NCBI RefSeq assembly: GCF_000816495.1
Contig: NZ_JXBK01000001.1
Location: 2,347,642-2,411,641 of the forward strand
Length of the DNA: 64,000 bases
Source of the DNA: Acinetobacter harbinensis
Lineage (GTDB): Bacteria; Pseudomonadota; Gammaproteobacteria; Pseudomonadales; Moraxellaceae
Direction: 5' to 3'
The notes below the pieces were generated by a model, which was not told the origin of the DNA, made no database searches, and worked only from the letters and a program-made list of their open reading frames with translations. This document shows, in pieces, positions 1-64,000 of the stretch. The stretch's first letter is position 1. Each line of letters opens with the position of its first letter. The translations under genes were made by a program, and so were the position numbers.

Positions 1-27
1 TAGGGTCTAACATTTTCAACTTTAAGA

Positions 28-104
28 TGGCGCAGCGGACGGGACTCGAACCCGCGACCCTCGGCGTGACAGGCCGATATTCTAACCAACTGAACTACCG
101 CTGC
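28..104 (-). tRNA. tRNA-Asp (GTC), copy 1
   Basis: Read on the minus strand this 77-nt unit starts GCAGCGG and ends with an encoded CCA. It has a D-arm, an anticodon loop CUGUCAC (anticodon GUC), a paired anticodon stem UCGGC/GCCGA, a GGGUC variable region and a GCGGG-TTCGAGT T-arm. The acceptor stem GCAGCGG/CCGCTGC pairs fully. It is the last gene of a leftward tRNA operon and is identical to the copy at 353-429. Confidence 0.95.
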
Positions 105-128
105 ACTTAAAATTTTAACGTAAAGACT

Positions 129-204
129 TGGTGGGCGCTGACGGGATCGAACCGCCGACATTCTGCTTGTAAGGCAGACGCTCTACCAACTGAGCTAAGC
201 GCCC
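129..204 (-). tRNA. tRNA-Val (TAC), copy 1
   Basis: On the minus strand the 76-nt unit starts GGGCGCTTAGCTCAG, has an anticodon loop CUUACAA (anticodon UAC), a GGTTCGATCCC T-arm and an encoded ACCA end. The acceptor stem GGGCGCT/AGCGCCC pairs fully. It lies 24 nt upstream of tRNA-Asp copy 1 in the same transcript and is identical to the unit at 454-529. Confidence 0.95.
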
Positions 205-225
205 TTAAAAGGGCTATCATGTAAA

Positions 226-302
226 TGGCGCAGCGGACGGGACTCGAACCCGCATATTAAAGCGTGACAGGCCGATATTCTAACCAACTGAACTACCGCT
301 GC
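226..302 (-). tRNA. Altered tRNA-Asp (GTC) copy, possibly non-functional
   Basis: Same length (77 nt) and same 5' half, acceptor stem, anticodon GUC and T-arm as the other two tRNA-Asp copies. An 8-base block at about 254-261 (atattaaa in place of gaccctcg on the plus strand) changes the 3' side of the anticodon stem and the variable region. The stem then reads UCGGC against GCUUU: two normal pairs, one G-U and two mismatches (C-U, U-U). Because only one compact block differs, it may be a damaged pseudo-tRNA, a gene-conversion scar or an assembly error. Two intact tRNA-Asp genes flank it, so loss of this copy would be tolerated. Confidence 0.75.
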
Positions 303-352
303 ACATACATAATATTGCTATTAAAGTACAAACAATTTATTAAAAAATTAAG

Positions 353-429
353 TGGCGCAGCGGACGGGACTCGAACCCGCGACCCTCGGCGTGACAGGCC
401 GATATTCTAACCAACTGAACTACCGCTGC
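353..429 (-). tRNA. tRNA-Asp (GTC), copy 2
   Basis: Exact copy of 28-104: anticodon GUC, full acceptor and anticodon stems, encoded CCA. It sits 24 nt downstream of tRNA-Val copy 2 in the leftward operon. Confidence 0.95.
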
Positions 430-453
430 ACTTAAAATTTTAACGTAAAGACT

Positions 454-529
454 TGGTGGGCGCTGACGGGATCGAACCGCCGACATTCTGCTTGTAAGGC
501 AGACGCTCTACCAACTGAGCTAAGCGCCC
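454..529 (-). tRNA. tRNA-Val (TAC), copy 2
   Basis: Exact copy of 129-204, anticodon UAC, encoded CCA. It is the promoter-proximal gene of the leftward tRNA operon; its 5' end lies about 27 nt downstream of the -10 box at 557-562. Confidence 0.95.
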
Positions 530-556
530 TTTACGACTTCATCGTTTGTGTGGTGC

Positions 557-584
557 ATTATAGAGAATCTGTACCGCCTGTCAA
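557..584 (-). promoter_or_regulatory. Sigma-70 promoter of the tRNA operon
   Basis: On the minus strand TTGACA (584-579) and TATAAT (562-557) are both perfect consensus hexamers, separated by 16 bp. The -10 box is immediately followed by GCACCACACAAACG, and tRNA-Val begins about 27 nt further on. This fits a strong constitutive stable-RNA promoter. The remaining bases from 585 to 831 are AT-rich and show no gene that I can support. Confidence 0.85.
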
Positions 585-831
585 ACGCTTTTCGGTCTGT
601 TTTGGTTTTTTTACATCTGAGTGCTTAAAAAATAGGTCATTCGCTATAAAAACAAACAATTTCGGCCACTTATTAAGCATTTTGAGTGAAAATTTTAGAA
701 TTGAGTAGCAACGTTTTTAATCAAATGAACGCAACTTTCTGATCAAAGTGGCATCTTTACACATTTAATGCATTTTTATAAAAATTTTAATTCATCTAAA
801 GCACGGCCTGTAACACTCAATTAGCATTCTT

Positions 832-1338
832 TTAGTCTTCTGCTAAAGGCTGTGCTGAAATAAACACCAAAGCATCTTCATCAATCAACTCAAATAACTC
901 GATTACATCTTGATTGCGCATACGAATACAGCCATGCGACTGAGGAATACCCATCGGTTCGGTATCCGGTGTGCCGTGAATATAAATATAACGCTGAAAA
1001 GTATCGCAGCCTGCACCCTGATTTATATTTTCTTCCAAACCACTGAGCCATAAAATGCGCGATAAAATCCAATCTCGTTCAGGATATTTTTCCGCCAAAG
1101 TAGAACTATAAATTTCACCGGTCGCTTGACGGGCAATAAAAACCGTATTTTTTGCTGCACTATGACCAAACTTAAATGCAATTTTATGCCAACCGCGCGG
1201 GGTCTTGCCGGAGTTTTCTTGCTCGCCAATGCCATTTTTACCTGAAGAGATGGCATAGCTTTTTTGATGCTGCGGCAAGATTAAGGTTTGTGTCGCCAAA
1301 TCAATTAAGATCTGTGCTTGTGCTAAAAAATAAGACAT
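832..1338 (-). CDS. elsL: YkuD-family L,D-carboxypeptidase/transpeptidase, ElsL-like
   Basis: A 168-residue protein consisting almost entirely of a YkuD domain, with the catalytic signature HGTPD (about residue 124) followed by SHGCIRM (about residue 138) that supplies the nucleophilic cysteine. There is no signal peptide or membrane segment at the N-terminus, unlike periplasmic L,D-transpeptidases. In Acinetobacter the short cytoplasmic YkuD enzyme ElsL (earlier called LdtK) removes the terminal D-Ala from recycled tetrapeptides, replacing LdcA. Size and absence of an export signal match ElsL, so that is the favoured call; an ordinary L,D-transpeptidase is the alternative. It starts 4 bp after the stop of the DUF454 gene, so the two are probably co-transcribed. 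Confidence 0.75.
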   Translation of the reverse strand: MSYFLAQAQILIDLATQTLILPQHQKSYAISSGKNGIGEQENSGKTPRGWHKIAFKFGHSAAKNTVFIARQATGEIYSSTLAEKYPERDWILSRILWLSGLEENINQGAGCDTFQRYIYIHGTPDTEPMGIPQSHGCIRMRNQDVIELFELIDEDALVFISAQPLAED

Positions 1339-1342
1339 CTTT

Positions 1343-1726
1343 TTACTCTATTTTTTGATCTGTAGCAGAGACGGATTCTGGACGCAGCCACAACCAAATT
1401 GCCACGCTTAACATGGTGACATCGGTAAAAATTTTCACCCAAAGCGGTGCTGTGGTAAATAACATTAAGATAGCACTCATCGACATCATCACACTGGCCA
1501 ACCATTTGGCCTTGCGCGGTACGGTACCGTTAGCCCGCCATGCTCTTAAGGTTGCACCATATTTAGGATGACTCAGTAACCATGCATCCATTTGTGGCCA
1601 ACCTTTGGAGGCAGACCATGCCGCGAGAATAAGAAAGACTGTTGTTGGCATACCCGGTAAAAGCGCTCCGATAAAGCCGAGGATGATAAAAATCACCACC
1701 AAACTTCGCCAAAACAACGTTCTCAT
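1343..1726 (-). CDS. DUF454 (YbaN-like) inner membrane protein
   Basis: About 127 residues from the ATG at 1726. This start has a GGA about 8 nt upstream and aligns with the N-terminus of E. coli YbaN; an upstream ATG at 1774 would add 16 residues. The family pattern is visible: a first hydrophobic segment with LGFIGALLPGMPTTVF, then AAW and an amphipathic stretch with AWLLSHPKYG, and a hydrophobic hairpin near the C-terminus before a charged tail. It is predicted to sit in the inner membrane; the family has no established function. It lies immediately upstream of elsL on the same strand. Confidence 0.8.
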   Translation of the reverse strand: MRTLFWRSLVVIFIILGFIGALLPGMPTTVFLILAAWSASKGWPQMDAWLLSHPKYGATLRAWRANGTVPRKAKWLASVMMSMSAILMLFTTAPLWVKIFTDVTMLSVAIWLWLRPESVSATDQKIE

Positions 1727-1821
1727 AGCACTGTTCCACACACATAATTGCGGTAGTATAAAGCGTTTTTGCATTTTATCCGTGCTAATTCTGCACTTTC
1801 TAATCAGCGCCAGGTATTTTT

Positions 1822-2721
1822 ATGTTTGCTTTAAATCAAGCGCCAACTCTTGATGAGCCTTGGCTACAGTTTAAAAATTTACAGGTCAGACAACTGGCGT
1901 TTTGCCTGAGCAGTCCCAATATTTTACAGTCGATTCCCTCAGAACTGCGTTTTAAGCAACATACTTTTCAATTACACAGCCAGCATACATGGGCCATCCA
2001 TTTTAAAAATTACCATGCGCGACTGTTGTATTTAGATCAGCATCCGCAAGAATTAGAACTATTTTTACGGCGCCTTAAAAGTACGCGCTTAGGTTTACGC
2101 TTTGAGATGTTTATCTGGTTTTGGTTACTCGATCAGGCCTATCATCCCTATCAAGTCTTGGGACATAGCATTCAAAAAATAGTCGCACGACAAACCATCG
2201 GTGAATTAGACTTTTTACTCCTGAATCACGAAAACAACCAAGTAGAGCATTGGGAAGTGGCTTTAAAATACTACTTAGCCGAAACCGATTACACTTTGCC
2301 ATGTTGGTATGGTTTAAATCGCAGCGATCAATTAATTCGAAAATTAAATCACTTTAGCCAACAGCAATTCCAATTTGATGAAGCGCTGGAGCAGACGATT
2401 GAGCAACGCTTTGTGGTGCTAAAAGGTCAGCTCTACCTTCCGCTACAACATCGCCTACGCCCCTTGCCAGATTGGGTCAATCAAGAGCGACGTTTGGGCT
2501 ATTGGGGTAGCACTATTCCTGCCAATCATGCGCAGTTTTATCGTTTGCACCGCCAAGAGTGGATTTGCCCCGCTTACACCCCCACCAGTCAGCCTGCACA
2601 TTGGTGGATCAACGGGTTATATCGACAATACGATCAACCCAATTATTATATGTTTAGAAATTCGGCGCTGCTTTTACAAGACTTTAAAAGTCAGATTGAT
2701 CAGAAAAGTCTATCTCTATAA
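1822..2721 (+). CDS. DUF1853 family protein
   Basis: A 299-residue cytoplasmic protein with no signal peptide. It resembles the DUF1853 family: an LRLGLRFE-like central core (RLGLRFEMFIWFWL about residue 89), a conserved acidic/nuclease-like stretch IGELDFLLLN followed by VEHWEVALKYYL (about residues 127-153), and many Trp/Tyr residues towards the C-terminus. The arrangement GELDF...E-x-K is reminiscent of PD-(D/E)XK nuclease cores, but that is inference and no activity is known to me. It is transcribed divergently from the DUF454-elsL pair; the start codons are about 95 bp apart. Confidence 0.75.
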   Translation: MFALNQAPTLDEPWLQFKNLQVRQLAFCLSSPNILQSIPSELRFKQHTFQLHSQHTWAIHFKNYHARLLYLDQHPQELELFLRRLKSTRLGLRFEMFIWFWLLDQAYHPYQVLGHSIQKIVARQTIGELDFLLLNHENNQVEHWEVALKYYLAETDYTLPCWYGLNRSDQLIRKLNHFSQQQFQFDEALEQTIEQRFVVLKGQLYLPLQHRLRPLPDWVNQERRLGYWGSTIPANHAQFYRLHRQEWICPAYTPTSQPAHWWINGLYRQYDQPNYYMFRNSALLLQDFKSQIDQKSLSL

Positions 2722-2824
2722 CAATTGATTACTTTTCTACCATCAAAGACTCGTATTTTTTATAGTCTCAATTAATTAATCTGAATACACATCAAAATAA
2801 TGACTTAATGCACTGGAGATGATG

Positions 2825-2965
2825 ATGAAAAAGATTCTAGCGACTTCCCTGATTATGGCGTTTGTTTTAACCGGTTGTAATACGTTTAAAGGTATGGGTA
2901 AAGATGTATCAAAAGCAGGAGATGCCGTAACGCATACTGCTGAGAAAACTGAACATAAAATGTAA
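2825..2965 (+). CDS. Entericidin-like small lipoprotein
   Basis: A 46-residue ORF starting MKKILATSLIMAF and containing the lipobox VLTGC, so Cys18 should be the lipidated residue. The mature part (NTFKGMGKDVSKAGDAV) has the G-K-D-[VI]-x-K-x-G motif of the entericidin A/B family. Three ATG codons run in tandem (2819-2827); a GGAG at 2815-2818 favours the third. It is followed 19 bp later by a strong terminator. Role inferred: small outer-membrane-associated lipoprotein of unknown function in Acinetobacter. Confidence 0.85.
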   Translation: MKKILATSLIMAFVLTGCNTFKGMGKDVSKAGDAVTHTAEKTEHKM

Positions 2966-2983
2966 TTTAACAACTGACATATA

Positions 2984-4214
<1,231 letters not shown>

Positions 4215-4231
4215 ATTTATTTAGCCTCATC

Positions 4232-4262
4232 AAAAAAGGAACTCAATGGAGTTCCTTTTTTA
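4232..4262. terminator. Bidirectional terminator between dapE and chpC
   Basis: GGAACTC (4238-4244) pairs with GAGTTCC (4249-4255) around a short loop, flanked by a run of A on the left and T on the right, so it can stop both the rightward dapE transcript and the leftward pil-chp transcript. Confidence 0.85.
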
Positions 4263-4293
4263 TTTGCAACAGATCGGTAATCTAACTACTCAA

Positions 4294-4752
4294 TTACAGC
4301 CCTAAAGTGCTCTGAATTTCTGTCAAATTGGGGATATGAAAAATCTGATCGGCCATACGCACGTATTGAAAAATTGTAGCGTCACTCGCATCACGTTCTT
4401 CATCCACAATTTCAGAAATACGCAAACGAATGGTTTTCGGCATTTCATTACACATCAAGGCAAAACGTTGATTTACTTCATCACCCTCAATTACCAAGGC
4501 AACACCTGCATTTTCGGCAGGATTATTGACCGCATGCACCGGCAATTTCACTTCATGCCATTCGACATACGGCACATGCGTTGGGCTGTTTAATGCTGAC
4601 AAAACAATATTTTGCGGCAATAACATCGGCTCTTTACCATAGCAGTCAATAATATAAGCATCGATAAAACCAGTCGATACGGTAATCAGGTGATGTAATT
4701 CTTGTTGACTCAGCTTATCAATTGCAGAGCTTGAAACATTATTTTTGCTCAT
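4294..4752 (-). CDS. chpC: CheW-like adaptor of the Pil-Chp system (ChpC-like)
   Basis: A 152-residue protein with a degenerate CheW fold: strand pattern ITVSTGFIDAYII, LLPQNIV, VPYVEWHEVKLPVHAV and VALVIEGD-x-RFALMCNEMP, as in CheW-like adaptor domains. It begins 4 bp downstream of the chpA stop, so it is the distal gene of the pilG-pilH-pilI-pilJ-chpA operon. By position and similarity it corresponds to Pseudomonas ChpC, thought to link an additional receptor or signal to the ChpA kinase. The symbol is by synteny; the protein itself is divergent. ChpB- and PilK-like methylesterase/methyltransferase genes are absent from this cluster. Confidence 0.75.
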   Translation of the reverse strand: MSKNNVSSSAIDKLSQQELHHLITVSTGFIDAYIIDCYGKEPMLLPQNIVLSALNSPTHVPYVEWHEVKLPVHAVNNPAENAGVALVIEGDEVNQRFALMCNEMPKTIRLRISEIVDEERDASDATIFQYVRMADQIFHIPNLTEIQSTLGL

Positions 4753-4756
4753 TTGG

Positions 4757-7700
4757 TTACCCCATGCTGGTCTCTAATAAATTTTCAACATTGCTTAGCA
4801 ACTCTGCTTCTTGGAATGGTTTACCCATGTAATGCGTCACACCCAAGCTAAAGGCACGTTCACGATGCTTTTCACCAGTTCTTGAGGTGATCATAATGAT
4901 CGGTAAATCTTGATGCACATCATGATGACGCACCAAGTTGGTCACTTCAAAGCCATCCATGCGCGGCATTTCAATGTCCAGCAACATTAAATCAGGTTTA
5001 ACATTTTCCAGCTGCTCCATCGCATCTACGCCATCTTTGGCCGTGACAACATCATAACCTTGACGCTCAAGTAAGCGCGAGGTTACTTTTCGTACGGTCA
5101 CCGAGTCATCGACAATCATAATTAAACGACGAGTATCGTTTTGACGCTGTGAGTCTCGATGCTCTGTAGTGTTCTTGATACGCTGACTGGTTTGAATTTG
5201 ACGCGCAATATTTTGCCCATCTAAAATCAAACACACTTGACCATCCCCTAAAATGGTCGCACCGGCAACCGCACCAATCGATGTGAATTGCTGGCCAATC
5301 GGTTTCACCACAATTTGCGCACGCGAACCAATCAACTGATCCACCAGCAAAGCAATGGTTTGACCGCTGTTGCCTTTAATTAACAATACCGGTAAAGAAT
5401 GCGCGACATTGGTTAAACGTGGTAACGCTTGGTCAGCCACAAATTCGGACAAATAGCGTAACTTATAAGAAGTATTGTCAATTTTAAACAAGTCGCTCTT
5501 GCTATTGAAATACTCTTCTAAGGCTGCTGGTGCAATTCGTACAATACGTTCAATTTGAGCCAATGAAATTGCAAATTGTTGATCGCCTGCTTTCACCATC
5601 AAGGCATCACTGACCGCAACCGTAGTCGGTACGCGAATGGTAAATGTCGTGCCTTGACCTAATGTTGAATCAACTGAAACATGACCGCCCAATGCTTTAA
5701 TTTCACTTTGTACCACGTCTAAACCGACACCACGACCAGAAATCTGTGTTACTTCTTTGGCGGTACTAAAACCCGGATGGAAAATTAATTGTAAAATTTC
5801 CTGCGGCTCAAGCTGTTGTTCAGCTTTAATCAAGCCCAGATGCAGACCTTTTTCTTTAATCTTGGCCGCATCAATCCCTTTACCATCATCACTAAACGAC
5901 ACCAATACGTCGGTTCCTTGACGACTAATATTCAATTCAATATGGCCCACATCTGCTTTTTTCGCTTGCAGGCGCTGTTCCGTGTCTTCAATACCATGGT
6001 CAATCGCGTTACGCAGCATATGCTCAAACGGAGTCACCAAACGCTCAAGAATGGTCCGGTCCAACTCACCTTCTGTATTGTTAACAATCAGTTCAGTCGG
6101 ACGATTTAACGTCGATGCAGTTTGACGCACAATCCGTTGCAAACGTGGCAACAGCCGTGAGAACGGCACAAGGCGTGTGCGCATGAGACTTTCTTGAATT
6201 TCAGCCTGAATACGCGATTGCTGTAAAAGCAAGCCTTCAGCATCGCGAATTTTTTCTGACAAGGTGGTTTTAAAATCCACCAAATCTGATGCAGATTCTG
6301 CTAAAGATTTTGACAATTGGTTAATGGATGAGTATTGATCCATCTCCAATGGGTCAAAATCGGCATAACGGGCTTTTTCCGAACCATGCTTGGCAATAAT
6401 TTGTGACTCTAACTCACCATCCATTCGACGCAATTGATCCGCCAAACGCTTCATGGCCAATTCCATATCGTTTAACGTTGCCCCAAATTGGCTTAAACCC
6501 ATTTCAATACGCGAGCGCGTAATAGAATTTTCACCCGACAGATCGATCATTTTCTCGACCAAGTCGGCAGAGATACGAATCATCTCGTTGCTGTTGTCGT
6601 GTTGTGAACTTAAGCCCCACTCACCCAACATCGCCGGTGGCTCAGTACCATCGCCTTCAATAAACTCAAAGGTTTTGGTAATCGCCAAGGTATTGGCTTC
6701 TGCCACACGATTAGGCAATTGTGCCGTACTATTTACAAACTCAATCGACTCTAGACTTAATCGTAGACTGTCAAAATTACTATAATCGCTTGCAAATATG
6801 GCGTGTTTTAACCACGTAAAGGTACTTTGTAGCAACAAGTCATAGACGTTTGAATTGAAATGATGAATTGCAAATTGTTCAAAAATAGTTTCAAGTTGAT
6901 AAGAAATCACCGCAACCGATTCATTTTCAACCATACGCGCACCGCCTTTTAGACTGTGGGCTGCACGTTGTAATTGAAGCAAAATACTCCGGTCGCTTCG
7001 TTGCTCGAACCACTGCTTTAACAATGCGGCAGTGGTGTCTAAAATTTCTTGTGCTTCTTCTAAGAAAGCTTCTAAGGCAATTAAACGAATACTGTCTTCT
7101 GGCTCTTCAGATTCAACTGCTGTTACAACTATAGCATCCTGCGCTAGGCTGCTCTGCGTTGCAACTTGTTCTTCCACAGCAACGGCTGCTTCTTCAAGCG
7201 GCGCGATTGTAACGTCAATTGCAGTGCTTAAGTTCGCTACGGCACTCTGGCTTAAGCGACCTTGTGCAATCTGTTCAATATCATGCAAAATCGCAATCGA
7301 TTCGGTTGCAGGATAGTCAATTTGTTGCTCACGAATAATTTGAATTCGATCGGCAACGTCATCTTGCACCAAACGTATAATACTGACCAGCTGTGGACTC
7401 ACCTTAATTTGCTGACGAATCACCCGCTCATAAATCGATTCTAATTCATGCGAAATTAAACCAATATGTGGTGCCTGAATCATATTTGCACCACCTTTTA
7501 AGGTGTGTAAATATCGCATTAAATTATTCAGTGAAGTGGTGCTGTTTTGATCTTTGGCCCACGTATTAAGGTCTTGGTCAATACCGACCAATAATTCCTC
7601 AGCTTCTTCTAAGAAGATCTCCAGCAAATCGATATCAAATTCACGATTAACCTCTGCGGAGTGCATTTGCGCACGATCGGCACGTATTCTTTGTGAGATA

Positions 7701-9169
7701 TCCGCTAAATCGACTGTCGGCGCTGCGACTGTCGGTACAGTAACTGTTGTTGAAGCAGCTACAGCAGCTGTTGCGACTGCAGCTGGCACAGCCGCTACAT
7801 CAAGCTGTTGCAGGTCTTGCTGAACAAAGGCAGATAGATCATTCAATACGCCTTGAACATCGGCTGTTAAGATGACACGCTGACCTGCGGCCAAGGTATC
7901 AAATAAATGAATAAACTCTTGATGTGCCTGTCCAAACAACTCATAAGCATAGTCAATATTGAGCAGTTCTGGCTGTAAAACAAGCGCTTGATAACTTGAT
8001 TTTAATTCTGTTGTAAACTGATGAATACCAGCAGCAGCACGATTATCCGTATGATCCAATAATTGTTGAGCTTGCTCACTTAAGGCATCAATATACTGTG
8101 GATATTCAGCTTTAGCGCGTTTCTCAAACTCAAATTCAGCATCTAACAGCAAATCAATGTTTAATGCGATCAGTTTCGAAACCAGACCTTGCGGATTAAC
8201 ATCTTCATCAATGGTCGTGGCAGCAAAACCATAGTTACTCCACGCACTATTAAAGGTGGCGTAAATAACATCTAATTTTTGCGTATCGCCTTGTCTTAAG
8301 GTATGCAAATAGTCGCGCACAAACTCAGCATACTGTGTTAGCAATGCTGTTTGATTTGAGCTAGAGACAATCTCATCTTGCAGCAAGGTCTTAAACAGAT
8401 GCTCTACTTTGGTACTGGCTTCAAAAATTTGATCGATTTGCGCCATCGATGAGCTGCCGCGCAAGGTATGCAAGGCGCGAATAAGGCCGTTATAATCTTG
8501 ACCTTGTTGTTGACCCTGAGCCAAAAAGCGATCAATGGTGGCCAAATGATCTTCAGCTTCTTCAATAAAGATCGCAACCGTTTCTTGGATATAATTATTA
8601 TCTTCTTGTTCTAAAATATGGGCATCAGCTACAGGCTGATCTTGCAGCTCTAAACCAGTGATACCCTCTTCAGTGGTCAAGCAAGTTGCAAGCTGAAGTA
8701 AATCTTCTAATGCAGGTTCTAGACTTAGGTTCTGCTGGATTTGTTGTCCCAATAAAACCAAAGGACGTAAATCGATTTCAGCCAGCTGAACCGTTTTAAA
8801 AATGGGATACAATTTATATTGATAGATATTAAATACAGTTTGAGCAAAACGTTGAACCGTTGTATCTAAAGGCACTGAACCCGAGATCACACGATTTAAA
8901 GTGTCTTCAACTGCCCATGCCAACTCACCGGAAGATTTTGCCCCCACCATGCGTCCAGAGCCTTTAAGCGTATGGAAATGGCGGCGAATATTGGTCAGAA
9001 TCTCTTGGTCATGCGGAGTTTGAGACCAAGCAGGCAATAACGTACTTAATTCAACAAAGATCTCTTCTAGTTCTTCAACAAAAATTTCTAAAATTTCTGC
9101 ATCTTGATCAAGATAACTATCTTCAGGAAGCGTAGTCGTTTCAACTAAATTTTTTAATATTTCTTTCAT
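4757..9169 (-). CDS. chpA: ChpA (PilL) hybrid chemosensory histidine kinase
   Basis: A 1470-residue CheA-type kinase for type IV pilus control. Four Hpt-like domains are visible, with candidate phosphohistidines at about His66 (HFHTLKGSGRM), His234 (LHTLRGSSSM), His555 (LHTLKGGANM) and His738 (AHSLKGGARM). An Ala/Val/Thr-rich linker lies near 460-490. The kinase core follows, with an N box (LRNAIDHG), G1 (DDGKGID) and G2 (GRGVGLD), then a CheW-like regulatory domain and a C-terminal receiver with IVDDS and phosphoacceptor Asp1398 (LLDIEMPRMDG). It should phosphorylate PilG, PilH and its own receiver. Pseudomonas ChpA has more Hpt/Xpt domains and is longer. It is separated from pilJ by 173 bp containing a hairpin. 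Confidence 0.95.
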   Translation of the reverse strand: MKEILKNLVETTTLPEDSYLDQDAEILEIFVEELEEIFVELSTLLPAWSQTPHDQEILTNIRRHFHTLKGSGRMVGAKSSGELAWAVEDTLNRVISGSVPLDTTVQRFAQTVFNIYQYKLYPIFKTVQLAEIDLRPLVLLGQQIQQNLSLEPALEDLLQLATCLTTEEGITGLELQDQPVADAHILEQEDNNYIQETVAIFIEEAEDHLATIDRFLAQGQQQGQDYNGLIRALHTLRGSSSMAQIDQIFEASTKVEHLFKTLLQDEIVSSSNQTALLTQYAEFVRDYLHTLRQGDTQKLDVIYATFNSAWSNYGFAATTIDEDVNPQGLVSKLIALNIDLLLDAEFEFEKRAKAEYPQYIDALSEQAQQLLDHTDNRAAAGIHQFTTELKSSYQALVLQPELLNIDYAYELFGQAHQEFIHLFDTLAAGQRVILTADVQGVLNDLSAFVQQDLQQLDVAAVPAAVATAAVAASTTVTVPTVAAPTVDLADISQRIRADRAQMHSAEVNREFDIDLLEIFLEEAEELLVGIDQDLNTWAKDQNSTTSLNNLMRYLHTLKGGANMIQAPHIGLISHELESIYERVIRQQIKVSPQLVSIIRLVQDDVADRIQIIREQQIDYPATESIAILHDIEQIAQGRLSQSAVANLSTAIDVTIAPLEEAAVAVEEQVATQSSLAQDAIVVTAVESEEPEDSIRLIALEAFLEEAQEILDTTAALLKQWFEQRSDRSILLQLQRAAHSLKGGARMVENESVAVISYQLETIFEQFAIHHFNSNVYDLLLQSTFTWLKHAIFASDYSNFDSLRLSLESIEFVNSTAQLPNRVAEANTLAITKTFEFIEGDGTEPPAMLGEWGLSSQHDNSNEMIRISADLVEKMIDLSGENSITRSRIEMGLSQFGATLNDMELAMKRLADQLRRMDGELESQIIAKHGSEKARYADFDPLEMDQYSSINQLSKSLAESASDLVDFKTTLSEKIRDAEGLLLQQSRIQAEIQESLMRTRLVPFSRLLPRLQRIVRQTASTLNRPTELIVNNTEGELDRTILERLVTPFEHMLRNAIDHGIEDTEQRLQAKKADVGHIELNISRQGTDVLVSFSDDGKGIDAAKIKEKGLHLGLIKAEQQLEPQEILQLIFHPGFSTAKEVTQISGRGVGLDVVQSEIKALGGHVSVDSTLGQGTTFTIRVPTTVAVSDALMVKAGDQQFAISLAQIERIVRIAPAALEEYFNSKSDLFKIDNTSYKLRYLSEFVADQALPRLTNVAHSLPVLLIKGNSGQTIALLVDQLIGSRAQIVVKPIGQQFTSIGAVAGATILGDGQVCLILDGQNIARQIQTSQRIKNTTEHRDSQRQNDTRRLIMIVDDSVTVRKVTSRLLERQGYDVVTAKDGVDAMEQLENVKPDLMLLDIEMPRMDGFEVTNLVRHHDVHQDLPIIMITSRTGEKHRERAFSLGVTHYMGKPFQEAELLSNVENLLETSMG

Positions 9170-9291
9170 AGCTTAGGCTTCTTACGTTTATCTGCCACCA
9201 AGAAGGGCGCTCAAACTTAATTGTCACCATCACGCGAAACCTAACTTTGAAAGTTAAGTTCATCTGGTCGATACTTATCTATAATTTATAA

Positions 9292-9319
9292 GCGAACCTT
9301 ACCCTAAAGTAAGGCTCGC
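9292..9319 (-). terminator. Hairpin between pilJ and chpA
   Basis: An 11-bp inverted repeat (9292-9302 with 9309-9319, one G-U pair) in the 173-bp pilJ-chpA gap. On the minus strand it is followed by TTATAAATTATAG rather than a clean T run, so it is more likely a partial terminator or a processing/attenuation element that sets the pilJ:chpA ratio than a full stop. Function inferred. Confidence 0.5.
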
Positions 9320-9342
9320 CTCTCGACAGCGCGAAGCTTACC

Positions 9343-11415
9343 TTATTCCGGTAATTTAAAGTCGGTTACAGATTCACGTAACGATTCAGCCATGTTGGCC
9401 AATTCAGATACTGAGCGTGCTGTATCAAACGTTGCTGTGGTGGTTTGTGAAGTAATTTCTTGTACCACATTCATGGTGCTTGAAATATGACCTGCTGAGG
9501 CAGACTGTAGTTTGGCTGCATCAGAAATGTTGGCAATCAATTTCGCCAAGTTGGTCGATACGCTTTGAATCTCATCCAGTGCAACACCCGCATCTTTAGA
9601 TAAGTTAGCACCACGTACTACCTCAGATGTGGTTTGTTCCATCGAAATTACAGCTTCGTTGGTATCGGTCTGAATGGTTTTTACCAAGCCTTCAATCTGT
9701 TTGGTTGCAGACGCTGAACGTTCAGCAAGACGCTGTACTTCATCGGCTACCACCGCAAAACCACGGCCCGCTTCACCGGCCATCGATGCTTGAATGGCTG
9801 CATTTAATGCCAAGATGTTGGTTTGATCGGCAATATCGTTAATCAAGGCAACGATGTTACCAATTTCTTGAGAAGATTCACCCAAACGTTTAATACGTTT
9901 TGAGGTTTCTTGAATCTGTTCACGAATGGTGTCCATCCCCTCGATTGAGCGGTTTACCACATCTGCACCATTGGCAGCAATGCGTACTGAACGCTCAGCT
10001 ACCACAGCAGACTCGGATGCGTTTGACGATACTTGGTCAATCGACATGGCCATTTCATTAATTGCTGCAGAGGCACCGGCAATTTCTTGCGCTTGATGCT
10101 CAGATGCTTCAGCTAACTGGTTGGTAATTCCCTGCGTATTGGCCGTATATTGCGCAACTTCTTGCGATGTATCGGTAATCCGCGAAACCAAATCACGTAA
10201 TTGGTCAATTGCAAAGTTAATTGAGTCGGCAATGGCGCCGGTAAAATCTTCCGATACCGTTGCGTATGAACGTAAATCACCATCTGCCAAATCGGCAATC
10301 TCATCGAGTAAACGTAAAATTGCGTTCTGGTTACGATCGTACTCTTCTTGCAAACGTACTACGCGTTCTTTATCTGATAAACCACGTAGCGTCAGTAATT
10401 TAAATGCAGCAACTAAGAAACCAGTCAGTAATAACAGTAAGAATAAACCCGGAATAGCGATGGTTAAACTTGAGCCTGTAGAAAGTTTATTTAAGCTGGC
10501 CAACAATTCATCGGACTGTGAAAAAATAGAGGCAGATGCTTGACGTACTTTCACAATTTGGCTTGAGTTTTTAAGAATAACTGAAGATGCTGATTTTAAT
10601 ACATCATCATATTCCGTTTTAATACCGTTTAATGACTCACGTAATGCAGGATCTGATAGACGTTCTACACCCAGTTCGGCATTACCATTTAACTGCGCTT
10701 CTAAATAAGAACCAAAAGTTTCCGTATCCGCACTAAAGTCATCCGCAGATTCACGAGAGCTTGCAGTTCCAGTTAACACCGAGCTAATCGAACGTAAAAT
10801 ACGTTCTGCAATAAATACTTGGTTTTTAGCAATAATAACTTGGTTACTTGGCATGTTTTGACGTGCCATTTGGTCAACCATTAAGTTATATTCCGCTTGA
10901 ATTCCGGGAATAGTTTCGCCAATGGCAATATTGGTGTCATATAACTGGTTAATGATTTTTTGTTGTGACGAAATCAAATCAATACCATCTGAAACCGATT
11001 TCCACTGCTTTTCTACTTCAGATAATGCCTGAGTTTGAGCATGAATATCTTTCACCGTCTCAAGATTTTCAGCAAAAGCCTTTTGAGATTGGGTTAGTTT
11101 ATCAATCGATTCTTTGGTCCCTGAAGCAGTCGCCTCAGTGGCCTGACGAGAAATCGTCTGTGACAATAGACGTAAATCACCCACACTACGGGTTAATTCA
11201 TTATTACGCGGTACACTATAGAATAAGTACAACAACAGGAATAGTGCTAAGACAAGACAAAAAATTGCACCCAAAATTAAGGGCTTGGACTTCTCACTGT
11301 CACCAAATACACGTGATAACTGATCTGTTTGTGCTTGAATCTTAGTTAATAAAGCATGACCAACCTTGCGATTGCTGCCTTCACCTGTATTTTTCTTTTT
11401 AAGTTTAAAGCCCAT
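9343..11415 (-). CDS. pilJ: PilJ, methyl-accepting chemoreceptor of the Pil-Chp system
   Basis: A 690-residue receptor. An N-terminal membrane segment ([19 protein letters not shown], about residues 48-66) and a second ([20 protein letters not shown], about 325-345) bracket a periplasmic PilJ-type sensing region. A HAMP-like linker and the signalling coiled coil follow, with the conserved hairpin tip [18 protein letters not shown]. It should relay surface/pilus signals to ChpA through PilI. The start has a good GGGGAGAGG upstream. It lies 45 bp after pilI. Confidence 0.95.
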
Positions 11416-11460
11416 CCAGCCTCTCCCCGACTTTCGCCATCATTATTCAACACACAACTA

Positions 11461-11997
11461 TTAGTTTATAAATTTTATAGATGCATTCATGTACTTTGGA
11501 TTTTGTAATAAACGGCTAAATAAGAAAACATGCCAGTGTTGATTGTGCTGATAAAAATGCCCCTGACAATATTCTTTTAAATTACTATCTAACTCACTTT
11601 GATCAGAAAAGAAACTTTTCTTATTAAAGTGTTGAATCCCCAAAACTTGATCTACAACTAAACCGACATAATGGTCATTATGACTAACACACAGTACTTT
11701 TTGAGTGGGTGAAAACTGACTTCTTTGCCCAGAAATATATTGAGCCAAATCAGCCACTGAAAGTAACCGTCCACGAATATTGGCCAAGCCCATCACCCAA
11801 GATTGGGTATTAGGCACTGGCGTATATTTAGGTGGATAGATCACTTCTGCAACTTCCCCCAAAGGAGCAACGAAATACTGCCCCATCATTTCAAAAGCAA
11901 TACCTGACCATCGGTTTACTTCATTTTCAGTGGTAACGTAGTTTTTATTGCCACGTTTAGCCAGCCGAAGTAATTCGATAAATCCATTCGCTGCCAT
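11461..11997 (-). CDS. pilI: PilI, CheW-like coupling protein
   Basis: A 178-residue CheW-domain protein (FVAPLGEVAEVI, MGLANIRGRLLSVADLAQYI, KVLCVSHNDHYVGLVVDQVLG). CheW proteins bridge receptors and kinase, here PilJ and ChpA. The start MAANGFIELLRLAKRG matches PilI-type N-termini. It begins 5 bp after pilH, so the two are likely translationally linked. Confidence 0.92.
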   Translation of the reverse strand: MAANGFIELLRLAKRGNKNYVTTENEVNRWSGIAFEMMGQYFVAPLGEVAEVIYPPKYTPVPNTQSWVMGLANIRGRLLSVADLAQYISGQRSQFSPTQKVLCVSHNDHYVGLVVDQVLGIQHFNKKSFFSDQSELDSNLKEYCQGHFYQHNQHWHVFLFSRLLQNPKYMNASIKFIN

Positions 11998-12002
11998 AGC
12001 GC

Positions 12003-12371
12003 TTATCCTGCATTGAGGTATTGATTAATTACATCAATTAACTGTTTTTCATCTACAGGTTTGGTCAAATAATCAATTGCGCCTTGACGTTTGCCCCAAA
12101 CACGGTCAGTGGCTTGATCTTTGGTACTTACAATCACAATAGGAATATGCTTGGTGGTCTCGCCACGTGCAATTTGACGTGTGGCTTGAAAACCATTTAC
12201 ACCCGGCATAACCACATCCATTAACACCAGATCTGGCAACTCGGCTTGTGCCATAGCGACACCATCAGCGCCATTTGACGCCTCTAGAACTTCAAAACCA
12301 TGTTTGGTTAGAATTTCTCTAAAACGAAAGGTTTCAGTTGGTGAATCATCCACTATAAGGATACGTGACAT
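12003..12371 (-). CDS. pilH: PilH response regulator
   Basis: A single receiver domain of 122 residues beginning MSRILIVDDSPTETF, with phosphoacceptor Asp52 (LVLMDVVMPG), Thr/Ser switch (VSTKDQ) and Lys in YLTKPVDE. The sequence VWGKRQGA-x-DYLTKP is characteristic of PilH. The ATG at 12371 matches PilH N-termini; an upstream in-frame ATG at 12383 would add MGQS. In Pseudomonas PilH acts with PilU/retraction or as a phosphate sink opposing PilG. Confidence 0.92.
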   Translation of the reverse strand: MSRILIVDDSPTETFRFREILTKHGFEVLEASNGADGVAMAQAELPDLVLMDVVMPGVNGFQATRQIARGETTKHIPIVIVSTKDQATDRVWGKRQGAIDYLTKPVDEKQLIDVINQYLNAG

Positions 12372-12394
12372 GCTTTGCCCCAATAAAAATTAAC

Positions 12395-12778
12395 TTATGC
12401 TGTTACGTGAGTTCGAATTGCGTCTAATAATTCATCTTTACTAAAAGGCTTGGTTAAATACTGATCAGATCCAACCACTCGACCTTTGGCTTGATCAAAT
12501 AAACCGTCTTTACTTGACAGCATAATGACCGGAATATTTTGATAATTTTGAGAGTTTTTGATTAAGGCACAAGTTTGATAACCATCCAAACGCGGCATCA
12601 TAATATCGACAAATACGATATCTGGATTAGCTTCAGCAATTTTAGCCAATGCTTCAAATCCATCAACGGCAGTCACGACATCACACCCTTCGCGTTGCAA
12701 TAATGTTTCTGCTGTACGACGAATGGTTTTTGAATCATCAATCACCATGACTTTTAGATTTTGGAACTTATCGTCCAT
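12395..12778 (-). CDS. pilG: PilG response regulator
   Basis: A single receiver domain of 127 residues with acidic pocket VIDDS, phosphoacceptor Asp58 (FVDIMMPRLDG) and YLTKPF near the C-terminus. It has no output domain, as expected for PilG, which in related bacteria promotes pilus extension and adenylate cyclase activation. First gene of the leftward pil-chp operon. The 327 bp upstream (12779-13105) are AT-rich and non-coding and must hold the divergent promoters. Confidence 0.92.
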   Translation of the reverse strand: MDDKFQNLKVMVIDDSKTIRRTAETLLQREGCDVVTAVDGFEALAKIAEANPDIVFVDIMMPRLDGYQTCALIKNSQNYQNIPVIMLSSKDGLFDQAKGRVVGSDQYLTKPFSKDELLDAIRTHVTA

Positions 12779-13105
12779 TTAATGACCCTTCCCATTGTTG
12801 AAATGCGCAATCAATTTGAGCAGAAAGTTTTATTACAAGTTATAACCATTTTTAACATATCTTTACTTGTCTTTTCAATGTACATTTTTTCTACCAAACC
12901 TCACTTACGAGCATTTAGCAAACCTAAATCACACTTTGAACAGAGCAATACGTTTTTTTTGACTTTAGATGGTTTTTTATTCTCAATTTTGAGTCTAATA
13001 TACCATTTTCATTACTTGAAAATAAGTAATCTAGTCAACTTAAAACTGGGGGAGACAATGTGAAGTAAGTTTAAACAAAAACTTGCTTTCATTGCACAAA
13101 TATAA
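12779..13105. other. Divergent intergenic region between pilG and 13106
   Basis: AT-rich, with no coding sequence I can support on either strand and no clear inverted repeat. It should contain the promoter of the leftward pil-chp operon and of the rightward coiled-coil gene; I cannot place a convincing -35/-10 pair for either. Confidence 0.5.
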
Positions 13106-13696
13106 ATGACTCGAACATTCATTTTTCTGTTTTTGATGATTTTTCAGGTAACCGACCTATATGCCCAGAGCGTAAAACCAGCATGGTATCGCTACTATGA
13201 CAGTCGGGGAATTCCCAACATCAGCACCAACGTCACACCCAATCATATTCGTTATGGCTATGAAGCTTTAGATCAAAATATGCAAGTGATTCAGCGTAAT
13301 CGTGCCTATAATTCTGAAGCAGATATCAAACAAGCACCGCAACGTGCGGCACTGGCTAAAAAAAATGAAGCCGATTTAAAATTAAAAAAAGCCTACAGCA
13401 ACAGTCAAGTGGCGCTGCAAAAACGCAATGATGCTTTGCTATATATTAAAAAACAGATCGCCTTTCAGCAAGAACAACTGAAACAATTACAAAATGATCG
13501 GATTTATTTTAAACGCCAACAGCTTGAACATTTACGCAAAGTAGAAACAGTTCCAGTGGCGTTAAAAAACAAGATCGATTACAACCAGAAAAATATTGAG
13601 GTGAAAAAGGAACTCATTGTCTCGTTACATACCCAATACGATAATACACAACTGTACTATGACAAAATCATTGCACGCTTAAAACTACTTGAATAA
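13106..13696 (+). CDS. Exported coiled-coil protein with a DUF4124-like N-terminus
   Basis: A 196-residue protein with a signal peptide (MTRTFIFLFLMIFQVTDLYAQ). A short segment, AWYRYYDSRGIPNIST followed by IRYGYEALDQ (about residues 26-56), resembles the YRY-x-D-x-G-x-x-x-(Y/I)S core of DUF4124 domains. The rest (about 75-196) is Lys/Gln/Leu-rich with heptad spacing, predicted coiled coil. Probably periplasmic. It lies just upstream of the RND pair, but a 60-bp gap and the lack of relation leave co-function open. I do not recognise a named gene. Confidence 0.7.
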   Translation: MTRTFIFLFLMIFQVTDLYAQSVKPAWYRYYDSRGIPNISTNVTPNHIRYGYEALDQNMQVIQRNRAYNSEADIKQAPQRAALAKKNEADLKLKKAYSNSQVALQKRNDALLYIKKQIAFQQEQLKQLQNDRIYFKRQQLEHLRKVETVPVALKNKIDYNQKNIEVKKELIVSLHTQYDNTQLYYDKIIARLKLLE

Positions 13697-13756
13697 ATTG
13701 CTTTTGTGTAGACATCAGCTTACTTTTACTGCAATCAATAAAAAAGGTTAATGTGC

Positions 13757-14890
13757 ATGCGATTTCGACAGAATTTTAAAAAATTTATTCCAGCGCAGAA
13801 AACACAATATTTGATGTGTGGTCTATTCTTTTTAAATCTCTGTTTAAGTTTAAGTGCGTGTCAAAAAAATGAAATTGAGCCAAGCGTTAAAAAAATAGAA
13901 AAAATTGAACTTATTCCCCAAGATTTGGTGCTAGTCAAAGAGGGTTTTTCAATCGCTAAAACTGCATTTACCGGCACGATTGGCGCTATCAATCAAAGCA
14001 GCATACAGGCACAAGTCACAGCAACCGCAACGGCGGTCAATGTACAAGTGGGACAAAGCGTCTCTAAAGGCCAAGTTCTGGTACGTTTAAACAATCAAGA
14101 CAATGCAGCGCGACTTGCCCAAGCTCAAGCCAACCTTCGCTCAACCGAAGCCCAAGCCACTTTAGCTCAAAATATGATGCAACGTAAAAAGCGCTTACTG
14201 GATCAAGGCTTTATCGCCAAAGTGGACTATGAACAAGCCGTCGTGGATTATCAAGCCCAGCTACAAAATGTGTATGCACAACAAGCCAATGTCAATATTG
14301 CGCAAAAAGCGGATGCCGATGGAACGATTTTCAGTCCAATTTCAGGCGTCGTGACTCAGCGCCAAGTGGATTCAGGCCAAACCGTTGCGGCGGGTCAAAC
14401 CTTGTTTGAAATTGTTGACCCGAATCATTTAGAAATTCAGGCCAAACTGCCCAGTGATCAGCAAGCAGCCTTAAAGGTCGGTCAAGCCATTGAATATAAT
14501 ATTCAAGGAAATCCCACCCCATTAACTGCCGTGATCAGTCGTATTTCCCCGATTGCCGATCCTGTGAATCGCCAGATTGAATTCTTTGCGCGTCCGAATG
14601 AAAATATTAACTCACTCAGTATTGGGGCTTTTGTCGAGGGCAATATTCTTGCATCAAATCAAGTCGCTGGGCAGCTTATTCCACTCGACCTGATTCAGCA
14701 TCTAGAAGATCAAGCCTATGTCTGGGTGATTCGTCAAAACAAGATTGAAAAGGTCAATCTACAGGTTTTAGAGCAACGCTATAGTGATAATTTAGCTGTG
14801 GTTCAGGGTTTACAATCAGCTGATCAAATCAGCCGGATTAAATTTAGCGATATAAATCTTCATCAACCCGTCACCATCAATCAAAAATAA
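13757..14890 (+). CDS. RND efflux periplasmic adaptor (membrane fusion protein)
   Basis: About 377 residues. An N-terminal lipoprotein signal ends in LSLSAC, so the adaptor is probably lipid-anchored in the inner membrane. The MFP order is visible: a lipoyl half (AQVTATATAVNVQVGQSVSKGQVLVRL), an alpha-helical hairpin rich in Ala/Gln (about 110-175), the second lipoyl half (ADGTIFSPISGVVTQRQVDSGQTV) and a beta-barrel domain. The ATG at 13757 is chosen because AAGG sits 9 nt upstream; 13751 is the alternative. It is followed after 22 bp by the RND permease. No TolC-like channel gene is adjacent, so it presumably borrows one. Confidence 0.88.
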   Translation: MRFRQNFKKFIPAQKTQYLMCGLFFLNLCLSLSACQKNEIEPSVKKIEKIELIPQDLVLVKEGFSIAKTAFTGTIGAINQSSIQAQVTATATAVNVQVGQSVSKGQVLVRLNNQDNAARLAQAQANLRSTEAQATLAQNMMQRKKRLLDQGFIAKVDYEQAVVDYQAQLQNVYAQQANVNIAQKADADGTIFSPISGVVTQRQVDSGQTVAAGQTLFEIVDPNHLEIQAKLPSDQQAALKVGQAIEYNIQGNPTPLTAVISRISPIADPVNRQIEFFARPNENINSLSIGAFVEGNILASNQVAGQLIPLDLIQHLEDQAYVWVIRQNKIEKVNLQVLEQRYSDNLAVVQGLQSADQISRIKFSDINLHQPVTINQK

Positions 14891-14912
14891 ATATTAAGCA
14901 CAGGTCCTCAGT

Positions 14913-17900
14913 ATGTGGTTTACTCGAATAAGTGTTAAATATCCTGTCTTTACCATCATGATGATGTTGTGCTTAATGGTCTTGGGTCTCGCCTCTTGGC
15001 AGCGCATGGGCGTTGAAGAATTTCCAGATGTCGATTTTCCATTTGTGGTGGTGTATACCAGTTATGCTGGCGCCTCTCCGGAAACCATTGAATCTGAAAT
15101 CACCAAGAAAATGGAAGAACAGATCAATACCATTTCTGGTTTAAAACAGGTGATTTCCCAGTCAAGTGAAGGCCTATCGACCATTATTGTCGAGTTTAAT
15201 TTGGATGTTTCTTCTGCTGTTGCGGCACAAGATGTACGCGATAAGATCTCTTCTGTCAGTGCACAATTCCGCGATGAAATTCAGGACCCAGTAGTTGAGC
15301 GTTATGACCCTACAGCCAATGCCATCATGTCGATTGTGTTTGAATCCGAAAATCTATCGTTACGTGATTTAAGTTCCTATTTAGAGCAACGTATCACGCC
15401 TCAACTTCGGACTATTTCAGGCGTCGGTGCCGTCAACTTACTGGGTGATGCACAGCGGCAAATTCGCATTGAAGTGGATCCGCATAAATTACAAAGCTTT
15501 GGTCTGGGTATTGATCAAGTGATTAACACATTAAAAAGTGAAAACATTGAAGTTCCGGGCGGAACCTTAAAACAATCCAGCTCTGAGTTGGTGGTGGAAA
15601 TAAAATCTAAAGTGCTGCATCCGCAATCATTTGGGGATTTGATCATTGCCAATAAAAATGCTGCGCCCATTTTTTTAAAGCAAGTGGCCACCATTCGCGA
15701 TACGCAGGCAGATTTAGAATCCAGTGCCTATTTAAATGGCAAAGCCGCGATAGCAATTGATATTTTACGCAGTGCGGACGCCAACGTGGTTGAAGTGGTC
15801 GATGCCACCTATAAAACCATCGCTGAGATTGAGCAACAATTGCCGGCCGGTACGGTGGCCAAAGTGGTGGTGGATAACTCCAAAGGAATTCGTGCCAGCA
15901 TTAAAGATATTGCCCGTACCATTGTCGAAGGCGCCCTACTGGCGGTATTGATTGTATTGCTATTTTTAGGTTCCTTTCGCTCCACAGCCATTACCGGTTT
16001 AACCCTGCCGATTTCTTTATTGGGTACGCTCACGTTTATTTGGGCCTTTGGTTTTTCCATCAATATGATGACGCTGCTGGCACTGTCTTTAAGTATTGGC
16101 CTGTTGATTGATGACGCCATTGTGGTGCGGGAAAATATTGTCCGTCATGCCGATATGGGCAAAGATCATGTCACAGCCGCTTTAGACGGTACTCAAGAAA
16201 TTGGACTGGCAGTTTTAGCCACCACATTGACCATCGTGGCGGTATTTTTACCGGTGGCCTTTATGGGCGGTATTATTGGACGTTTTTTCTATCAATTTGG
16301 CGTCACGGTCAGTGCGGCAGTGTTAATTTCCATGTTTGTCAGCTTTACCCTCGACCCCATGTTGTCTGCACATTGGGTTGAAAAACATGATCCAAACAAG
16401 AAACCGAATAGCGTGAAACGCTTTTTTAATTGGGTCTCTAGTAAACTCGATAACTTAAGTCATTACTATGAAAAACTGCTCAAACTGGCGTTACATTTTC
16501 GTGTGATTACCCTGTTGGTGGCCATCGCTTCGCTATTTGGCGCATTGGGCTTATCTAAGCTGATTGGCACCGAATTTGTGCCGGTGCCGGATAAAGGTGA
16601 AATTCGAATTAAGTTTGAAACCCCTGTTGATGCATCCCTTGAATACTCCCAAGCCAAGTTACTGCAAGTGGAACAGATTATTCGCCAGAATCCTGAAGTG
16701 CTTAATACCTATGGGATTATTAACGGCGTGACCGATCGCGGTAAAAACCATATCAGCCTGCGAGTAACGGTTACACCAAGGCAACAACGCAAACAAACCC
16801 TTAACGACTTAAACAATCAATTTCGTCAGCGATTACAATCGGTGGCAGGAATTATGGTGACCTCTGTCGCCTCTGCCGATGAAGTGGTGTCTGGCGGTCA
16901 AAAGCCCGTGCTGATCTCGATTAAAGGTCCAGACTTAGCCGAATTACAAAATATCTCCAATCGCTTTATGGCAGAAATTGCTCAAGTCAAAGGGATTGTC
17001 GATTTAGAAAGTTCACTTAAAGCACCGAAACCCAGTTTAAATATAGACATTAATCGTCTATTGGCCAGTGATTTAGGCCTGTCGGTCAATCAGATTGCCA
17101 ACGTGATTCGTCCGCTCATTGCCGGCGATAATGTCACCTCTTGGCAAGATGAAAAAGGTGAAAGCTATGATGTTAATCTGCGTTTAAGCGAAAAAAATCG
17201 CAGTCTGCCACGCGATATCGAAAACCTTTATTTAAGCTCGCAAAAAACTGATGCTTCGGGACAACCTATTTTAGTTCCCTTAAGCAGTGTGGCCTCATTT
17301 AAAGAAAGTTTTGGTGCATCACAGATTAATCGTCGCGATTTAGCCCGTGAAGTGTTGGTAGAAGCCAATACTGCTGGCCGCCCTGCAGGCGATATTGGTC
17401 AAGACATTCAAAAAATTCAACATGAGTTTAAATTACCGGCAGGCTATAGCTTTGATACTCAAGGTGCCAATAAAGATATGGCGGAATCAGCCGGTTACGC
17501 CCTGACGGCGATCACATTATCCATTGTCTTTATTTATATTGTCTTGGGTTCACAATTTAATAGTTTTATCCATCCTGCAGCGATTATGGCCTCCCTGCCA
17601 CTGTCTTTAATTGGCGTATTTTTAGCATTATTCTTGTTTAATTCGACCATGAATTTATTCTCGATTATCGGCATTATCATGTTGATGGGCTTGGTCACTA
17701 AAAACGCCATTCTATTGATCGATTTTATTAAAAAAGCCATGGATCGTGGTGTCGATCGCTATGAAGCCATTATTGATGCGGGTAAAACCCGCTTACGTCC
17801 CATTTTAATGACCACCAGTGCGATGGTGATGGGCATGATTCCTTTAGCATTGGGCTTAGGTGAAGGCGGCGAACAAAGTGCCCCGATGGCGCATGCGGTG

Positions 17901-18017
17901 ATTGGCGGCGTCATCACCTCCACCTTGTTAACTTTAGTGGTGGTGCCCGTGATCTTCACTTATCTAGATGACTTTAAGAATTTTATGCTGCGTCAAATAC
18001 GTAAAATCATGGCATAA
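14913..18017 (+). CDS. RND efflux transporter permease (HAE-1/MdtB-type)
   Basis: A 1034-residue inner-membrane proton antiporter. It starts MWFTRISVKYPVFTIMMML (TM1), followed by a periplasmic porter loop, then TM2-TM6 from about residue 335 with the proton-relay Asp pair in SIGLLIDDAIVVRENIV (TM4). A second half repeats the pattern, starting at about 535 with a second large loop. Length and motifs are typical of drug/lipophile RND pumps. It forms an operon with the adaptor just upstream. The substrate cannot be read from the sequence. Confidence 0.92.
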   Translation: MWFTRISVKYPVFTIMMMLCLMVLGLASWQRMGVEEFPDVDFPFVVVYTSYAGASPETIESEITKKMEEQINTISGLKQVISQSSEGLSTIIVEFNLDVSSAVAAQDVRDKISSVSAQFRDEIQDPVVERYDPTANAIMSIVFESENLSLRDLSSYLEQRITPQLRTISGVGAVNLLGDAQRQIRIEVDPHKLQSFGLGIDQVINTLKSENIEVPGGTLKQSSSELVVEIKSKVLHPQSFGDLIIANKNAAPIFLKQVATIRDTQADLESSAYLNGKAAIAIDILRSADANVVEVVDATYKTIAEIEQQLPAGTVAKVVVDNSKGIRASIKDIARTIVEGALLAVLIVLLFLGSFRSTAITGLTLPISLLGTLTFIWAFGFSINMMTLLALSLSIGLLIDDAIVVRENIVRHADMGKDHVTAALDGTQEIGLAVLATTLTIVAVFLPVAFMGGIIGRFFYQFGVTVSAAVLISMFVSFTLDPMLSAHWVEKHDPNKKPNSVKRFFNWVSSKLDNLSHYYEKLLKLALHFRVITLLVAIASLFGALGLSKLIGTEFVPVPDKGEIRIKFETPVDASLEYSQAKLLQVEQIIRQNPEVLNTYGIINGVTDRGKNHISLRVTVTPRQQRKQTLNDLNNQFRQRLQSVAGIMVTSVASADEVVSGGQKPVLISIKGPDLAELQNISNRFMAEIAQVKGIVDLESSLKAPKPSLNIDINRLLASDLGLSVNQIANVIRPLIAGDNVTSWQDEKGESYDVNLRLSEKNRSLPRDIENLYLSSQKTDASGQPILVPLSSVASFKESFGASQINRRDLAREVLVEANTAGRPAGDIGQDIQKIQHEFKLPAGYSFDTQGANKDMAESAGYALTAITLSIVFIYIVLGSQFNSFIHPAAIMASLPLSLIGVFLALFLFNSTMNLFSIIGIIMLMGLVTKNAILLIDFIKKAMDRGVDRYEAIIDAGKTRLRPILMTTSAMVMGMIPLALGLGEGGEQSAPMAHAVIGGVITSTLLTLVVVPVIFTYLDDFKNFMLRQIRKIMA

Positions 18018-18032
18018 TTCAATCAATTCACT

Positions 18033-18068
18033 TGAGGGGACATTCTAAAATGTTCACCTCATTTTTTT
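18033..18068 (+). terminator. Terminator of the RND operon
   Basis: TGAGGGGACATT pairs (with one mismatch and one bulge) with AATGTTCACCTCA around a CTAA loop and is followed by seven T. It ends the efflux transcript 46 bp before proS. Confidence 0.8.
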
Positions 18069-18114
18069 ATCGTATACTCTTATGCTTTAACGCTTAATTA
18101 TCAGGACAGTTTCC

Positions 18115-19830
18115 ATGCGCGCGAGTCGCTTTTTATTTGCCACCCTAAGAGAAACCCCCAGTGATGCCGAAGTTATTTCACATCAGCTTATGTTACGTGC
18201 GGGAATGATTCGTAAATTGGCTACGGGTTTATACACTTGGTTGCCAATGGGCGTACGTGTGCTAAATAAAGTCGAGGCGATTGTCCGTGAAGAGATGAAC
18301 CGCGCAGACGCACTTGAAGTTTATATGCCGGTCACTCAGCCCTCTAGTTTATGGCAAGAATCAGGACGTTTTGTCGAATATGGTCCAGAACTTCTACGCT
18401 TTAAAGACCGCCATAACAACGATTTTGTACTTGGCCCGACGCATGAAGAGGTCATCACCGATCTTGCTCGTGGCGAGTTAAAAAGCTACAAACAACTGCC
18501 GATTAATTTCTATCAAATTCAAACCAAATTTCGTGATGAAGTACGTCCGCGTTTTGGCGTGATGCGATCACGTGAATTCACCATGAAAGATGCTTACTCA
18601 TTTCATGTTGATCAAGCTTCGCTGCAAGAAACGTATGATGTCATGTATGACACTTACTGCCGCATCTTTACGCGTTTAGGTTTGAATTTCCGTCCAGTAC
18701 AAGCGGACACTGGCTCAATTGGGGGTTCAGGTTCACATGAGTTCCATGTCTTGGCCTCAAGTGGTGAAGATGATATCGCTTTTTCTAGCGACTCCGACTA
18801 TGCCGCCAATGTGGAAATGGCTGAAGCTATTTTGGTTGGTGAGCGTAAACCGGCCACTCAAACCCTGAACCTAGTGGATACGCCAGAGCAAAAAACCATT
18901 GCTGAAGTTTCGAGTTTCTTAAAATCTGATCCAGCACAATCCGTAAAGGCCTTGTTGGTACAAGGTGTTGCTGATGATCAAGGTCACGCACCTGTCGTGG
19001 CACTGTTTTTACGTGGCGATCATGAACTGAATGAAATTAAAGCTGAAAAACATGCCGCCATTGCCGCCCCTTTAACTTTTGCCACTGAAGAGCAAATTTC
19101 AGCGCTCGGTTTAAGCAGCGGTTTTATTGGTCCACAAGGTTTAGTTGAAAAAGGCTTAACCGTGATTGTCGACCGTGCCGCATCCGTTCTATCCGATTTT
19201 ATTGCAGGTGGCAATGAAGTGGATAAACATGCGATAGGCGTAAACTGGGAGCGTGATGCACGCTTTAGCGAGGTGTATGACCTGCGTAATGTGGTTGAAG
19301 GCGATCCATCTCCAGATGGTCAAGGCACCCTTCAAATTAAACGCGGTATTGAAGTTGGTCATATTTTTCAATTGGGTCAAAAATACTCTGAAGCTTTAAA
19401 CTGTAAAGTACTCGGTGAAGATGGCAAACCGCTTGTAGTGACCATGGGATGCTACGGCATTGGGGTGACGCGTGTGGTGGCTTCTGCTATTGAACAAAAT
19501 TTTGATGATAAAGGCATTATTTGGCCTATGGCGATTGCACCTTTTGAAGTCGCTATTGTACCGATGAATGCGCATAAATCACCACGCACTTTAGAAGCGG
19601 CTGAAGCACTGTATGCCGAACTACAAGCTGCAGGTTATGATGTCCTATTGGATGATCGTAATGAACGTCCGGGGGTTAAATTCTCAGATCTTGAATTGAC
19701 CGGTATTCCACACCGCATCGTGATTGGTGAAAAAGGCTTGGATGCAGGTACCTTTGAATATAAAGGTCGTACTGACAGTGAATCCGTCAATATCAGTAAA
19801 ACAGAACTGCTGGCTAAAATTGCCAAATAA
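18115..19830 (+). CDS. proS: Prolyl-tRNA synthetase, bacterial type
   Basis: A 571-residue class II synthetase charging tRNA-Pro. Motif 1 region ([20 protein letters not shown]), motif 2 ([19 protein letters not shown]) and motif 3 ([13 protein letters not shown]) are in place. An editing insertion of the YbaK type lies between motifs 2 and 3 (about 230-390, with [20 protein letters not shown] and FIGPQGL), and a C-terminal anticodon-binding domain ends the protein. The start [20 protein letters not shown] is typical. Stands alone with its own terminator. Confidence 0.97.
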
Positions 19831-19848
19831 ACTGTCACTTATTTAAGT

Positions 19849-19880
19849 AAAAAAAATCCCGCTCAAGGCGGGATTTTTTT
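19849..19880. terminator. Bidirectional terminator between proS and the VTGQ operon
   Basis: AATCCCGC (19855-19862) pairs with GCGGGATT (19868-19875), with A run before and T run after, so it can serve both convergent transcripts. Confidence 0.9.
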
Positions 19881-19890
19881 CAACTGTAAC

Positions 19891-21261
19891 TTAGCAAAAT
19901 TTTAAAGAACCAAAACAGTTCCGATATGCCGGTGCAAGTGTCGTAATATTACCGGCTTTGGCATTGCCATTTTGTACCATATTCGACATTAAGCTGGTTA
20001 AAGAGTCATTTACATTGAGGGTAAAAGCATCTTGTAAATACATTGACCAACCTTGCCCGACCGCTTTTTCATACCCCGGATATTTAATCCCACCCGCTAA
20101 CGAGGTCAGGGCAATGCCAAATAAATTTGAATTGACATCAAGTTGATGCACATTGTTTAAATTATAAGGCAAAACATAAGCATTTAGATTATTGGTCAGT
20201 AAGGTGTTATAGGCTGCATCACTTAACGAGCCTTGTACAGGAACAGCCAGACCTAGACCCGTCAATGTTTGCTGTTTCATATAGGTCTGAATACCGCCGA
20301 CCAATAAAGGCAATAAAGCATTTGAAATACCTGCACCCGTCAATATATTACAGCCCCCAAATATAGAATCACCACACGATTGATTGACTTTCAATCCTGC
20401 CACCACATTATCCACGGTGGTTCCTAATCCTAAATTCGCAATTCCCACTTGAGTTAATCGGGTGCCATTTAAGGAGGCATTTGCATTGGAGGATGCTGCT
20501 TTGGTATCAATGGTTAAATCTCGATAGCGAACTTTAGCAAGATCTAAATTTAAAATTTCTGCATCTTTAACCCCTAAAAATGCAGAGGCTTGAGTGTAGC
20601 CAGACCCGAAAGAAGTTGAAAATTTTGACGCATCAATATCGGCACAATTTGCCGTACCTCTTTGACAGGTCACCGCAATATTTTGTTGTGCAGAAATATT
20701 CAAATTGGTTAATCCACTTAAATAACCACTAAAAGATTTCATATCCCCAATACTCATCGGGCCTTCTGCTTTTTCAGCACCTACCCGTATACCGACTACT
20801 TCTCGTGTTGCGGCTTGATCGCCGCCTTTAATCGCAAACTGAAAGAAGGGATTGGTTAAGACAAAATCTTTTAAAGCCGACTGATTGGCAATCGTATTAT
20901 TGGAATCTAATCCTGTGGGCTGGCCTGGTAGCGTTGTCGGTAAAGTAATACAGGCACCCATTGGATTGGTGACACAACCAAAAGATAGCTCAGAGATATC
21001 AATATCACACGCGCCTGCGCCATTTGCACCGCCACAGCCCAACTGTAAAGATTTAATATTGGTATTTAACGAAAGTTCTGCCTGCATGGCTAACTTAAAA
21101 AAATCTAATCCCTGCGTACTGTCTTTTTCTTTGACCAATGAGAATAGCGCTTGACCTGTTACATTGGCCAGTGAATCATCATCTAAATGCGTCATGGCAT
21201 AACTCATACTGGATACACTAAATGCAGAAGCCACTAAGCCTTTTAATAATATTTTTTTCAT
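19891..21261 (-). CDS. Exported VTGQ-motif protein, gene 4 of the operon
   Basis: A 456-residue protein with a signal peptide (MKKILLKGLVASAFSVSSMSYA), then the shared motif HLDDDSLANVTGQALFSL. The mature part has Gly/Asn/Ser-rich beta-prone repeats and several close cysteine pairs (LGCGGANGAGACDI, FGCVTNPMGACI, CQRGTANC, CGDSIFGGC); it ends NCFGSLKFC, with a terminal Cys. The C-terminal Cys is also present in the product of 23622-24299. The overall look is of an extracytoplasmic, disulfide-stabilised protein resembling the FilA/DUF6160-type pilus-associated proteins annotated in Acinetobacter (recalled, not checked). Last gene of a four-gene leftward operon, 43 bp after its neighbour. Confidence 0.75.
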   Translation of the reverse strand: MKKILLKGLVASAFSVSSMSYAMTHLDDDSLANVTGQALFSLVKEKDSTQGLDFFKLAMQAELSLNTNIKSLQLGCGGANGAGACDIDISELSFGCVTNPMGACITLPTTLPGQPTGLDSNNTIANQSALKDFVLTNPFFQFAIKGGDQAATREVVGIRVGAEKAEGPMSIGDMKSFSGYLSGLTNLNISAQQNIAVTCQRGTANCADIDASKFSTSFGSGYTQASAFLGVKDAEILNLDLAKVRYRDLTIDTKAASSNANASLNGTRLTQVGIANLGLGTTVDNVVAGLKVNQSCGDSIFGGCNILTGAGISNALLPLLVGGIQTYMKQQTLTGLGLAVPVQGSLSDAAYNTLLTNNLNAYVLPYNLNNVHQLDVNSNLFGIALTSLAGGIKYPGYEKAVGQGWSMYLQDAFTLNVNDSLTSLMSNMVQNGNAKAGNITTLAPAYRNCFGSLKFC

Positions 21262-21304
21262 TATATATCCCTATTTATAATGATCTTTTAAAGTATTGAT
21301 GGTT

Positions 21305-23590
21305 TTATCTAGGCGTAATTCCTAAAGTGCTACGCATTGCCCCACCGGTGATGGCAAAATCTGCAACTTTTTGCATATTCCCTGACGGTGACATGGCCAT
21401 TTCAGCGCGGAATACACGGCCGATATTGCCTGCATCAATTTGCGCCTTCGTTAAAAAAGTAGATGCATGATTAAAATTGACTTTATTGTCTAAAACCAAA
21501 GTATCTTTTTTGACAGAAACTCTAGACTCTAATGCCACTTGCCCTTGCAGTTTATTCAGATTGACACTAGAAGATGTTGTGCTGCCATTTTCTTTTAGAT
21601 CTTCAGTAGTCACACTGATATAACTTCCCAGCACCGCCTGATTTTTTTTCTCAGCATCGGTTAAATCAGTAAATTCAAAATTGGCTTTTAGACTTAAAAA
21701 ATTACTCTCTGGTGTCGCTGTAGATGAATTGACTCCAGGAATAATAAAGAGCTCTCCCTTACCATCCAATTTAAAAGCAATTGAACTAAGTACATCATCT
21801 TTACGGGCAAAATTATCAATCGGAACTACTTTTTGAGTACAACTGTTTACACCTGTAGGACAGTTATATAAAGAACCGGGTAATTGACCGATTGCTACTT
21901 CAGCCTTGGCAGCAAACAATAAATGGTCGGCTTTAATGTAAATACCATCATCTTCAAATCCAATCACGCCATCTGATTTTAAATAAGCATCGATATTACG
22001 TAAACCGGCATAGTAGTTGACTTCTTCGCCATGTGAACCCTGAGCACCATCCACCACAATAATTGAGGTGGTTGAAGGTGCATTGGTCTTTTTATCAATA
22101 CCGTAGCCTTCAGTTGAAAAAGCTGTGTTATAACCCAAGCCAGACTTTATCGTATTGTTATAAGTATAATTCTTAGCAAATAAAGCTATATTTGCATTTA
22201 AATTAAAAACAGGAATACCAATCCCCCATTCACCGGAAGGACTGGTTATTTCAGCAATGGAGTTATCGGCAATAAAACGCGTTTTGCGTGCAATGGCTTG
22301 AAAGTCTAAGCCACGAATGGCGATTAAGGCCACATTCTGCCCACTATTTTCAGGGGTCAGGTTGTAGCTTAAATAATTATTTCCGGCCCCGAGCACTTTT
22401 TTAATATTGTCATTAATAATGAAACCTAAACTCTTAATTTGTGCTGTATTAATATAAATATCACCAAAATCAATATAGGCATTGCGTCTATTTAAATCTG
22501 AAACTGAAGTCGAATTACGAATCGTTAATGGCGATAAATTTGAAAACTCCAGTGCATAACTACCATGTCCGGTATGCCCAATTTCTAAAGTGGTCGGCGT
22601 ATCTGTGGCTGTTAATAATGAATTACCAGCTCGTGTAAAATCAGCAGAGAGCCCCATATGTAAGCCACCTGCACCTGCAAATTCATAGCCTGTAGCGGTC
22701 TTGGTGGTTTCGATTAAGTCGGGTGCTGTGCGGCTTACCGAGTTAAATTCTGCCAGTCCATTTTGGTTGGCATTTAAAAAAACTTTGCCATTGGTGACTG
22801 CACCAGAGGCGCCCATACGAATTAAGTTTTTCTGATTACCAGCATTCGCTCCATAACGTAAATCAATATTGATCGCTGGATTTTTTGCGCCACTGCGACT
22901 CGGATCGACATCGGTTAAATCGGATACTTTGTGTAAATTGATTAGATGATCTGTTTGACCATCTTTACTTTTAGTGCTTAATACCATCCCCTCACTGGAG
23001 TCTAAATACAAATAACCATCTAAAGAAAAGTTAAAATTAAAATCTTTTAAGGTTAAAAATTTTCCGTTAAGCCCATAGCCTAAACTGGCATTTTGTAACT
23101 GAAAATCTAAATGGGCTTTTTCATCACGATTGAACAAGCCCGCAGAGGTTTGCAGAAAAATGTTTAATGGCGATAAAGTTGAAAGACTTAAAGTACCTAA
23201 ATTTTGTGAAGGCGTCGTACAGTCTGCGGAAGTACACAGGAGCATTAACTTTTCAATGGTGGCTTCAAAAGGAGAGATGCTGGCTTGAATTTTCACTCCC
23301 GCACTTTGATCGGTTTTGCCTACATCAAAATCAAGCGTACTTTTAATGGTGCTTAGATTTAAACCTTTCACCTCAACGTTATGTAGTCCTAACTTCATAC
23401 TGCCTGTATTGCTGTAATCTATCCAATTGGCCTGATCAATGGTGATTTTAGAGGTTTCGTAAGCAATGGATATTCCATCTTGACCAGTCACCGCACCTAA
23501 TGAAGAATCATTGAGCTGCTCTAAGGCATGGCTATGTTGTGCTAAAAAAATACAGACCGTTAGTAATTTTAATTTCGTTATTTTTTTCAT
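21305..23590 (-). CDS. Exported VTGQ-motif protein, gene 3 of the operon
   Basis: A 761-residue protein with signal peptide MKKITKLKLLTVCIFLAQHSHA, then QLNDSSLGAVTGQDGISI, the longest member of the set. After the motif a pattern of short beta segments ending in Gly-Leu or Leu-Asn (LGLHNVEVKGLNLSTIKS, LSTLSPLNIFL, LEFSNLSPLTI) suggests a beta-helix or beta-sandwich surface protein. Two close Cys pairs are seen (LLCTSADC, YNCPTGVNSC). The VTGQDGISI form is the most canonical of the four. Function unknown; a surface or pilus-associated role is inferred from the motif family. Confidence 0.75.
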   Translation of the reverse strand: MKKITKLKLLTVCIFLAQHSHALEQLNDSSLGAVTGQDGISIAYETSKITIDQANWIDYSNTGSMKLGLHNVEVKGLNLSTIKSTLDFDVGKTDQSAGVKIQASISPFEATIEKLMLLCTSADCTTPSQNLGTLSLSTLSPLNIFLQTSAGLFNRDEKAHLDFQLQNASLGYGLNGKFLTLKDFNFNFSLDGYLYLDSSEGMVLSTKSKDGQTDHLINLHKVSDLTDVDPSRSGAKNPAINIDLRYGANAGNQKNLIRMGASGAVTNGKVFLNANQNGLAEFNSVSRTAPDLIETTKTATGYEFAGAGGLHMGLSADFTRAGNSLLTATDTPTTLEIGHTGHGSYALEFSNLSPLTIRNSTSVSDLNRRNAYIDFGDIYINTAQIKSLGFIINDNIKKVLGAGNNYLSYNLTPENSGQNVALIAIRGLDFQAIARKTRFIADNSIAEITSPSGEWGIGIPVFNLNANIALFAKNYTYNNTIKSGLGYNTAFSTEGYGIDKKTNAPSTTSIIVVDGAQGSHGEEVNYYAGLRNIDAYLKSDGVIGFEDDGIYIKADHLLFAAKAEVAIGQLPGSLYNCPTGVNSCTQKVVPIDNFARKDDVLSSIAFKLDGKGELFIIPGVNSSTATPESNFLSLKANFEFTDLTDAEKKNQAVLGSYISVTTEDLKENGSTTSSSVNLNKLQGQVALESRVSVKKDTLVLDNKVNFNHASTFLTKAQIDAGNIGRVFRAEMAMSPSGNMQKVADFAITGGAMRSTLGITPR

Positions 23591-23621
23591 TCTAACCTCC
23601 TTGTTTTTTCGAATAATTTAT

Positions 23622-24299
23622 TTAGCAACGACTGCCCGCTGTTCCACTACAGTTATAGCTAAAAATTTTCAAATTACCCGACATATGCAAGTTGCCATGT
23701 ACATTAACCCCCATGAACCCCGTTTCAGCACCTTGATCAAAAGCAGGAACAACTTTATTGTTATCGTAAGTTGTATAGGTACTTTTATTTAAATAACCTT
23801 CTTCGGCATTACTCTCAACAGCTAAACTTGAAAAACCTAAATTTCTTATTTTTAAAGGTTTATTATCATAAAAAGTCAAATTTATCGCAGTTTGAGGATT
23901 GCCATCTTTGTTGATGATCGTTGAACCATCTAAAGAAAACTTATCGATTTGAATCGTGCCTTGAATTTGCTTAAACACCAACCACTTTTTATTGTCTATA
24001 TTGCCTACTTTTTCAACATGATTATTCGGAGAAAATGCAAACCGGCACAGTACATTGGCAACACAATCATATTGATAATAGGCTCCGGAAGGATTACCCG
24101 CATTAATCAGCGTCAGATCTGAAATCTGTTTTTTACTCATATCATTGGCGTATTGATGATTTAAAGATAATGTCCAACTCAGATCGACGCCCCCTTGTCC
24201 GGTGACATCTAGCAGCTGAGCATTATCCAGATTCATTAATTCTGCATGAACTGTACCACTGAGCAATAAAACCATCGCAATAGATATTTTATTTAACAT
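23622..24299 (-). CDS. Exported VTGQ-motif protein, gene 2 of the operon (short)
   Basis: A 225-residue protein with signal peptide MLNKISIAMVLLLSGTVHA, then NLDNAQLLDVTGQGGVDL. It is the shortest of the four, with a Cys pair YDCVANVLC and a C-terminal NCSGTAGSRC, so it ends in Cys like the product of 19891-21261. Beta-prone segments (GTIQIDKFSLDGSTI, PLKIRNLGFSSLAV) resemble those in the 761-residue member. It starts 9 bp after the stop of gene 1. Confidence 0.72.
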   Translation of the reverse strand: MLNKISIAMVLLLSGTVHAELMNLDNAQLLDVTGQGGVDLSWTLSLNHQYANDMSKKQISDLTLINAGNPSGAYYQYDCVANVLCRFAFSPNNHVEKVGNIDNKKWLVFKQIQGTIQIDKFSLDGSTIINKDGNPQTAINLTFYDNKPLKIRNLGFSSLAVESNAEEGYLNKSTYTTYDNNKVVPAFDQGAETGFMGVNVHGNLHMSGNLKIFSYNCSGTAGSRC

Positions 24300-24308
24300 T
24301 TTACATCC

Positions 24309-25763
24309 CTATAAACCGGTAGTTTTAAACTTAAGGTGCTGAATTAAAACACCATCAATTGCTGCAGAGCCTAAGTTAACCGCTGTTCCTGCTCCATTTT
24401 TAAACATCACACCTGTGGCATTTACATCCCTATTGGCTTTTAATAAGTTACTGGTTGGATCGCGTGTCACACTGCCAATAGAAATACTGCTGTGTGTGGC
24501 ATTGTTGCCTTGGTAGGTAATGGTATTTCCAGATGAGAGCAGCGAAGAACCATTAAATCCACAAGTATAGACATTGCAGGTCGAACCTTGATAGGGACTA
24601 TTGGCAGATAAATTGCTATAAGGTGCTGTATAATCGGTATAAATTTTATTATAAATATTTGCCACATTCGGTATGCGCGTAATCTCAAGAATAATATTAT
24701 TACCTTCAGAGCCTAAAATAAAAGGCTGATGAATACTTCCCAACACCAAATTAATATTGGGACTATATAAATATAAACCTTCTTGATTATTAAATAACGG
24801 CGCTTCCGAATTTTGTTTTAATGCCGGAGTAGAATAATTTCCATCATTTAAAGTGGCTGTACTTAATCGAATGGCTTTGCTGTTTAAATTACTATCTGTT
24901 GATTTTAAGTTTTCAGGATTATCATTGGTATTTAAACGTAAAATACTGGCCATGCCTAAAGTTTGATTATATTGCGGTGTAGTGGAGGACATGGTTTGGA
25001 AAAGTTTGACTTGTGATCCATTTAAACTCAGTCCATTGGCTACGAATTGTAGCCTCAAACGTTGGTTTTTATCTAAATCAACATCATTGGTCGGATCAGT
25101 AGTCATTGGTTTAGCCAATGGTGCACCTGTAATTGGATTAACACTATGACTGGAATTCCAGCTCCGTGAGAAAGCATCCAACCAAAAGCCCAACTTAATA
25201 TTATTATCACTTTCATCGGCACTTACTTTCGCTAAAGGCGCCTCTAAAGCCAAATAACTAATATCCCCTGCGGTATTGGTACTAGAAAATTGTTGAATAT
25301 TGTTGGCAATACCTGCTCGAAATAACCAAGGGTTAATTGCACTCCCCCAATCAAATCCATTATTACTAAATCGTTGATTTAAATTATTATTGCTGGCCGA
25401 TAAAGCCAAACCATAAATAAAAATATCTGCTTTGGTTCTTTTATTGGCAGCATCAGCCGCACTTATCTTAAGATTGGCATAATTTTCCCCCGTAGGAATA
25501 ATTCGAATAAAGCCTGTGTCATATTTTTCTGGATTAATCAGACCGACTTGGTTATAGCTTGAGGCACTGGACAGATCATTTGCGGCCTGAAAAACCATTT
25601 TAAAGTTTTCAGGGAACAGTGCCATACCCTCACCTGTGGTTTGTGCAAGATGATCATCTGACAAAGATTCAAGCGCATGAACTGATTGGCTAACCAGAAG
25701 AACAGCAATTACACTTGCCAAACAGAATTTTTTAAATCCTGTACTGCAACGTTGAGTCATCAC
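24309..25763 (-). CDS. Exported VTGQ-motif protein, gene 1 of the operon
   Basis: A 484-residue protein with a signal peptide ending QSVHA, then SLSDDHLAQTTGEGMALF, the most diverged form of the motif (TTGE). A distinctive early block, FPENFKMVFQAAND, is followed by Asn/Ser-rich, beta-prone sequence and one Cys pair (STCNVYTC). No membrane segment is seen at the C-terminus. The AAGGAAAG upstream supports the tandem ATG start. It heads the operon, and the 239 bp to the left-facing dcd terminator hold its promoter. Confidence 0.72.
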   Translation of the reverse strand: MMTQRCSTGFKKFCLASVIAVLLVSQSVHALESLSDDHLAQTTGEGMALFPENFKMVFQAANDLSSASSYNQVGLINPEKYDTGFIRIIPTGENYANLKISAADAANKRTKADIFIYGLALSASNNNLNQRFSNNGFDWGSAINPWLFRAGIANNIQQFSSTNTAGDISYLALEAPLAKVSADESDNNIKLGFWLDAFSRSWNSSHSVNPITGAPLAKPMTTDPTNDVDLDKNQRLRLQFVANGLSLNGSQVKLFQTMSSTTPQYNQTLGMASILRLNTNDNPENLKSTDSNLNSKAIRLSTATLNDGNYSTPALKQNSEAPLFNNQEGLYLYSPNINLVLGSIHQPFILGSEGNNIILEITRIPNVANIYNKIYTDYTAPYSNLSANSPYQGSTCNVYTCGFNGSSLLSSGNTITYQGNNATHSSISIGSVTRDPTSNLLKANRDVNATGVMFKNGAGTAVNLGSAAIDGVLIQHLKFKTTGL

Positions 25764-25882
25764 GACTTTCCTTTTTATCAGATGCTCCGCATCATTATTT
25801 TCGTTTTATCCTAAACTTGGTATTACCGTTTTTATTTATTGGTCGTTACGACAATATTCTAACCAAGGATCTATCATTTTTT

Positions 25883-25910
25883 ATTATGCTGAATATTTAC
25901 TCAATTGCAA
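25883..25910 (-). promoter_or_regulatory. Candidate promoter of the VTGQ operon
   Basis: On the minus strand TTGCAA (910-905 within 25,9xx) and CATAAT (25888-25883) are separated by 16 bp, about 120 bp upstream of the first gene. Match to sigma-70 is fair only. Confidence 0.35.
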
Positions 25911-25950
25911 AAAAAATGGCTCAAATAGGGGCAATTTCCGATGAATGAAT

Positions 25951-25984
25951 CGCACAAAAAACAAACGGACCCAAATGGTCCGCT
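25951..25984 (-). terminator. Terminator of dcd
   Basis: On the minus strand CGGACC (25982-25977) pairs with GGTCCG (25971-25966) and is followed by TTTGTTTTTTG. It lies just beyond the dcd stop. Confidence 0.8.
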
Positions 25985-26002
25985 TGTCGAATTATTTATA
26001 TT

Positions 26003-26572
26003 TTACGCTTTAGGTAAAGTCACCCCAGTTTGACCTTGGTATTTACCGCCACGGTCTTTATAAGAAGTTTCACAGACCTCATCTGACTCAAAGAACAACA
26101 TTTGCGCCACACCTTCACCTGCATAAATACGTGCCGGTAAGTTGGTGGTATTGGAAAATTCCAACGTCACATGCCCTTCCCACTCAGGTTCAAGTGGTGT
26201 CACATTCACAATAATACCGCAACGCGCGTAAGTCGACTTACCCAAACAAATGGTCAATACATTACGTGGAATACGGAAGTATTCAACTGTACGTGCCAAG
26301 GCAAATGAATTGGGCGGAATAATACACACATCAGATTCAATATCGATAAAGCTTTTATCGTCAAAATTCTTTGGATCGACAATGACGGAATGAACATTGG
26401 TAAATACTTTAAACTCACGCGCACAGCGCACGTCATAACCATAGCTTGAAACACCATAAGAAATCAGTTTTTCACCCGACTCATCATAACGCACTTGGTT
26501 TTCTGCATACGGTTCAATCATGCCGTGATTTTCGCTCATTTCACGAATCCAACGATCAGATTTAATGGTCAT
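26003..26572 (-). CDS. dcd: dCTP deaminase
   Basis: A 189-residue Dcd-family enzyme that deaminates dCTP to dUTP for thymidylate synthesis. Motifs: the substrate loop [10 protein letters not shown], the catalytic Glu in [10 protein letters not shown], and a C-terminal Gly-rich tail ([15 protein letters not shown]) that closes over the nucleotide. The start [12 protein letters not shown] (26572) gives the usual length; the open frame to 26683 adds 37 residues unlike the family. It lies downstream of apbC on the same strand, about 235 bp away. Confidence 0.93.
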
Positions 26573-26807
26573 TCTGTCATCCAAAATAGTTAAAGCAGTT
26601 ATTGCGCTGTACTTTAACTGAAATTGCGAATAATGAAAATGAGGAGAAGATTTTTTATAAAATCTCTGCCTTAATCTGCTCATTTTAAATGGGTTGAAAT
26701 CACGCTAAAAACACACAAAATCAGCACGCAGATACGCTTAGAATTCCCTTTAAAAGCTTAACCTTATTTAAGCTTTTAAAGGTCAGTGTAGCGTGAATTG
26801 ACGATCT

Positions 26808-28079
26808 TTAAAAAATTCGATTGCTGGCTTTGTGCATTGCAGGCAATTGATCTAAAATTTTCTGTGCAATGGCCATATAATTTTCAGCCGCATCATCACC
26901 GACAATTACCGAAGGTGTTCCTGCATCTGCATTTTCTCGAATCTTAACATTTAAAGGCAAACGCCCGAGTAAAGGAATGTGATATTTTTCAGACAATTGA
27001 TCACCACCACCTGTACCAAAAATTTGCTCCTCATGCCCACAATTGGAACAAATATGTGTCGACATATTCTCAATCACGCCCATCACTGGAATCTGTACTT
27101 TATTAAACAGCTCAATGCCTTTCGTGGCATCCATTAAGGCGACATTTTGAGGTGTAGTAACAATAATAGCCCCAGTCACAGGAATACGCTGGGCAAGGGT
27201 TAATTGAATATCACCCGTGCCAGGCGGCATATCAATCATTAAAACATCTAAATCAGGCCACAAAGTCTGATTAAACAACTGCATCAATGCCCCCGTTGCT
27301 TTAGGACCACGCCAAGCCACAGGGGTATTATTATCACCAGTTAAGTGTCCAATTGATAAAACAGCCATGCCATAAGCATCAATGGGAACAAAATTTCCTG
27401 CTTCAATCATCGGCGTACGTCCGGCATTACCCAACATGGTGGGAATACTTGGACCATAAATATCAGCATCCAAAACACCAACTTTTAAGCCTAATTTTTG
27501 CAGTGCTAAGGCCAGATTGACCGTGGTGGTTGACTTACCCACGCCGCCTTTCCCCGAAGATACCACAATGACATTTTGAATTCGTGGATGTTTAGGGACA
27601 TCTCTTTGTTGAGGTGCAGCTTTTTGAATTGGTGGATTATTGGGATCGGCTAGATTTGCTGTTTCCGCACTATTCGTCTTTTGCGAAGCATCGATTACCG
27701 GTGGAAGTTTGGGAGCAGCCGCAACAGAACTTTGATTCGATTTACTTGAACACTGGTGATCTTTTTTTGCATGTTCAGGATTAGAACAACTTTCACTTTG
27801 TTTTTGCTGAATCACGTGCAGATTCAACTCCTGAACACCACATAGCTCTAAAGCTTGCGCAAGGTCATCATGGATTTTTTGCAAAGAATCTGCTTCCGCA
27901 GGATAAGTATTGATGGTGATTTGTAGAACTTGACCTTCAATATTAATTTGCGTAATTCGATCCTTTAAAGCATCCTTTGAATTCGGCAGTAAGTAAGTTT
28001 GTAGTACATTCTGCACCGCTTCCTCTTTTACCTCTTGCGAGGGTGAAAAAACAGATTTAAGCGACGAAAGCCACGACAT
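26808..28079 (-). CDS. apbC: ApbC/Mrp iron-sulfur cluster carrier ATPase
   Basis: A 423-residue MinD/Mrp-type P-loop ATPase that carries Fe-S clusters to apo-proteins. An N-terminal DUF59-like domain (about 20-92) is followed by a low-complexity linker containing SCSNPEHAKKDHQCSS, then the deviant Walker A SSGKGGVGKST (about 174-184), switch regions (DADIYGPSIPTMLG, DMPPGTGD) and the cluster-binding CSNC (about 345). The Cys/His-containing linker at about 97-111 is not a standard family feature and is noted separately. Confidence 0.93.
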   Translation of the reverse strand: MSWLSSLKSVFSPSQEVKEEAVQNVLQTYLLPNSKDALKDRITQINIEGQVLQITINTYPAEADSLQKIHDDLAQALELCGVQELNLHVIQQKQSESCSNPEHAKKDHQCSSKSNQSSVAAAPKLPPVIDASQKTNSAETANLADPNNPPIQKAAPQQRDVPKHPRIQNVIVVSSGKGGVGKSTTTVNLALALQKLGLKVGVLDADIYGPSIPTMLGNAGRTPMIEAGNFVPIDAYGMAVLSIGHLTGDNNTPVAWRGPKATGALMQLFNQTLWPDLDVLMIDMPPGTGDIQLTLAQRIPVTGAIIVTTPQNVALMDATKGIELFNKVQIPVMGVIENMSTHICSNCGHEEQIFGTGGGDQLSEKYHIPLLGRLPLNVKIRENADAGTPSVIVGDDAAENYMAIAQKILDQLPAMHKASNRIF

Positions 28080-28895
28080 AAGTTACTCCAAGTACGTACA
28101 TACAACTGAATAAGCTAGTGTAACTTCAAACAAGATGAAGGTTAAGTAAAGTTATAGATAAGTTTATCCAGCTCATTTAAAGCAGATCCTCTGCGTTGTC
28201 ACCTGAACAGAAATCTATTCAATTTTACGCAGAAAGCAAAGTGACCGATTTTCCTTATTTTTGAGAAAAACCAGTTTCTCAATAAGATGCATCAAATGTG
28301 ATGTTACAAAAAAATATCGTTTGTTAAAGTCAAGCCAAAGCAATCTATAAAACCAATATCTCAGTTATGTCTGATTTTTTGCCATTTGATTTTTTCAGGA
28401 AACTTTATGAACATCAAAGCAAATATATGATTCATATAAATTTTAAAATTAAAACCCAGCCTCAACGATAGTTTTTTGTTGCGTCTTATGATCTACGCTA
28501 TTAATTGCTCTAAAATTTAACTTCACAACATGCAAGACATATTCAAAAATTAATGTGACCAAAGTAACATTTAAATATTATGATTTTTAAGAAAAATGGT
28601 TAATTTATAAACAATTGAAAATTTTTATTAAATAAAAACAAACGAATGTTTAACAAATAAATTCAACAACTTAACAATAAATAATTCTAAAATTTCAACT
28701 CAACATTCTATATATATATTATTTTTACTGTAATTTATTTTTCTAGAGCATTTACTCTTTTTTTTATTGTGTTATTTTTGTCACATGGAGTAACAAACGA
28801 TATGCGGTGTAAAATCGAAATTATCAAAAATGCATACTGAACACAAATAACAGCAATCCACAGTAAAGAATTTGCATCTCAAGGGAAGACAAATA
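28080..28895. other. Long AT-rich intergenic region before the first FadL gene
   Basis: About 815 bp with no supported gene. It contains a perfect 8-bp inverted repeat TTGAGAAA/TTTCTCAA at 28261-28282, a CATCA/TGATG repeat just after it, very AT-rich stretches from 28600 to 28740, and the GAGCATTTACTC motif at 28746 shared with the second FadL gene. It must carry the divergent promoters of apbC and the FadL gene. Confidence 0.6.
28746..28773 (+). promoter_or_regulatory. Shared upstream motif, FadL copy 1
   Basis: GAGCATTTACTC followed by a T run and then ATT-x-TGTTA. Nearly the same sequence occurs upstream of the second FadL gene (30451). It lies 150 bp before the start codon. The motif core is an imperfect palindrome (GAG...CTC), so it may be an operator or a promoter element for a common regulator. 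Confidence 0.55.
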
Positions 28896-30197
28896 ATGAA
28901 ATTAACGACACTTACTACAGCAATTATTGTTGCAACAATTCCAATGACCGGCGCATTTGCAGCCGCTCTAGATCGTTCTGGCCAATCAATTAGTGCATTT
29001 TTACAACCAGGTAACTATTTTGAAGCAGGTATTTCAGTTTTAGATCCAAATGTTTCAGGCAAAGTAAACAGTGGATATAGTCCAAATCCTGCAGCGCCGG
29101 CATCAGCCATTGGTCTTCAAGATACAAATTTATCAGATATGGGAGATGATTATTATTTTCCAAGTGCAGCATTAAAATTACAAGTAACGGATCATTTCTC
29201 TTTTGGTCTAATTTATGATCAGCCTTTTGGAGCTGATGCAACTTATTCAACGACAGACTCAAGCTCACCTGCTGCTCTACCAGGTTCATTAGCTGCATTT
29301 CAAGGCCAAGGTTTATTCCATGATGGAACAGAGGCCACTAAAGTTGAAGTTAAAACGCAAAATATTTCTATGATTTTGGGTTTTCAACCAACTGAAAACT
29401 GGAATTTATACGGTGGTGGTGTTTATCAAACCGTAAAAGGCGATGTGCAATTACGTGGTCTGGCTTATGGCGGTAAGGGAACTTTCGGTACATATAATGC
29501 CAGCATGAAAGAAGACAGTGCAGCAGGCTGGTTAGCGGGGCTTGCATATCAAATTCCTGAAATCGCCCTTAAAGCATCTGTTACTTACCGTTCAGAAATC
29601 GATCATGATGCGGCTACAACCGAAACTTTCGCTGCACCTTCAGCGTTTGCAGGTTTAAATGCTCTTCCAAATGGAAGCACATCGATTACCACACCTCAAT
29701 CAGTAAACTTAGACTTCCAAACCGGCATCATGGCAGATACAGTGGCTTTTGCTAACGTACGTTGGGTAGATTGGTCGAATTTTTCAATTCGCCCAACTAA
29801 ATTCGGTACTGTTTCACAAAATCCTCTTGTAGCTGCAAGTACTGGTAAACCACAGGGTTTTGATTTAGTTGCTTATACAGATGATCAGATTTCTGCAACT
29901 GTGGGTGTAGGTCGCAAATTAAGTGAACAATGGGCAGGAAATGTTTCTGTAGGTTGGGACTCTGGCGCTGGTAATCCAGTATCGACTTTGGGTCCAACTG
30001 AAGGTTATTGGAATCTTGGTTTGGGTATGCAATTTAGCCCAACGCCAGCAACCTTTATTGCCGGTGGTGTTAAATATTTCTGGTTAGGCGATGCTAAAGC
30101 ACAAGCTGGTTCACAATTCGGCACTCCCGCTACTGTCGCAAATTTTGAAGACAACCATGCTATTGCATATGGCTTGAAAATGGGCTACCGCTTCTAA
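28896..30197 (+). CDS. FadL/OmpP1-family outer membrane porin, copy 1
   Basis: A 433-residue outer membrane protein. The signal peptide ends GAFAA and the mature N-terminus LDRSGQSISAFLQPGNYFEAG forms the plug region typical of FadL proteins. Amphipathic strands follow (GFQPTENWNLYGGGVYQTV, ALKASVTYRSEI), and the C-terminus is KMGYRF, a BAM-recognised terminal Phe. The start at 28896 has AAGGGA upstream; 24 further codons in frame are not needed. FadL proteins take up long-chain fatty acids and other hydrophobic compounds. A paralogue lies 330 bp downstream. Confidence 0.92.
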   Translation: MKLTTLTTAIIVATIPMTGAFAAALDRSGQSISAFLQPGNYFEAGISVLDPNVSGKVNSGYSPNPAAPASAIGLQDTNLSDMGDDYYFPSAALKLQVTDHFSFGLIYDQPFGADATYSTTDSSSPAALPGSLAAFQGQGLFHDGTEATKVEVKTQNISMILGFQPTENWNLYGGGVYQTVKGDVQLRGLAYGGKGTFGTYNASMKEDSAAGWLAGLAYQIPEIALKASVTYRSEIDHDAATTETFAAPSAFAGLNALPNGSTSITTPQSVNLDFQTGIMADTVAFANVRWVDWSNFSIRPTKFGTVSQNPLVAASTGKPQGFDLVAYTDDQISATVGVGRKLSEQWAGNVSVGWDSGAGNPVSTLGPTEGYWNLGLGMQFSPTPATFIAGGVKYFWLGDAKAQAGSQFGTPATVANFEDNHAIAYGLKMGYRF

Positions 30198-30218
30198 ATT
30201 TAATTTATAAATTTAATA

Positions 30219-30245
30219 AAAGACCATTGCTTGCAATGGTCTTTT
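30219..30245 (+). terminator. Terminator after FadL copy 1
   Basis: AAAGACCATTGC pairs perfectly with GCAATGGTCTTT around a TT turn, followed by T run. It separates the two FadL genes into distinct transcripts. The remaining bases to 30450 are very AT-rich without a gene. Confidence 0.88.
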
Positions 30246-30450
30246 TCACTTTAATTTATATTATTTGTAAATATGACAATGCGATATGTCTTAAATTTAA
30301 CCAAAAAAAACTTAATCAGAAAAAAATTTATTTATTAAAGTAATTACTTTATTTATATTTAAGAATCATAAACATATAAAAAATAATATTAGTTTGTTTG
30401 CTCTATTTATACTATTTTTGAATTCATCAGTTCACTTCTCAAGCACGACT

Positions 30451-30480
30451 GAGCATTTACTCTTTTTTTATTTATGTTAC
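30451..30480 (+). promoter_or_regulatory. Shared upstream motif, FadL copy 2
   Basis: GAGCATTTACTC plus T run and ATTTATGTTAC, matching 28746-28773. Here it lies 76 bp before the start codon, against 150 bp in copy 1. Confidence 0.55.
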
Positions 30481-30526
30481 TTTGCCCTAACTTTTAGTTA
30501 CAAAGCAAGATCTGGGGAAAGTATCT

Positions 30527-31660
30527 ATGAAGCTTAATCTTATTCAAACAGCTATTTTACTAAGCTTAATTCCAACAACATCAACATTTGCAGGCGGACT
30601 CGACCGCTCTGGACAATCAATTTCTGCCTTTTTACAGTCAGGTAATTATGCTGAAGCGGGAATTTCTGTTTTAGACCCTGATGTACAAGGTAAAGATCTA
30701 GCTGGAAATAAAGTCAGTGATATGGCTGAAGATTATTACTTCCCTACTGCTGCTATTAAAATTCAAGCCACCGATAAAATTTCACTCGGTTTACTTTACG
30801 ATCAACCTTTTGGTGCTGATTCTCAGTATGCAACCGATTCTACTACCTTTGGTTTTGGTGGACAAGGTACAGCGGTTGAAGTTAAAACCAATAATATTAC
30901 AGCGTTAATCGGTTACCAACCGAATGAGAACTGGAATTTTTATGCTGGTCCAGTTTATCAAACAGTAGATGCTAAAGTATCTTTACGTGGTGCCGCATAT
31001 GGTGGTCCAGCTGCTGTTGGTGGTTATGATATTAGCCTTAAAGAAGAAGAAGCTTACGGTTGGTTAGCAGGTTTTGCTTATTCAATTCCTGAAATTGCGC
31101 TAAAAGCAGCTGTGACTTATCGCTCAGAAATTAAACATGAAGTAGAAACTCTAGAAACATTTGGTTTAGGTACTGTTGTATTTCCAAGTAGCATAACTGA
31201 TATCACTACACCGCAATCAGTTAATCTTGATCTACAAACAGGTATTGCTCAAGATACTTTAGCGTTTGCCAATATTCGTTGGGTACACTGGGATCAGTTT
31301 GCCGTTACACCTGATGTACTTAAAGCAAAATCAAATAACAACTTAATTGACTATTCAGATGACCAATGGTCAGCGACGGTCGGCCTTGGACGTAAATTTA
31401 ACGCCAAATGGTCAGGTACTGCGGCAATTGGTTGGGATTCAGGTGCAGGTAATCCTGTAACCACACTGGGTCCAACTGAAGGTTATTGGAGTGTAGGTTT
31501 AGGCGGTCAATATAGCCCTGCTGAAAACTATTTCATCGCTGGTGGCGTAAAATACTTCTGGTTAGGTGATGCTCAAGCTCAAACAGGCGGTAAGGTTGCT
31601 GGAAACTTTGAAGACAACACTGCAATCGGTTATGGTATGAAAATTGGTTACCGTTTCTAA
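30527..31660 (+). CDS. FadL/OmpP1-family outer membrane porin, copy 2
   Basis: A 377-residue paralogue of 28896-30197. Signal peptide ends STFAGG, followed by LDRSGQSISAFLQSGNYAEAG. Shared blocks include IGYQPNENWNFYAGPVYQTV, ALKAAVTYRSEI and LGPTEGYWSVGLGGQYSP, and the C-terminus is KIGYRF. It is about 56 residues shorter, mainly through missing extracellular-loop sequence. An AGATCTGGGGAAAG ribosome-binding region precedes the ATG. Different loop lengths suggest different substrates or phage/colicin exposure. Confidence 0.92.
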   Translation: MKLNLIQTAILLSLIPTTSTFAGGLDRSGQSISAFLQSGNYAEAGISVLDPDVQGKDLAGNKVSDMAEDYYFPTAAIKIQATDKISLGLLYDQPFGADSQYATDSTTFGFGGQGTAVEVKTNNITALIGYQPNENWNFYAGPVYQTVDAKVSLRGAAYGGPAAVGGYDISLKEEEAYGWLAGFAYSIPEIALKAAVTYRSEIKHEVETLETFGLGTVVFPSSITDITTPQSVNLDLQTGIAQDTLAFANIRWVHWDQFAVTPDVLKAKSNNNLIDYSDDQWSATVGLGRKFNAKWSGTAAIGWDSGAGNPVTTLGPTEGYWSVGLGGQYSPAENYFIAGGVKYFWLGDAQAQTGGKVAGNFEDNTAIGYGMKIGYRF

Positions 31661-31686
31661 TTTAAGCAAGAATTAAATGTAAAATC

Positions 31687-31715
31687 AAAAAAGGGCGCAA
31701 TAAGCGCCCTTTTTT
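31687..31715. terminator. Bidirectional terminator between FadL copy 2 and thrH
   Basis: GGGCGC (31693-31698) pairs with GCGCCC (31704-31709) with flanking A and T runs that extend the stem. Serves both convergent genes. Confidence 0.88.
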
Positions 31716-31726
31716 ATGCTTTTAAA

Positions 31727-32344
31727 TTAAGCCGGAATATCACGAATAGAAGCCTGACGAATCGCTTGCTTTAATGCCTCATAACCATGAATGGCTGGAA
31801 ACTGTGGAAACTCCGCGATCACATTGTCGGGTGCATCAAACAAGAAACCGTGGTCTGCTTCACTTAACATGGTGGTGTCATTATAAGAGTCACCCGCAGC
31901 AATCACGCGAAAATTTAAACCATGCAATGCTTTAACTGCTTGACGTTTTTGATCGGGCTGACGCAATTTGTACGCAGAAATCATCCCCGCATCATCAGTT
32001 TCTAATTTATGACAAAAAATAGTCGGCCAATCTAATTGCTTCATTAACGGATGTGCAAATTCATAAAAGGTATCCGACAAGATAATCAATTGGAAATGCA
32101 TACTGACCCATTTGATAAATTCTTTTGCACCTGGAAAAGGTCCCATATCTGCAATGACTGCTTGAATATCATGCAGACCTAAACCGTGTTCTTTTAAAAT
32201 ATTCAGGCGCTGCGTCATTAAGACATCGTAGTCTGGAATATCACGCGTGGTGGCTTCCAATGCTTTAATACCGGTTTTTTTAGCGAAGTTAATCCAAATT
32301 TCTGGAACCAACACTCCTTCCAGATCAAGACATACAATTTCCAT
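31727..32344 (-). CDS. thrH: ThrH phosphoserine phosphatase / homoserine phosphotransferase
   Basis: A 205-residue HAD-family enzyme beginning MEIVCLDLEGVLVPEIWI. The nucleophile Asp is in CLDLEG, with motif II ILSDTFYEF and motif IV AAGDSYNDTTML. It is closely similar to Pseudomonas ThrH along its length (for example KTGIKALEATTRDIPDYDVL). ThrH dephosphorylates phosphoserine and can transfer the phosphate to homoserine. The ATG at 32344 is preferred over an upstream one at 32356. Confidence 0.92.
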   Translation of the reverse strand: MEIVCLDLEGVLVPEIWINFAKKTGIKALEATTRDIPDYDVLMTQRLNILKEHGLGLHDIQAVIADMGPFPGAKEFIKWVSMHFQLIILSDTFYEFAHPLMKQLDWPTIFCHKLETDDAGMISAYKLRQPDQKRQAVKALHGLNFRVIAAGDSYNDTTMLSEADHGFLFDAPDNVIAEFPQFPAIHGYEALKQAIRQASIRDIPA

Positions 32345-32541
32345 GGATTTTCCCAATGTGAGTCAAAATTTTGCATTATCATAGCTTAAAAATTGATAGA
32401 TTTGCTGCGCTTTTTTAAATCTATTTTATTCATAAGTAATTATTTTTTATTACTAAGCACTTTGCTTCAATGCCATTAAAATTGTTGTGAATTAAATTAA
32501 AATAGCTCTTTAAGTGTCCAAGCTTATACGCCAGGAATATT

Positions 32542-33276
32542 ATGACCACCATCCCTACTATTGATCTTGTCGATGCGCTTGCTGCTGAATATGCGGATCA
32601 ATCGCCCAGTGAAATTCTACAACTGGCTTTGAGTCAACACGGTGAGATTGCCATTTCATTTTCAGGTGCTGAAGATGTGGTTCTTATTGATATGGCCTCG
32701 CATTTAGGCCTGCCTTTTCGAGTATTTAGTTTAGATACAGCGCGTCTACACAGCGAAACCTATCAATTTATCGAAAAAATCCGCCAGCATTATAAAATTG
32801 ATATTGAAATTTGCTTTCCAGAAGCCCAAGCGGTTGAAGATTTAGTCAGAAATAAAGGCTTATTTAGTTTTTTTGAAGATGGTCATCAAGAATGCTGTGG
32901 TATTCGTAAAGTTAAACCGTTACGTAAAAAATTGGCTACATTAGATGGTTGGATTACGGGTCAGCGTAAAGATCAAAGTCCGGGAACACGACAAGATATT
33001 CCTGTCATTGAAGTTGATGCGGGTTTTTCTGGACCGGGTAAACAATTGATTAAATATAATCCTTTGGCCAATTGGACCAGCAGTGATGTATGGAATTATA
33101 TTCGCATGATGGAAGTACCTTATAATTCTTTACATGACCGTGGTTTTATTTCCATTGGCTGCGAACCGTGTACACGTGCCGTGCTTCCCAATCAACATGA
33201 ACGTGAAGGTCGTTGGTGGTGGGAAGAAGCCACGCATAAAGAATGTGGCCTACATGCTGGTAATTTAACAAGATAA
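32542..33276 (+). CDS. cysH: Adenylyl-sulfate (APS) reductase CysH
   Basis: A 244-residue reductase in sulfate assimilation. It has the SFSGAEDV nucleotide loop, four cysteines for a [4Fe-4S] cluster (Cys118-Cys119 and Cys207/Cys210 in CEPC), and the catalytic ECGLH Cys235 near the C-terminus. The paired Cys cluster marks the APS-using subtype. Stands alone with a strong terminator 4 bp after the stop. Confidence 0.93.
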
Positions 33277-33280
33277 TCTC

Positions 33281-33309
33281 AAAAAACCACTGAAAATCAG
33301 TGGTTTTTA
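33281..33309 (+). terminator. Terminator of cysH
   Basis: AAAAACCACTGA pairs perfectly with TCAGTGGTTTTT around an AAA loop. Confidence 0.9.
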
Positions 33310-33438
33310 CTAACTTTTACAGATAAATCTGTTCCTTTGTAATTGAAAAAAGATATACTCAAACAACGGTTTTTATAATTCTAATGAGCCTGTTCAGACA
33401 AGAACAGCCAATCAAATTGCAGTGAGGCATTGCGCGTT

Positions 33439-34818
33439 ATGCGTCCATTACATCCTATTGATTTTATTTTTTTATCGCTAGAAAAACGTCAACAACCGAT
33501 GCATGTTGGCGGACTATTTTTATTTCAAATACCAGATAATGCACCGGAAACCTTTCTACAAGATTTAGTTCAAGATATTCGGAACTCCAAATCTGTACCG
33601 ATTGCCCCTTTTAACAATAAACTCAATGGACTGTTTTGGGATGAAGATCAAGAGTTCGATCTAGACCATCATTTTCGACATATTGCCCTACCGCATCCGG
33701 GACGGATTCGTGAATTACTGACTTATATCTCACAAGAACACAGCGCCTTAATTGATCGGGCTAAACCGCTGTGGACCTGTAATATTATTGAAGGGATTGA
33801 AGGTAATCGCTTTGCCATGTACTTCAAAATTCATCATGCCATGGTCGATGGAATTGCAGGTATGCGTTTGGTGGAAAAATCGCTGTCGCGCGATCCTGAG
33901 GCCAAAAGTATTGTACCGCCTTGGTGTGTGGAAGGACCGCGTGCTAAACGCTTAAAAGAGCCGAAAAAAGGGCGTATGAAGAACATCCTTGGGGCAATCA
34001 AACAACAGTTTGAAACCACGCCAAAAGTGATGTATGAGTTATCCCAAACCATCTGTAAAGATATGGGTCGTAATCCGGATTACGTCTCTAGTTTCCAAGC
34101 ACCGAGTAGTATTTTAAATCAACGGGTCAGCTCATCGCGTCGTTTTGCTGCGCAATCTTTTGAATTGGGGCGTTTAAGCAAAATAGCCAAGGCATTGGAT
34201 GTGACCATTAATGATGTGGTGCTGGCGATTTGCTCAGGGGCGCTGCGTGAGTACTTAATCAGTCAACATGCATTACCCAAAAAACCGCTGATTGCCATGG
34301 TACCCGCCTCAATTCGTGATGATGATTCTGAATTATCCAATCGTATCACCATGATTTTAGCCAATCTGGGCACACATAAAGAAACACCGCTGGAACGCTT
34401 ATATATTATTCGTCGCAGTGTATTAAATGCCAAAGAACGTTTTAAGCGCATGAACTCAAATCAGATTTTAAACTACAGTGCATTGGTATACGGTGCGGCA
34501 GGCTTTAATATTGTTTCCGGCATGATGCCGAAACGCCAAGCCTTTAATATTGTCATCTCCAATGTACCCGGGCCACGTGAACCACTGTACTGGAATGGTG
34601 CAAAATTAGATGCGCTCTATCCGGCGTCTATTGTTTTAGATGGCCAAGCCTTAAACATTACCATGACCAGTTATTTAGATAAATTGGAAGTGGGTCTAAC
34701 CGGTTGTCGTAATGCGTTGCCTAAAATGCAAAATCTTCTGACTCATTTAGAAGATGAGATTCAACAGTTTGAAAAAATTGTTGCGCAAGAAAATCCCAAG
34801 TTACAAGCGGTAGGCTAA
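33439..34818 (+). CDS. atfA: Wax ester synthase / acyl-CoA:diacylglycerol acyltransferase (AtfA)
   Basis: A 459-residue bifunctional acyltransferase that makes wax esters and triacylglycerol from acyl-CoA. The catalytic motif is HHAMVDG, His132-His133 and Asp137. It is highly similar to Acinetobacter baylyi AtfA in remembered regions (MRPLHPIDFIFLSLEKRQQP at the N-terminus; VISNVPGPREPLYWNGAKLD near the C-terminus). Start at 33439; the TTG at 33430 is not needed. Together with the FadL pair nearby it suggests storage of hydrophobic carbon, although there is no operon link. Confidence 0.95.
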   Translation: MRPLHPIDFIFLSLEKRQQPMHVGGLFLFQIPDNAPETFLQDLVQDIRNSKSVPIAPFNNKLNGLFWDEDQEFDLDHHFRHIALPHPGRIRELLTYISQEHSALIDRAKPLWTCNIIEGIEGNRFAMYFKIHHAMVDGIAGMRLVEKSLSRDPEAKSIVPPWCVEGPRAKRLKEPKKGRMKNILGAIKQQFETTPKVMYELSQTICKDMGRNPDYVSSFQAPSSILNQRVSSSRRFAAQSFELGRLSKIAKALDVTINDVVLAICSGALREYLISQHALPKKPLIAMVPASIRDDDSELSNRITMILANLGTHKETPLERLYIIRRSVLNAKERFKRMNSNQILNYSALVYGAAGFNIVSGMMPKRQAFNIVISNVPGPREPLYWNGAKLDALYPASIVLDGQALNITMTSYLDKLEVGLTGCRNALPKMQNLLTHLEDEIQQFEKIVAQENPKLQAVG

Positions 34819-34855
34819 AGCGTAAATATTAAGACATAATCATAAAGGAAGTTAG

Positions 34856-34880
34856 GGGGCGTATTATTCGCCCCTTAATT
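34856..34880 (+). terminator. Terminator of atfA overlapping the convergent small gene
   Basis: GGGGCG (34856-34861) pairs with CGCCCC (34869-34874), followed by TTAATTTTTAA. The hairpin ends immediately at the stop codon (34875) of the leftward PA1571-like gene. Confidence 0.8.
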
Positions 34881-35045
34881 TTTAATGGTTCGACATTGAT
34901 TAAGCAGTTGATGACATACTGAACGAATCATGGCAGCCGTAATCTGAATTTCTTTACCATGCTCATTAAGGATATAACCATTTTGAGTTGGTTTTTTCTC
35001 TGAAACATTCAAATTTGATTTAATAGCACTTTGGCTGATACTCAT
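34875..35045 (-). CDS. PA1571-family small protein
   Basis: A 56-residue ORF beginning MSISQSAIKSNLNV. The C-terminal half GYILNEHGKEIQITAAMIRS followed by VCHQL resembles the conserved G-x-I-x-[DN]-x2-G-[RK]-E-x2-I-T-x2-M-I-x2-[AV]-C-x2-L block of PA1571-family proteins of Pseudomonas and Acinetobacter. GAGG lies 6 nt upstream of the ATG. Function unknown. It is too short to appear in ordinary long-ORF lists. Confidence 0.75.
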   Translation of the reverse strand: MSISQSAIKSNLNVSEKKPTQNGYILNEHGKEIQITAAMIRSVCHQLLNQCRTIKN

Positions 35046-35179
35046 GTCATACCTCTTTTTTTGCTAAGCCGAAAAGGAAGAATTTGGCTTTGGCTACGAT
35101 GTATGACTAGTATTCAAAATTAACGTTAGAAAGTAAAATTTCAGATGTAACAAGTGTTTAACGACATCCTGTTACAATT

Positions 35180-36634
35180 TCAGCTGAGAATGATATCGTA
35201 TTGCTCTTGCGTATATAGATTTTCAACCTGAAACTTGATCACACGTCCGATAAAGTGCTCTAAATCGGCTACAGCAGGTGCTTCGGCTGTTAACAATCGG
35301 TCAATCACCAACGGATGTGCCACCACGGTAAACCCACTTTTCGATTCAAAAGCACGTGTATATCTTAAAATTTCTCGAAAAATTTCGTAACACACGGTCT
35401 CGGTGGTCTTCACATAGCCCCGACCCTGACAAGTGGCACAAGATTCACATAATAAATGCTCTAACGATTCACGGGTGCGTTTACGGGTCATTTCAACCAA
35501 ACCCAGCTCTGAGACTTGGGTAATTTTAGTTTTGGCGTGGTCGCGCTCTAACATGCGTTCGAGTTGACTCATGACCTCTTCACGATGCTCAGCTTCTTGC
35601 ATATCAATGAAGTCGATAATAATAATGCCGCCCAAGTTACGTAAACGCAGCTGGCGCGCAATCACTTGTGTGGCTTCCATGTTGGTTTTAAACACGGTGT
35701 CTTCCAGTGTTCGCCCACCCACATATGAGCCAGTATTGACATCGATGGTCGCCATGGCTTCGGTTTGATCAATCATCAAATACCCGCCAGACTTTAAAGC
35801 CACACGCGTTTGTAAGGCTTTTTGGATATCCTCTTCAACATTGTATAAATCAAAAATTGGACGCTCACCCGGATAATGCATTAGTCTGTCTTGCATACTC
35901 GGTACAAACTCAGCAACAAATTCTTGCAATTTGGCATGAATTTCGCGCGAATCGACTGAAATTTTAGCTGTGTCTTGATTGGCTAAATCACGAATCACCC
36001 GTTGAGGTAAAGGCAGTTCTTCAAAAACTAAGGATGGCACCACGATGCTTCTTTGTTTGCGCTGAATAAATTCCCACAGCTTGGCCAAATAAGCCATATC
36101 TTGGGCAATCTCAGCCTCAGAAATACCCTCAGCAGCGGTACGCACAATGACACTACCGGGTAGCTTATGTTGAGTTTGAATTGCCTCTATGATGGCGCGT
36201 AAGCGATTACGCTCTGCCTCAGACTCAATACGCTGCGACACTCCAATATGATGACCATACGGCATCAACACTAAGTAACGTGAAGGAATGGAGAGATCGG
36301 TATTTAAACGCGCACCTTTACTACCGAGCATGTCTTTCATGACTTGCACGGTCAAGATTTGACCCGGTTGCAGCAATTCAAATACATTCGGTGTGGGTTG
36401 ATTACGCGGCCAAATCATATCGTTGATATGTAAAAACGCCGTACGTGATAGGCCAATATCCACGAAGGCCGCTTGCATACCCGGCAAAACGCGAACCACT
36501 TTACCTTTGTAGATATTTCCGACTAAACCACGTTTAACTGTGCGCTCGACAAATAGTTCATTCACTGTACCATTTTGGATTAAGGCCACCCGACATTCCA
36601 TCGGGGTGACGTTAATCAACAATTCGTCAGACAT
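35180..36634 (-). CDS. rng: Ribonuclease G
   Basis: A 484-residue RNase E/G-family endoribonuclease for 16S rRNA 5' maturation and mRNA turnover. Seen: an S1-like N-terminal domain (GLVGNIYKGKVVRVLPGMQAAFVDIGL), the DNase I-like catalytic region with the metal Asp residues in ATIDVNTG and IIDFIDMQ, and the zinc-link CESCATC. It lacks the long C-terminal scaffold of RNase E. The start MSDELLINVTP is chosen over an ATG four codons upstream. Follows maf in the mre cluster. Confidence 0.93.
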   Translation of the reverse strand: MSDELLINVTPMECRVALIQNGTVNELFVERTVKRGLVGNIYKGKVVRVLPGMQAAFVDIGLSRTAFLHINDMIWPRNQPTPNVFELLQPGQILTVQVMKDMLGSKGARLNTDLSIPSRYLVLMPYGHHIGVSQRIESEAERNRLRAIIEAIQTQHKLPGSVIVRTAAEGISEAEIAQDMAYLAKLWEFIQRKQRSIVVPSLVFEELPLPQRVIRDLANQDTAKISVDSREIHAKLQEFVAEFVPSMQDRLMHYPGERPIFDLYNVEEDIQKALQTRVALKSGGYLMIDQTEAMATIDVNTGSYVGGRTLEDTVFKTNMEATQVIARQLRLRNLGGIIIIDFIDMQEAEHREEVMSQLERMLERDHAKTKITQVSELGLVEMTRKRTRESLEHLLCESCATCQGRGYVKTTETVCYEIFREILRYTRAFESKSGFTVVAHPLVIDRLLTAEAPAVADLEHFIGRVIKFQVENLYTQEQYDIILS

Positions 36635-36675
36635 AATAAAACTCAAAACATTATAAGAATTCTTTTTTTCAGCGA

Positions 36676-37242
36676 TTAATTTAGTGCCTTAACCGCTTTT
36701 AATAACTGCATGGTTTCATGTAGAGGTAAGCCCACCACATTGCTATAGCTTCCTTCGATTCGAGGAATATAACGTGCCGCAATACCTTGAATTGCGTACG
36801 CGCCTGCTTTACCAAGCGGTTCACCTGTGGCCCAATAATCTTCCATATCATTGCAGCTTAAGGTTTGAAACTGTACCTGAGTGCGTACCACTATACTTGA
36901 TTTTTTAGAACTTGTACGCACGCAAACTGCTGAATAAACATCATGTTTACGCCCCGAAAGAACTTGCCACATTTCAAAGGCATGCTGTTTAGAATCGGGC
37001 TTGCCTAGAATTTGCTGATCTATGCTGACACTGGTATCCGCAGCTAGAATGATCGCGTGTGGATAATGCTTGAATACGGCATCCGCTTTGGCACAAGCCA
37101 GTCGCTCGACATAGCTTGCCACCTCTTCATCTGCAATAACTGACTCATCAATTTCTGGACTAAAAATTTCAAATTCAAGTCCAAGTTGCTGTAGCAGTTC
37201 ACGACGGCGCGGCGAACTGGAGGCTAAAATCAAATGCGCCAT
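36676..37242 (-). CDS. maf: Maf-family nucleotide pyrophosphatase
   Basis: A 188-residue Maf protein (dTTP/UTP pyrophosphatase type). It opens MAHLILASSSPRRRELL and has the catalytic ADTSV and the QGIAARYIPRIEGSYSNVVGLP block. Its ATG at 37242 overlaps the end of mreD by 13 bp, which indicates translational coupling and rules out the much longer open frame to 37395. Order mreB-mreC-mreD-maf-rng is a common proteobacterial arrangement. Confidence 0.92.
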   Translation of the reverse strand: MAHLILASSSPRRRELLQQLGLEFEIFSPEIDESVIADEEVASYVERLACAKADAVFKHYPHAIILAADTSVSIDQQILGKPDSKQHAFEMWQVLSGRKHDVYSAVCVRTSSKKSSIVVRTQVQFQTLSCNDMEDYWATGEPLGKAGAYAIQGIAARYIPRIEGSYSNVVGLPLHETMQLLKAVKALN

Positions 37243-37721
37243 TTTTTTAAGACAAAATAAATAAGCGGAAAAACCAAAATACTGCTCAGTAAGGGCTGCC
37301 AATGTCGCGCAATGGAAAATTGTACGCCTGCCATAATTTGTGCCATCCAAGTCATAAACAAATGCGCTAAAATGGCCAAAAACACGATAATCCACAAATT
37401 CATAAAGGTTAAAATACGCCGCTCACGGGTTAAAAACCGCGCAACAAAGGTAATCACCACAAAGCTTAGTGCATTTAGGCCCAATGGCGCATCAACCAAT
37501 AAATCGGTGAAAATACCGGTGCCAAAAGCAAACCAAATACCACACCACGTCGGCTGACACATCACCCAAAACAACATCACCAACAGCATAAACAGTGGAC
37601 GCGCCCCAGAGACGGCATAAGACAATGGATAGACCATCAACACCGAAGCAATAATCACTGAAAAGACAATGGCAATTAAAGGATCACGATTATTCTGTGA
37701 GCGTAATTTAGCGATTAACAT
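37230..37721 (-). CDS. mreD: Rod-shape determining protein MreD
   Basis: A 163-residue inner membrane protein with about five hydrophobic segments (for example IVFSVIIASVLMVYPLSY, PLFMLLVMLFWVM). It pairs with MreC to position the lateral wall elongasome. It overlaps mreC by 14 bp upstream and maf by 13 bp downstream. Confidence 0.9.
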   Translation of the reverse strand: MLIAKLRSQNNRDPLIAIVFSVIIASVLMVYPLSYAVSGARPLFMLLVMLFWVMCQPTWCGIWFAFGTGIFTDLLVDAPLGLNALSFVVITFVARFLTRERRILTFMNLWIIVFLAILAHLFMTWMAQIMAGVQFSIARHWQPLLSSILVFPLIYFVLKKWRI

Positions 37722-38565
37722 AGGGTTGCTCCATCGCTAAAGAATCAGAGAACAGCACCACCACATGATGACCACCAGCCAATTGTGCGGCTGGAATCAC
37801 TTCAATTTTGGCAAATTCACCCGAATTATGTCGATTGACCTTGGAGATGGTACCAACCAAATAACCCGCAGGAAAATGTGCACCCAGACCTGAGCTATAA
37901 ACTTTTTCACCCACTTTAATGTTGGCACTGGTCGGCACATATTCCATTTTTAAATGCCCCAGATCACCTGTACCGGAAACAATGGCACGCATACCGGTAT
38001 TTTCTAGGCGAACCGATAGTGAATGTTCTTTATCTGACATCAACATGATGCGGCTACTGTGCGGATAAACATCAATCACTTGTCCCATGATGCCTTTATC
38101 ATCCAACACGGTTTGACCGACCTTCAGCTGACTACTGGCACCGCGGTTAATCACAATTATATGTCGCAGTGGATCTGCATCGGTACCAATCACTTCTGCA
38201 ATTTCAATACGGCCATCAATAATTAACGGCGTATCGAGTAGACCTCTTAAACGGGTATTTTCAGCAGAAAGTTCGGATAATTTTTGCAAACGCACTTGGG
38301 CCTGTAAAAGTTCCGCCTGCATCGCGGTATTTTCACGGCGCAGTTGTACTTCAGACTTGGTTTGTTGACTGAGCCATTCTCGCGATAACACTGGGTAACT
38401 TGCCAAGGCATAAATCGGATTGTATGCCGCATACAAGACATCACGTGCAGGTTTAATCACATGCGGCATGCGCCAGTTAAAAAACAGCACAACCCAACAT
38501 GTGATGACCGCAATGATAAATGAGCGAAAAGATGGCGGTTGTCTAGAAAACAGATTTGTTTGCAC
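37708..38565 (-). CDS. mreC: Rod-shape determining protein MreC
   Basis: A 285-residue periplasmic protein with one N-terminal membrane anchor (FIIAVITCWVVLFFNW), a coiled coil (about 65-110: TAMQAELLQAQVRLQKLSEL), and a double beta-barrel domain with the conserved VINRGASSQLKVGQTVLDDKG region. It starts 11 bp after mreB. Confidence 0.92.
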   Translation of the reverse strand: MQTNLFSRQPPSFRSFIIAVITCWVVLFFNWRMPHVIKPARDVLYAAYNPIYALASYPVLSREWLSQQTKSEVQLRRENTAMQAELLQAQVRLQKLSELSAENTRLRGLLDTPLIIDGRIEIAEVIGTDADPLRHIIVINRGASSQLKVGQTVLDDKGIMGQVIDVYPHSSRIMLMSDKEHSLSVRLENTGMRAIVSGTGDLGHLKMEYVPTSANIKVGEKVYSSGLGAHFPAGYLVGTISKVNRHNSGEFAKIEVIPAAQLAGGHHVVVLFSDSLAMEQPYVNR

Positions 38566-38576
38566 CCGCCTAACCC

Positions 38577-39644
<1,068 letters not shown>

Positions 39645-39686
39645 TTATGTGGACGCAAGGTGGCAACTTTAACTAAATGTGATGCT

Positions 39687-39713
39687 TTGAACAAGTCAAT
39701 CGCTTATTATAAC
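39687..39713 (+). promoter_or_regulatory. Candidate gatCAB promoter
   Basis: TTGAAC (39687-39692) and TATAAC (39708-39713), spacer 15 bp (one short of ideal), about 43 bp upstream of gatC in the 132-bp divergent region with mreB. Confidence 0.4.
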
Positions 39714-39755
39714 GCACGATATTTTGAATTTTTTTAACACTGATCAGGTGATGTT

Positions 39756-40070
39756 ATGTCTACATCGGATGCACAGCATTCTGCAGATTTAAATGCACAA
39801 ACAGTTTCAGCAATCGCCAATCTTGCTCGATTGTCGCTCAATGATACGCAATCTGCTGACTATGCTCAAAGTCTAAATAAAATTTTAGGCATGATGGAAA
39901 GCTTAAAAGGCATCAATACCGAAGGTGTTGAGCCGCTTAAAAGCCCCTTTGATAACCCTCAACCGTTACGTGAAGACGTGGTTTCTGAACAGAATCATCG
40001 TGAAGAATATCAAGCCGTTGCACCTGCAACACAAGATGGCTTGTATTTGGTTCCACGCGTGATTGAATAA
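39756..40070 (+). CDS. gatC: Glu-tRNA(Gln)/Asp-tRNA(Asn) amidotransferase subunit C
   Basis: A 104-residue GatC (VSAIANLARLSLND...FDNPQPLREDVV) that holds GatA and GatB together. First gene of gatC-gatA-gatB, 50 bp before gatA. Confidence 0.93.
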   Translation: MSTSDAQHSADLNAQTVSAIANLARLSLNDTQSADYAQSLNKILGMMESLKGINTEGVEPLKSPFDNPQPLREDVVSEQNHREEYQAVAPATQDGLYLVPRVIE

Positions 40071-40120
40071 AATTGATTCAGTTAAATCCCTTTCATTAAA
40101 TTAACGTAAAGAATTTTCTC

Positions 40121-41599
40121 ATGACTGATTTACATCGCTTGTCAATTCGTGAAATCACTGAGGGTTTAAGCCAAGCTAAATTCTCATCTCGCGAACTGAC
40201 CGAACACTATTTAAAACGTATTGCCACACTTGATGGCCGCGTACAAAGTTTTGTAACTGTGACGCCAGAACAGGCTTTAGCGCAAGCAGATGCCGCAGAT
40301 GCCGCACTAAAATCGGGAACAGCCGGCATTTTGACCGGTGTGCCGATTGCACATAAGGATATTTTTTGTACGTCCGGCATTAAAACCACTGCCGGCTCTA
40401 AAATGCTAGAGAACTTTATCTCGCCTTATGACGCCACTGTGGTGGCAAAAGGTAAAGTGGCCGGTTTGGTGACGTTAGGTAAAGTCAACATGGATGAATT
40501 TGCCATGGGCTCTACCTCGGAATCGTCTTATTTTGGTGCCACTAAAAATCCGTGGGCACTGGATCATGTTCCGGGCGGATCATCCGGCGGTTCTGCGGCA
40601 GCAGTGGCAGCAGATTTAGCCCCCTTTGCCACCGGTACAGACACTGGTGGTTCAATTCGCCAACCCGCATCTTTTTGTGGTTTGACTGGACTGAAACCAA
40701 CCTATGGCCGTGTCTCACGCTTCGGAATGATCGCCTATGCCTCATCGCTTGACCAAGGTGGGCCGATGGCACGTTCAGCGGAAGATTGCGCGTATTTGAT
40801 GAATGTGATGGCCGGTCATGACGCCAAAGATTCCACCTCTATTGAAAAAGAGGCAGATGATTACGTTGCCAACCTTAATGCAACCGCTGTAAAAGGTTTA
40901 CGCATTGGTATTCCAAAACAATACTTTAATGTGGCCGGCTTAGATGCCGAAGTTAAAGCACGTGTTGAAGAATCACTGAAAAAACTACAAGAGATGGGCG
41001 CAACCTTGGTTGAGATTGATCTCAACATGACCGAAAGCTATGTGCCGACCTATTATTTGATCGCCCCTGCTGAAGCATCCTCTAACTTGTCACGTTATGA
41101 CGGCGTGCGTTATGGCTATCGCTGTGAAAATCCTGTGGATTTAACCGACCTATATAAGCGTTCACGCTCTGAAGGTTTTGGTGCAGAAGTGCAACGTCGT
41201 ATCTTAATTGGTACCTATGCGTTATCTGCCGGTTATTACGATGCGTATTATGTGAAAGCGCAAAAAGTACGTCGTCTGATCCAACAAGATTTCTTAAAAG
41301 CCTTTGAATCGGTAGATGTGATTGCTGCACCTTCTGCGCCAACCACAGCCTATAAAATTGGTGCATCCCTCGATCCAGTTGAGATGTACTTAGGTGATAT
41401 TTACACCATCGCGGTTAACTTGGCAGGTTTACCGGCCATTAATGCCCCAGTCGGTTTTGACCAAGATAATTTACCCGTCGGCTTACAATTGATTGGTAAT
41501 TACTGGTCAGAATCACAATTGTTGTCTGTGGTACATCAGTATCAACAAGCCACCGATTGGCATACGCAACGTGCGGCAATTGCTGAGGAGAAAGCATAA
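40121..41599 (+). CDS. gatA: Glu-tRNA(Gln)/Asp-tRNA(Asn) amidotransferase subunit A
   Basis: A 492-residue amidase that releases ammonia from glutamine. Amidase signature with the Ser-cisSer-Lys triad is visible: [10 protein letters not shown] (Lys), [14 protein letters not shown] and [16 protein letters not shown]. The stop codon TAA shares its last base with the gatB ATG. Confidence 0.96.
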
Positions 41600-43077
41600 T
41601 GGCTCAAGCTCAAAAGAAAGCGAAATCACTGTTGATTGAGGGCTGGGAAGTGGTCATTGGGATTGAGATTCACACTCAACTCAACACCCATTCTAAAATT
41701 TTCTCAGGCGCGTCCACCACCTTTGGTCAAGACCCAAATACCCAAGCCAGTCTTGTAGATTTGGCGATGCCGGGCGTGTTGCCGGTACTAAACAAAGAAG
41801 TGGTTGATCTGGCCATTCGCTTTGGTTTAGGCATTGATGCGTATATCGACAAAGCATCTATTTTTGCTCGTAAAAACTATTTTTACCCAGACTCCCCAAA
41901 AGGCTATCAAATCAGCCAGATGGACAATCCGATTGTTGGCTTGGGTCACATCGACATTCAACTTGAAGATGGCAGCATTAAGCGCATCGGCGTCACTCGC
42001 GCCCATCTTGAAGAAGATGCCGGTAAATCCATTCATGACCAATTTGACGGCATGACCGGCATTGACTTAAACCGTGCTGGCACACCTTTACTGGAAATTG
42101 TTTCTGAACCGGATATGCGTTCGGTTGAAGAAGCGCTGGCCTATATCAAATCAATTCATACTTTGGTGCGCTGGCTGGGTATTTCTGACGGCAACATGGC
42201 CGAAGGTTCATTCCGCTGTGACTGTAATGTGTCGTTACGTCGTCCGGGTAATGAATTTGGTACGCGTTGTGAGCTTAAAAACCTCAACTCATTCCGTTTC
42301 ATTGAACAAGCGATCAATGTTGAAATTGAACGTCAAATGGAAATCTTGGAGTGGGGTGGCAAAATTGACCAAGAAACTCGTTTGTTTGATCCTGTGAAAA
42401 TGGAAACACGGTCAATGCGTTCAAAAGAAGAAGCGAACGATTACCGCTACTTCCCTGATCCTGACTTGTTGCCGGTGATTATCTCGGACGCGCAAATTGA
42501 AGCTGCACGTGCGACTTTGCCCGAATTACCCAAAGCACGTCGTGAACGTTTTGTCGCTGACTTTGCTGTAACCGAGTACGATGCGCACGTGTTAACCTTA
42601 ACCCGTGAAATGGCTGATTTTTATGAAGCCGTTGTGGCGGCCTGTGGCGGTACAGCTCAAGGTAAAGTCGCAGCAAACTGGGTGATGGGCGAATTCTCTG
42701 CGGCTTTAAACAAAGCCAGCCTAGACCTTGCACAATCCCCTGTGTCTGCTGAACAATTGGGCGGCATGATTGCACGTATTGTTGACAATACCATTAACGG
42801 CAAAATCGCCAAGCAAGTGTTTGGCTTTATGTGGGAAGCAGAAGGAAAATCTGCGGATGACATTATTGCTGAAAAAGGTTTAAAGCAAGAAACTGACACT
42901 GGTGCGATTGAAGCAATTATTAAAGATGTACTTGCAGCCAATGAAAAAATGGTCGAAGAATTCAAAGCCGGTAAAGACAAAGCCTTTAATGGTCTAGTTG
43001 GTCAAGTCATGAAAGCTGCAAAGGGTAAAGCTAACCCTGCGCAAGTGAATGAATTGATGAAGAAGTTGTTGGGTTAG
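41599..43077 (+). CDS. gatB: Glu-tRNA(Gln)/Asp-tRNA(Asn) amidotransferase subunit B
   Basis: A 492-residue GatB with the [20 protein letters not shown] start region, the [13 protein letters not shown] core, the kinase-site RCDCNVSLR and the C-terminal YqeY-like helical tail. It activates the misacylated tRNA and transfers ammonia. Its start overlaps the gatA stop by one base. Confidence 0.96.
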
Positions 43078-43092
43078 TCTGATTAGTTTTGT

Positions 43093-43118
43093 AAAAACCC
43101 GCTTTAGGGCGGGTTTTT
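43093..43118. terminator. Terminator after gatB, overlapping the end of the AT-rich gene
   Basis: AAAACCCGC pairs with GCGGGTTTT around TTTAGG, with a T run. The right arm lies over the last codons of the convergent gene ending at 43104. Confidence 0.88.
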
Positions 43119-44318
43119 ATTTAAGCGAAATCCTAGGTTAAAAGCTATTCCTAATTCAAATGAAAGTAAAATCATGAGTGCCATAACTATATTATTTGTC
43201 TTTAATAAGTATTCTGTATAAGATAACGTGATTTTTTCAGAGCTAGAGCCAGATATCGGGTAGGTTATGAACTGTGTATATTCATTATATTTCAACCACT
43301 TATGATGAGATGCATTTCTTAATTTACTATCATATTCAAGACTAAAAATATTAAAGATACCTGTATTCCCCTCAAAACATTTCATCTTGGTTGTCTTATC
43401 AAGAGTTAAGTATCTTTGATATGTTAATTTTTCACTTTCAAATTTATTATATTTTCTTTGGTTTTCAATATTATTTAAAAAAGCTATCGTATTTATATTT
43501 GAACCTAGAATCTCAAACACTTCACCATATATCATTTTTGTGCGCTTAAAATTAGTTGACGAAACCTTCGAATTTTTAAATATTTCAATCTCTAAACGTG
43601 CTTGCAAATTCATTTGCTTAAATTCTTGATAATTTGAAAAGAAAGTATCAAAAATCTCCATATAGTCATTAATTTTTTCTTCTAGTTTAGGAAGTAATTC
43701 ATCTTTAGCAAACTTATGAAATTCTGAATTATTTTTTTGTAAAATACTTCTAGAAAAATCTCCTAATATATCCATATCCCTAGTTAGCCGTTCACTACCA
43801 ATAAACATACTAATAAAACGAAATATTAACTCGGTTAACTCTTGCCCTTGAATGATTTTATCTCTCTGAAGTAAATTTCCTCTAGTATTAAATTTGTATG
43901 CCTTATATAAATTTTTCCAAATTTCTTCAATGTTTGAAACTCCCATTATTCCCTCTATCTTTTCAGGATTATAATTTTCCCCAAAAGCTTCTTTAAGAAT
44001 TTCATTCATTTGATATAAAAATGGTGAATATAATTCTTTATCCCTAACCTCATCTGGCACTGTGAAATCTGTACTAAAATTAACTACTAAAGACTTTTTT
44101 TCATCGACATCTCCACTTTCAACATAAATTAGATTTTCTAACTCATTAAATGAAATTTTCACATGTGGTGGATTATCTAATAACAAAACTAATTTAGAAT
44201 TAGCTTCACAATGTGGGCATGTGAAGTGTAACTCTTGCTTCAATCCATGAGAAATTTGCGTTCTAGTAGTTATAAATCCATCACAAGTTAAACATTGAAA
44301 ATATATTCTTGAGATCAT
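43104..44318 (-). CDS. Zinc-ribbon plus HEPN-like protein, unknown function
   Basis: A 404-residue protein I do not recognise. The N-terminus has two CxxC pairs (Cys9/Cys12 and Cys34/Cys37, CLTC...CPHC) forming a zinc ribbon. The middle is predicted helical and charged. Near the C-terminus KLRNASHHKW gives an R-N-x3-H pattern (Arg334, His338/339), the R-x4-6-H signature of HEPN domains, many of which are RNases in toxins and abortive-infection systems. A hydrophobic helix follows (NIVMALMILLSFELGIAF). DUF4145-type zinc ribbon plus HEPN proteins are the nearest architecture I can name. The gene is markedly more AT-rich than its neighbours, suggesting transfer. Its start is overlooked by a tandem 23-bp repeat. 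Confidence 0.6.
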   Translation of the reverse strand: MISRIYFQCLTCDGFITTRTQISHGLKQELHFTCPHCEANSKLVLLLDNPPHVKISFNELENLIYVESGDVDEKKSLVVNFSTDFTVPDEVRDKELYSPFLYQMNEILKEAFGENYNPEKIEGIMGVSNIEEIWKNLYKAYKFNTRGNLLQRDKIIQGQELTELIFRFISMFIGSERLTRDMDILGDFSRSILQKNNSEFHKFAKDELLPKLEEKINDYMEIFDTFFSNYQEFKQMNLQARLEIEIFKNSKVSSTNFKRTKMIYGEVFEILGSNINTIAFLNNIENQRKYNKFESEKLTYQRYLTLDKTTKMKCFEGNTGIFNIFSLEYDSKLRNASHHKWLKYNEYTQFITYPISGSSSEKITLSYTEYLLKTNNIVMALMILLSFELGIAFNLGFRLNKNPP

Positions 44319-44325
44319 ATTGTCT

Positions 44326-44385
44326 TGATATTTCTATATAATTTTTCATACTAATTACTATATGATATTTCTATATAATTTTCAT
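44326..44385 (-). repeat. Tandem direct repeat over the promoter of the AT-rich gene
   Basis: TGATATTTCTATATAA plus TTTTCAT occurs at 44363-44385 and, with one extra T, at 44326-44349, starting 37 bp apart. The first copy lies 8 bp from the start codon of the 404-residue protein. On the minus strand each copy includes an AT-rich -10-like box (TTATATAG). The arrangement suits a paired operator for an autoregulated gene; it could also be a small tandem duplication without function. Confidence 0.65.
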
Positions 44386-44490
44386 TATCTCTAGTAAATT
44401 AAAACAACATGACTATCAAAAAGGTATTTTCAATTACTAAACCTGAAGACTTAGGATTCATTCAACTTTCAAAGTCCTTCTTTATGCGCA

Positions 44491-44626
44491 ACTAACACCC
44501 TCACCCCAACCTTCTACCACAAGGAGAAAGAGCTTTCATTACGGATTCAATACCAATAAACTCAATAATGAAAAGTCCCCTCTCCTTTTTAAGGATGAGC
44601 GTTATTAAGCGCAAGAGGGAGAGTTT
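44491..44626. repeat. Degenerate palindromic interspersed repeat
   Basis: CACCCTCACCCCAACC at the left and GAGGGAGAG at the right frame internal inverted arms: GGAGAAAGAGCTTTCATTA opposite TAATGAAAAGTCCCCTCTCC. This resembles the widespread CCCTCACCCTAACCCTCTCCC-type intergenic palindromes. It sits in the 395-bp gap beside the AT-rich gene. It has no coding potential. Confidence 0.5.
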
Positions 44627-44736
44627 TTTTATTTCAATTACTTTTCTATTCCTCAAAATCTACTACACTATACAAAAAATCATTCTCTCTATTATTTTAA
44701 TAATATTTACCACGTTCAAAATATAAAAGGACAAAA

Positions 44737-45207
44737 ATGAAAACGACCATCCTCACACTTTCTGCGCTTGCATTTCTCAGCACCAGCACTTTTGCAGAAA
44801 CTAAATTGAATGTTCCTGCTAAAGAAGCCAGCTCAATCTTTAAAGCTGCGGGCTTTACAAAAACAAAAACCGGTTGGAAAGGTAACTGTGATGCAGGTGA
44901 AATCACCACATACAAGGATATTAATGGCGATGGTCTAAAAGATGCCATCATTTCAGACTCTAGCACCATGTGCTACGGCAATACAGGTATCGGTTACTAT
45001 ATTGTTGCACAACAAAAAAATGGACAGTGGAAAACTATTTTAAAACAAGCAGGCATGCCTGAATTCTTAAAAACTAAGGGCAAAGATGGTTGGCCAGATA
45101 TTGAAAATGGTGGTTCCGGTTTCTGCTTCGGAGTTTTACGTTGGACTGGTCAGGAATATAAAATTCACCGCTATGAATATCAGGGTAAAAGCTGCACATT
45201 AGATTAA
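44737..45207 (+). CDS. Exported protein with an EF-hand-like loop
   Basis: A 156-residue protein with signal peptide MKTTILTLSALAFLSTSTFA. A DINGDGLKD loop (about residue 70) fits the D-x-N-x-D-G-x2-D calcium-binding pattern. Four cysteines (GNCDAG, TMCYG, GFCFG, KSCTLD) suggest two disulfides. It is probably a periplasmic or secreted domain of unknown function. Monocistronic, with a terminator at 45231-45261. Confidence 0.7.
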   Translation: MKTTILTLSALAFLSTSTFAETKLNVPAKEASSIFKAAGFTKTKTGWKGNCDAGEITTYKDINGDGLKDAIISDSSTMCYGNTGIGYYIVAQQKNGQWKTILKQAGMPEFLKTKGKDGWPDIENGGSGFCFGVLRWTGQEYKIHRYEYQGKSCTLD

Positions 45208-45230
45208 AATAATCAGTTTTTAAAATGCAA

Positions 45231-45261
45231 AAAAGTCCCTCTTTCAAAGAGGGAATTTTTT
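45231..45261. terminator. Bidirectional terminator
   Basis: TCCCTCT (45236-45242) pairs with AGAGGGA (45248-45254), flanked by A and T runs, between two convergent genes. Confidence 0.85.
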
Positions 45262-45264
45262 AAA

Positions 45265-45783
45265 TCACTTACGAATCACCCCCAACTTATTCCACACATC
45301 TGGCGTTAAAAAAGTCATCATCAATTTATTTAAATCTAAATAACGCACTACGCCTTTTAACTGTTGTTTTACTTCAGGATTCTTTAAAATTTCTTCGCCG
45401 GTTATGCTTCCCAGTTCTTGAAAACTATCTCCCACCGCTTGTAAGCCTTCCGCCTGAATCACCGCTTTGGTTTGTGCTGAACATTGCTCTACAATCACCC
45501 GTTGTAAGACTTGCGCCAGTTTCTGATCCAGCTGATTTTTCTGCTCATCAGTTACATTGCTAAAACCTTTTAAATCAGGATGGCTAGATAACGCCACAAA
45601 GGTCCACTGCAACACGGCAGTTTTATCGGTTGCAGTGGTGGCTTTCACCAAACAATTACTCAACTGATCGACCGTTGGTCCAGCCATCGCAATTTGTGTC
45701 GCGCCCAACAATGCGCCTGCCAATAATAGCGAATGTCCAATATGTGAAAATCTATGACGAACAACATTTATTTGGCGTGACAT
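45265..45783 (-). CDS. Exported helical protein, unknown
   Basis: A 172-residue protein. A hydrophobic N-terminal segment after a basic start (GHSLLLAGALLGATQIAMA) looks like a signal peptide. The rest is mainly helical with two Cys (NCLV, EQCS) that may pair. It has repeated Asp/Gln-rich helices (DEQKNQLDQKLAQVLQRVIV) and no motif I can name. Confidence 0.65.
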   Translation of the reverse strand: MSRQINVVRHRFSHIGHSLLLAGALLGATQIAMAGPTVDQLSNCLVKATTATDKTAVLQWTFVALSSHPDLKGFSNVTDEQKNQLDQKLAQVLQRVIVEQCSAQTKAVIQAEGLQAVGDSFQELGSITGEEILKNPEVKQQLKGVVRYLDLNKLMMTFLTPDVWNKLGVIRK

Positions 45784-46033
45784 AGGCTAATCTCTGATGA
45801 ATAATAAGCTTCTTTGTAGCATAAAAATAATTTATATGCCTGTTACGACTGTGTAAGCACAATATTCACAAATTTGAATTGAGTAAAATTTAACGATGAT
45901 GGCTTAGCCTTATTTTAAATACAATGACGATAAAACAGGTTTAAATCAATTCAAAATCAGGATAAATAATCGTTCTTAAAAGCATAATATTAACTTTATA
46001 AAATACTCAAAAATATCTAAAAAGAGTAAAAAT

Positions 46034-46345
46034 ATGCTCAACACAATTTTGATAGTCATATTGGCAATACTGATTATTTTTTGGCTTTACGGCTTTATTT
46101 TTTATGATGATACAAATATACCAAATCACATCTGTGGCTATCCCATTTCAGCACGCAGCCAATTTTTATGCGCGGTATTTTGCTATCCTTTTGTTCAGTT
46201 TTATAAATGCTTTAGGACACTCTGCGGCTGGATGAGCTATATTCTGCTCGATGTTATTTTTGAAATTCTGATTATGGGCATCTGGCAGATTCTTTGGCTC
46301 ATGATTCGAGGGATATTCATGCTGATCTTTAGAGTTTTTGACTAA
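46034..46345 (+). CDS. Small membrane protein, unknown
   Basis: A 103-residue protein with two hydrophobic stretches: an N-terminal one (TILIVILAILIIFWLYGFIF) and a C-terminal one (IFEILIMGIWQILWLMI). The central region has several Cys and Tyr. The family is not recognised. A strong hairpin follows at 46379-46420. Confidence 0.6.
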   Translation: MLNTILIVILAILIIFWLYGFIFYDDTNIPNHICGYPISARSQFLCAVFCYPFVQFYKCFRTLCGWMSYILLDVIFEILIMGIWQILWLMIRGIFMLIFRVFD

Positions 46346-46378
46346 ATTTTTAAAATAAATTCCATCCGCTGTTGAATT

Positions 46379-46420
46379 GAGTCTCTCATTTTCAATTCGC
46401 GCATTCAAAATGAGAGACTC
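46379..46420. terminator. Perfect 14-bp hairpin between convergent genes
   Basis: GAGTCTCTCATTTT (46379-46392) pairs perfectly with AAAATGAGAGACTC (46407-46420) over a 14-nt loop. Probable bidirectional terminator: the minus-strand side is followed by a short AT tract, and the stop codon of the next gene is 5 bp away. Confidence 0.75.
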
Positions 46421-46424
46421 AGTT

Positions 46425-47426
46425 TTAGTTCATCTGCTTCAACATATGCTTGGCACCGGCATGATTATGATTATTGGCCAAATTCTGTAAAATCCCCTTT
46501 GCGCGTGCATTGGAGTTAGAAAAACGACTGCTGTAACTCGGCACACTGGTTAAACAACGCGCCACTAACATGCCTGACTCTGTATACACGTTCGCCCCAC
46601 TACTGGATAACTTACCAAAGTTATAAGCACGCTGGGCATTATTACAGGCATTAAATTGATTCTGACCTTTGTTTAAATCACGGCGTGCCGCCACAAACGA
46701 TTTAAGCTGCTGCTGTTGTGGTGTTTCTGCAACGCGAACAGCTGCTTTTTCTGCTACTTCCGCTACAACTTTGTTGTCTTTTTTAGGCTCCACTTCTTTT
46801 TTAACTTCGGCCTCTTTTTTCACTTCACTTTCTTTTAGCACTTGCGCTTTGTTGGGCGGATTTTTTACGCTCTGATTATGTACGGGTTTTAGCGCAGGAC
46901 TTGCGTTACTCGTTGCAGTTACATTGCTATAAAACCGTCTGGCCTCGTCAGCACTCATCACTTTGCTGAGTAAGCCCACCACGCGTGCATTACTTTCATT
47001 ATTTTTTCGCTCAAAGGTTGGCTCAATCGAGACAATCCACGTTTTGCCATCCGACTGTACGCACTTATACGCACCAATGCCTTGTTTGACATTACTTTGA
47101 CTGGAGAGCAATTTTTTACTCCAACTGTCCTTCACAAGGCTGAATGCACTTTTATGCAATAGGGTAAATTGCCCATTTTTAGCCGAACAATATTTATTCA
47201 ATTGTTGTCTTGGATAGAGCGAATCTGTAGCCGAAGTGGTGCTGGTGGTACTTTGATAGATATATTCTTTGGCTTGCCCATTGCTGTTATTAATATTCTT
47301 TTCAACAATCAATTGTTGCGCTGAAACAAAATGCTTCACTGAATCTGAATTTGAGCTTTGCATACTGGTACAGCCTTGTAAAACTATTGCCGCCCCACCC
47401 ATCCAAATGAATGTTCTAAAATTCAC
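46425..47426 (-). CDS. Lipoprotein with a Lys/Glu repeat linker, unknown
   Basis: About 333 residues from the GTG at 47426, giving MNFRTFIWMGGAAIVLQGC, a lipoprotein signal with lipobox VLQGC. An ATG at 47483 opens a longer frame that lacks a sensible signal. A mature globular part (about 60-160) has Cys pairs; then a low-complexity charged linker made of repeated EVKKE/EPKKD units (about 195-225) leads to a C-terminal domain with Cys residues (NACNNAQRAYNFGK, LVARCLTS). The family is not recognised. Confidence 0.65.
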   Translation of the reverse strand: MNFRTFIWMGGAAIVLQGCTSMQSSNSDSVKHFVSAQQLIVEKNINNSNGQAKEYIYQSTTSTTSATDSLYPRQQLNKYCSAKNGQFTLLHKSAFSLVKDSWSKKLLSSQSNVKQGIGAYKCVQSDGKTWIVSIEPTFERKNNESNARVVGLLSKVMSADEARRFYSNVTATSNASPALKPVHNQSVKNPPNKAQVLKESEVKKEAEVKKEVEPKKDNKVVAEVAEKAAVRVAETPQQQQLKSFVAARRDLNKGQNQFNACNNAQRAYNFGKLSSSGANVYTESGMLVARCLTSVPSYSSRFSNSNARAKGILQNLANNHNHAGAKHMLKQMN

Positions 47427-47483
47427 GTCTTCATTCTCAATTATTGTATTGCCCTGAAAGTATAGGAAAATTGAGAAAATCAC

Positions 47484-47937
47484 AAATATAAAACATGAAT
47501 GGTATTGACCATTTTAAGCTCAGATTATGCCATTACCACCAAATACAGCCCTTAAACTGCCAACCCCTAAATGCTTTATGCCAAAAGATTGAAGTGAGCA
47601 ACAATTAAAAAGTTATTAAAAAAATTTGTGTATGAAAAAAATAAGCTGCGCAATCCGTTACTGCGCTTAATAAGCTGAGCGCCCAGCTGAATATATCGCC
47701 AGATTCTCAAAAAAAATTCAGCTTATTTTCTTCATAGAGTCTTAAGCCATCATAGATACGCGCTAAAACAGTATGGATACCATCAGCGAGTTGAACATAT
47801 TTGAACCTCGGCATTTATTGCAGATGGTCTGTCTGTTTTTCTGATGTGAAGTTGCTTAAATCCATCCGGTGTTGCTAATTTCCAGCACTGCTATAGTGGG
47901 TATGCACAGGGTTAAATTTGCTTCGAAAATCGGGCTG
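47484..47937. other. Non-coding stretch with a possible gene remnant
   Basis: No full gene. A 35-codon ORF on the minus strand (47707-47814, MPRFKYVQLADGIHTVLARI...) has protein-like composition, but no strong ribosome site and no recognised family. It could be a decayed fragment. A small palindrome AATGGT/ACCATT lies at 47498-47513. Confidence 0.3.
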
Positions 47938-49017
47938 TTAATCCGATTTTGCCACGGCTTCAATTAAATCCAAATTCCATACCCCACCAGCGGCCACGCC
48001 CTTACACATACCGGTGGAACGATTCAGGGTTTGAATAAAGCTTGTGCCATTCCAAATCCATTCATTCAGTGCCCAACAATCACCAATTCCGCGTCCCTTT
48101 TGCGCACTACTGATTTCCCCCACAGCAAAATCGGATGCAGATTCGGTCACCAAATGGGCTTTGCCTTGTAAAGACTGATCTATCACCCACGCGCCATAGC
48201 CTTCGTTATATGCACCACGCCAGCACAAGGTGGTCGCCAGCACTTTTTGATTGCTCAATTTATACAGCTCTATCTTTTGTGGCTGAACTCCATTTTCGCC
48301 ATAAATTCCTTCACAAAACTCCTCTGTCGCTTGATTCTTAGCGTGGGCCGCCATTAAGACTTTATGCAAGGCTAAGTATTGCGGTGTCTGTGGGCGCAGG
48401 GTTCGGTAAGGTCGCATTGCGGTGTTAACTTTTTTTACCCGCAGCTTGGGCTGTGGCATTAATACGTTTGCCTCACTGAGCGCGCCTTTTTTAATCAAAG
48501 CACCGAGCGTTCCCACGCGCTGTTGAAAATCATCCATTTTTAATAAAGTCGCCGTCATGCCTTGATCGGAAATGGTCCAGCTATAATCTGCATTTTTAAA
48601 CACAATATTTACATTTTTTGCAGCGTGTTGTAATAAGCCTTTGACTTGCGGCTGACTCAACGTGCCCATTAAAGGCAGTTCTGAGCCATCGACTGTTAGC
48701 GCCCCCAAATCTTCTGCATTGATATATAGATGAATATTGTTAAGCTTAGTTTTATCTAAAGCACGCTCCCCATTTGCCAAAGCGAACTGCAGCTGAATAG
48801 GCTGTTTGGCACCGGCTTTACGCGTCAGTAAGATAGATGCTGGCATATTTTCGCTACGGTCATCTTGATAACCGGCTGCGCGGCAGGTACCGGTATTACT
48901 ACAGGAAACTTCCCAATCTTGATGAGAAAAAGTCATCCCTTGTATATCTTTGGCAAAGGTTAGTGGACTGGCGGCCATAAAACATAAAAAAGACATCGCG
49001 CTATAGGAAATTTTCAT
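47938..49017 (-). CDS. DUF1176 domain-containing exported protein
   Basis: A 359-residue periplasmic protein with signal peptide MKISYSAMSFLCFMAASPLTFA. The family features are visible: DWEVSCSNTGTCRAAGYQ near the N-terminus, then RTLRPQTPQYLALHKVLMAA, and a C-terminal CWRGAYNEGYGAWVID plus GRGIGDCWALNEWIWNGTSF. DUF1176 proteins are periplasmic with unknown role. A hairpin AAAATCGG/CCGATTTT at 47926-47950 overlaps its stop codon and may terminate transcription. Confidence 0.85.
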   Translation of the reverse strand: MKISYSAMSFLCFMAASPLTFAKDIQGMTFSHQDWEVSCSNTGTCRAAGYQDDRSENMPASILLTRKAGAKQPIQLQFALANGERALDKTKLNNIHLYINAEDLGALTVDGSELPLMGTLSQPQVKGLLQHAAKNVNIVFKNADYSWTISDQGMTATLLKMDDFQQRVGTLGALIKKGALSEANVLMPQPKLRVKKVNTAMRPYRTLRPQTPQYLALHKVLMAAHAKNQATEEFCEGIYGENGVQPQKIELYKLSNQKVLATTLCWRGAYNEGYGAWVIDQSLQGKAHLVTESASDFAVGEISSAQKGRGIGDCWALNEWIWNGTSFIQTLNRSTGMCKGVAAGGVWNLDLIEAVAKSD

Positions 49018-49146
49018 TCTTCTGATCTCAACTTTTTTCTTAATATACAGCGCAATAGCCCTATACAGTGTAGTGAATTATTTAAACCATCGCTCTATCG
49101 CCAATCAGCCTGAGCCGAGTGCTGCGAGCACATAAAAAATGCAATA

Positions 49147-49170
49147 AAAAAAACCCGCATATTGCGGGTT
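49147..49170 (-). terminator. Terminator of sbmA
   Basis: AACCCGCA pairs with TGCGGGTT around a 3-base loop; the minus-strand transcript reads into an eight-base T run. Confidence 0.85.
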
Positions 49171-49185
49171 CAATATCAGCTTAGT

Positions 49186-50382
49186 TTATTTATTTAAAGT
49201 CGATTCAAAAGCTCTTAAACGCTTGTAGATTGACAATAATTCAATAATGGTCGGCCATGATTCAATCAAATACTGAAAAGATTCACGTACCTTGCCAAAG
49301 ACATTCAGGATTTGCATCATCAAGCCCAAGGTAATCGTGCCTGCGGCAATACTCGGGAACAATACAAAAAGTCCGTAAATATTGTCCAATTGCATATACC
49401 AAATCCGCACCAAATTGAAATAAGCGTAGTGAAAATACAGACGGAAATAATTAAAGCGCACTTTACTAAACAGCTGTTTTAAGGTCAGCGGATCGGCGCG
49501 ATCAGCATAATCTTCACCGTATACCAATTCTTTACGATATGCCGCTTCCACTTTCTGATTGTTAAATTCTAGTCCCGGTAGCTTGTAGCCGACCAACATT
49601 AAAATGACCGTGCCTAAAACTGCCCAGCCCACAGCCGCCCACACCAAAGCGTAGGGTATGCTGCCAATGATGGGTAACGACTTCACATGCGAAGAAAGTT
49701 GCAACAATACCGGTAAAAATGCCATAAGTGTCATTAAGGCTTGAATCAAACTCACGCCCAAACTTTCTGTGGTTTTGGCAAAACGCATAGTGTCTTCTTG
49801 AATACGCTGTGATGCGCCTTCAATATGGCGTAACTGTTCCCAATGTGCGGTGTAATAATCATTCATTGCAGTACGCCAGCGGAAAATATAATGGCTGACA
49901 AAGAATAGATTAAATACAGCAATGGTCACGTAGACCATGGCCACATATAAAAAAGTCATGGTTTCGCTATACAGTAAATTGACATCGCCACCGCCACTGC
50001 CCAGCATTTTCTGAATTAAGTCATAAAATGGGCTGTACCAAGCGTTGACCACCACATTGACTTGTACCGCAAACCAGATATTGAACAGAATAAAAGCAGA
50101 GCCCCAAACTGACCAGCCTTGCCACGGATTACTCGATTTAAAGCGCCAAAATACGGCAAAAATAACCGTTGAAATAAAGAACCAAGTATAAAACCATAAG
50201 AATGCCGGCGACCAAAAACGGCTCACGCCAATCACCAATTCAGTTTCATTATAGTGGGCTGCAAAACCCAGTATTGTGCCCCAACCACTGCCGCCGGAAT
50301 ACCACAGCGTAATATTGATCACAAACCAAACTAACAACGACAAAAAGAACCACTTGGGATTCGGAAAAAAAGATTTAAACAT
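49186..50382 (-). CDS. sbmA: SbmA/BacA-type peptide transporter
   Basis: A 398-residue inner membrane protein starting [20 protein letters not shown], matching E. coli SbmA. An upstream ATG at 50430 adds 16 residues not found in SbmA. Diagnostic blocks include [25 protein letters not shown]-like [39 protein letters not shown] and [12 protein letters not shown]. SbmA imports microcin and proline-rich antimicrobial peptides in a proton-driven manner. Monocistronic. Confidence 0.93.
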
Positions 50383-50931
50383 TACGTGTGGATATTCCTT
50401 TATTTTAGTTAGCAACCCAGCTTCAGCCAAACACAGTTTAGCTGAATCAATGCTACGGTCATTTGTATAATCTTTTCATCTTTGTAGCAACTTATTAACG
50501 CGTTGTGAAATATTTTTTATGCTCGATTTTACTGTTATAGCTCCCCAGCATCAAATTGGCTTTTTAAGACCTCCAATCGCGTTAAATATAAACACCTTCA
50601 ACCCGCATCAAAATAGCCTTTTAACCTAGCGACTATCTATTCTTTGCAGCGCTTAAAATTGATCTAGCGCTTAAGTTAAGCTTTATAAATGAACTGAATA
50701 TTAAAAATATTATTTTAATGTCTTGCATGCCAGTTGATGAAAAAAGCTGCATCTTAATACACTTTACAAATCGTAATAACTCTTCACTTTTCAAGTAAAT
50801 ATTGATGCTTCATAATAAATCTGAGCTGATTATTTTGATGCAAGTCACAATATATCTAAATTAAGTTAATGACTACCGAAAATTTGGTATGATCAACAGA
50901 TATTTAAATCATATCTTGGGGAGAAAGCACC
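50383..50931. other. Intergenic region with short direct repeats and one promoter
   Basis: No gene. GCATCAAATTGGCTTTTTAA (50548) and a close variant (50605) form an imperfect direct repeat in the sbmA upstream region. An extended -10 promoter TG-G-TATGAT at 50885-50893 faces right and probably drives the 64-residue gene. Confidence 0.5.
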
Positions 50932-51126
50932 ATGGAAAATTCTGTTATTGAGTTACTCAAGTCAGTGACACTAGAGAAGTCAAATTGTCCACCTTTGGTC
51001 TTTGAGCAAGGGACGCTGTTAAAAGTGGTCATGCATACACCCAATGGCTTATTGGTGGCAGATGATTCCGATTTTAATTTCATTATTTCAGCTCAAGATG
51101 AAAACAAAGTATGGCGTGAAATTTAA
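50932..51126 (+). CDS. Small acidic protein, unknown
   Basis: A 64-residue ORF, MENSVIELLKSVTLEKSN..., preceded by GGGGAGAAAG and by an extended -10 promoter about 40 bp upstream. No signal peptide or membrane segment. It is Asp-rich in the second half (VADDSDFNFIISAQDENK). Codon use and a proper initiation region favour a real gene; the family is not recognised. Confidence 0.6.
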   Translation: MENSVIELLKSVTLEKSNCPPLVFEQGTLLKVVMHTPNGLLVADDSDFNFIISAQDENKVWREI

Positions 51127-51280
51127 GCGATAAATTGGGTTAGAATTTTTATCTTCACTAAAAGAATAAATTTTTAAATTCTAACCTCAGTCCATCTTTA
51201 TCTAATTCTTGAGTAATTATTCGCTGAATCTAAGTTCGAAAAATCGATTTCTCAGCGCATGTTTACAGTATTAAAAAGCC

Positions 51281-52108
51281 TTATTTTCTTAAGGTACTGA
51301 TAAAACTGAGCACCGAGAACAACCATAAAAACAGCACAAAACTACGCTGCTGAGTAAAGTGACTGACATCTGTACCATGCAAAATATTATGTCGGCTCAT
51401 GGTCACGGTGGAACTATTGTCCATTTTATAAGCTGCCAACTCTAAAAAATAAACATTCATTTCACAGGCAATTTTTACTTTATGCCACAGGCTCTTTATT
51501 TCATGACCTTTTAAACCTGGTACAATTTTATAGACATCCATAAACTTGGTTTGGTTTTGGATTAAGTAACCACGATCCAGCAAAACATCGGTTAGTAAAC
51601 CTTCTAATTGTGCATATAAAAGCGGAACACAGCCAGCAAAGCATTGCATTTCATACAGCTTAAACGCCTCTTGAATGACCACACGGCGCTGTGCTTTATG
51701 ATCGCCCATCTGTAGGGCATCAAAAGCTTCTAATAACTCTGCTTGAAAATATTCAGTCTTAACAACATCCAACAGATTAAAATCTGGCTGGCTTTCATGT
51801 TGCTGGATCAGCGTCCACAGATGGATTAAATTCAGCGCATCATTGGCCACTTTGGCATCGGTAGCTTGATTTAACTGCTCGGCCAATACCTCAAAATATG
51901 GTTCATTTTGTGCTAGATCTTTTAACTGGCCCAGTAAAAACTGATGTTCATCCGCAGCCATTGTATGTAGATATTGATGGGCTTCGGTCAAGATCGTTTT
52001 GCCCAGTTGTTTACCGTGCTGATGTTGGGGAATACGAGTAACTTCTCGTTCAAGATCTTCATTTTCAACATCATCAAAATATTCATTGCCCATGGACTTA
52101 TCACTCAT
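51281..52108 (-). CDS. HEPN-like R-x4-H protein, unknown
   Basis: A 275-residue helical protein. Residues about 140-190 contain EAFKLYEMQCFAGCVPLLYAQLEGLLTDVL. The C-terminal segment SRHNILHGTD (Arg239, His244) has the R-x4-H-G pattern, followed by TQQRSFVLFLWLFSVLSF. This combination, a helical domain with an acidic ExxL helix and an R-[HN]-x3-H-G turn, is typical of HEPN-like (Abi/DUF) proteins. It lacks a zinc ribbon. It is transcribed divergently from metG. Could be a housekeeping helical protein instead of a defence component. Confidence 0.55.
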   Translation of the reverse strand: MSDKSMGNEYFDDVENEDLEREVTRIPQHQHGKQLGKTILTEAHQYLHTMAADEHQFLLGQLKDLAQNEPYFEVLAEQLNQATDAKVANDALNLIHLWTLIQQHESQPDFNLLDVVKTEYFQAELLEAFDALQMGDHKAQRRVVIQEAFKLYEMQCFAGCVPLLYAQLEGLLTDVLLDRGYLIQNQTKFMDVYKIVPGLKGHEIKSLWHKVKIACEMNVYFLELAAYKMDNSSTVTMSRHNILHGTDVSHFTQQRSFVLFLWLFSVLSFISTLRK

Positions 52109-52264
52109 ACACTATCGCTTAACGCAGTATTATCACTGTTATTGGCACGGCAATATATAAAAATCTCCTTTTGAAAAGAATTCAGCTATTCCCTTGTGCA
52201 TCTATTGCCTATCTCATGTAAAATCATGGACCTTGCATTAGCGCTGAGAAAGAGAGTTATATCC

Positions 52265-54325
52265 GTGCGTAATATTTTAGTCACTAACGCCCTTCCATAC
52301 GCCAATGGCCCGATTCATATGGGTCACTTACTTGGTTATATCCAAGCTGATATTTGGGTGCGTGCCATGCGTGCGATGGGACACGATGTGACTTATGTCT
52401 GCGCCGATGACGCTCACGGTACAGCCATTATGCTGCGCGCTGAAGCCAATGGCATCTCACCAGAACAACAAATTGCCAATGTGCAACAAGAACATATTCG
52501 TGACTTTGATGGTTTTGGCGTACATTTCGACCATTATGACTCAACCAATAGTATTGAAAACAAAGCCCGCGCCGAAGAGATTTATCTGAAAAATCGTGAA
52601 GCCGGTAACATTGCCGTACGTCCGGTCAATCAACTGTTCGATCCTGAAAAAGGCATGTTCTTATCTGATCGTTTCATTAAAGGCAGCTGCCCAAAATGTA
52701 AAGCTGAAGATCAATATGGCGATGCCTGTGAAGTCTGTGGCACTACCTATAATGCCATTGAACTGATTGATCCACGTTCAACCTTAAGCGGTGCAACGCC
52801 GATTGAAAAATCATCCGATCATTACTTCTTTAAACTCCCTAACTTTGCCGAATACCTGCAAAAATGGACGCGCGATGAAGGTCGCCTACCGGTGTCGATT
52901 GCCAACAAGTTAGATGAATGGTTTGAAAATGGCTTAAACGATTGGGATATTTCCCGTGATGCTCCGTATTTTGGTTTTGAAATTCCAGATGCACCGAATA
53001 AATATTTTTACGTTTGGGTCGACGCACCGATTGGTTATATGTCGAGTTTTGAAAACTATATTAAAGCCAAACGTCCAGATTTAGACTTTAATGAGTTTTG
53101 GAAAAAAGATTCTAAAAATGAGGTTTATCACTTCATTGGCAAGGACATTGTCTATTTTCATGCCTTGTTCTGGCCTGCGATGCTTGAAGGTGCAAACTAC
53201 CGCACGCCATCGGGTTTATTCGTCAACGGTTTCTTGACGGTGAATGGTCAGAAGATGTCAAAATCGCGCGGCACTTTTATTAAAGCCGAAACCTATTTAG
53301 AGCATTTAAACCCTGAATATTTACGTTATTACTTTGCGTCTAAACTATCGGACAAAGTTGAAGATTCAGATTTAAACTTGGATGATTTTATTCAAAAAGT
53401 AAACTCGGATTTAGTCGGTAAAGTGGTCAACATTGCCAGTCGTTGTGCCAAATTCATCAATACCAAATTTGATAACCGATTATCTGCAACCTGTGCTGAG
53501 CCGGAATTGGTCAATAGCTTTATTGCTGCTGGCGACTCGATTGCCAAAGCCTATGAAGCACGTGAATTCTCGGCAGCCATTCGTGAAATTATGGCGCTGG
53601 CGGATAAAGCCAATCAATATATTGATGAGAAAAAGCCGTGGGCATTGGCAAAAATTGAAGGCCAAGAACAACAAGTACATGATGTGTGCTCGGTTGGGAT
53701 TAACTTATTCCGTCAATTGGCGATTTATTTAGCGCCGGTGTTACCAACCTTAGCTGCACAAGTGCAAGACTTCTTAAAATTGGAAAGCTTTGATTTTGTA
53801 TCAGCTCACACTGTTTTAGTGAATCATGAAATTGCACTATTCCAACCACTCATGCAACGGGTTGATCCAAAAGCAGTTGCAGCAATGGTTGATGCATCGA
53901 AAGATTCTTTGGCAGCTGCCGCTGAACCTGTGAAAGTTGAAAAGAAAAAAGATAAGAAAGTCTCACCTGTCAAAGTTGAACCGAAAGTCGGTGAAGCAGA
54001 GATTATTGGTATTGACGATTTTATCAAGGTCGATCTTCGCGTGGCACAGGTTTTAAATGCAGCCATCGTTGAAGGTTCGGATAAACTGCTTCAATTGACT
54101 TTAGATGTCGGTGAAGCTGAGCCACGTAATGTGTTTAGTGGCATTCGTGAGTTCTATAAGCTTGAAGACTTAACAGGCAAATTGGTGGTAATGGTGGCAA
54201 ACCTTGCGCCACGTAAGATGCGTTTTGGTATTTCCAATGGTATGGTGCTGGCTGCCGGTAATGGTGAAGGTGTCTGGGTGATTTCACCTGAATCTGGCGC
54301 TAAAGCAGGCGATAAAGTGTCATAA
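52265..54325 (+). CDS. metG: Methionyl-tRNA synthetase
   Basis: A 686-residue class I synthetase. HIGH-like [11 protein letters not shown], a zinc-binding CPKC...CEVC insertion, KMSKSRG, a helical anticodon domain, a Lys/Ala-rich linker ([17 protein letters not shown]) and a C-terminal tRNA-binding OB fold ([27 protein letters not shown]). The start is the GTG at 52265, preceded by GAGAAAGAGAG; the ATG at 52196 adds 23 unrelated residues. Confidence 0.96.
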
Positions 54326-54340
54326 TTTAAAACATTTATT

Positions 54341-54372
54341 AAGCCCTGATTGATTTCAGGGCTTATTCTTTT
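54341..54372 (+). terminator. Terminator of metG
   Basis: AAGCCCTGA pairs with TCAGGGCTT over TTGATT, followed by ATTCTTTTTT. It separates metG from the AT-rich ATPase gene. Confidence 0.88.
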
Positions 54373-54388
54373 TTAGAACATAAAGCTT

Positions 54389-55888
54389 ATGACTACCTTT
54401 AGCGACTTTTTAAAAAATTTAAGATTAGATAAAAATCCGTTCGCCTTTTTCACAACAGAAAATGAATTGAAGCAATCAGTAGAGATTTTTACACCTGTAA
54501 ATGATTATGAAAGTATTCTGTCTAATTTTTCATCCGACAACTCCTTAATCATTTTAGGTGATAGAGGTGCTGGAAAAACTGCCCTTTTAAAAAATTTAGA
54601 ATCAAAAATTGATAGAAAAAAAATAATTTCAGTATCTATTACCGATTTTTCTGATTTACCACTAAATTTTGATTCAAAAGATTTTTATCAATTTTTAATC
54701 ACAAAAATTTCTGTACAATTATTTTCTTCTCTAGCCAACGAAAAAACAAGAATAAATAAACTCGATCAAGAAGAAAAAATATTACTAAGCTACCTCCTTC
54801 AAAACTTCGTGCCCCAAATTTCAAAAGCATATTTAAGAGATCAAATTAAAACTATTCAAATTCCATGGTATAAATTAACTTACAAAAAATTTGAAAAATT
54901 TATCAGAGATATTTTTAATTATAGTGCTACTGCGGCAAACACACTCGTCGATGATTTTTTATCTAAACATTTTTCAGGACTTCCTCCAATCACTGAAAAT
55001 ATCAAAATTAAAGAATACTTCCCTGAACTAGATATAAATTTCGAAGAAAATTTTTTAGACCAAGATATATCTTATTTTCTTATTGAAAGAATTTTAAAAA
55101 TCATAGAAAAATTACAGTATAGTAAAGTAATAGTACTAATTGACCGAATCGATGAAGATCAACGATTTGAAAATGATGCTGAGTTAATTGCAAACTATAC
55201 TAAATTAATCTTAACTGACGAAAAATTACTGCTAACACCAAAATTACAGATTATTTTTACAAGTTGGACAACTCCATTTAATTTTATTAAGCAATATGTA
55301 CGAACTCAGAAACATAGTTTTACAGTTATTGATTGGTCAAATCGAGACTTGGAAAATGTTATAAACAATCGGCTAAAAGCTTTTTCTGAAAACAAAGTTT
55401 CTAATTATAAGGAACTATTTACAGCTGATGTTATCGACGATGATATTAACCAAATTTTAAAATTAGCAAATTCTACTCCTCGTGATCTTTGGCATATTTT
55501 CTCTAATTTATTAAGAATTCAATATGATAAAGACTCTCTTAGCAATAAAATTGAAAAAAACTCTATTAGCTTTTCTTTAAATAGATTTATTAAAAATTTC
55601 AATTACTTTGAGTACTATCCCAAAAAAACGAATGCTCGTTCTAATTCTATGGATATTTTTTCATATATAGATTTGCTACTTAAATTAGATGGTAATACTT
55701 TTAATGCTAAACAATTAAAAGAAAAAAACCAGCTACAACATTCGACAGCTCAAAGCTATATATCTAGTATGGAAAAAATGGGCTTAATCAGTTTGAGTAA
55801 TCCAGATAGTGGTTCTGCTCAATATATAATTAGAGATCCTAAAATTTCATATGCTCGTGAAAAAGGGATTAAAATTTATCGTAATTAA
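54389..55888 (+). CDS. AT-rich P-loop ATPase with a C-terminal winged helix, unknown
   Basis: A 499-residue ATPase. The N-terminus has DKNPFAFFTTENELKQ; Walker A is GDRGAGKTAL (about 57-66), Walker B LIDRIDED (about 250-257), and a sensor-like FTSW (about 290) follows. The last 60 residues (about 436-495: KQLKEKNQLQHSTAQSYISS) look like a winged-helix DNA-binding domain. It resembles the Sll1717-type or KAP/STAND-like P-loop ATPases found in defence islands; that is recall, not a search. The gene is clearly more AT-rich than metG and the following gene, and it lies between their transcription units, which suggests horizontal acquisition. No obvious partner nuclease is adjacent. Confidence 0.65.
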   Translation: MTTFSDFLKNLRLDKNPFAFFTTENELKQSVEIFTPVNDYESILSNFSSDNSLIILGDRGAGKTALLKNLESKIDRKKIISVSITDFSDLPLNFDSKDFYQFLITKISVQLFSSLANEKTRINKLDQEEKILLSYLLQNFVPQISKAYLRDQIKTIQIPWYKLTYKKFEKFIRDIFNYSATAANTLVDDFLSKHFSGLPPITENIKIKEYFPELDINFEENFLDQDISYFLIERILKIIEKLQYSKVIVLIDRIDEDQRFENDAELIANYTKLILTDEKLLLTPKLQIIFTSWTTPFNFIKQYVRTQKHSFTVIDWSNRDLENVINNRLKAFSENKVSNYKELFTADVIDDDINQILKLANSTPRDLWHIFSNLLRIQYDKDSLSNKIEKNSISFSLNRFIKNFNYFEYYPKKTNARSNSMDIFSYIDLLLKLDGNTFNAKQLKEKNQLQHSTAQSYISSMEKMGLISLSNPDSGSAQYIIRDPKISYAREKGIKIYRN

Positions 55889-55920
55889 AATCACATGATC
55901 TGCGACATGGATATCACTCG

Positions 55921-55958
55921 TTCGTTAGGAGCACAACGATGTGCCCCTAGCAAACGAA
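55921..55958 (+). terminator. Hairpin downstream of the ATPase gene
   Basis: TTCGTT...AACGAA with inner AGG/CCT and GCAC/GTGC pairs, a broken but long stem from 55921 to 55958. It is followed by GATTTTATTACTTTTTC. Either a terminator for the ATPase or a boundary inverted repeat of the acquired segment. Confidence 0.5.
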
Positions 55959-56118
55959 GAGATTTTATTACTTTTTCTCAGTCATAAATAAAACATAACT
56001 ACACGTAAACACTATAGATCTTCACCAGATTAGAGGTTTTTACTTTTAAAAACTCAAGAATTTAAAATTATACTTATTTATGCTAAAAATAACTCACCCT
56101 TACCCAATTAGAATAGCC

Positions 56119-57087
56119 ATGAAAAAAATCACTCAATCTATTTTACTCAGCGCGATTGCATTAAGCACTCTGCCGCTGATGACCCACGCAAAAAGCGTAA
56201 CTCAGCCTGCAATTGCCCAGCAAAAACAAGTGGCGGGCTTTTATCAACATCAAATGGGCAATGTACAAATTACTGCATTACTTGATGGCACCAACTTCAT
56301 GTCGCCAGATATGTTTAAAGATATTTCAAAACAACAAGTGCAGCAAATTTTAAAGAAATATCATGCGGCGCAAAGCAAAGGGATTCAAACCTCGATTAAT
56401 GCTTTTTTAGTCAATACAGGCAGCTCACTGGTTTTGGTGGATAGTGGTGCAGCCAGTTGCTTTGGTGCGCATTTGGGCTCTATTTTAAAAAACTTAACTG
56501 CAGCGGGTTATCAGGCTGAACAAGTCGATACCATTTTATTGACCCACTTGCATCCCGATCATGTCTGCGGCATTAGCAATAACGGTGTGGCCAATTTCCC
56601 CAATGCCACCGTGTATGTCTCTCAAGATGAGGCAAACTACTGGTTAAACCCTAAGCAAAGCCAAGTTAAACCAAAAGATTACACACAAACCGTCGCTATG
56701 ATTAAAAAAGCCATCGCGCCCTATCAAGCGAGCAATCAATTTAAAACCTTTAAATTGGGCGATCGAATTCAAGGGTTTAAGGTCATCAATACCTCAGGTC
56801 ATACGCCAGGACATTATAGTTATCGTTTAAACACGCAGGATGGCAATGTGGTCTTTATTGGCGATATTGTGCATTCCCATACCGTCCAGTTCGATCAGCC
56901 TAAAACCGCCATTGAATATGATATTGATCCTAAAAAAGCCGTACAAACGCGCCTTAAGCAATTTGCAGGTTATGCCAAAAATGGTGACACCATCGCCGCA
57001 CCGCACTTGCCTTTTCCGGGTATTGGTCATATTTACTCAGCCGATGGTAAGAGCTATCAATGGCTACCTGTCTCTTTTAAAGATTAA
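56119..57087 (+). CDS. Periplasmic metallo-beta-lactamase-fold hydrolase
   Basis: A 322-residue MBL-fold enzyme with a signal peptide (MKKITQSILLSAIALSTLPLMTHA). Metal motif THLHPDHVCG (about 160), later His in NTSGHTPGHYSY, Asp in FIGDIVHSH, and His in APHLPFPGIG complete a dinuclear zinc site. Position and exported location suggest lactonase or arylsulfatase-like hydrolysis; substrate unknown. The start MKKITQS is chosen over 56080 because of the signal peptide. Confidence 0.85.
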   Translation: MKKITQSILLSAIALSTLPLMTHAKSVTQPAIAQQKQVAGFYQHQMGNVQITALLDGTNFMSPDMFKDISKQQVQQILKKYHAAQSKGIQTSINAFLVNTGSSLVLVDSGAASCFGAHLGSILKNLTAAGYQAEQVDTILLTHLHPDHVCGISNNGVANFPNATVYVSQDEANYWLNPKQSQVKPKDYTQTVAMIKKAIAPYQASNQFKTFKLGDRIQGFKVINTSGHTPGHYSYRLNTQDGNVVFIGDIVHSHTVQFDQPKTAIEYDIDPKKAVQTRLKQFAGYAKNGDTIAAPHLPFPGIGHIYSADGKSYQWLPVSFKD

Positions 57088-57120
57088 GCAATAGCCACTC
57101 ATTTTAAGCAGATAAAAAAA

Positions 57121-57160
57121 CGCGAAGCAGGCTGAGTAATCAAACTCATCTTGCTGCGCG
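57121..57160. terminator. Hairpin between the MBL gene and ovoA
   Basis: CGCG-AAGCA...TGAGT pairs with ACTCA...TTGCT-gCGCG with two small bulges over an AATCAA loop, preceded by an A run. Probable terminator for one or both convergent genes; the stretch to 57288 holds no gene. Confidence 0.6.
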
Positions 57161-57288
57161 TCTAGATTAAGCATAAATTTCAGTTACTTTAAGTTTAAAA
57201 ACAACCATTCAGACTGTGAACTTTTCACTTTTTTAAAAGCAATGCCCACTTAATCAATTCAATTCAATAGGCACGTGCTTGATCAGAC

Positions 57289-59463
57289 TTAGTCTGTACG
57301 TTGCCACAAAGTCACTTGCGATAAAGTATGTTGAAAGCGTCGACTGGTTTCACGAATCACAAAAGGCACATCCAGCGGATCATTTAATAATTTAAAATCA
57401 TCGGCCAAGATATTTTTTAATCCATCCAAGGTTTTAAAACTTTCGCCATCTTTTTTAAAGCCGCCCAGCCATTTTTCGCGTGGGGTAAATTCTTCTAACC
57501 ATACATAAGGTGAGGCAATTAACACCACGCCACCCACTTTCAATAGATTTTTTAATGACAGTAAAAACGCCTGTGGATCACTTAAACGATCAATCAGATT
57601 CGCAGCCAAAATAAAATCAAAATCTTTGAAATTTTGTTTTAAATTACAAGCATCACCTTGGAAAAATTGCACTCGATCTTTAAACTCAAAAAAATCAAAG
57701 TCCTTTAAGTTGCAATCTTCATATAACACCAAACTGCCTTCATCGGGTAAGGTGTAACGCACGGAATGACCGTTTTGTAATTCAATACTGTGGCGAATAA
57801 AGCGCGTTGAATAATCAATTCCAGTCACAGCGTCAAAGTGACGTGCCAACTCAAAACTGGCGCGACCTGTAGCACAGCCAATATCTAAGGCTTTAGCCGT
57901 CGGTTTACCTGCCATTGCATTGACAGCAATCTGGACCAATTCGGCAGGGAAATTCGGTACTTCAAAACGTGGTTTACCATAGTGAAAGTCTAAATATTGC
58001 GCCACCGATTGATCAGTTTCATAGACCGAAGGATTGGATTCCACTTGATTGTCTGACATAACGTATCTAAACCCAGCGTGTTGGAAAAAATGCCGTCTAA
58101 AGGCATAGCGAGACGAAAATAGTGCTTCATTGCCAGATGAAATCCATGAACCACCTTTCATAATGTTGTGTTTTTCATCAAAGGTCGGCGCGGTGAAATC
58201 ATCATAAATCGGATGTACTTCAAATTTTTCATACGGGAAAATTGCAGTTTCTGTCCATTGCCAGACATTGCCTTGCACATCATAAAATGCGCCATGTTGA
58301 AACTGATTGACTGGACTACTTGAAGCGGCATAACTGAGTTTAATATTGGCGGCATCTTGGACATCATCAACCTGCGCTAAACCCGAAAGCGCATACAGAC
58401 GGTTCCATTCATCTTCAGTGGGCAGTCGAATCGTTTTACCCGTTTGCGCGCTTTTCCAATTACAAAAGGCTTTGGCTTCGTGATAATTCACTTCCACAGG
58501 CCAATCCCACGGCAGTGGGACTTCTTCGGTCATTAAGCGTAAGTACCATGTTCCAGATTGATTGATCCAAAATACCGGATGTTCCGCTTGAGTAAAGGCC
58601 AACCATGCTTGACCTTCACTTTCCCAATATTCTGGCTTTTTATAACCGTGTTGCAATACAAATGCTAAGAATTCTTGATTACTGACCAAATATTGTGATG
58701 CGGAAAAAGCGCCAATGTTCTTTTCATGGTGACCATATTCATTGTCCCAACCGTATAGCGCATCTTGTTTAGTTTTATGTGTGCTTACCACCCCTTGCGC
58801 AACCTCAATCAATTGATTGGTCGGTGCAGTGCCTGAGCTAAGATGTGGTAACCAATGCGGACTCGATTGCACATATTTTAAAGCATGCTGTCGAATCAGC
58901 ACCGAGGAGGTTTCTAAATGAATGTGTTCATGCTCAATGCCCATGATAATTGCCCACCACGGATTGTGCCAATCAATCGGCAGAGTTAACGGCGCATGAT
59001 CAATTAAATTGAGTACTAATCTTCGTACCTGATCGCGATAGGCTTTAACCTCAGCCACGCTTGGCCAAGCATAGTTGGTTTCATTTAAATCATCCCAACC
59101 CATTTCATCAACCCCGACCGCGAAAATAGATTCTATTTTTTCATTGACGCGGTGATCGATCATTTTGGTGAGCAGTAATTTATTGATAAAGAAAGTTGCA
59201 GTATGACCATAATAGAAAATTAACGGATGTCTCAGTGCAATCGGCTTAATATAAAAAGCCTCTTCACAGGTTAAACATTCAAATATTGACTCATAGGTGT
59301 CATAAGTATCCATAAAATACTGACGTAGAATCTGCCGCATGCTTGCTTCATCATGCATTCTCAGATTTGGCGTGGTTCGAGATCGCGCTATCGTTTTATC
59401 ATCCTGAGTAAAATCATCTATACCACTACCTGTCATTGCCTTTAAACATTGAGATTGATTCAA
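57289..59463 (-). CDS. ovoA: OvoA, 5-histidylcysteine sulfoxide synthase / methyltransferase
   Basis: A 724-residue fusion enzyme of ovothiol biosynthesis. The N-terminal non-haem iron domain has H-x3-H-x-E (His178, His182, Glu184 in IEHEHIHLETS). The central FGly-sulfatase-like domain (about 215-450: YGWDNEYG, GNVWQWTET, IMKGGSWISSGNEALFSSRYAFRR) follows. The C-terminal part is a SAM methyltransferase (ALDIGCATGRASFEL, about 500). OvoA joins cysteine sulfur to histidine and then N-methylates the product; a separate lyase OvoB should follow and is not seen here. The length is typical. Monocistronic. Confidence 0.93.
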   Translation of the reverse strand: MNQSQCLKAMTGSGIDDFTQDDKTIARSRTTPNLRMHDEASMRQILRQYFMDTYDTYESIFECLTCEEAFYIKPIALRHPLIFYYGHTATFFINKLLLTKMIDHRVNEKIESIFAVGVDEMGWDDLNETNYAWPSVAEVKAYRDQVRRLVLNLIDHAPLTLPIDWHNPWWAIIMGIEHEHIHLETSSVLIRQHALKYVQSSPHWLPHLSSGTAPTNQLIEVAQGVVSTHKTKQDALYGWDNEYGHHEKNIGAFSASQYLVSNQEFLAFVLQHGYKKPEYWESEGQAWLAFTQAEHPVFWINQSGTWYLRLMTEEVPLPWDWPVEVNYHEAKAFCNWKSAQTGKTIRLPTEDEWNRLYALSGLAQVDDVQDAANIKLSYAASSSPVNQFQHGAFYDVQGNVWQWTETAIFPYEKFEVHPIYDDFTAPTFDEKHNIMKGGSWISSGNEALFSSRYAFRRHFFQHAGFRYVMSDNQVESNPSVYETDQSVAQYLDFHYGKPRFEVPNFPAELVQIAVNAMAGKPTAKALDIGCATGRASFELARHFDAVTGIDYSTRFIRHSIELQNGHSVRYTLPDEGSLVLYEDCNLKDFDFFEFKDRVQFFQGDACNLKQNFKDFDFILAANLIDRLSDPQAFLLSLKNLLKVGGVVLIASPYVWLEEFTPREKWLGGFKKDGESFKTLDGLKNILADDFKLLNDPLDVPFVIRETSRRFQHTLSQVTLWQRTD

Positions 59464-59536
59464 TAGTGGATCCTTAAAAATAAAAATCTGGTTCTAATCT
59501 ACAATACATTCAGTCTAAATATTATTCAATCCACGA

Positions 59537-59650
59537 ATGTATCCATCTATGGCTAGATTTTTCTGGCTGATGCTGGCATGGCTGTACTTTTTCTCTTGGC
59601 CATGGTTAAAAAGTTTTCACGCCTCTCCTATTATGCTTTACCATCGCTAG
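59537..59650 (+). CDS. Possible small membrane peptide
   Basis: A 37-codon ORF, MYPSMARFFWLMLAWLYFFS..., with one Trp/Phe-rich hydrophobic segment. It sits in the gap between ovoA and sbcD. No clear ribosome-binding site, so it is only a possibility; the rest of 59464-59780 shows nothing. Confidence 0.3.
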   Translation: MYPSMARFFWLMLAWLYFFSWPWLKSFHASPIMLYHR

Positions 59651-59780
59651 GCAGATCTGATCTGAGGGTGGTTATTGCCCCGATGATCTGTACATTTCAT
59701 CGATTAAAAGGAATCTTTGCTTCATTCTGAATAATTTTTTTCAACATGTGTAAAATTATAATTTTGTTAGGATTTAAGCT

Positions 59781-61031
59781 ATGGCTGTTCATTTTTTTCA
59801 TACTTCAGATTGGCATTTAGGTCAGTTTTTTTATAACCATTCGCGCCAGTATGAACATGAACAGTTTTTAATGTGGTTACTTGAACAAATCAAACAAAAA
59901 CAACCCAATGCCCTGCTGATTGCCGGTGATATTTTTGATGTGATTAATCCTGCATCAGCGGCGCAAAAGCAACTGTATCAATTTTTAGCCGATGCGCACG
60001 CACTTGCGCCGCATATGCAAACCTTAATGATTGCCGGCAATCACGATTCAGGTTATCGCATTGAACAAGTGGAACCTTTACTGCAAAAATACAATGCCCG
60101 AACGGTGGGTGTGGTGCGCTGGAAAGAAGATAAAACTTTAGATTTAGATCGCTTATTGCTGCCCATTTATGACCGCGCGCAGCAGATTGTGGCGTGGTGT
60201 TTATGTCTGCCCTTTTTACGCAGCGCGGAAATCACTGGCTTTAATGACCACACCAGCAACAGTCAAAATGCGATTGCCTATTTACATCAGCAACTCATCA
60301 GCGAAGCCAAAGCACGTAAAACCGATGATCAAGCCCTGATTTTAATGTCACACGCGCATATGCAAGGCGGCGAAACCTCAGACTCAGAACGCCCCATTAT
60401 TATTGGCAATGAGGAAGCCTTATCCACCACACTGTTTGATGAGGTGATTGACTATGTCGCACTGGGACATTTGCACAAACCACAAAAAGTCGGGCAAGCA
60501 CATATGCGCTATAGCGGCTCACCTATTCCTTTGTCATTTAGTGAAATTAACTATAAACACCAAGTGCTTGACGTGCAGCTTGATCCGCTACAACCTGAAG
60601 ATACGCGCTTTAGTTACACCGCACTGCCCGTTCCGCGCAGCATTGAATTGCACCGTATTAAGGGTGAATTGAATGAGGTGTTTGAGCAACTTAAAGCATT
60701 GCCTGAGGGTGAAATCAGTCATATTGATCAACGGGAATATATTGATATTGAATACTGTACCGATACTCCGCCACGACCAAATTTAAGACAACAATTTGAA
60801 GATCTGCTACCAAAAGCACGTTATCGCTTGGTGAAAATTTCACGCTACTACAAAAATAATCCGGCAGAAAATACCCCCCTAAAAGTTCAACTTGAACCGC
60901 CCACACCCGAAAAATTATTTGAAAAAATTTGGCTGCATAAAGGCTATGTACACGATGATGCCGTGTTTAAAGACTTTCAAAGTTTGGTGCATGAAGCGCA
61001 GCGTTCACTTGAAGATAAAAATACGATTTAA
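59781..61031 (+). CDS. sbcD: Exonuclease SbcCD subunit D
   Basis: A 416-residue Mre11-type nuclease. Metal motifs: FHTSDWHLGQ, LLIAGDIFDVINP, IAGNHDSG and MSHAHMQGGE plus VALGHLHKPQ. Pairs with SbcC to cleave hairpins and DNA ends. It precedes sbcC by 9 bp. Confidence 0.95.
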   Translation: MAVHFFHTSDWHLGQFFYNHSRQYEHEQFLMWLLEQIKQKQPNALLIAGDIFDVINPASAAQKQLYQFLADAHALAPHMQTLMIAGNHDSGYRIEQVEPLLQKYNARTVGVVRWKEDKTLDLDRLLLPIYDRAQQIVAWCLCLPFLRSAEITGFNDHTSNSQNAIAYLHQQLISEAKARKTDDQALILMSHAHMQGGETSDSERPIIIGNEEALSTTLFDEVIDYVALGHLHKPQKVGQAHMRYSGSPIPLSFSEINYKHQVLDVQLDPLQPEDTRFSYTALPVPRSIELHRIKGELNEVFEQLKALPEGEISHIDQREYIDIEYCTDTPPRPNLRQQFEDLLPKARYRLVKISRYYKNNPAENTPLKVQLEPPTPEKLFEKIWLHKGYVHDDAVFKDFQSLVHEAQRSLEDKNTI

Positions 61032-61040
61032 GGGTTTAGC

Positions 61041-64000
61041 ATGAAAATTTTATCAATTCGTATAAAAAATCTGGCCTCTTTGGCGGGCGAACATTTTATT
61101 GATTTTGAAAGTGAACCTTTGGCCAATGCCGGTTTAATTGCCATTGTTGGTAAAACCGGTGCCGGCAAGTCGACAATTTTAGATGCCATGTGTTTGGCCT
61201 TGTTTAATCAAGTGCCACGCCTCAAAGGCAGTGACGGTAAATTAATTGATGTCGATGGCTCAGAATTACTCAGTAACTCACCTTTAACTGTACTGCGCCG
61301 CGGTACTGGGCACGGCTTTGCGGAGCTGTGTTTTGTGGCACAAGATCAAAAACATTATTTGGCGCGCTGGGAAATTAAACGTGCGCGTGAAAATGCTGCA
61401 GGCAAACTACAAAGCGTACAACGCTCGCTTAAATGTTTGACGGATGGCGTGGTGATTGCAGATAAAACCAAAGCGGTAGAGGCCAATATCCTTGCCATCA
61501 CGCAACTGAGTTTTGAGCAATTTACCCGTGCTGTGTTGTTGGCACAATCTGAAGTCACGGCTTTTTTAAAAGCACGCGACAATGAACGCGGCGCTTTATT
61601 GGAATATTTAACCAACTCCAATATTTTTGCCAAAATTGGGGAAATGGCCTATGAAAAAACCAAAGCCATTGCCAATCAACGTAAAGAGCTGGAAAATGTT
61701 CTCGGCCATCTTGAGCTTTTATCCGATGAAGCGGTTGCAGCGTTAACGCAGCAACTGCAACAAAGCAATACGCAGTATGAAAAACTCAGCGCTGAACAAA
61801 AGATTTTCGAGAAACAACAGCAATGGTTTGAACAACAACATCGATTAGAAGCTGAGGTACAACAGCACACGCAACAGCTTCATCTACAACAACAGCAGTT
61901 TGAGCAACTGACACCTGAGCGCACTCAACTCAAGCAGCTTGAAACTTTTGCAGCGATTCGATCTAGCATCATTCAACAGCATAGAGCGCATGCTGAACTC
62001 TGTAGCGTACAAGTGCAGCTTCAAAATACGGAACAGCAATTTACGGTCAGTGAAGCCTCATATCAGGCCGAAGAAAAACAGTTTCAAGCCATTGATGCAC
62101 AACTTAAAACCCAACAAGCATTTGAACAGACCCATCATCACGCCATTGAACAAGTCAGAAGCTGCATTCAAGAACGTGAATTTATCGGGCAGCAATTTAA
62201 AAAGACCCAACTCAAACAACAACAGCTCGAGCAAGAGCAACACCCCTTAGTACACCAACAAACGCAATTGCAGCGAGAGATCGAAAAGCTCAAAAATCAA
62301 CAACAGCAGCACGCGGAACAGCTCCAGCAATCGACACATTTTTCAAGTTTAGATGATGGATTATCGACACATTTAACCCAGCTACAGCGTTTTATTCAGC
62401 ACTATCAAAATTTTGAACAGCAGTTTGGCAATGTTCACTCTGCAACCCTCGCTTTAGCTGAAAAACAGCAACAACTTACTATCCTGCAACAGCAATTTGG
62501 CCATCACGAGCAGATCAGCATCCAACTGAATGATCAGCGGCAAAGCCGTGAGCAAAAACTACAACAATTGCATGCACTCGGTTTGATTCAAAATCAAGTT
62601 AAACAGTTGCGGCACGTGCGTTTAGAACAGGAAAAAACTCAAGCGACTACGCATGAATTGAACCAAAAAATTGAACAGGCGACCCAACAGCAGCAGCACA
62701 CCCAACAAAAATATCGAACGCAACAGCAACAGCGTGAAAACCTACAGCAGATGCTGCAACAACAACGTTTATTACATACAGAAAATGTCGAAAAGCTGCG
62801 TGAGCAATTAATTGATGGCGAAGCCTGCTTGGTGTGTGGCAGTACCCAACATCCCTTTAGACATGATCTTACTGCCCTCTCAGATGAGCTTTTCAACTTA
62901 CAGGAACAGCAGCAACAACAGGCAATAAAGCTTGAAAAAGAATATTTTGAGGCATGGCAAGCAGCACAACAACTTTTGACCCAATACCGCAGCGCTTTGA
63001 CACAAAACAGCCATCATTTAGATGCGTTAACGCTGCAAAGCGCGCAACTTGAAGCCCCACTGCAACAGGCTGCAGAGATGGCAAAAATTCCACTTGATGG
63101 CAACAGCACGCTTGAAAATATGCAGCAACCGCTGGTTCAATTGGCGCAAACCCTTCAACATGAAATTGAGCAACTTGATCACAGCTTAGAGCAACTTGAT
63201 CAAGCACAAAAACAGCAGCATGCACAATCACAAGCCATCCAACAGATGCAACAACAGTTATCTGCCATCCAGCAGGCTGAACAGAATATTCAAGATTTGA
63301 TTGATCTGTTATCAGCCGAGCAACAACAGGCTTGGACACTACAGACATCTGCAACTGCGACAGATATTGCACAGCAACTCTCGCAGCGCCTACAGCTGCT
63401 ACAAACGACAGCGACCTTAAACCAACAACTCAATACGCAAGCGCAAGCCCTAAGCCAACTCGAACAAAATATTGCCTTTAAAAATACACAAATTAAAGCC
63501 ACTGAAACAGAAAAGTCTGGCTTTGAGCGTCAAGGACAACAGAATACAGAATTAGCGCTACAGCTTATTTTTCAGATATCACAGCGACAGGTTGAAAAAC
63601 CGCATGATTGGTTACAACAATATGATGAGCACAGAAAAAATCTGCACATTCAATTTAACCATATACGGCAAAATTTCGAGCAATCTCGTCAGCAGTTTGA
63701 ACAGCAACAACGCCAGCGTGAGCAGCTTAAAATGCAACTCACACAGTTTGAAGTGCAACACACCACTGCAGCACTTGAGATTCAACAGTGGCTGAATCAG
63801 CATCATGATTTTAATGCTGCCTTGCTTGAGCAACTGCATCAAATTCCAAATGCACAGCAACAACAGATGCGCTTAACCCTTCAAACGGCTGAACGCTGTT
63901 TAAACGATGCACACGCTGCGTTAAAAACCATCCAACAGCAATGTCAACACCATGCAGCACAACAGCCCGCTATTGAATATGCGCAATTACATACGCAAAT
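61041..64000 (+). CDS. sbcC: Exonuclease SbcCD subunit C (truncated by the window edge)
   Basis: An open frame from the ATG at 61041 to the end of the window, at least 986 codons. It begins MKILSIRIKNLASLAGEH with Walker A VGKTGAGKSTILDAMC (about residue 35). A very long Gln-rich coiled coil follows, interrupted by the zinc hook EACLVCGSTQHPF (about residue 595). The C-terminal ATPase half lies beyond the window. Gln/His codon runs (CAA/CAG) produce spurious long antisense frames. Rad50-like partner of SbcD. Confidence 0.95.
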   Translation, partial: MKILSIRIKNLASLAGEHFIDFESEPLANAGLIAIVGKTGAGKSTILDAMCLALFNQVPRLKGSDGKLIDVDGSELLSNSPLTVLRRGTGHGFAELCFVAQDQKHYLARWEIKRARENAAGKLQSVQRSLKCLTDGVVIADKTKAVEANILAITQLSFEQFTRAVLLAQSEVTAFLKARDNERGALLEYLTNSNIFAKIGEMAYEKTKAIANQRKELENVLGHLELLSDEAVAALTQQLQQSNTQYEKLSAEQKIFEKQQQWFEQQHRLEAEVQQHTQQLHLQQQQFEQLTPERTQLKQLETFAAIRSSIIQQHRAHAELCSVQVQLQNTEQQFTVSEASYQAEEKQFQAIDAQLKTQQAFEQTHHHAIEQVRSCIQEREFIGQQFKKTQLKQQQLEQEQHPLVHQQTQLQREIEKLKNQQQQHAEQLQQSTHFSSLDDGLSTHLTQLQRFIQHYQNFEQQFGNVHSATLALAEKQQQLTILQQQFGHHEQISIQLNDQRQSREQKLQQLHALGLIQNQVKQLRHVRLEQEKTQATTHELNQKIEQATQQQQHTQQKYRTQQQQRENLQQMLQQQRLLHTENVEKLREQLIDGEACLVCGSTQHPFRHDLTALSDELFNLQEQQQQQAIKLEKEYFEAWQAAQQLLTQYRSALTQNSHHLDALTLQSAQLEAPLQQAAEMAKIPLDGNSTLENMQQPLVQLAQTLQHEIEQLDHSLEQLDQAQKQQHAQSQAIQQMQQQLSAIQQAEQNIQDLIDLLSAEQQQAWTLQTSATATDIAQQLSQRLQLLQTTATLNQQLNTQAQALSQLEQNIAFKNTQIKATETEKSGFERQGQQNTELALQLIFQISQRQVEKPHDWLQQYDEHRKNLHIQFNHIRQNFEQSRQQFEQQQRQREQLKMQLTQFEVQHTTAALEIQQWLNQHHDFNAALLEQLHQIPNAQQQQMRLTLQTAERCLNDAHAALKTIQQQCQHHAAQQPAIEYAQLHTQ

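Follow-up and report, generated by a model that had tools for sequence, protein, structure and literature searches.

What does a short motif do that is common to four exported proteins of one operon? The operon lies in a 64-kb stretch of the Acinetobacter harbinensis genome (the window, meaning the whole piece of DNA that was analyzed). An earlier note described four consecutive genes here, and the open reading frame (ORF) list with translations contains them exactly as claimed, all on the minus strand. The genes and a nearby hairpin are as follows.

24309..25763, minus strand: gene 1, ORF for a 484-residue exported protein with leader; GTG start, codon 2 is ATG
23622..24299, minus strand: gene 2, ORF for a 225-residue exported protein with leader, Cys-ended
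21305..23590, minus strand: gene 3, ORF for a 761-residue exported all-beta protein with leader
19891..21261, minus strand: gene 4, ORF for a 456-residue exported protein with leader
25960..25988, minus strand: terminator-like hairpin in the interval between dcd and the operon; 12 pairs, 6 of them G-C, then a T run; a pattern match only

The gaps along the operon are 9, 31, and 43 bases. The hairpin between dcd and the operon would make the operon a unit of its own; 8 sites of this pattern were found versus 5.2 in shuffled sequences. The arrangement is conserved across homologues, with genes 1 to 3 in order in all 39 Acinetobacter loci fetched and the fourth gene in 38, displaced by ~2 kb in L044 and L049. 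The operon is also present in A. baylyi (locus L042). Orthologues of the 484- and 225-residue proteins are each present in 39/39 loci and those of the 456-residue protein in 38/39. The close Cys pairs and the two Cys-ended tails (NCSGTAGSRC and NCFGSLKFC) are seen in the translations. The C-terminus of the 484-residue protein (...IQHLKFKTTGL) is conserved, and alignment of 27 sequences of the 456-residue protein shows a conserved N-terminal part and Cys tail with a variable middle.

All four proteins start with a hydrophobic signal-peptide-like N-terminus that is followed by the motif, and the consensus common to the four is L-x4-L-x2-[VT]-T-G-[QE].

25629..25664, minus strand: leader LSDDHLAQTTGE, residues 34-45 of the 484-residue protein, score 9
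24195..24230, minus strand: leader LDNAQLLDVTGQ, residues 24-35 of the 225-residue protein, score 11
23480..23515, minus strand: leader LNDSSLGAVTGQ, residues 26-37 of the 761-residue protein, score 10
21151..21186, minus strand: leader LDDDSLANVTGQ, residues 26-37 of the 456-residue protein, score 10

A score of at least 8 by the leader rule is reached by exactly these 4 of the 57 signal-like ORFs in the window versus 0.12 expected when the residues behind the signal are shuffled, a count that is not blind because these proteins and their relatives served to design the rule. Thr43, Gly44, and Glu45 are invariant in 23 aligned sequences of the 484-residue protein, and Gly36 is invariant and Gln37 nearly invariant in 25 aligned sequences of the 761-residue protein. 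Leu-12 and Leu-7 are present in all four leaders, and position -4 is Val in three and Thr in one. Glu-8 is absent from the four leaders and is common in orthologues of the 225- and 456-residue proteins. Every leader ends with Gly at -2 and Gln or Glu at -1 instead of Gly-Gly, Gly-Ala, or Gly-Ser.

The resemblance to double-glycine leaders proposed from the sequence is strongly supported, and another operon of this genome encodes the C39 peptidase FilB. The residues reported for C39 recognition are Leu-12, Glu-8, Leu-7, and Val-4 (eLife 42305), and the leader spacing of L-12, L-7, V/T-4, and G-2 is the C39 recognition spacing when compared with that report. No bacteriocin-leader hidden Markov model (HMM) gave a match, and five leader pieces searched against NCBIfam and Pfam matched FilA/DUF6160 only; the bacteriocin null is weak evidence because such very short queries have little power.

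The proposed DUF6160/FilA link is borne out by matches to PF19657 and NF050077. PF19657 E-values are 6.2e-13 for the 761-residue protein, 3.0e-7 for the 225-residue protein, and 2.6e-4 and 0.11 for the other two; relative to the gathering cut-off of 27 bits, the 761-residue (49.3 bits) and 225-residue (31.1 bits) proteins score above and the 456-residue (21.6 bits) and 484-residue (13.1 bits) proteins below. NF050077 (pilus_FilA) matches three of the four proteins at the N-terminus only, with a best score of 42.8 bits that is far below the curated cut-off of 220, whereas the FilA of this genome scores 292 bits. This FilA carries the leader MDDASLGATTGQ. FilA is reported to be the subunit that forms the Fil pilus in Acinetobacter sp. 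Tol 5 (PMC11784438) and was reportedly identified by Edman degradation (PMC3498257). FilA of the fil operon (NF050077-NF050081, NF033645; DUF6160) and the window proteins are alike in having a signal peptide plus leader, but the window proteins are distinct from FilA, with unrelated cargo and a separate operon.

The cargo behind the motif was compared within genomes. Leader identity is 53% in this genome with 0/10 cargo pairs related, and two distant genomes give 57% with 2/45 pairs related and 53% with 1/28. The motif thus behaves as a leader. An AlphaFold model of the 484-residue protein is poor (pLDDT 64.7), and the model of the 761-residue protein is good and all beta (pLDDT 84.5, pTM 0.84). 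Residues 16-37 of the latter, which include the leader at 26-37, are at pLDDT <50, and the motif is at pLDDT <50 in both models made (484 and 761 residues). A Foldseek search with the 761-residue model returned nothing at an E-value of 0.001 or better (best 5.4e-3). Outer-membrane barrels were considered as relatives of this protein; the top structural alignments reach Z values up to 9.8 but with an rmsd of 9.5, and homology is not trusted. Its fold may be a membrane barrel, a groove, or another beta fold. The proposal that the four are components of one surface structure is not borne out, the four cargoes being unrelated and the 761-residue model having no clear structural relative. The link to Fil and Fap is what suggests a surface location for the four proteins. 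The motif could instead be the stretch with which a folded DUF6160 domain of homologous surface proteins begins, and have no role in processing, in keeping with the Pfam definition of DUF6160 as about the first 96 residues in one family. The unlike sequences behind the motif, its low pLDDT, and its occurrence on many small, mostly unlike proteins of two other genomes (below) make this highly improbable.

FilB is the sole PF03412 match in the genome and is encoded in the fil operon ~1.4 Mb away. FilB matches FapD (E = 3.9e-30) and FilC matches FapF (E = 1.3e-18). FilB scores 104.8 bits against NF058616 (cut-off 330) and FilC 67 bits against NF058560 (cut-off 700); judged by these scores, both below the equivalog cut-offs, FilB and FilC are related to FapD and FapF but distinct from them. 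The catalytic residues Gln66, Cys72, His157, and Asp173 are invariant in 19/19 free-standing C39 peptidases compared. The FilB N-terminus is hydrophobic and lacks a classical signal peptide, so the periplasmic location of FilB is putative. The Fap system of Pseudomonas (FapA-F) shares a C39 peptidase (FapD, FilB) and a FapF-like pore protein (FilC) with Fil, and its FapE has a leader of the kind found in the four proteins. The systems differ in the leader end, which is GQ or GE in the window proteins and RGR or RGK in Fap, and in the separation of the substrates' operon from the fil operon. No match to the FapB/FapC family was found among FilA-F or the four proteins.

The four proteins are probably remote substrates of a Fil/Fap-type system, with the motif as a recognition leader for periplasmic C39 peptidases. 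The four proteins would be exported by Sec, and signal peptidase would remove the signal and expose the leader. FilB would bind the exposed leader through contacts to L-12, L-7, V/T-4, and G-2 and presumably cut behind G-[QE], both the cleavage and the exact bond being predictions. The trimmed proteins may then pass to the Fil machinery, whose FilC is similar to the outer-membrane pore FapF and offers a possible export route. Class II bacteriocin and RiPP leaders share the L-12, L-7, V/T-4, and G-2 spacing, as well as the Glu-8 of some orthologues, and the FilB peptidase domain is related to the C39 domains of PCAT/AMS ABC transporters. Unlike the bacteriocin and RiPP systems, the leaders here sit behind a signal peptide of the Sec type, the peptidase stands alone rather than forming a domain of an ABC transporter, the cargo is up to 724 residues, and several unlinked candidate substrates are assigned to a single peptidase. 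Position -1 is Gln or Glu in the window leaders, whereas characterised double-glycine leaders have Gly, Ala, or Ser.

The co-occurrence of FilB and the operon was followed in 129 Acinetobacter genomes. FilB is present in 107 and the 761-residue protein in 110, and the two agree in 126/129. No genome has FilB only, and three (G012, G074, and G095) have the 761-residue protein only, with operon and leaders kept. A FilA-like gene is kept in G095, which has no C39 match, and G012 and G074 each have a short weak PF03412 match. The correlated-evolution test for FilB and the 761-residue protein gave LR = 52.8 and p = 9e-11, a likelihood test that can overstate cases with few losses. The sign test on independent pairs is borderline (p = 0.03-0.13) because the losses are few. 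The ProS tree used covers 100 of these genomes, made up of the 22 that lack FilB, the genome of the window itself, and 77 of the 106 remaining. Of the loci without the operon, 17 extend far enough to reveal what lies next to dcd, and in 13 of these proS is no more than ~200 bases away from it. A DUF6160 match is absent from 19 of the 22 FilB-less genomes. Among the 19 genomes with neither FilB nor the 761-residue protein, completeness is 65% for G030 and 90% for G032, and contamination is 9% for G026, so a few absences may be gaps. PF03412 matches occur in 12 of the 22, five of them in long frames (447-726 residues) and seven short and weak (174-222 residues). The same pattern could arise if the four proteins share a niche with Fil fibres and are lost with them through environment-linked loss, without processing or export by Fil and with a motif derived from a common ancestor with FilA. 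Retention of the operon without FilB in three genomes fits this account, but the conservation is limited to the leader, the cargo is unrelated, and the same kind of leader is found beside C39 peptidases in other systems, so we consider it very unlikely.

Leaders were then sought beside free-standing C39 peptidases elsewhere. Outside Acinetobacter (369 genomes), all 6 genomes with DUF6160 have a free-standing C39 peptidase versus 45/369 overall. Around 40 free-standing C39 peptidases of Gammaproteobacteria there are 38 leader matches within 4 kb (1.3 expected) and 4 farther away (1.0 expected), a scan that is not blind because L/M at -4 and R/K at -1 were added after FapE was seen. The 40 regions were hand-chosen from ~59 free-standing C39 rows as the best scores plus the DUF6160 genomes. 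An earlier rule, which was too strict, gave 2 matches near C39 genes and 12 with any residue at -1; a looser score rule fixed before the Fap loci were seen gave 26 matches at a score of at least 8 versus 0.9 expected, all distances included. Twelve loci have no near match, and by eye or with a looser pattern leaders are present in seven of them (L238, L239, L257, L258, L261, L272, and L244). No nearby leader protein was seen in 5 of the 40 loci (L256, L270, L274, L264, and L269), two of which (L264 and L269) have DUF6160 genes elsewhere in the genome. The near match in L247 is a doubtful small ORF, yet the C39 gene there does have a leader-bearing protein as its neighbour. In 14/14 loci with the best FapD scores, a protein with a leader is encoded next to the C39 gene, and the FapE model is matched by 13/13 leader proteins tested from these loci (all but L247). 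The leader pattern is present in 9/11 FapE loci, and both misses (L282 and L285) are from one genome. G266 and G379 have 11 and 13 DUF6160 matches over 9 and 8 contigs, respectively, and both encode many small proteins, for the most part unlike one another, that carry the same motif at the front.

Leaders of one type group together on the C39 tree. FilB-like peptidases would recognise the GQ or GE type and FapD the RG[RK] type of FapE, with GG and xAG leaders for two other groups. The first C39 tree contained 33 of the 40 loci, two Pseudomonadaceae loci, and FilB, left out L244, L247, L256, L258, L263, L270, and L274, and required 3 changes, the minimum. The later tree of 39 adds L244, L258, and L263 and requires 4 changes versus a minimum of 3 and a shuffled mean of 19.4; the leader labels were set by hand from neighbours or, for L264 and L269, from elsewhere in the genome. 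The exception is L258, whose RGQ leader falls in the GG clade. Neighbouring genes inherited together could by themselves produce the agreement between leader type and clade.

These data also bear on whether the leader is cut. The motif could stay uncut and act as a tag that docks the proteins on, or targets them to, the Fil export machinery, such as the FilC pore or a chaperone, with FilB as the reader of the tag or acting on something else. Position -1 is not Gly, Ala, or Ser, and some C39-like domains without proteolytic activity are reported to join in substrate handling (PMC8277102, PMC5557850). Co-loss with fil is not specific evidence for the peptidase because FilB was the sole marker followed across genomes. 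An uncut tag is nonetheless unlikely given the invariant catalytic residues in FilB-like and FapD-like enzymes, the leader spacing that fits C39 recognition, and the clustering of leader type by C39 clade; FapC secretion is also reportedly abolished in a FapD Cys mutant (PMC5557850).

Cleavage at a leader read by C39 peptidases may reflect a general two-signal route in Gammaproteobacteria, for which we see roughly even chances: a Sec signal would be followed by a double-glycine-like leader that a free-standing C39 peptidase (FilB, FapD, or a relative) recognises in the periplasm, and one peptidase may serve many unlinked, unrelated cargoes (here FilA plus the four; also G266 and G379). FapE would then be a FapD substrate cut at L-x-D-x-E-[LM]-x-x-x-R-G-[RK]. 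FapE is reported as the one Fap protein with complete N-terminal processing by mass spectrometry (PMC5557850). The 2017 and 2018 papers describe FapD as needed for Pseudomonas amyloid secretion with its target not determined (PMC5557850, PMC6173800); the former adds that FapD may recognise an alternative sequence and already suspects FapE as a substrate (PMC5557850). No account of the leader for Fil or Fap appears in the titles and abstract openings searched (preprints not included), and one may be in print elsewhere. The leader predicts which protein FapD acts on (FapE), which residues are recognised, and where the cut falls; the same prediction extends to the Acinetobacter Fil system and two further C39 groups. 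DUF6160 proteins encoded far from the machinery become candidate substrates, and they can be catalogued from sequence.

The four genes and a terminator-like hairpin lie between proS and dcd; the window comes from the chromosome of an Acinetobacter (genome size 2.9 Mb), and its 39 relatives all belong to the same genus.

Features between proS and dcd (genes from ORF translations, hairpin from a pattern match)
24309-25763, minus strand: gene 1, 484 aa
23622-24299, minus strand: gene 2, 225 aa
21305-23590, minus strand: gene 3, 761 aa
19891-21261, minus strand: gene 4, 456 aa
Between dcd and the four genes: terminator-like hairpin

Each gene product has a signal-peptide-like N-terminus followed immediately by the motif L-x4-L-x2-[VT]-T-G-[QE]. 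The leader score, a rule shaped on these proteins and their relatives and not blind to them, was reached by 4 of the 57 signal-like ORFs in the window, all of them the operon proteins (0.12 expected from shuffling). The earlier note's description of four consecutive exported proteins sharing a motif is confirmed. Gene order is retained for genes 1 to 3 in 39/39 related loci and for gene 4 in 38/39. The 761-aa protein has a best-segment identity of 34 to 82% across these loci; its structural model consists entirely of beta structure with long strands, and no structure is clearly related to it. The length of the gene 1 product ranges over 453 to 759 aa among species (orthologues in loci L011-L049), with an almost constant C-terminus. 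Conservation of the gene 4 product is good in many species only for the N-terminal ~180 residues and for the Cys tail, with strong variation in the middle.

The shared motif behaves as a leader. The proteins are 53% identical over its 12 positions and have no detectable similarity in the cargo behind it; local alignment against shuffles related 0 of 10 cargo pairs among these proteins and FilA. In each of the two AlphaFold models, the leader has a pLDDT <50. The distantly related gammaproteobacterial genomes G266 and G379 have 11 and 13 DUF6160 matches on 9 and 8 contigs, and the 18 proteins inspected (10 and 8) are small and exported with the same leader; their cargo is related in 3 of 73 pairs. 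These genomes (loci L179-L204) carry many dispersed, small GQ-leader proteins with mostly unrelated cargo, and one FapD-like C39 match each.

Alignment on G-[QE] reveals conservation of L-12, L-7, V/T-4 and G-2. E-8 is frequent in orthologues of the 225-aa and 456-aa proteins and absent from the four window proteins. In a solved C39-leader complex, a hydrophobic peptidase groove holds V-4, L-7 and L-12, and the ComA consensus is L-12, E-8 and L-7 (eLife 42305). The resemblance to double-glycine leaders proposed earlier is right in spirit. The Q or E at -1 is non-canonical and is the chief difference from such leaders, which have G, A or S.

PF03412 has a single match in the genome, FilB, ~1.4 Mb from the window within a complete fil operon. 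FilB matches the FapD model (E 3.9e-30) and FilC the FapF model (E 1.3e-18), both under the equivalog cut-offs. FilB and 18 other free-standing C39s all share the catalytic residues Q, C, H and D. FapD reportedly acts in the periplasm and requires its Cys for FapC secretion, and its target is reported as unknown (PMC5557850). The FilB N-terminus is hydrophobic and lacks a classical signal peptide, so we can only infer its location. Visual inspection of the filA-filB interval (locus L010, contig C1 of this genome, 7972-8170) shows a hairpin with a T run behind it, as if FilA were made in excess over the remaining fil operon.

FilB occurs in 107 of 129 Acinetobacter genomes and the 761-aa protein in 110: 107 have both, 3 the 761-aa protein alone, none FilB alone and 19 neither. 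Two of the FilB-less genomes, G103 and G106, were identified by elimination. Of the 22 genomes lacking FilB, 19 have no DUF6160 match at E 0.01. Among the 17 such loci long enough to judge, 13 have an empty site, with proS some 200 bases or less from dcd; L078, L088, L089 and L092 do not. In a ProS tree built from 100 genomes, presence of the 761-aa protein changes 8 times and that of FilB 10 times. Independent pairs never change in opposite directions (sign test p 0.03-0.13), and a likelihood test favors correlated evolution (LR 52.8, p 9e-11), with the 761-aa protein almost never lost while FilB is present. Three genomes without FilB (G012, G074 and G095) retain the four genes and their leaders, which speaks against strict dependence. 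G012 falls together with G001 and G089, both lacking FilB and the operon (support 93, below the star limit), as if fil was lost before the operon. In G095, which has no PF03412 match, the operon is adjoined by a FilA-like gene whose leader is intact (L100, 3247-4251).

Among 369 genomes of the class, DUF6160 was detected at E 1e-4 in 6 (5 above cut-off). A free-standing FapD-like C39 (E 5e-30 or better) is present in every one of them, versus 45/369 overall by our count, and in G135 and G338 the C39 is ~2 kb or less from DUF6160 genes. In 40 regions around free-standing C39s, examined out of about 59 listed, leader-bearing exported ORFs numbered 38 within 4 kb (1.3 expected) versus 4 farther away (1.0 expected). 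The leader rule was broadened after FapE was seen; the earlier rule gave 26 versus 0.9 expected at all distances. A nearby leader ORF occurs in 28/40 loci (25/34 excluding DUF6160 genomes), and a nearby leader protein in 35/40 with by-eye finds included. Beside another free-standing C39 group (L266, L268, L271 and L273) are 1-4 small exported proteins with leaders ending AG (e.g. LSDADMDGVTAG). Long Asn/Ser/Ala-rich exported proteins lie next to the C39s of L256, L257, L258 and L261, a group whose leaders mostly end RGG.

The last two leader residues cluster by C39 clade: a tree with 39 members requires 4 changes (minimum 3, shuffles 19.4). FilB and four other GQ-leader C39s form one clade (99% SH-aLRT); L258, with an RGQ leader, is the exception and sits in the GG clade. 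Co-inheritance of neighboring genes could largely explain this agreement, but not for scattered substrates.

The best reading casts the four proteins as substrates that a Fil/Fap-type system handles remotely, with a non-canonical post-Sec double-glycine leader. Sec would export them, as their signal peptides suggest, and FilB would recognize the leader, a step supported by the spacing, the co-occurrence and the C39-wide pattern. Cleavage would fall behind G-[QE], and the products may pass through FilC and assemble with Fil fibers; FilA is described as a Fil pilus subunit (PMC11784438).

FapE carries the same kind of leader. The best FapD scores belong to 14 loci, L235-L248 (E 2.5e-58 or better); in all of them a protein with a leader is encoded next to the C39 gene, and 13/13 of these proteins tested match the FapE model, below cut-off. 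The leader pattern is present in 9 of 11 Pseudomonadales FapE loci, including all 6 above the FapE cut-off. Complete N-terminal processing is reported for one Fap protein only, FapE, which gave no peptides in the first ~70 residues; partial processing of the FapF linker is likewise considered (PMC5557850). The predicted FapE cut near residue 40 (our count, L278) agrees only in part with this ~70-residue gap. On the leader reading, the identity of the FapD substrate becomes a question that can be tested directly.
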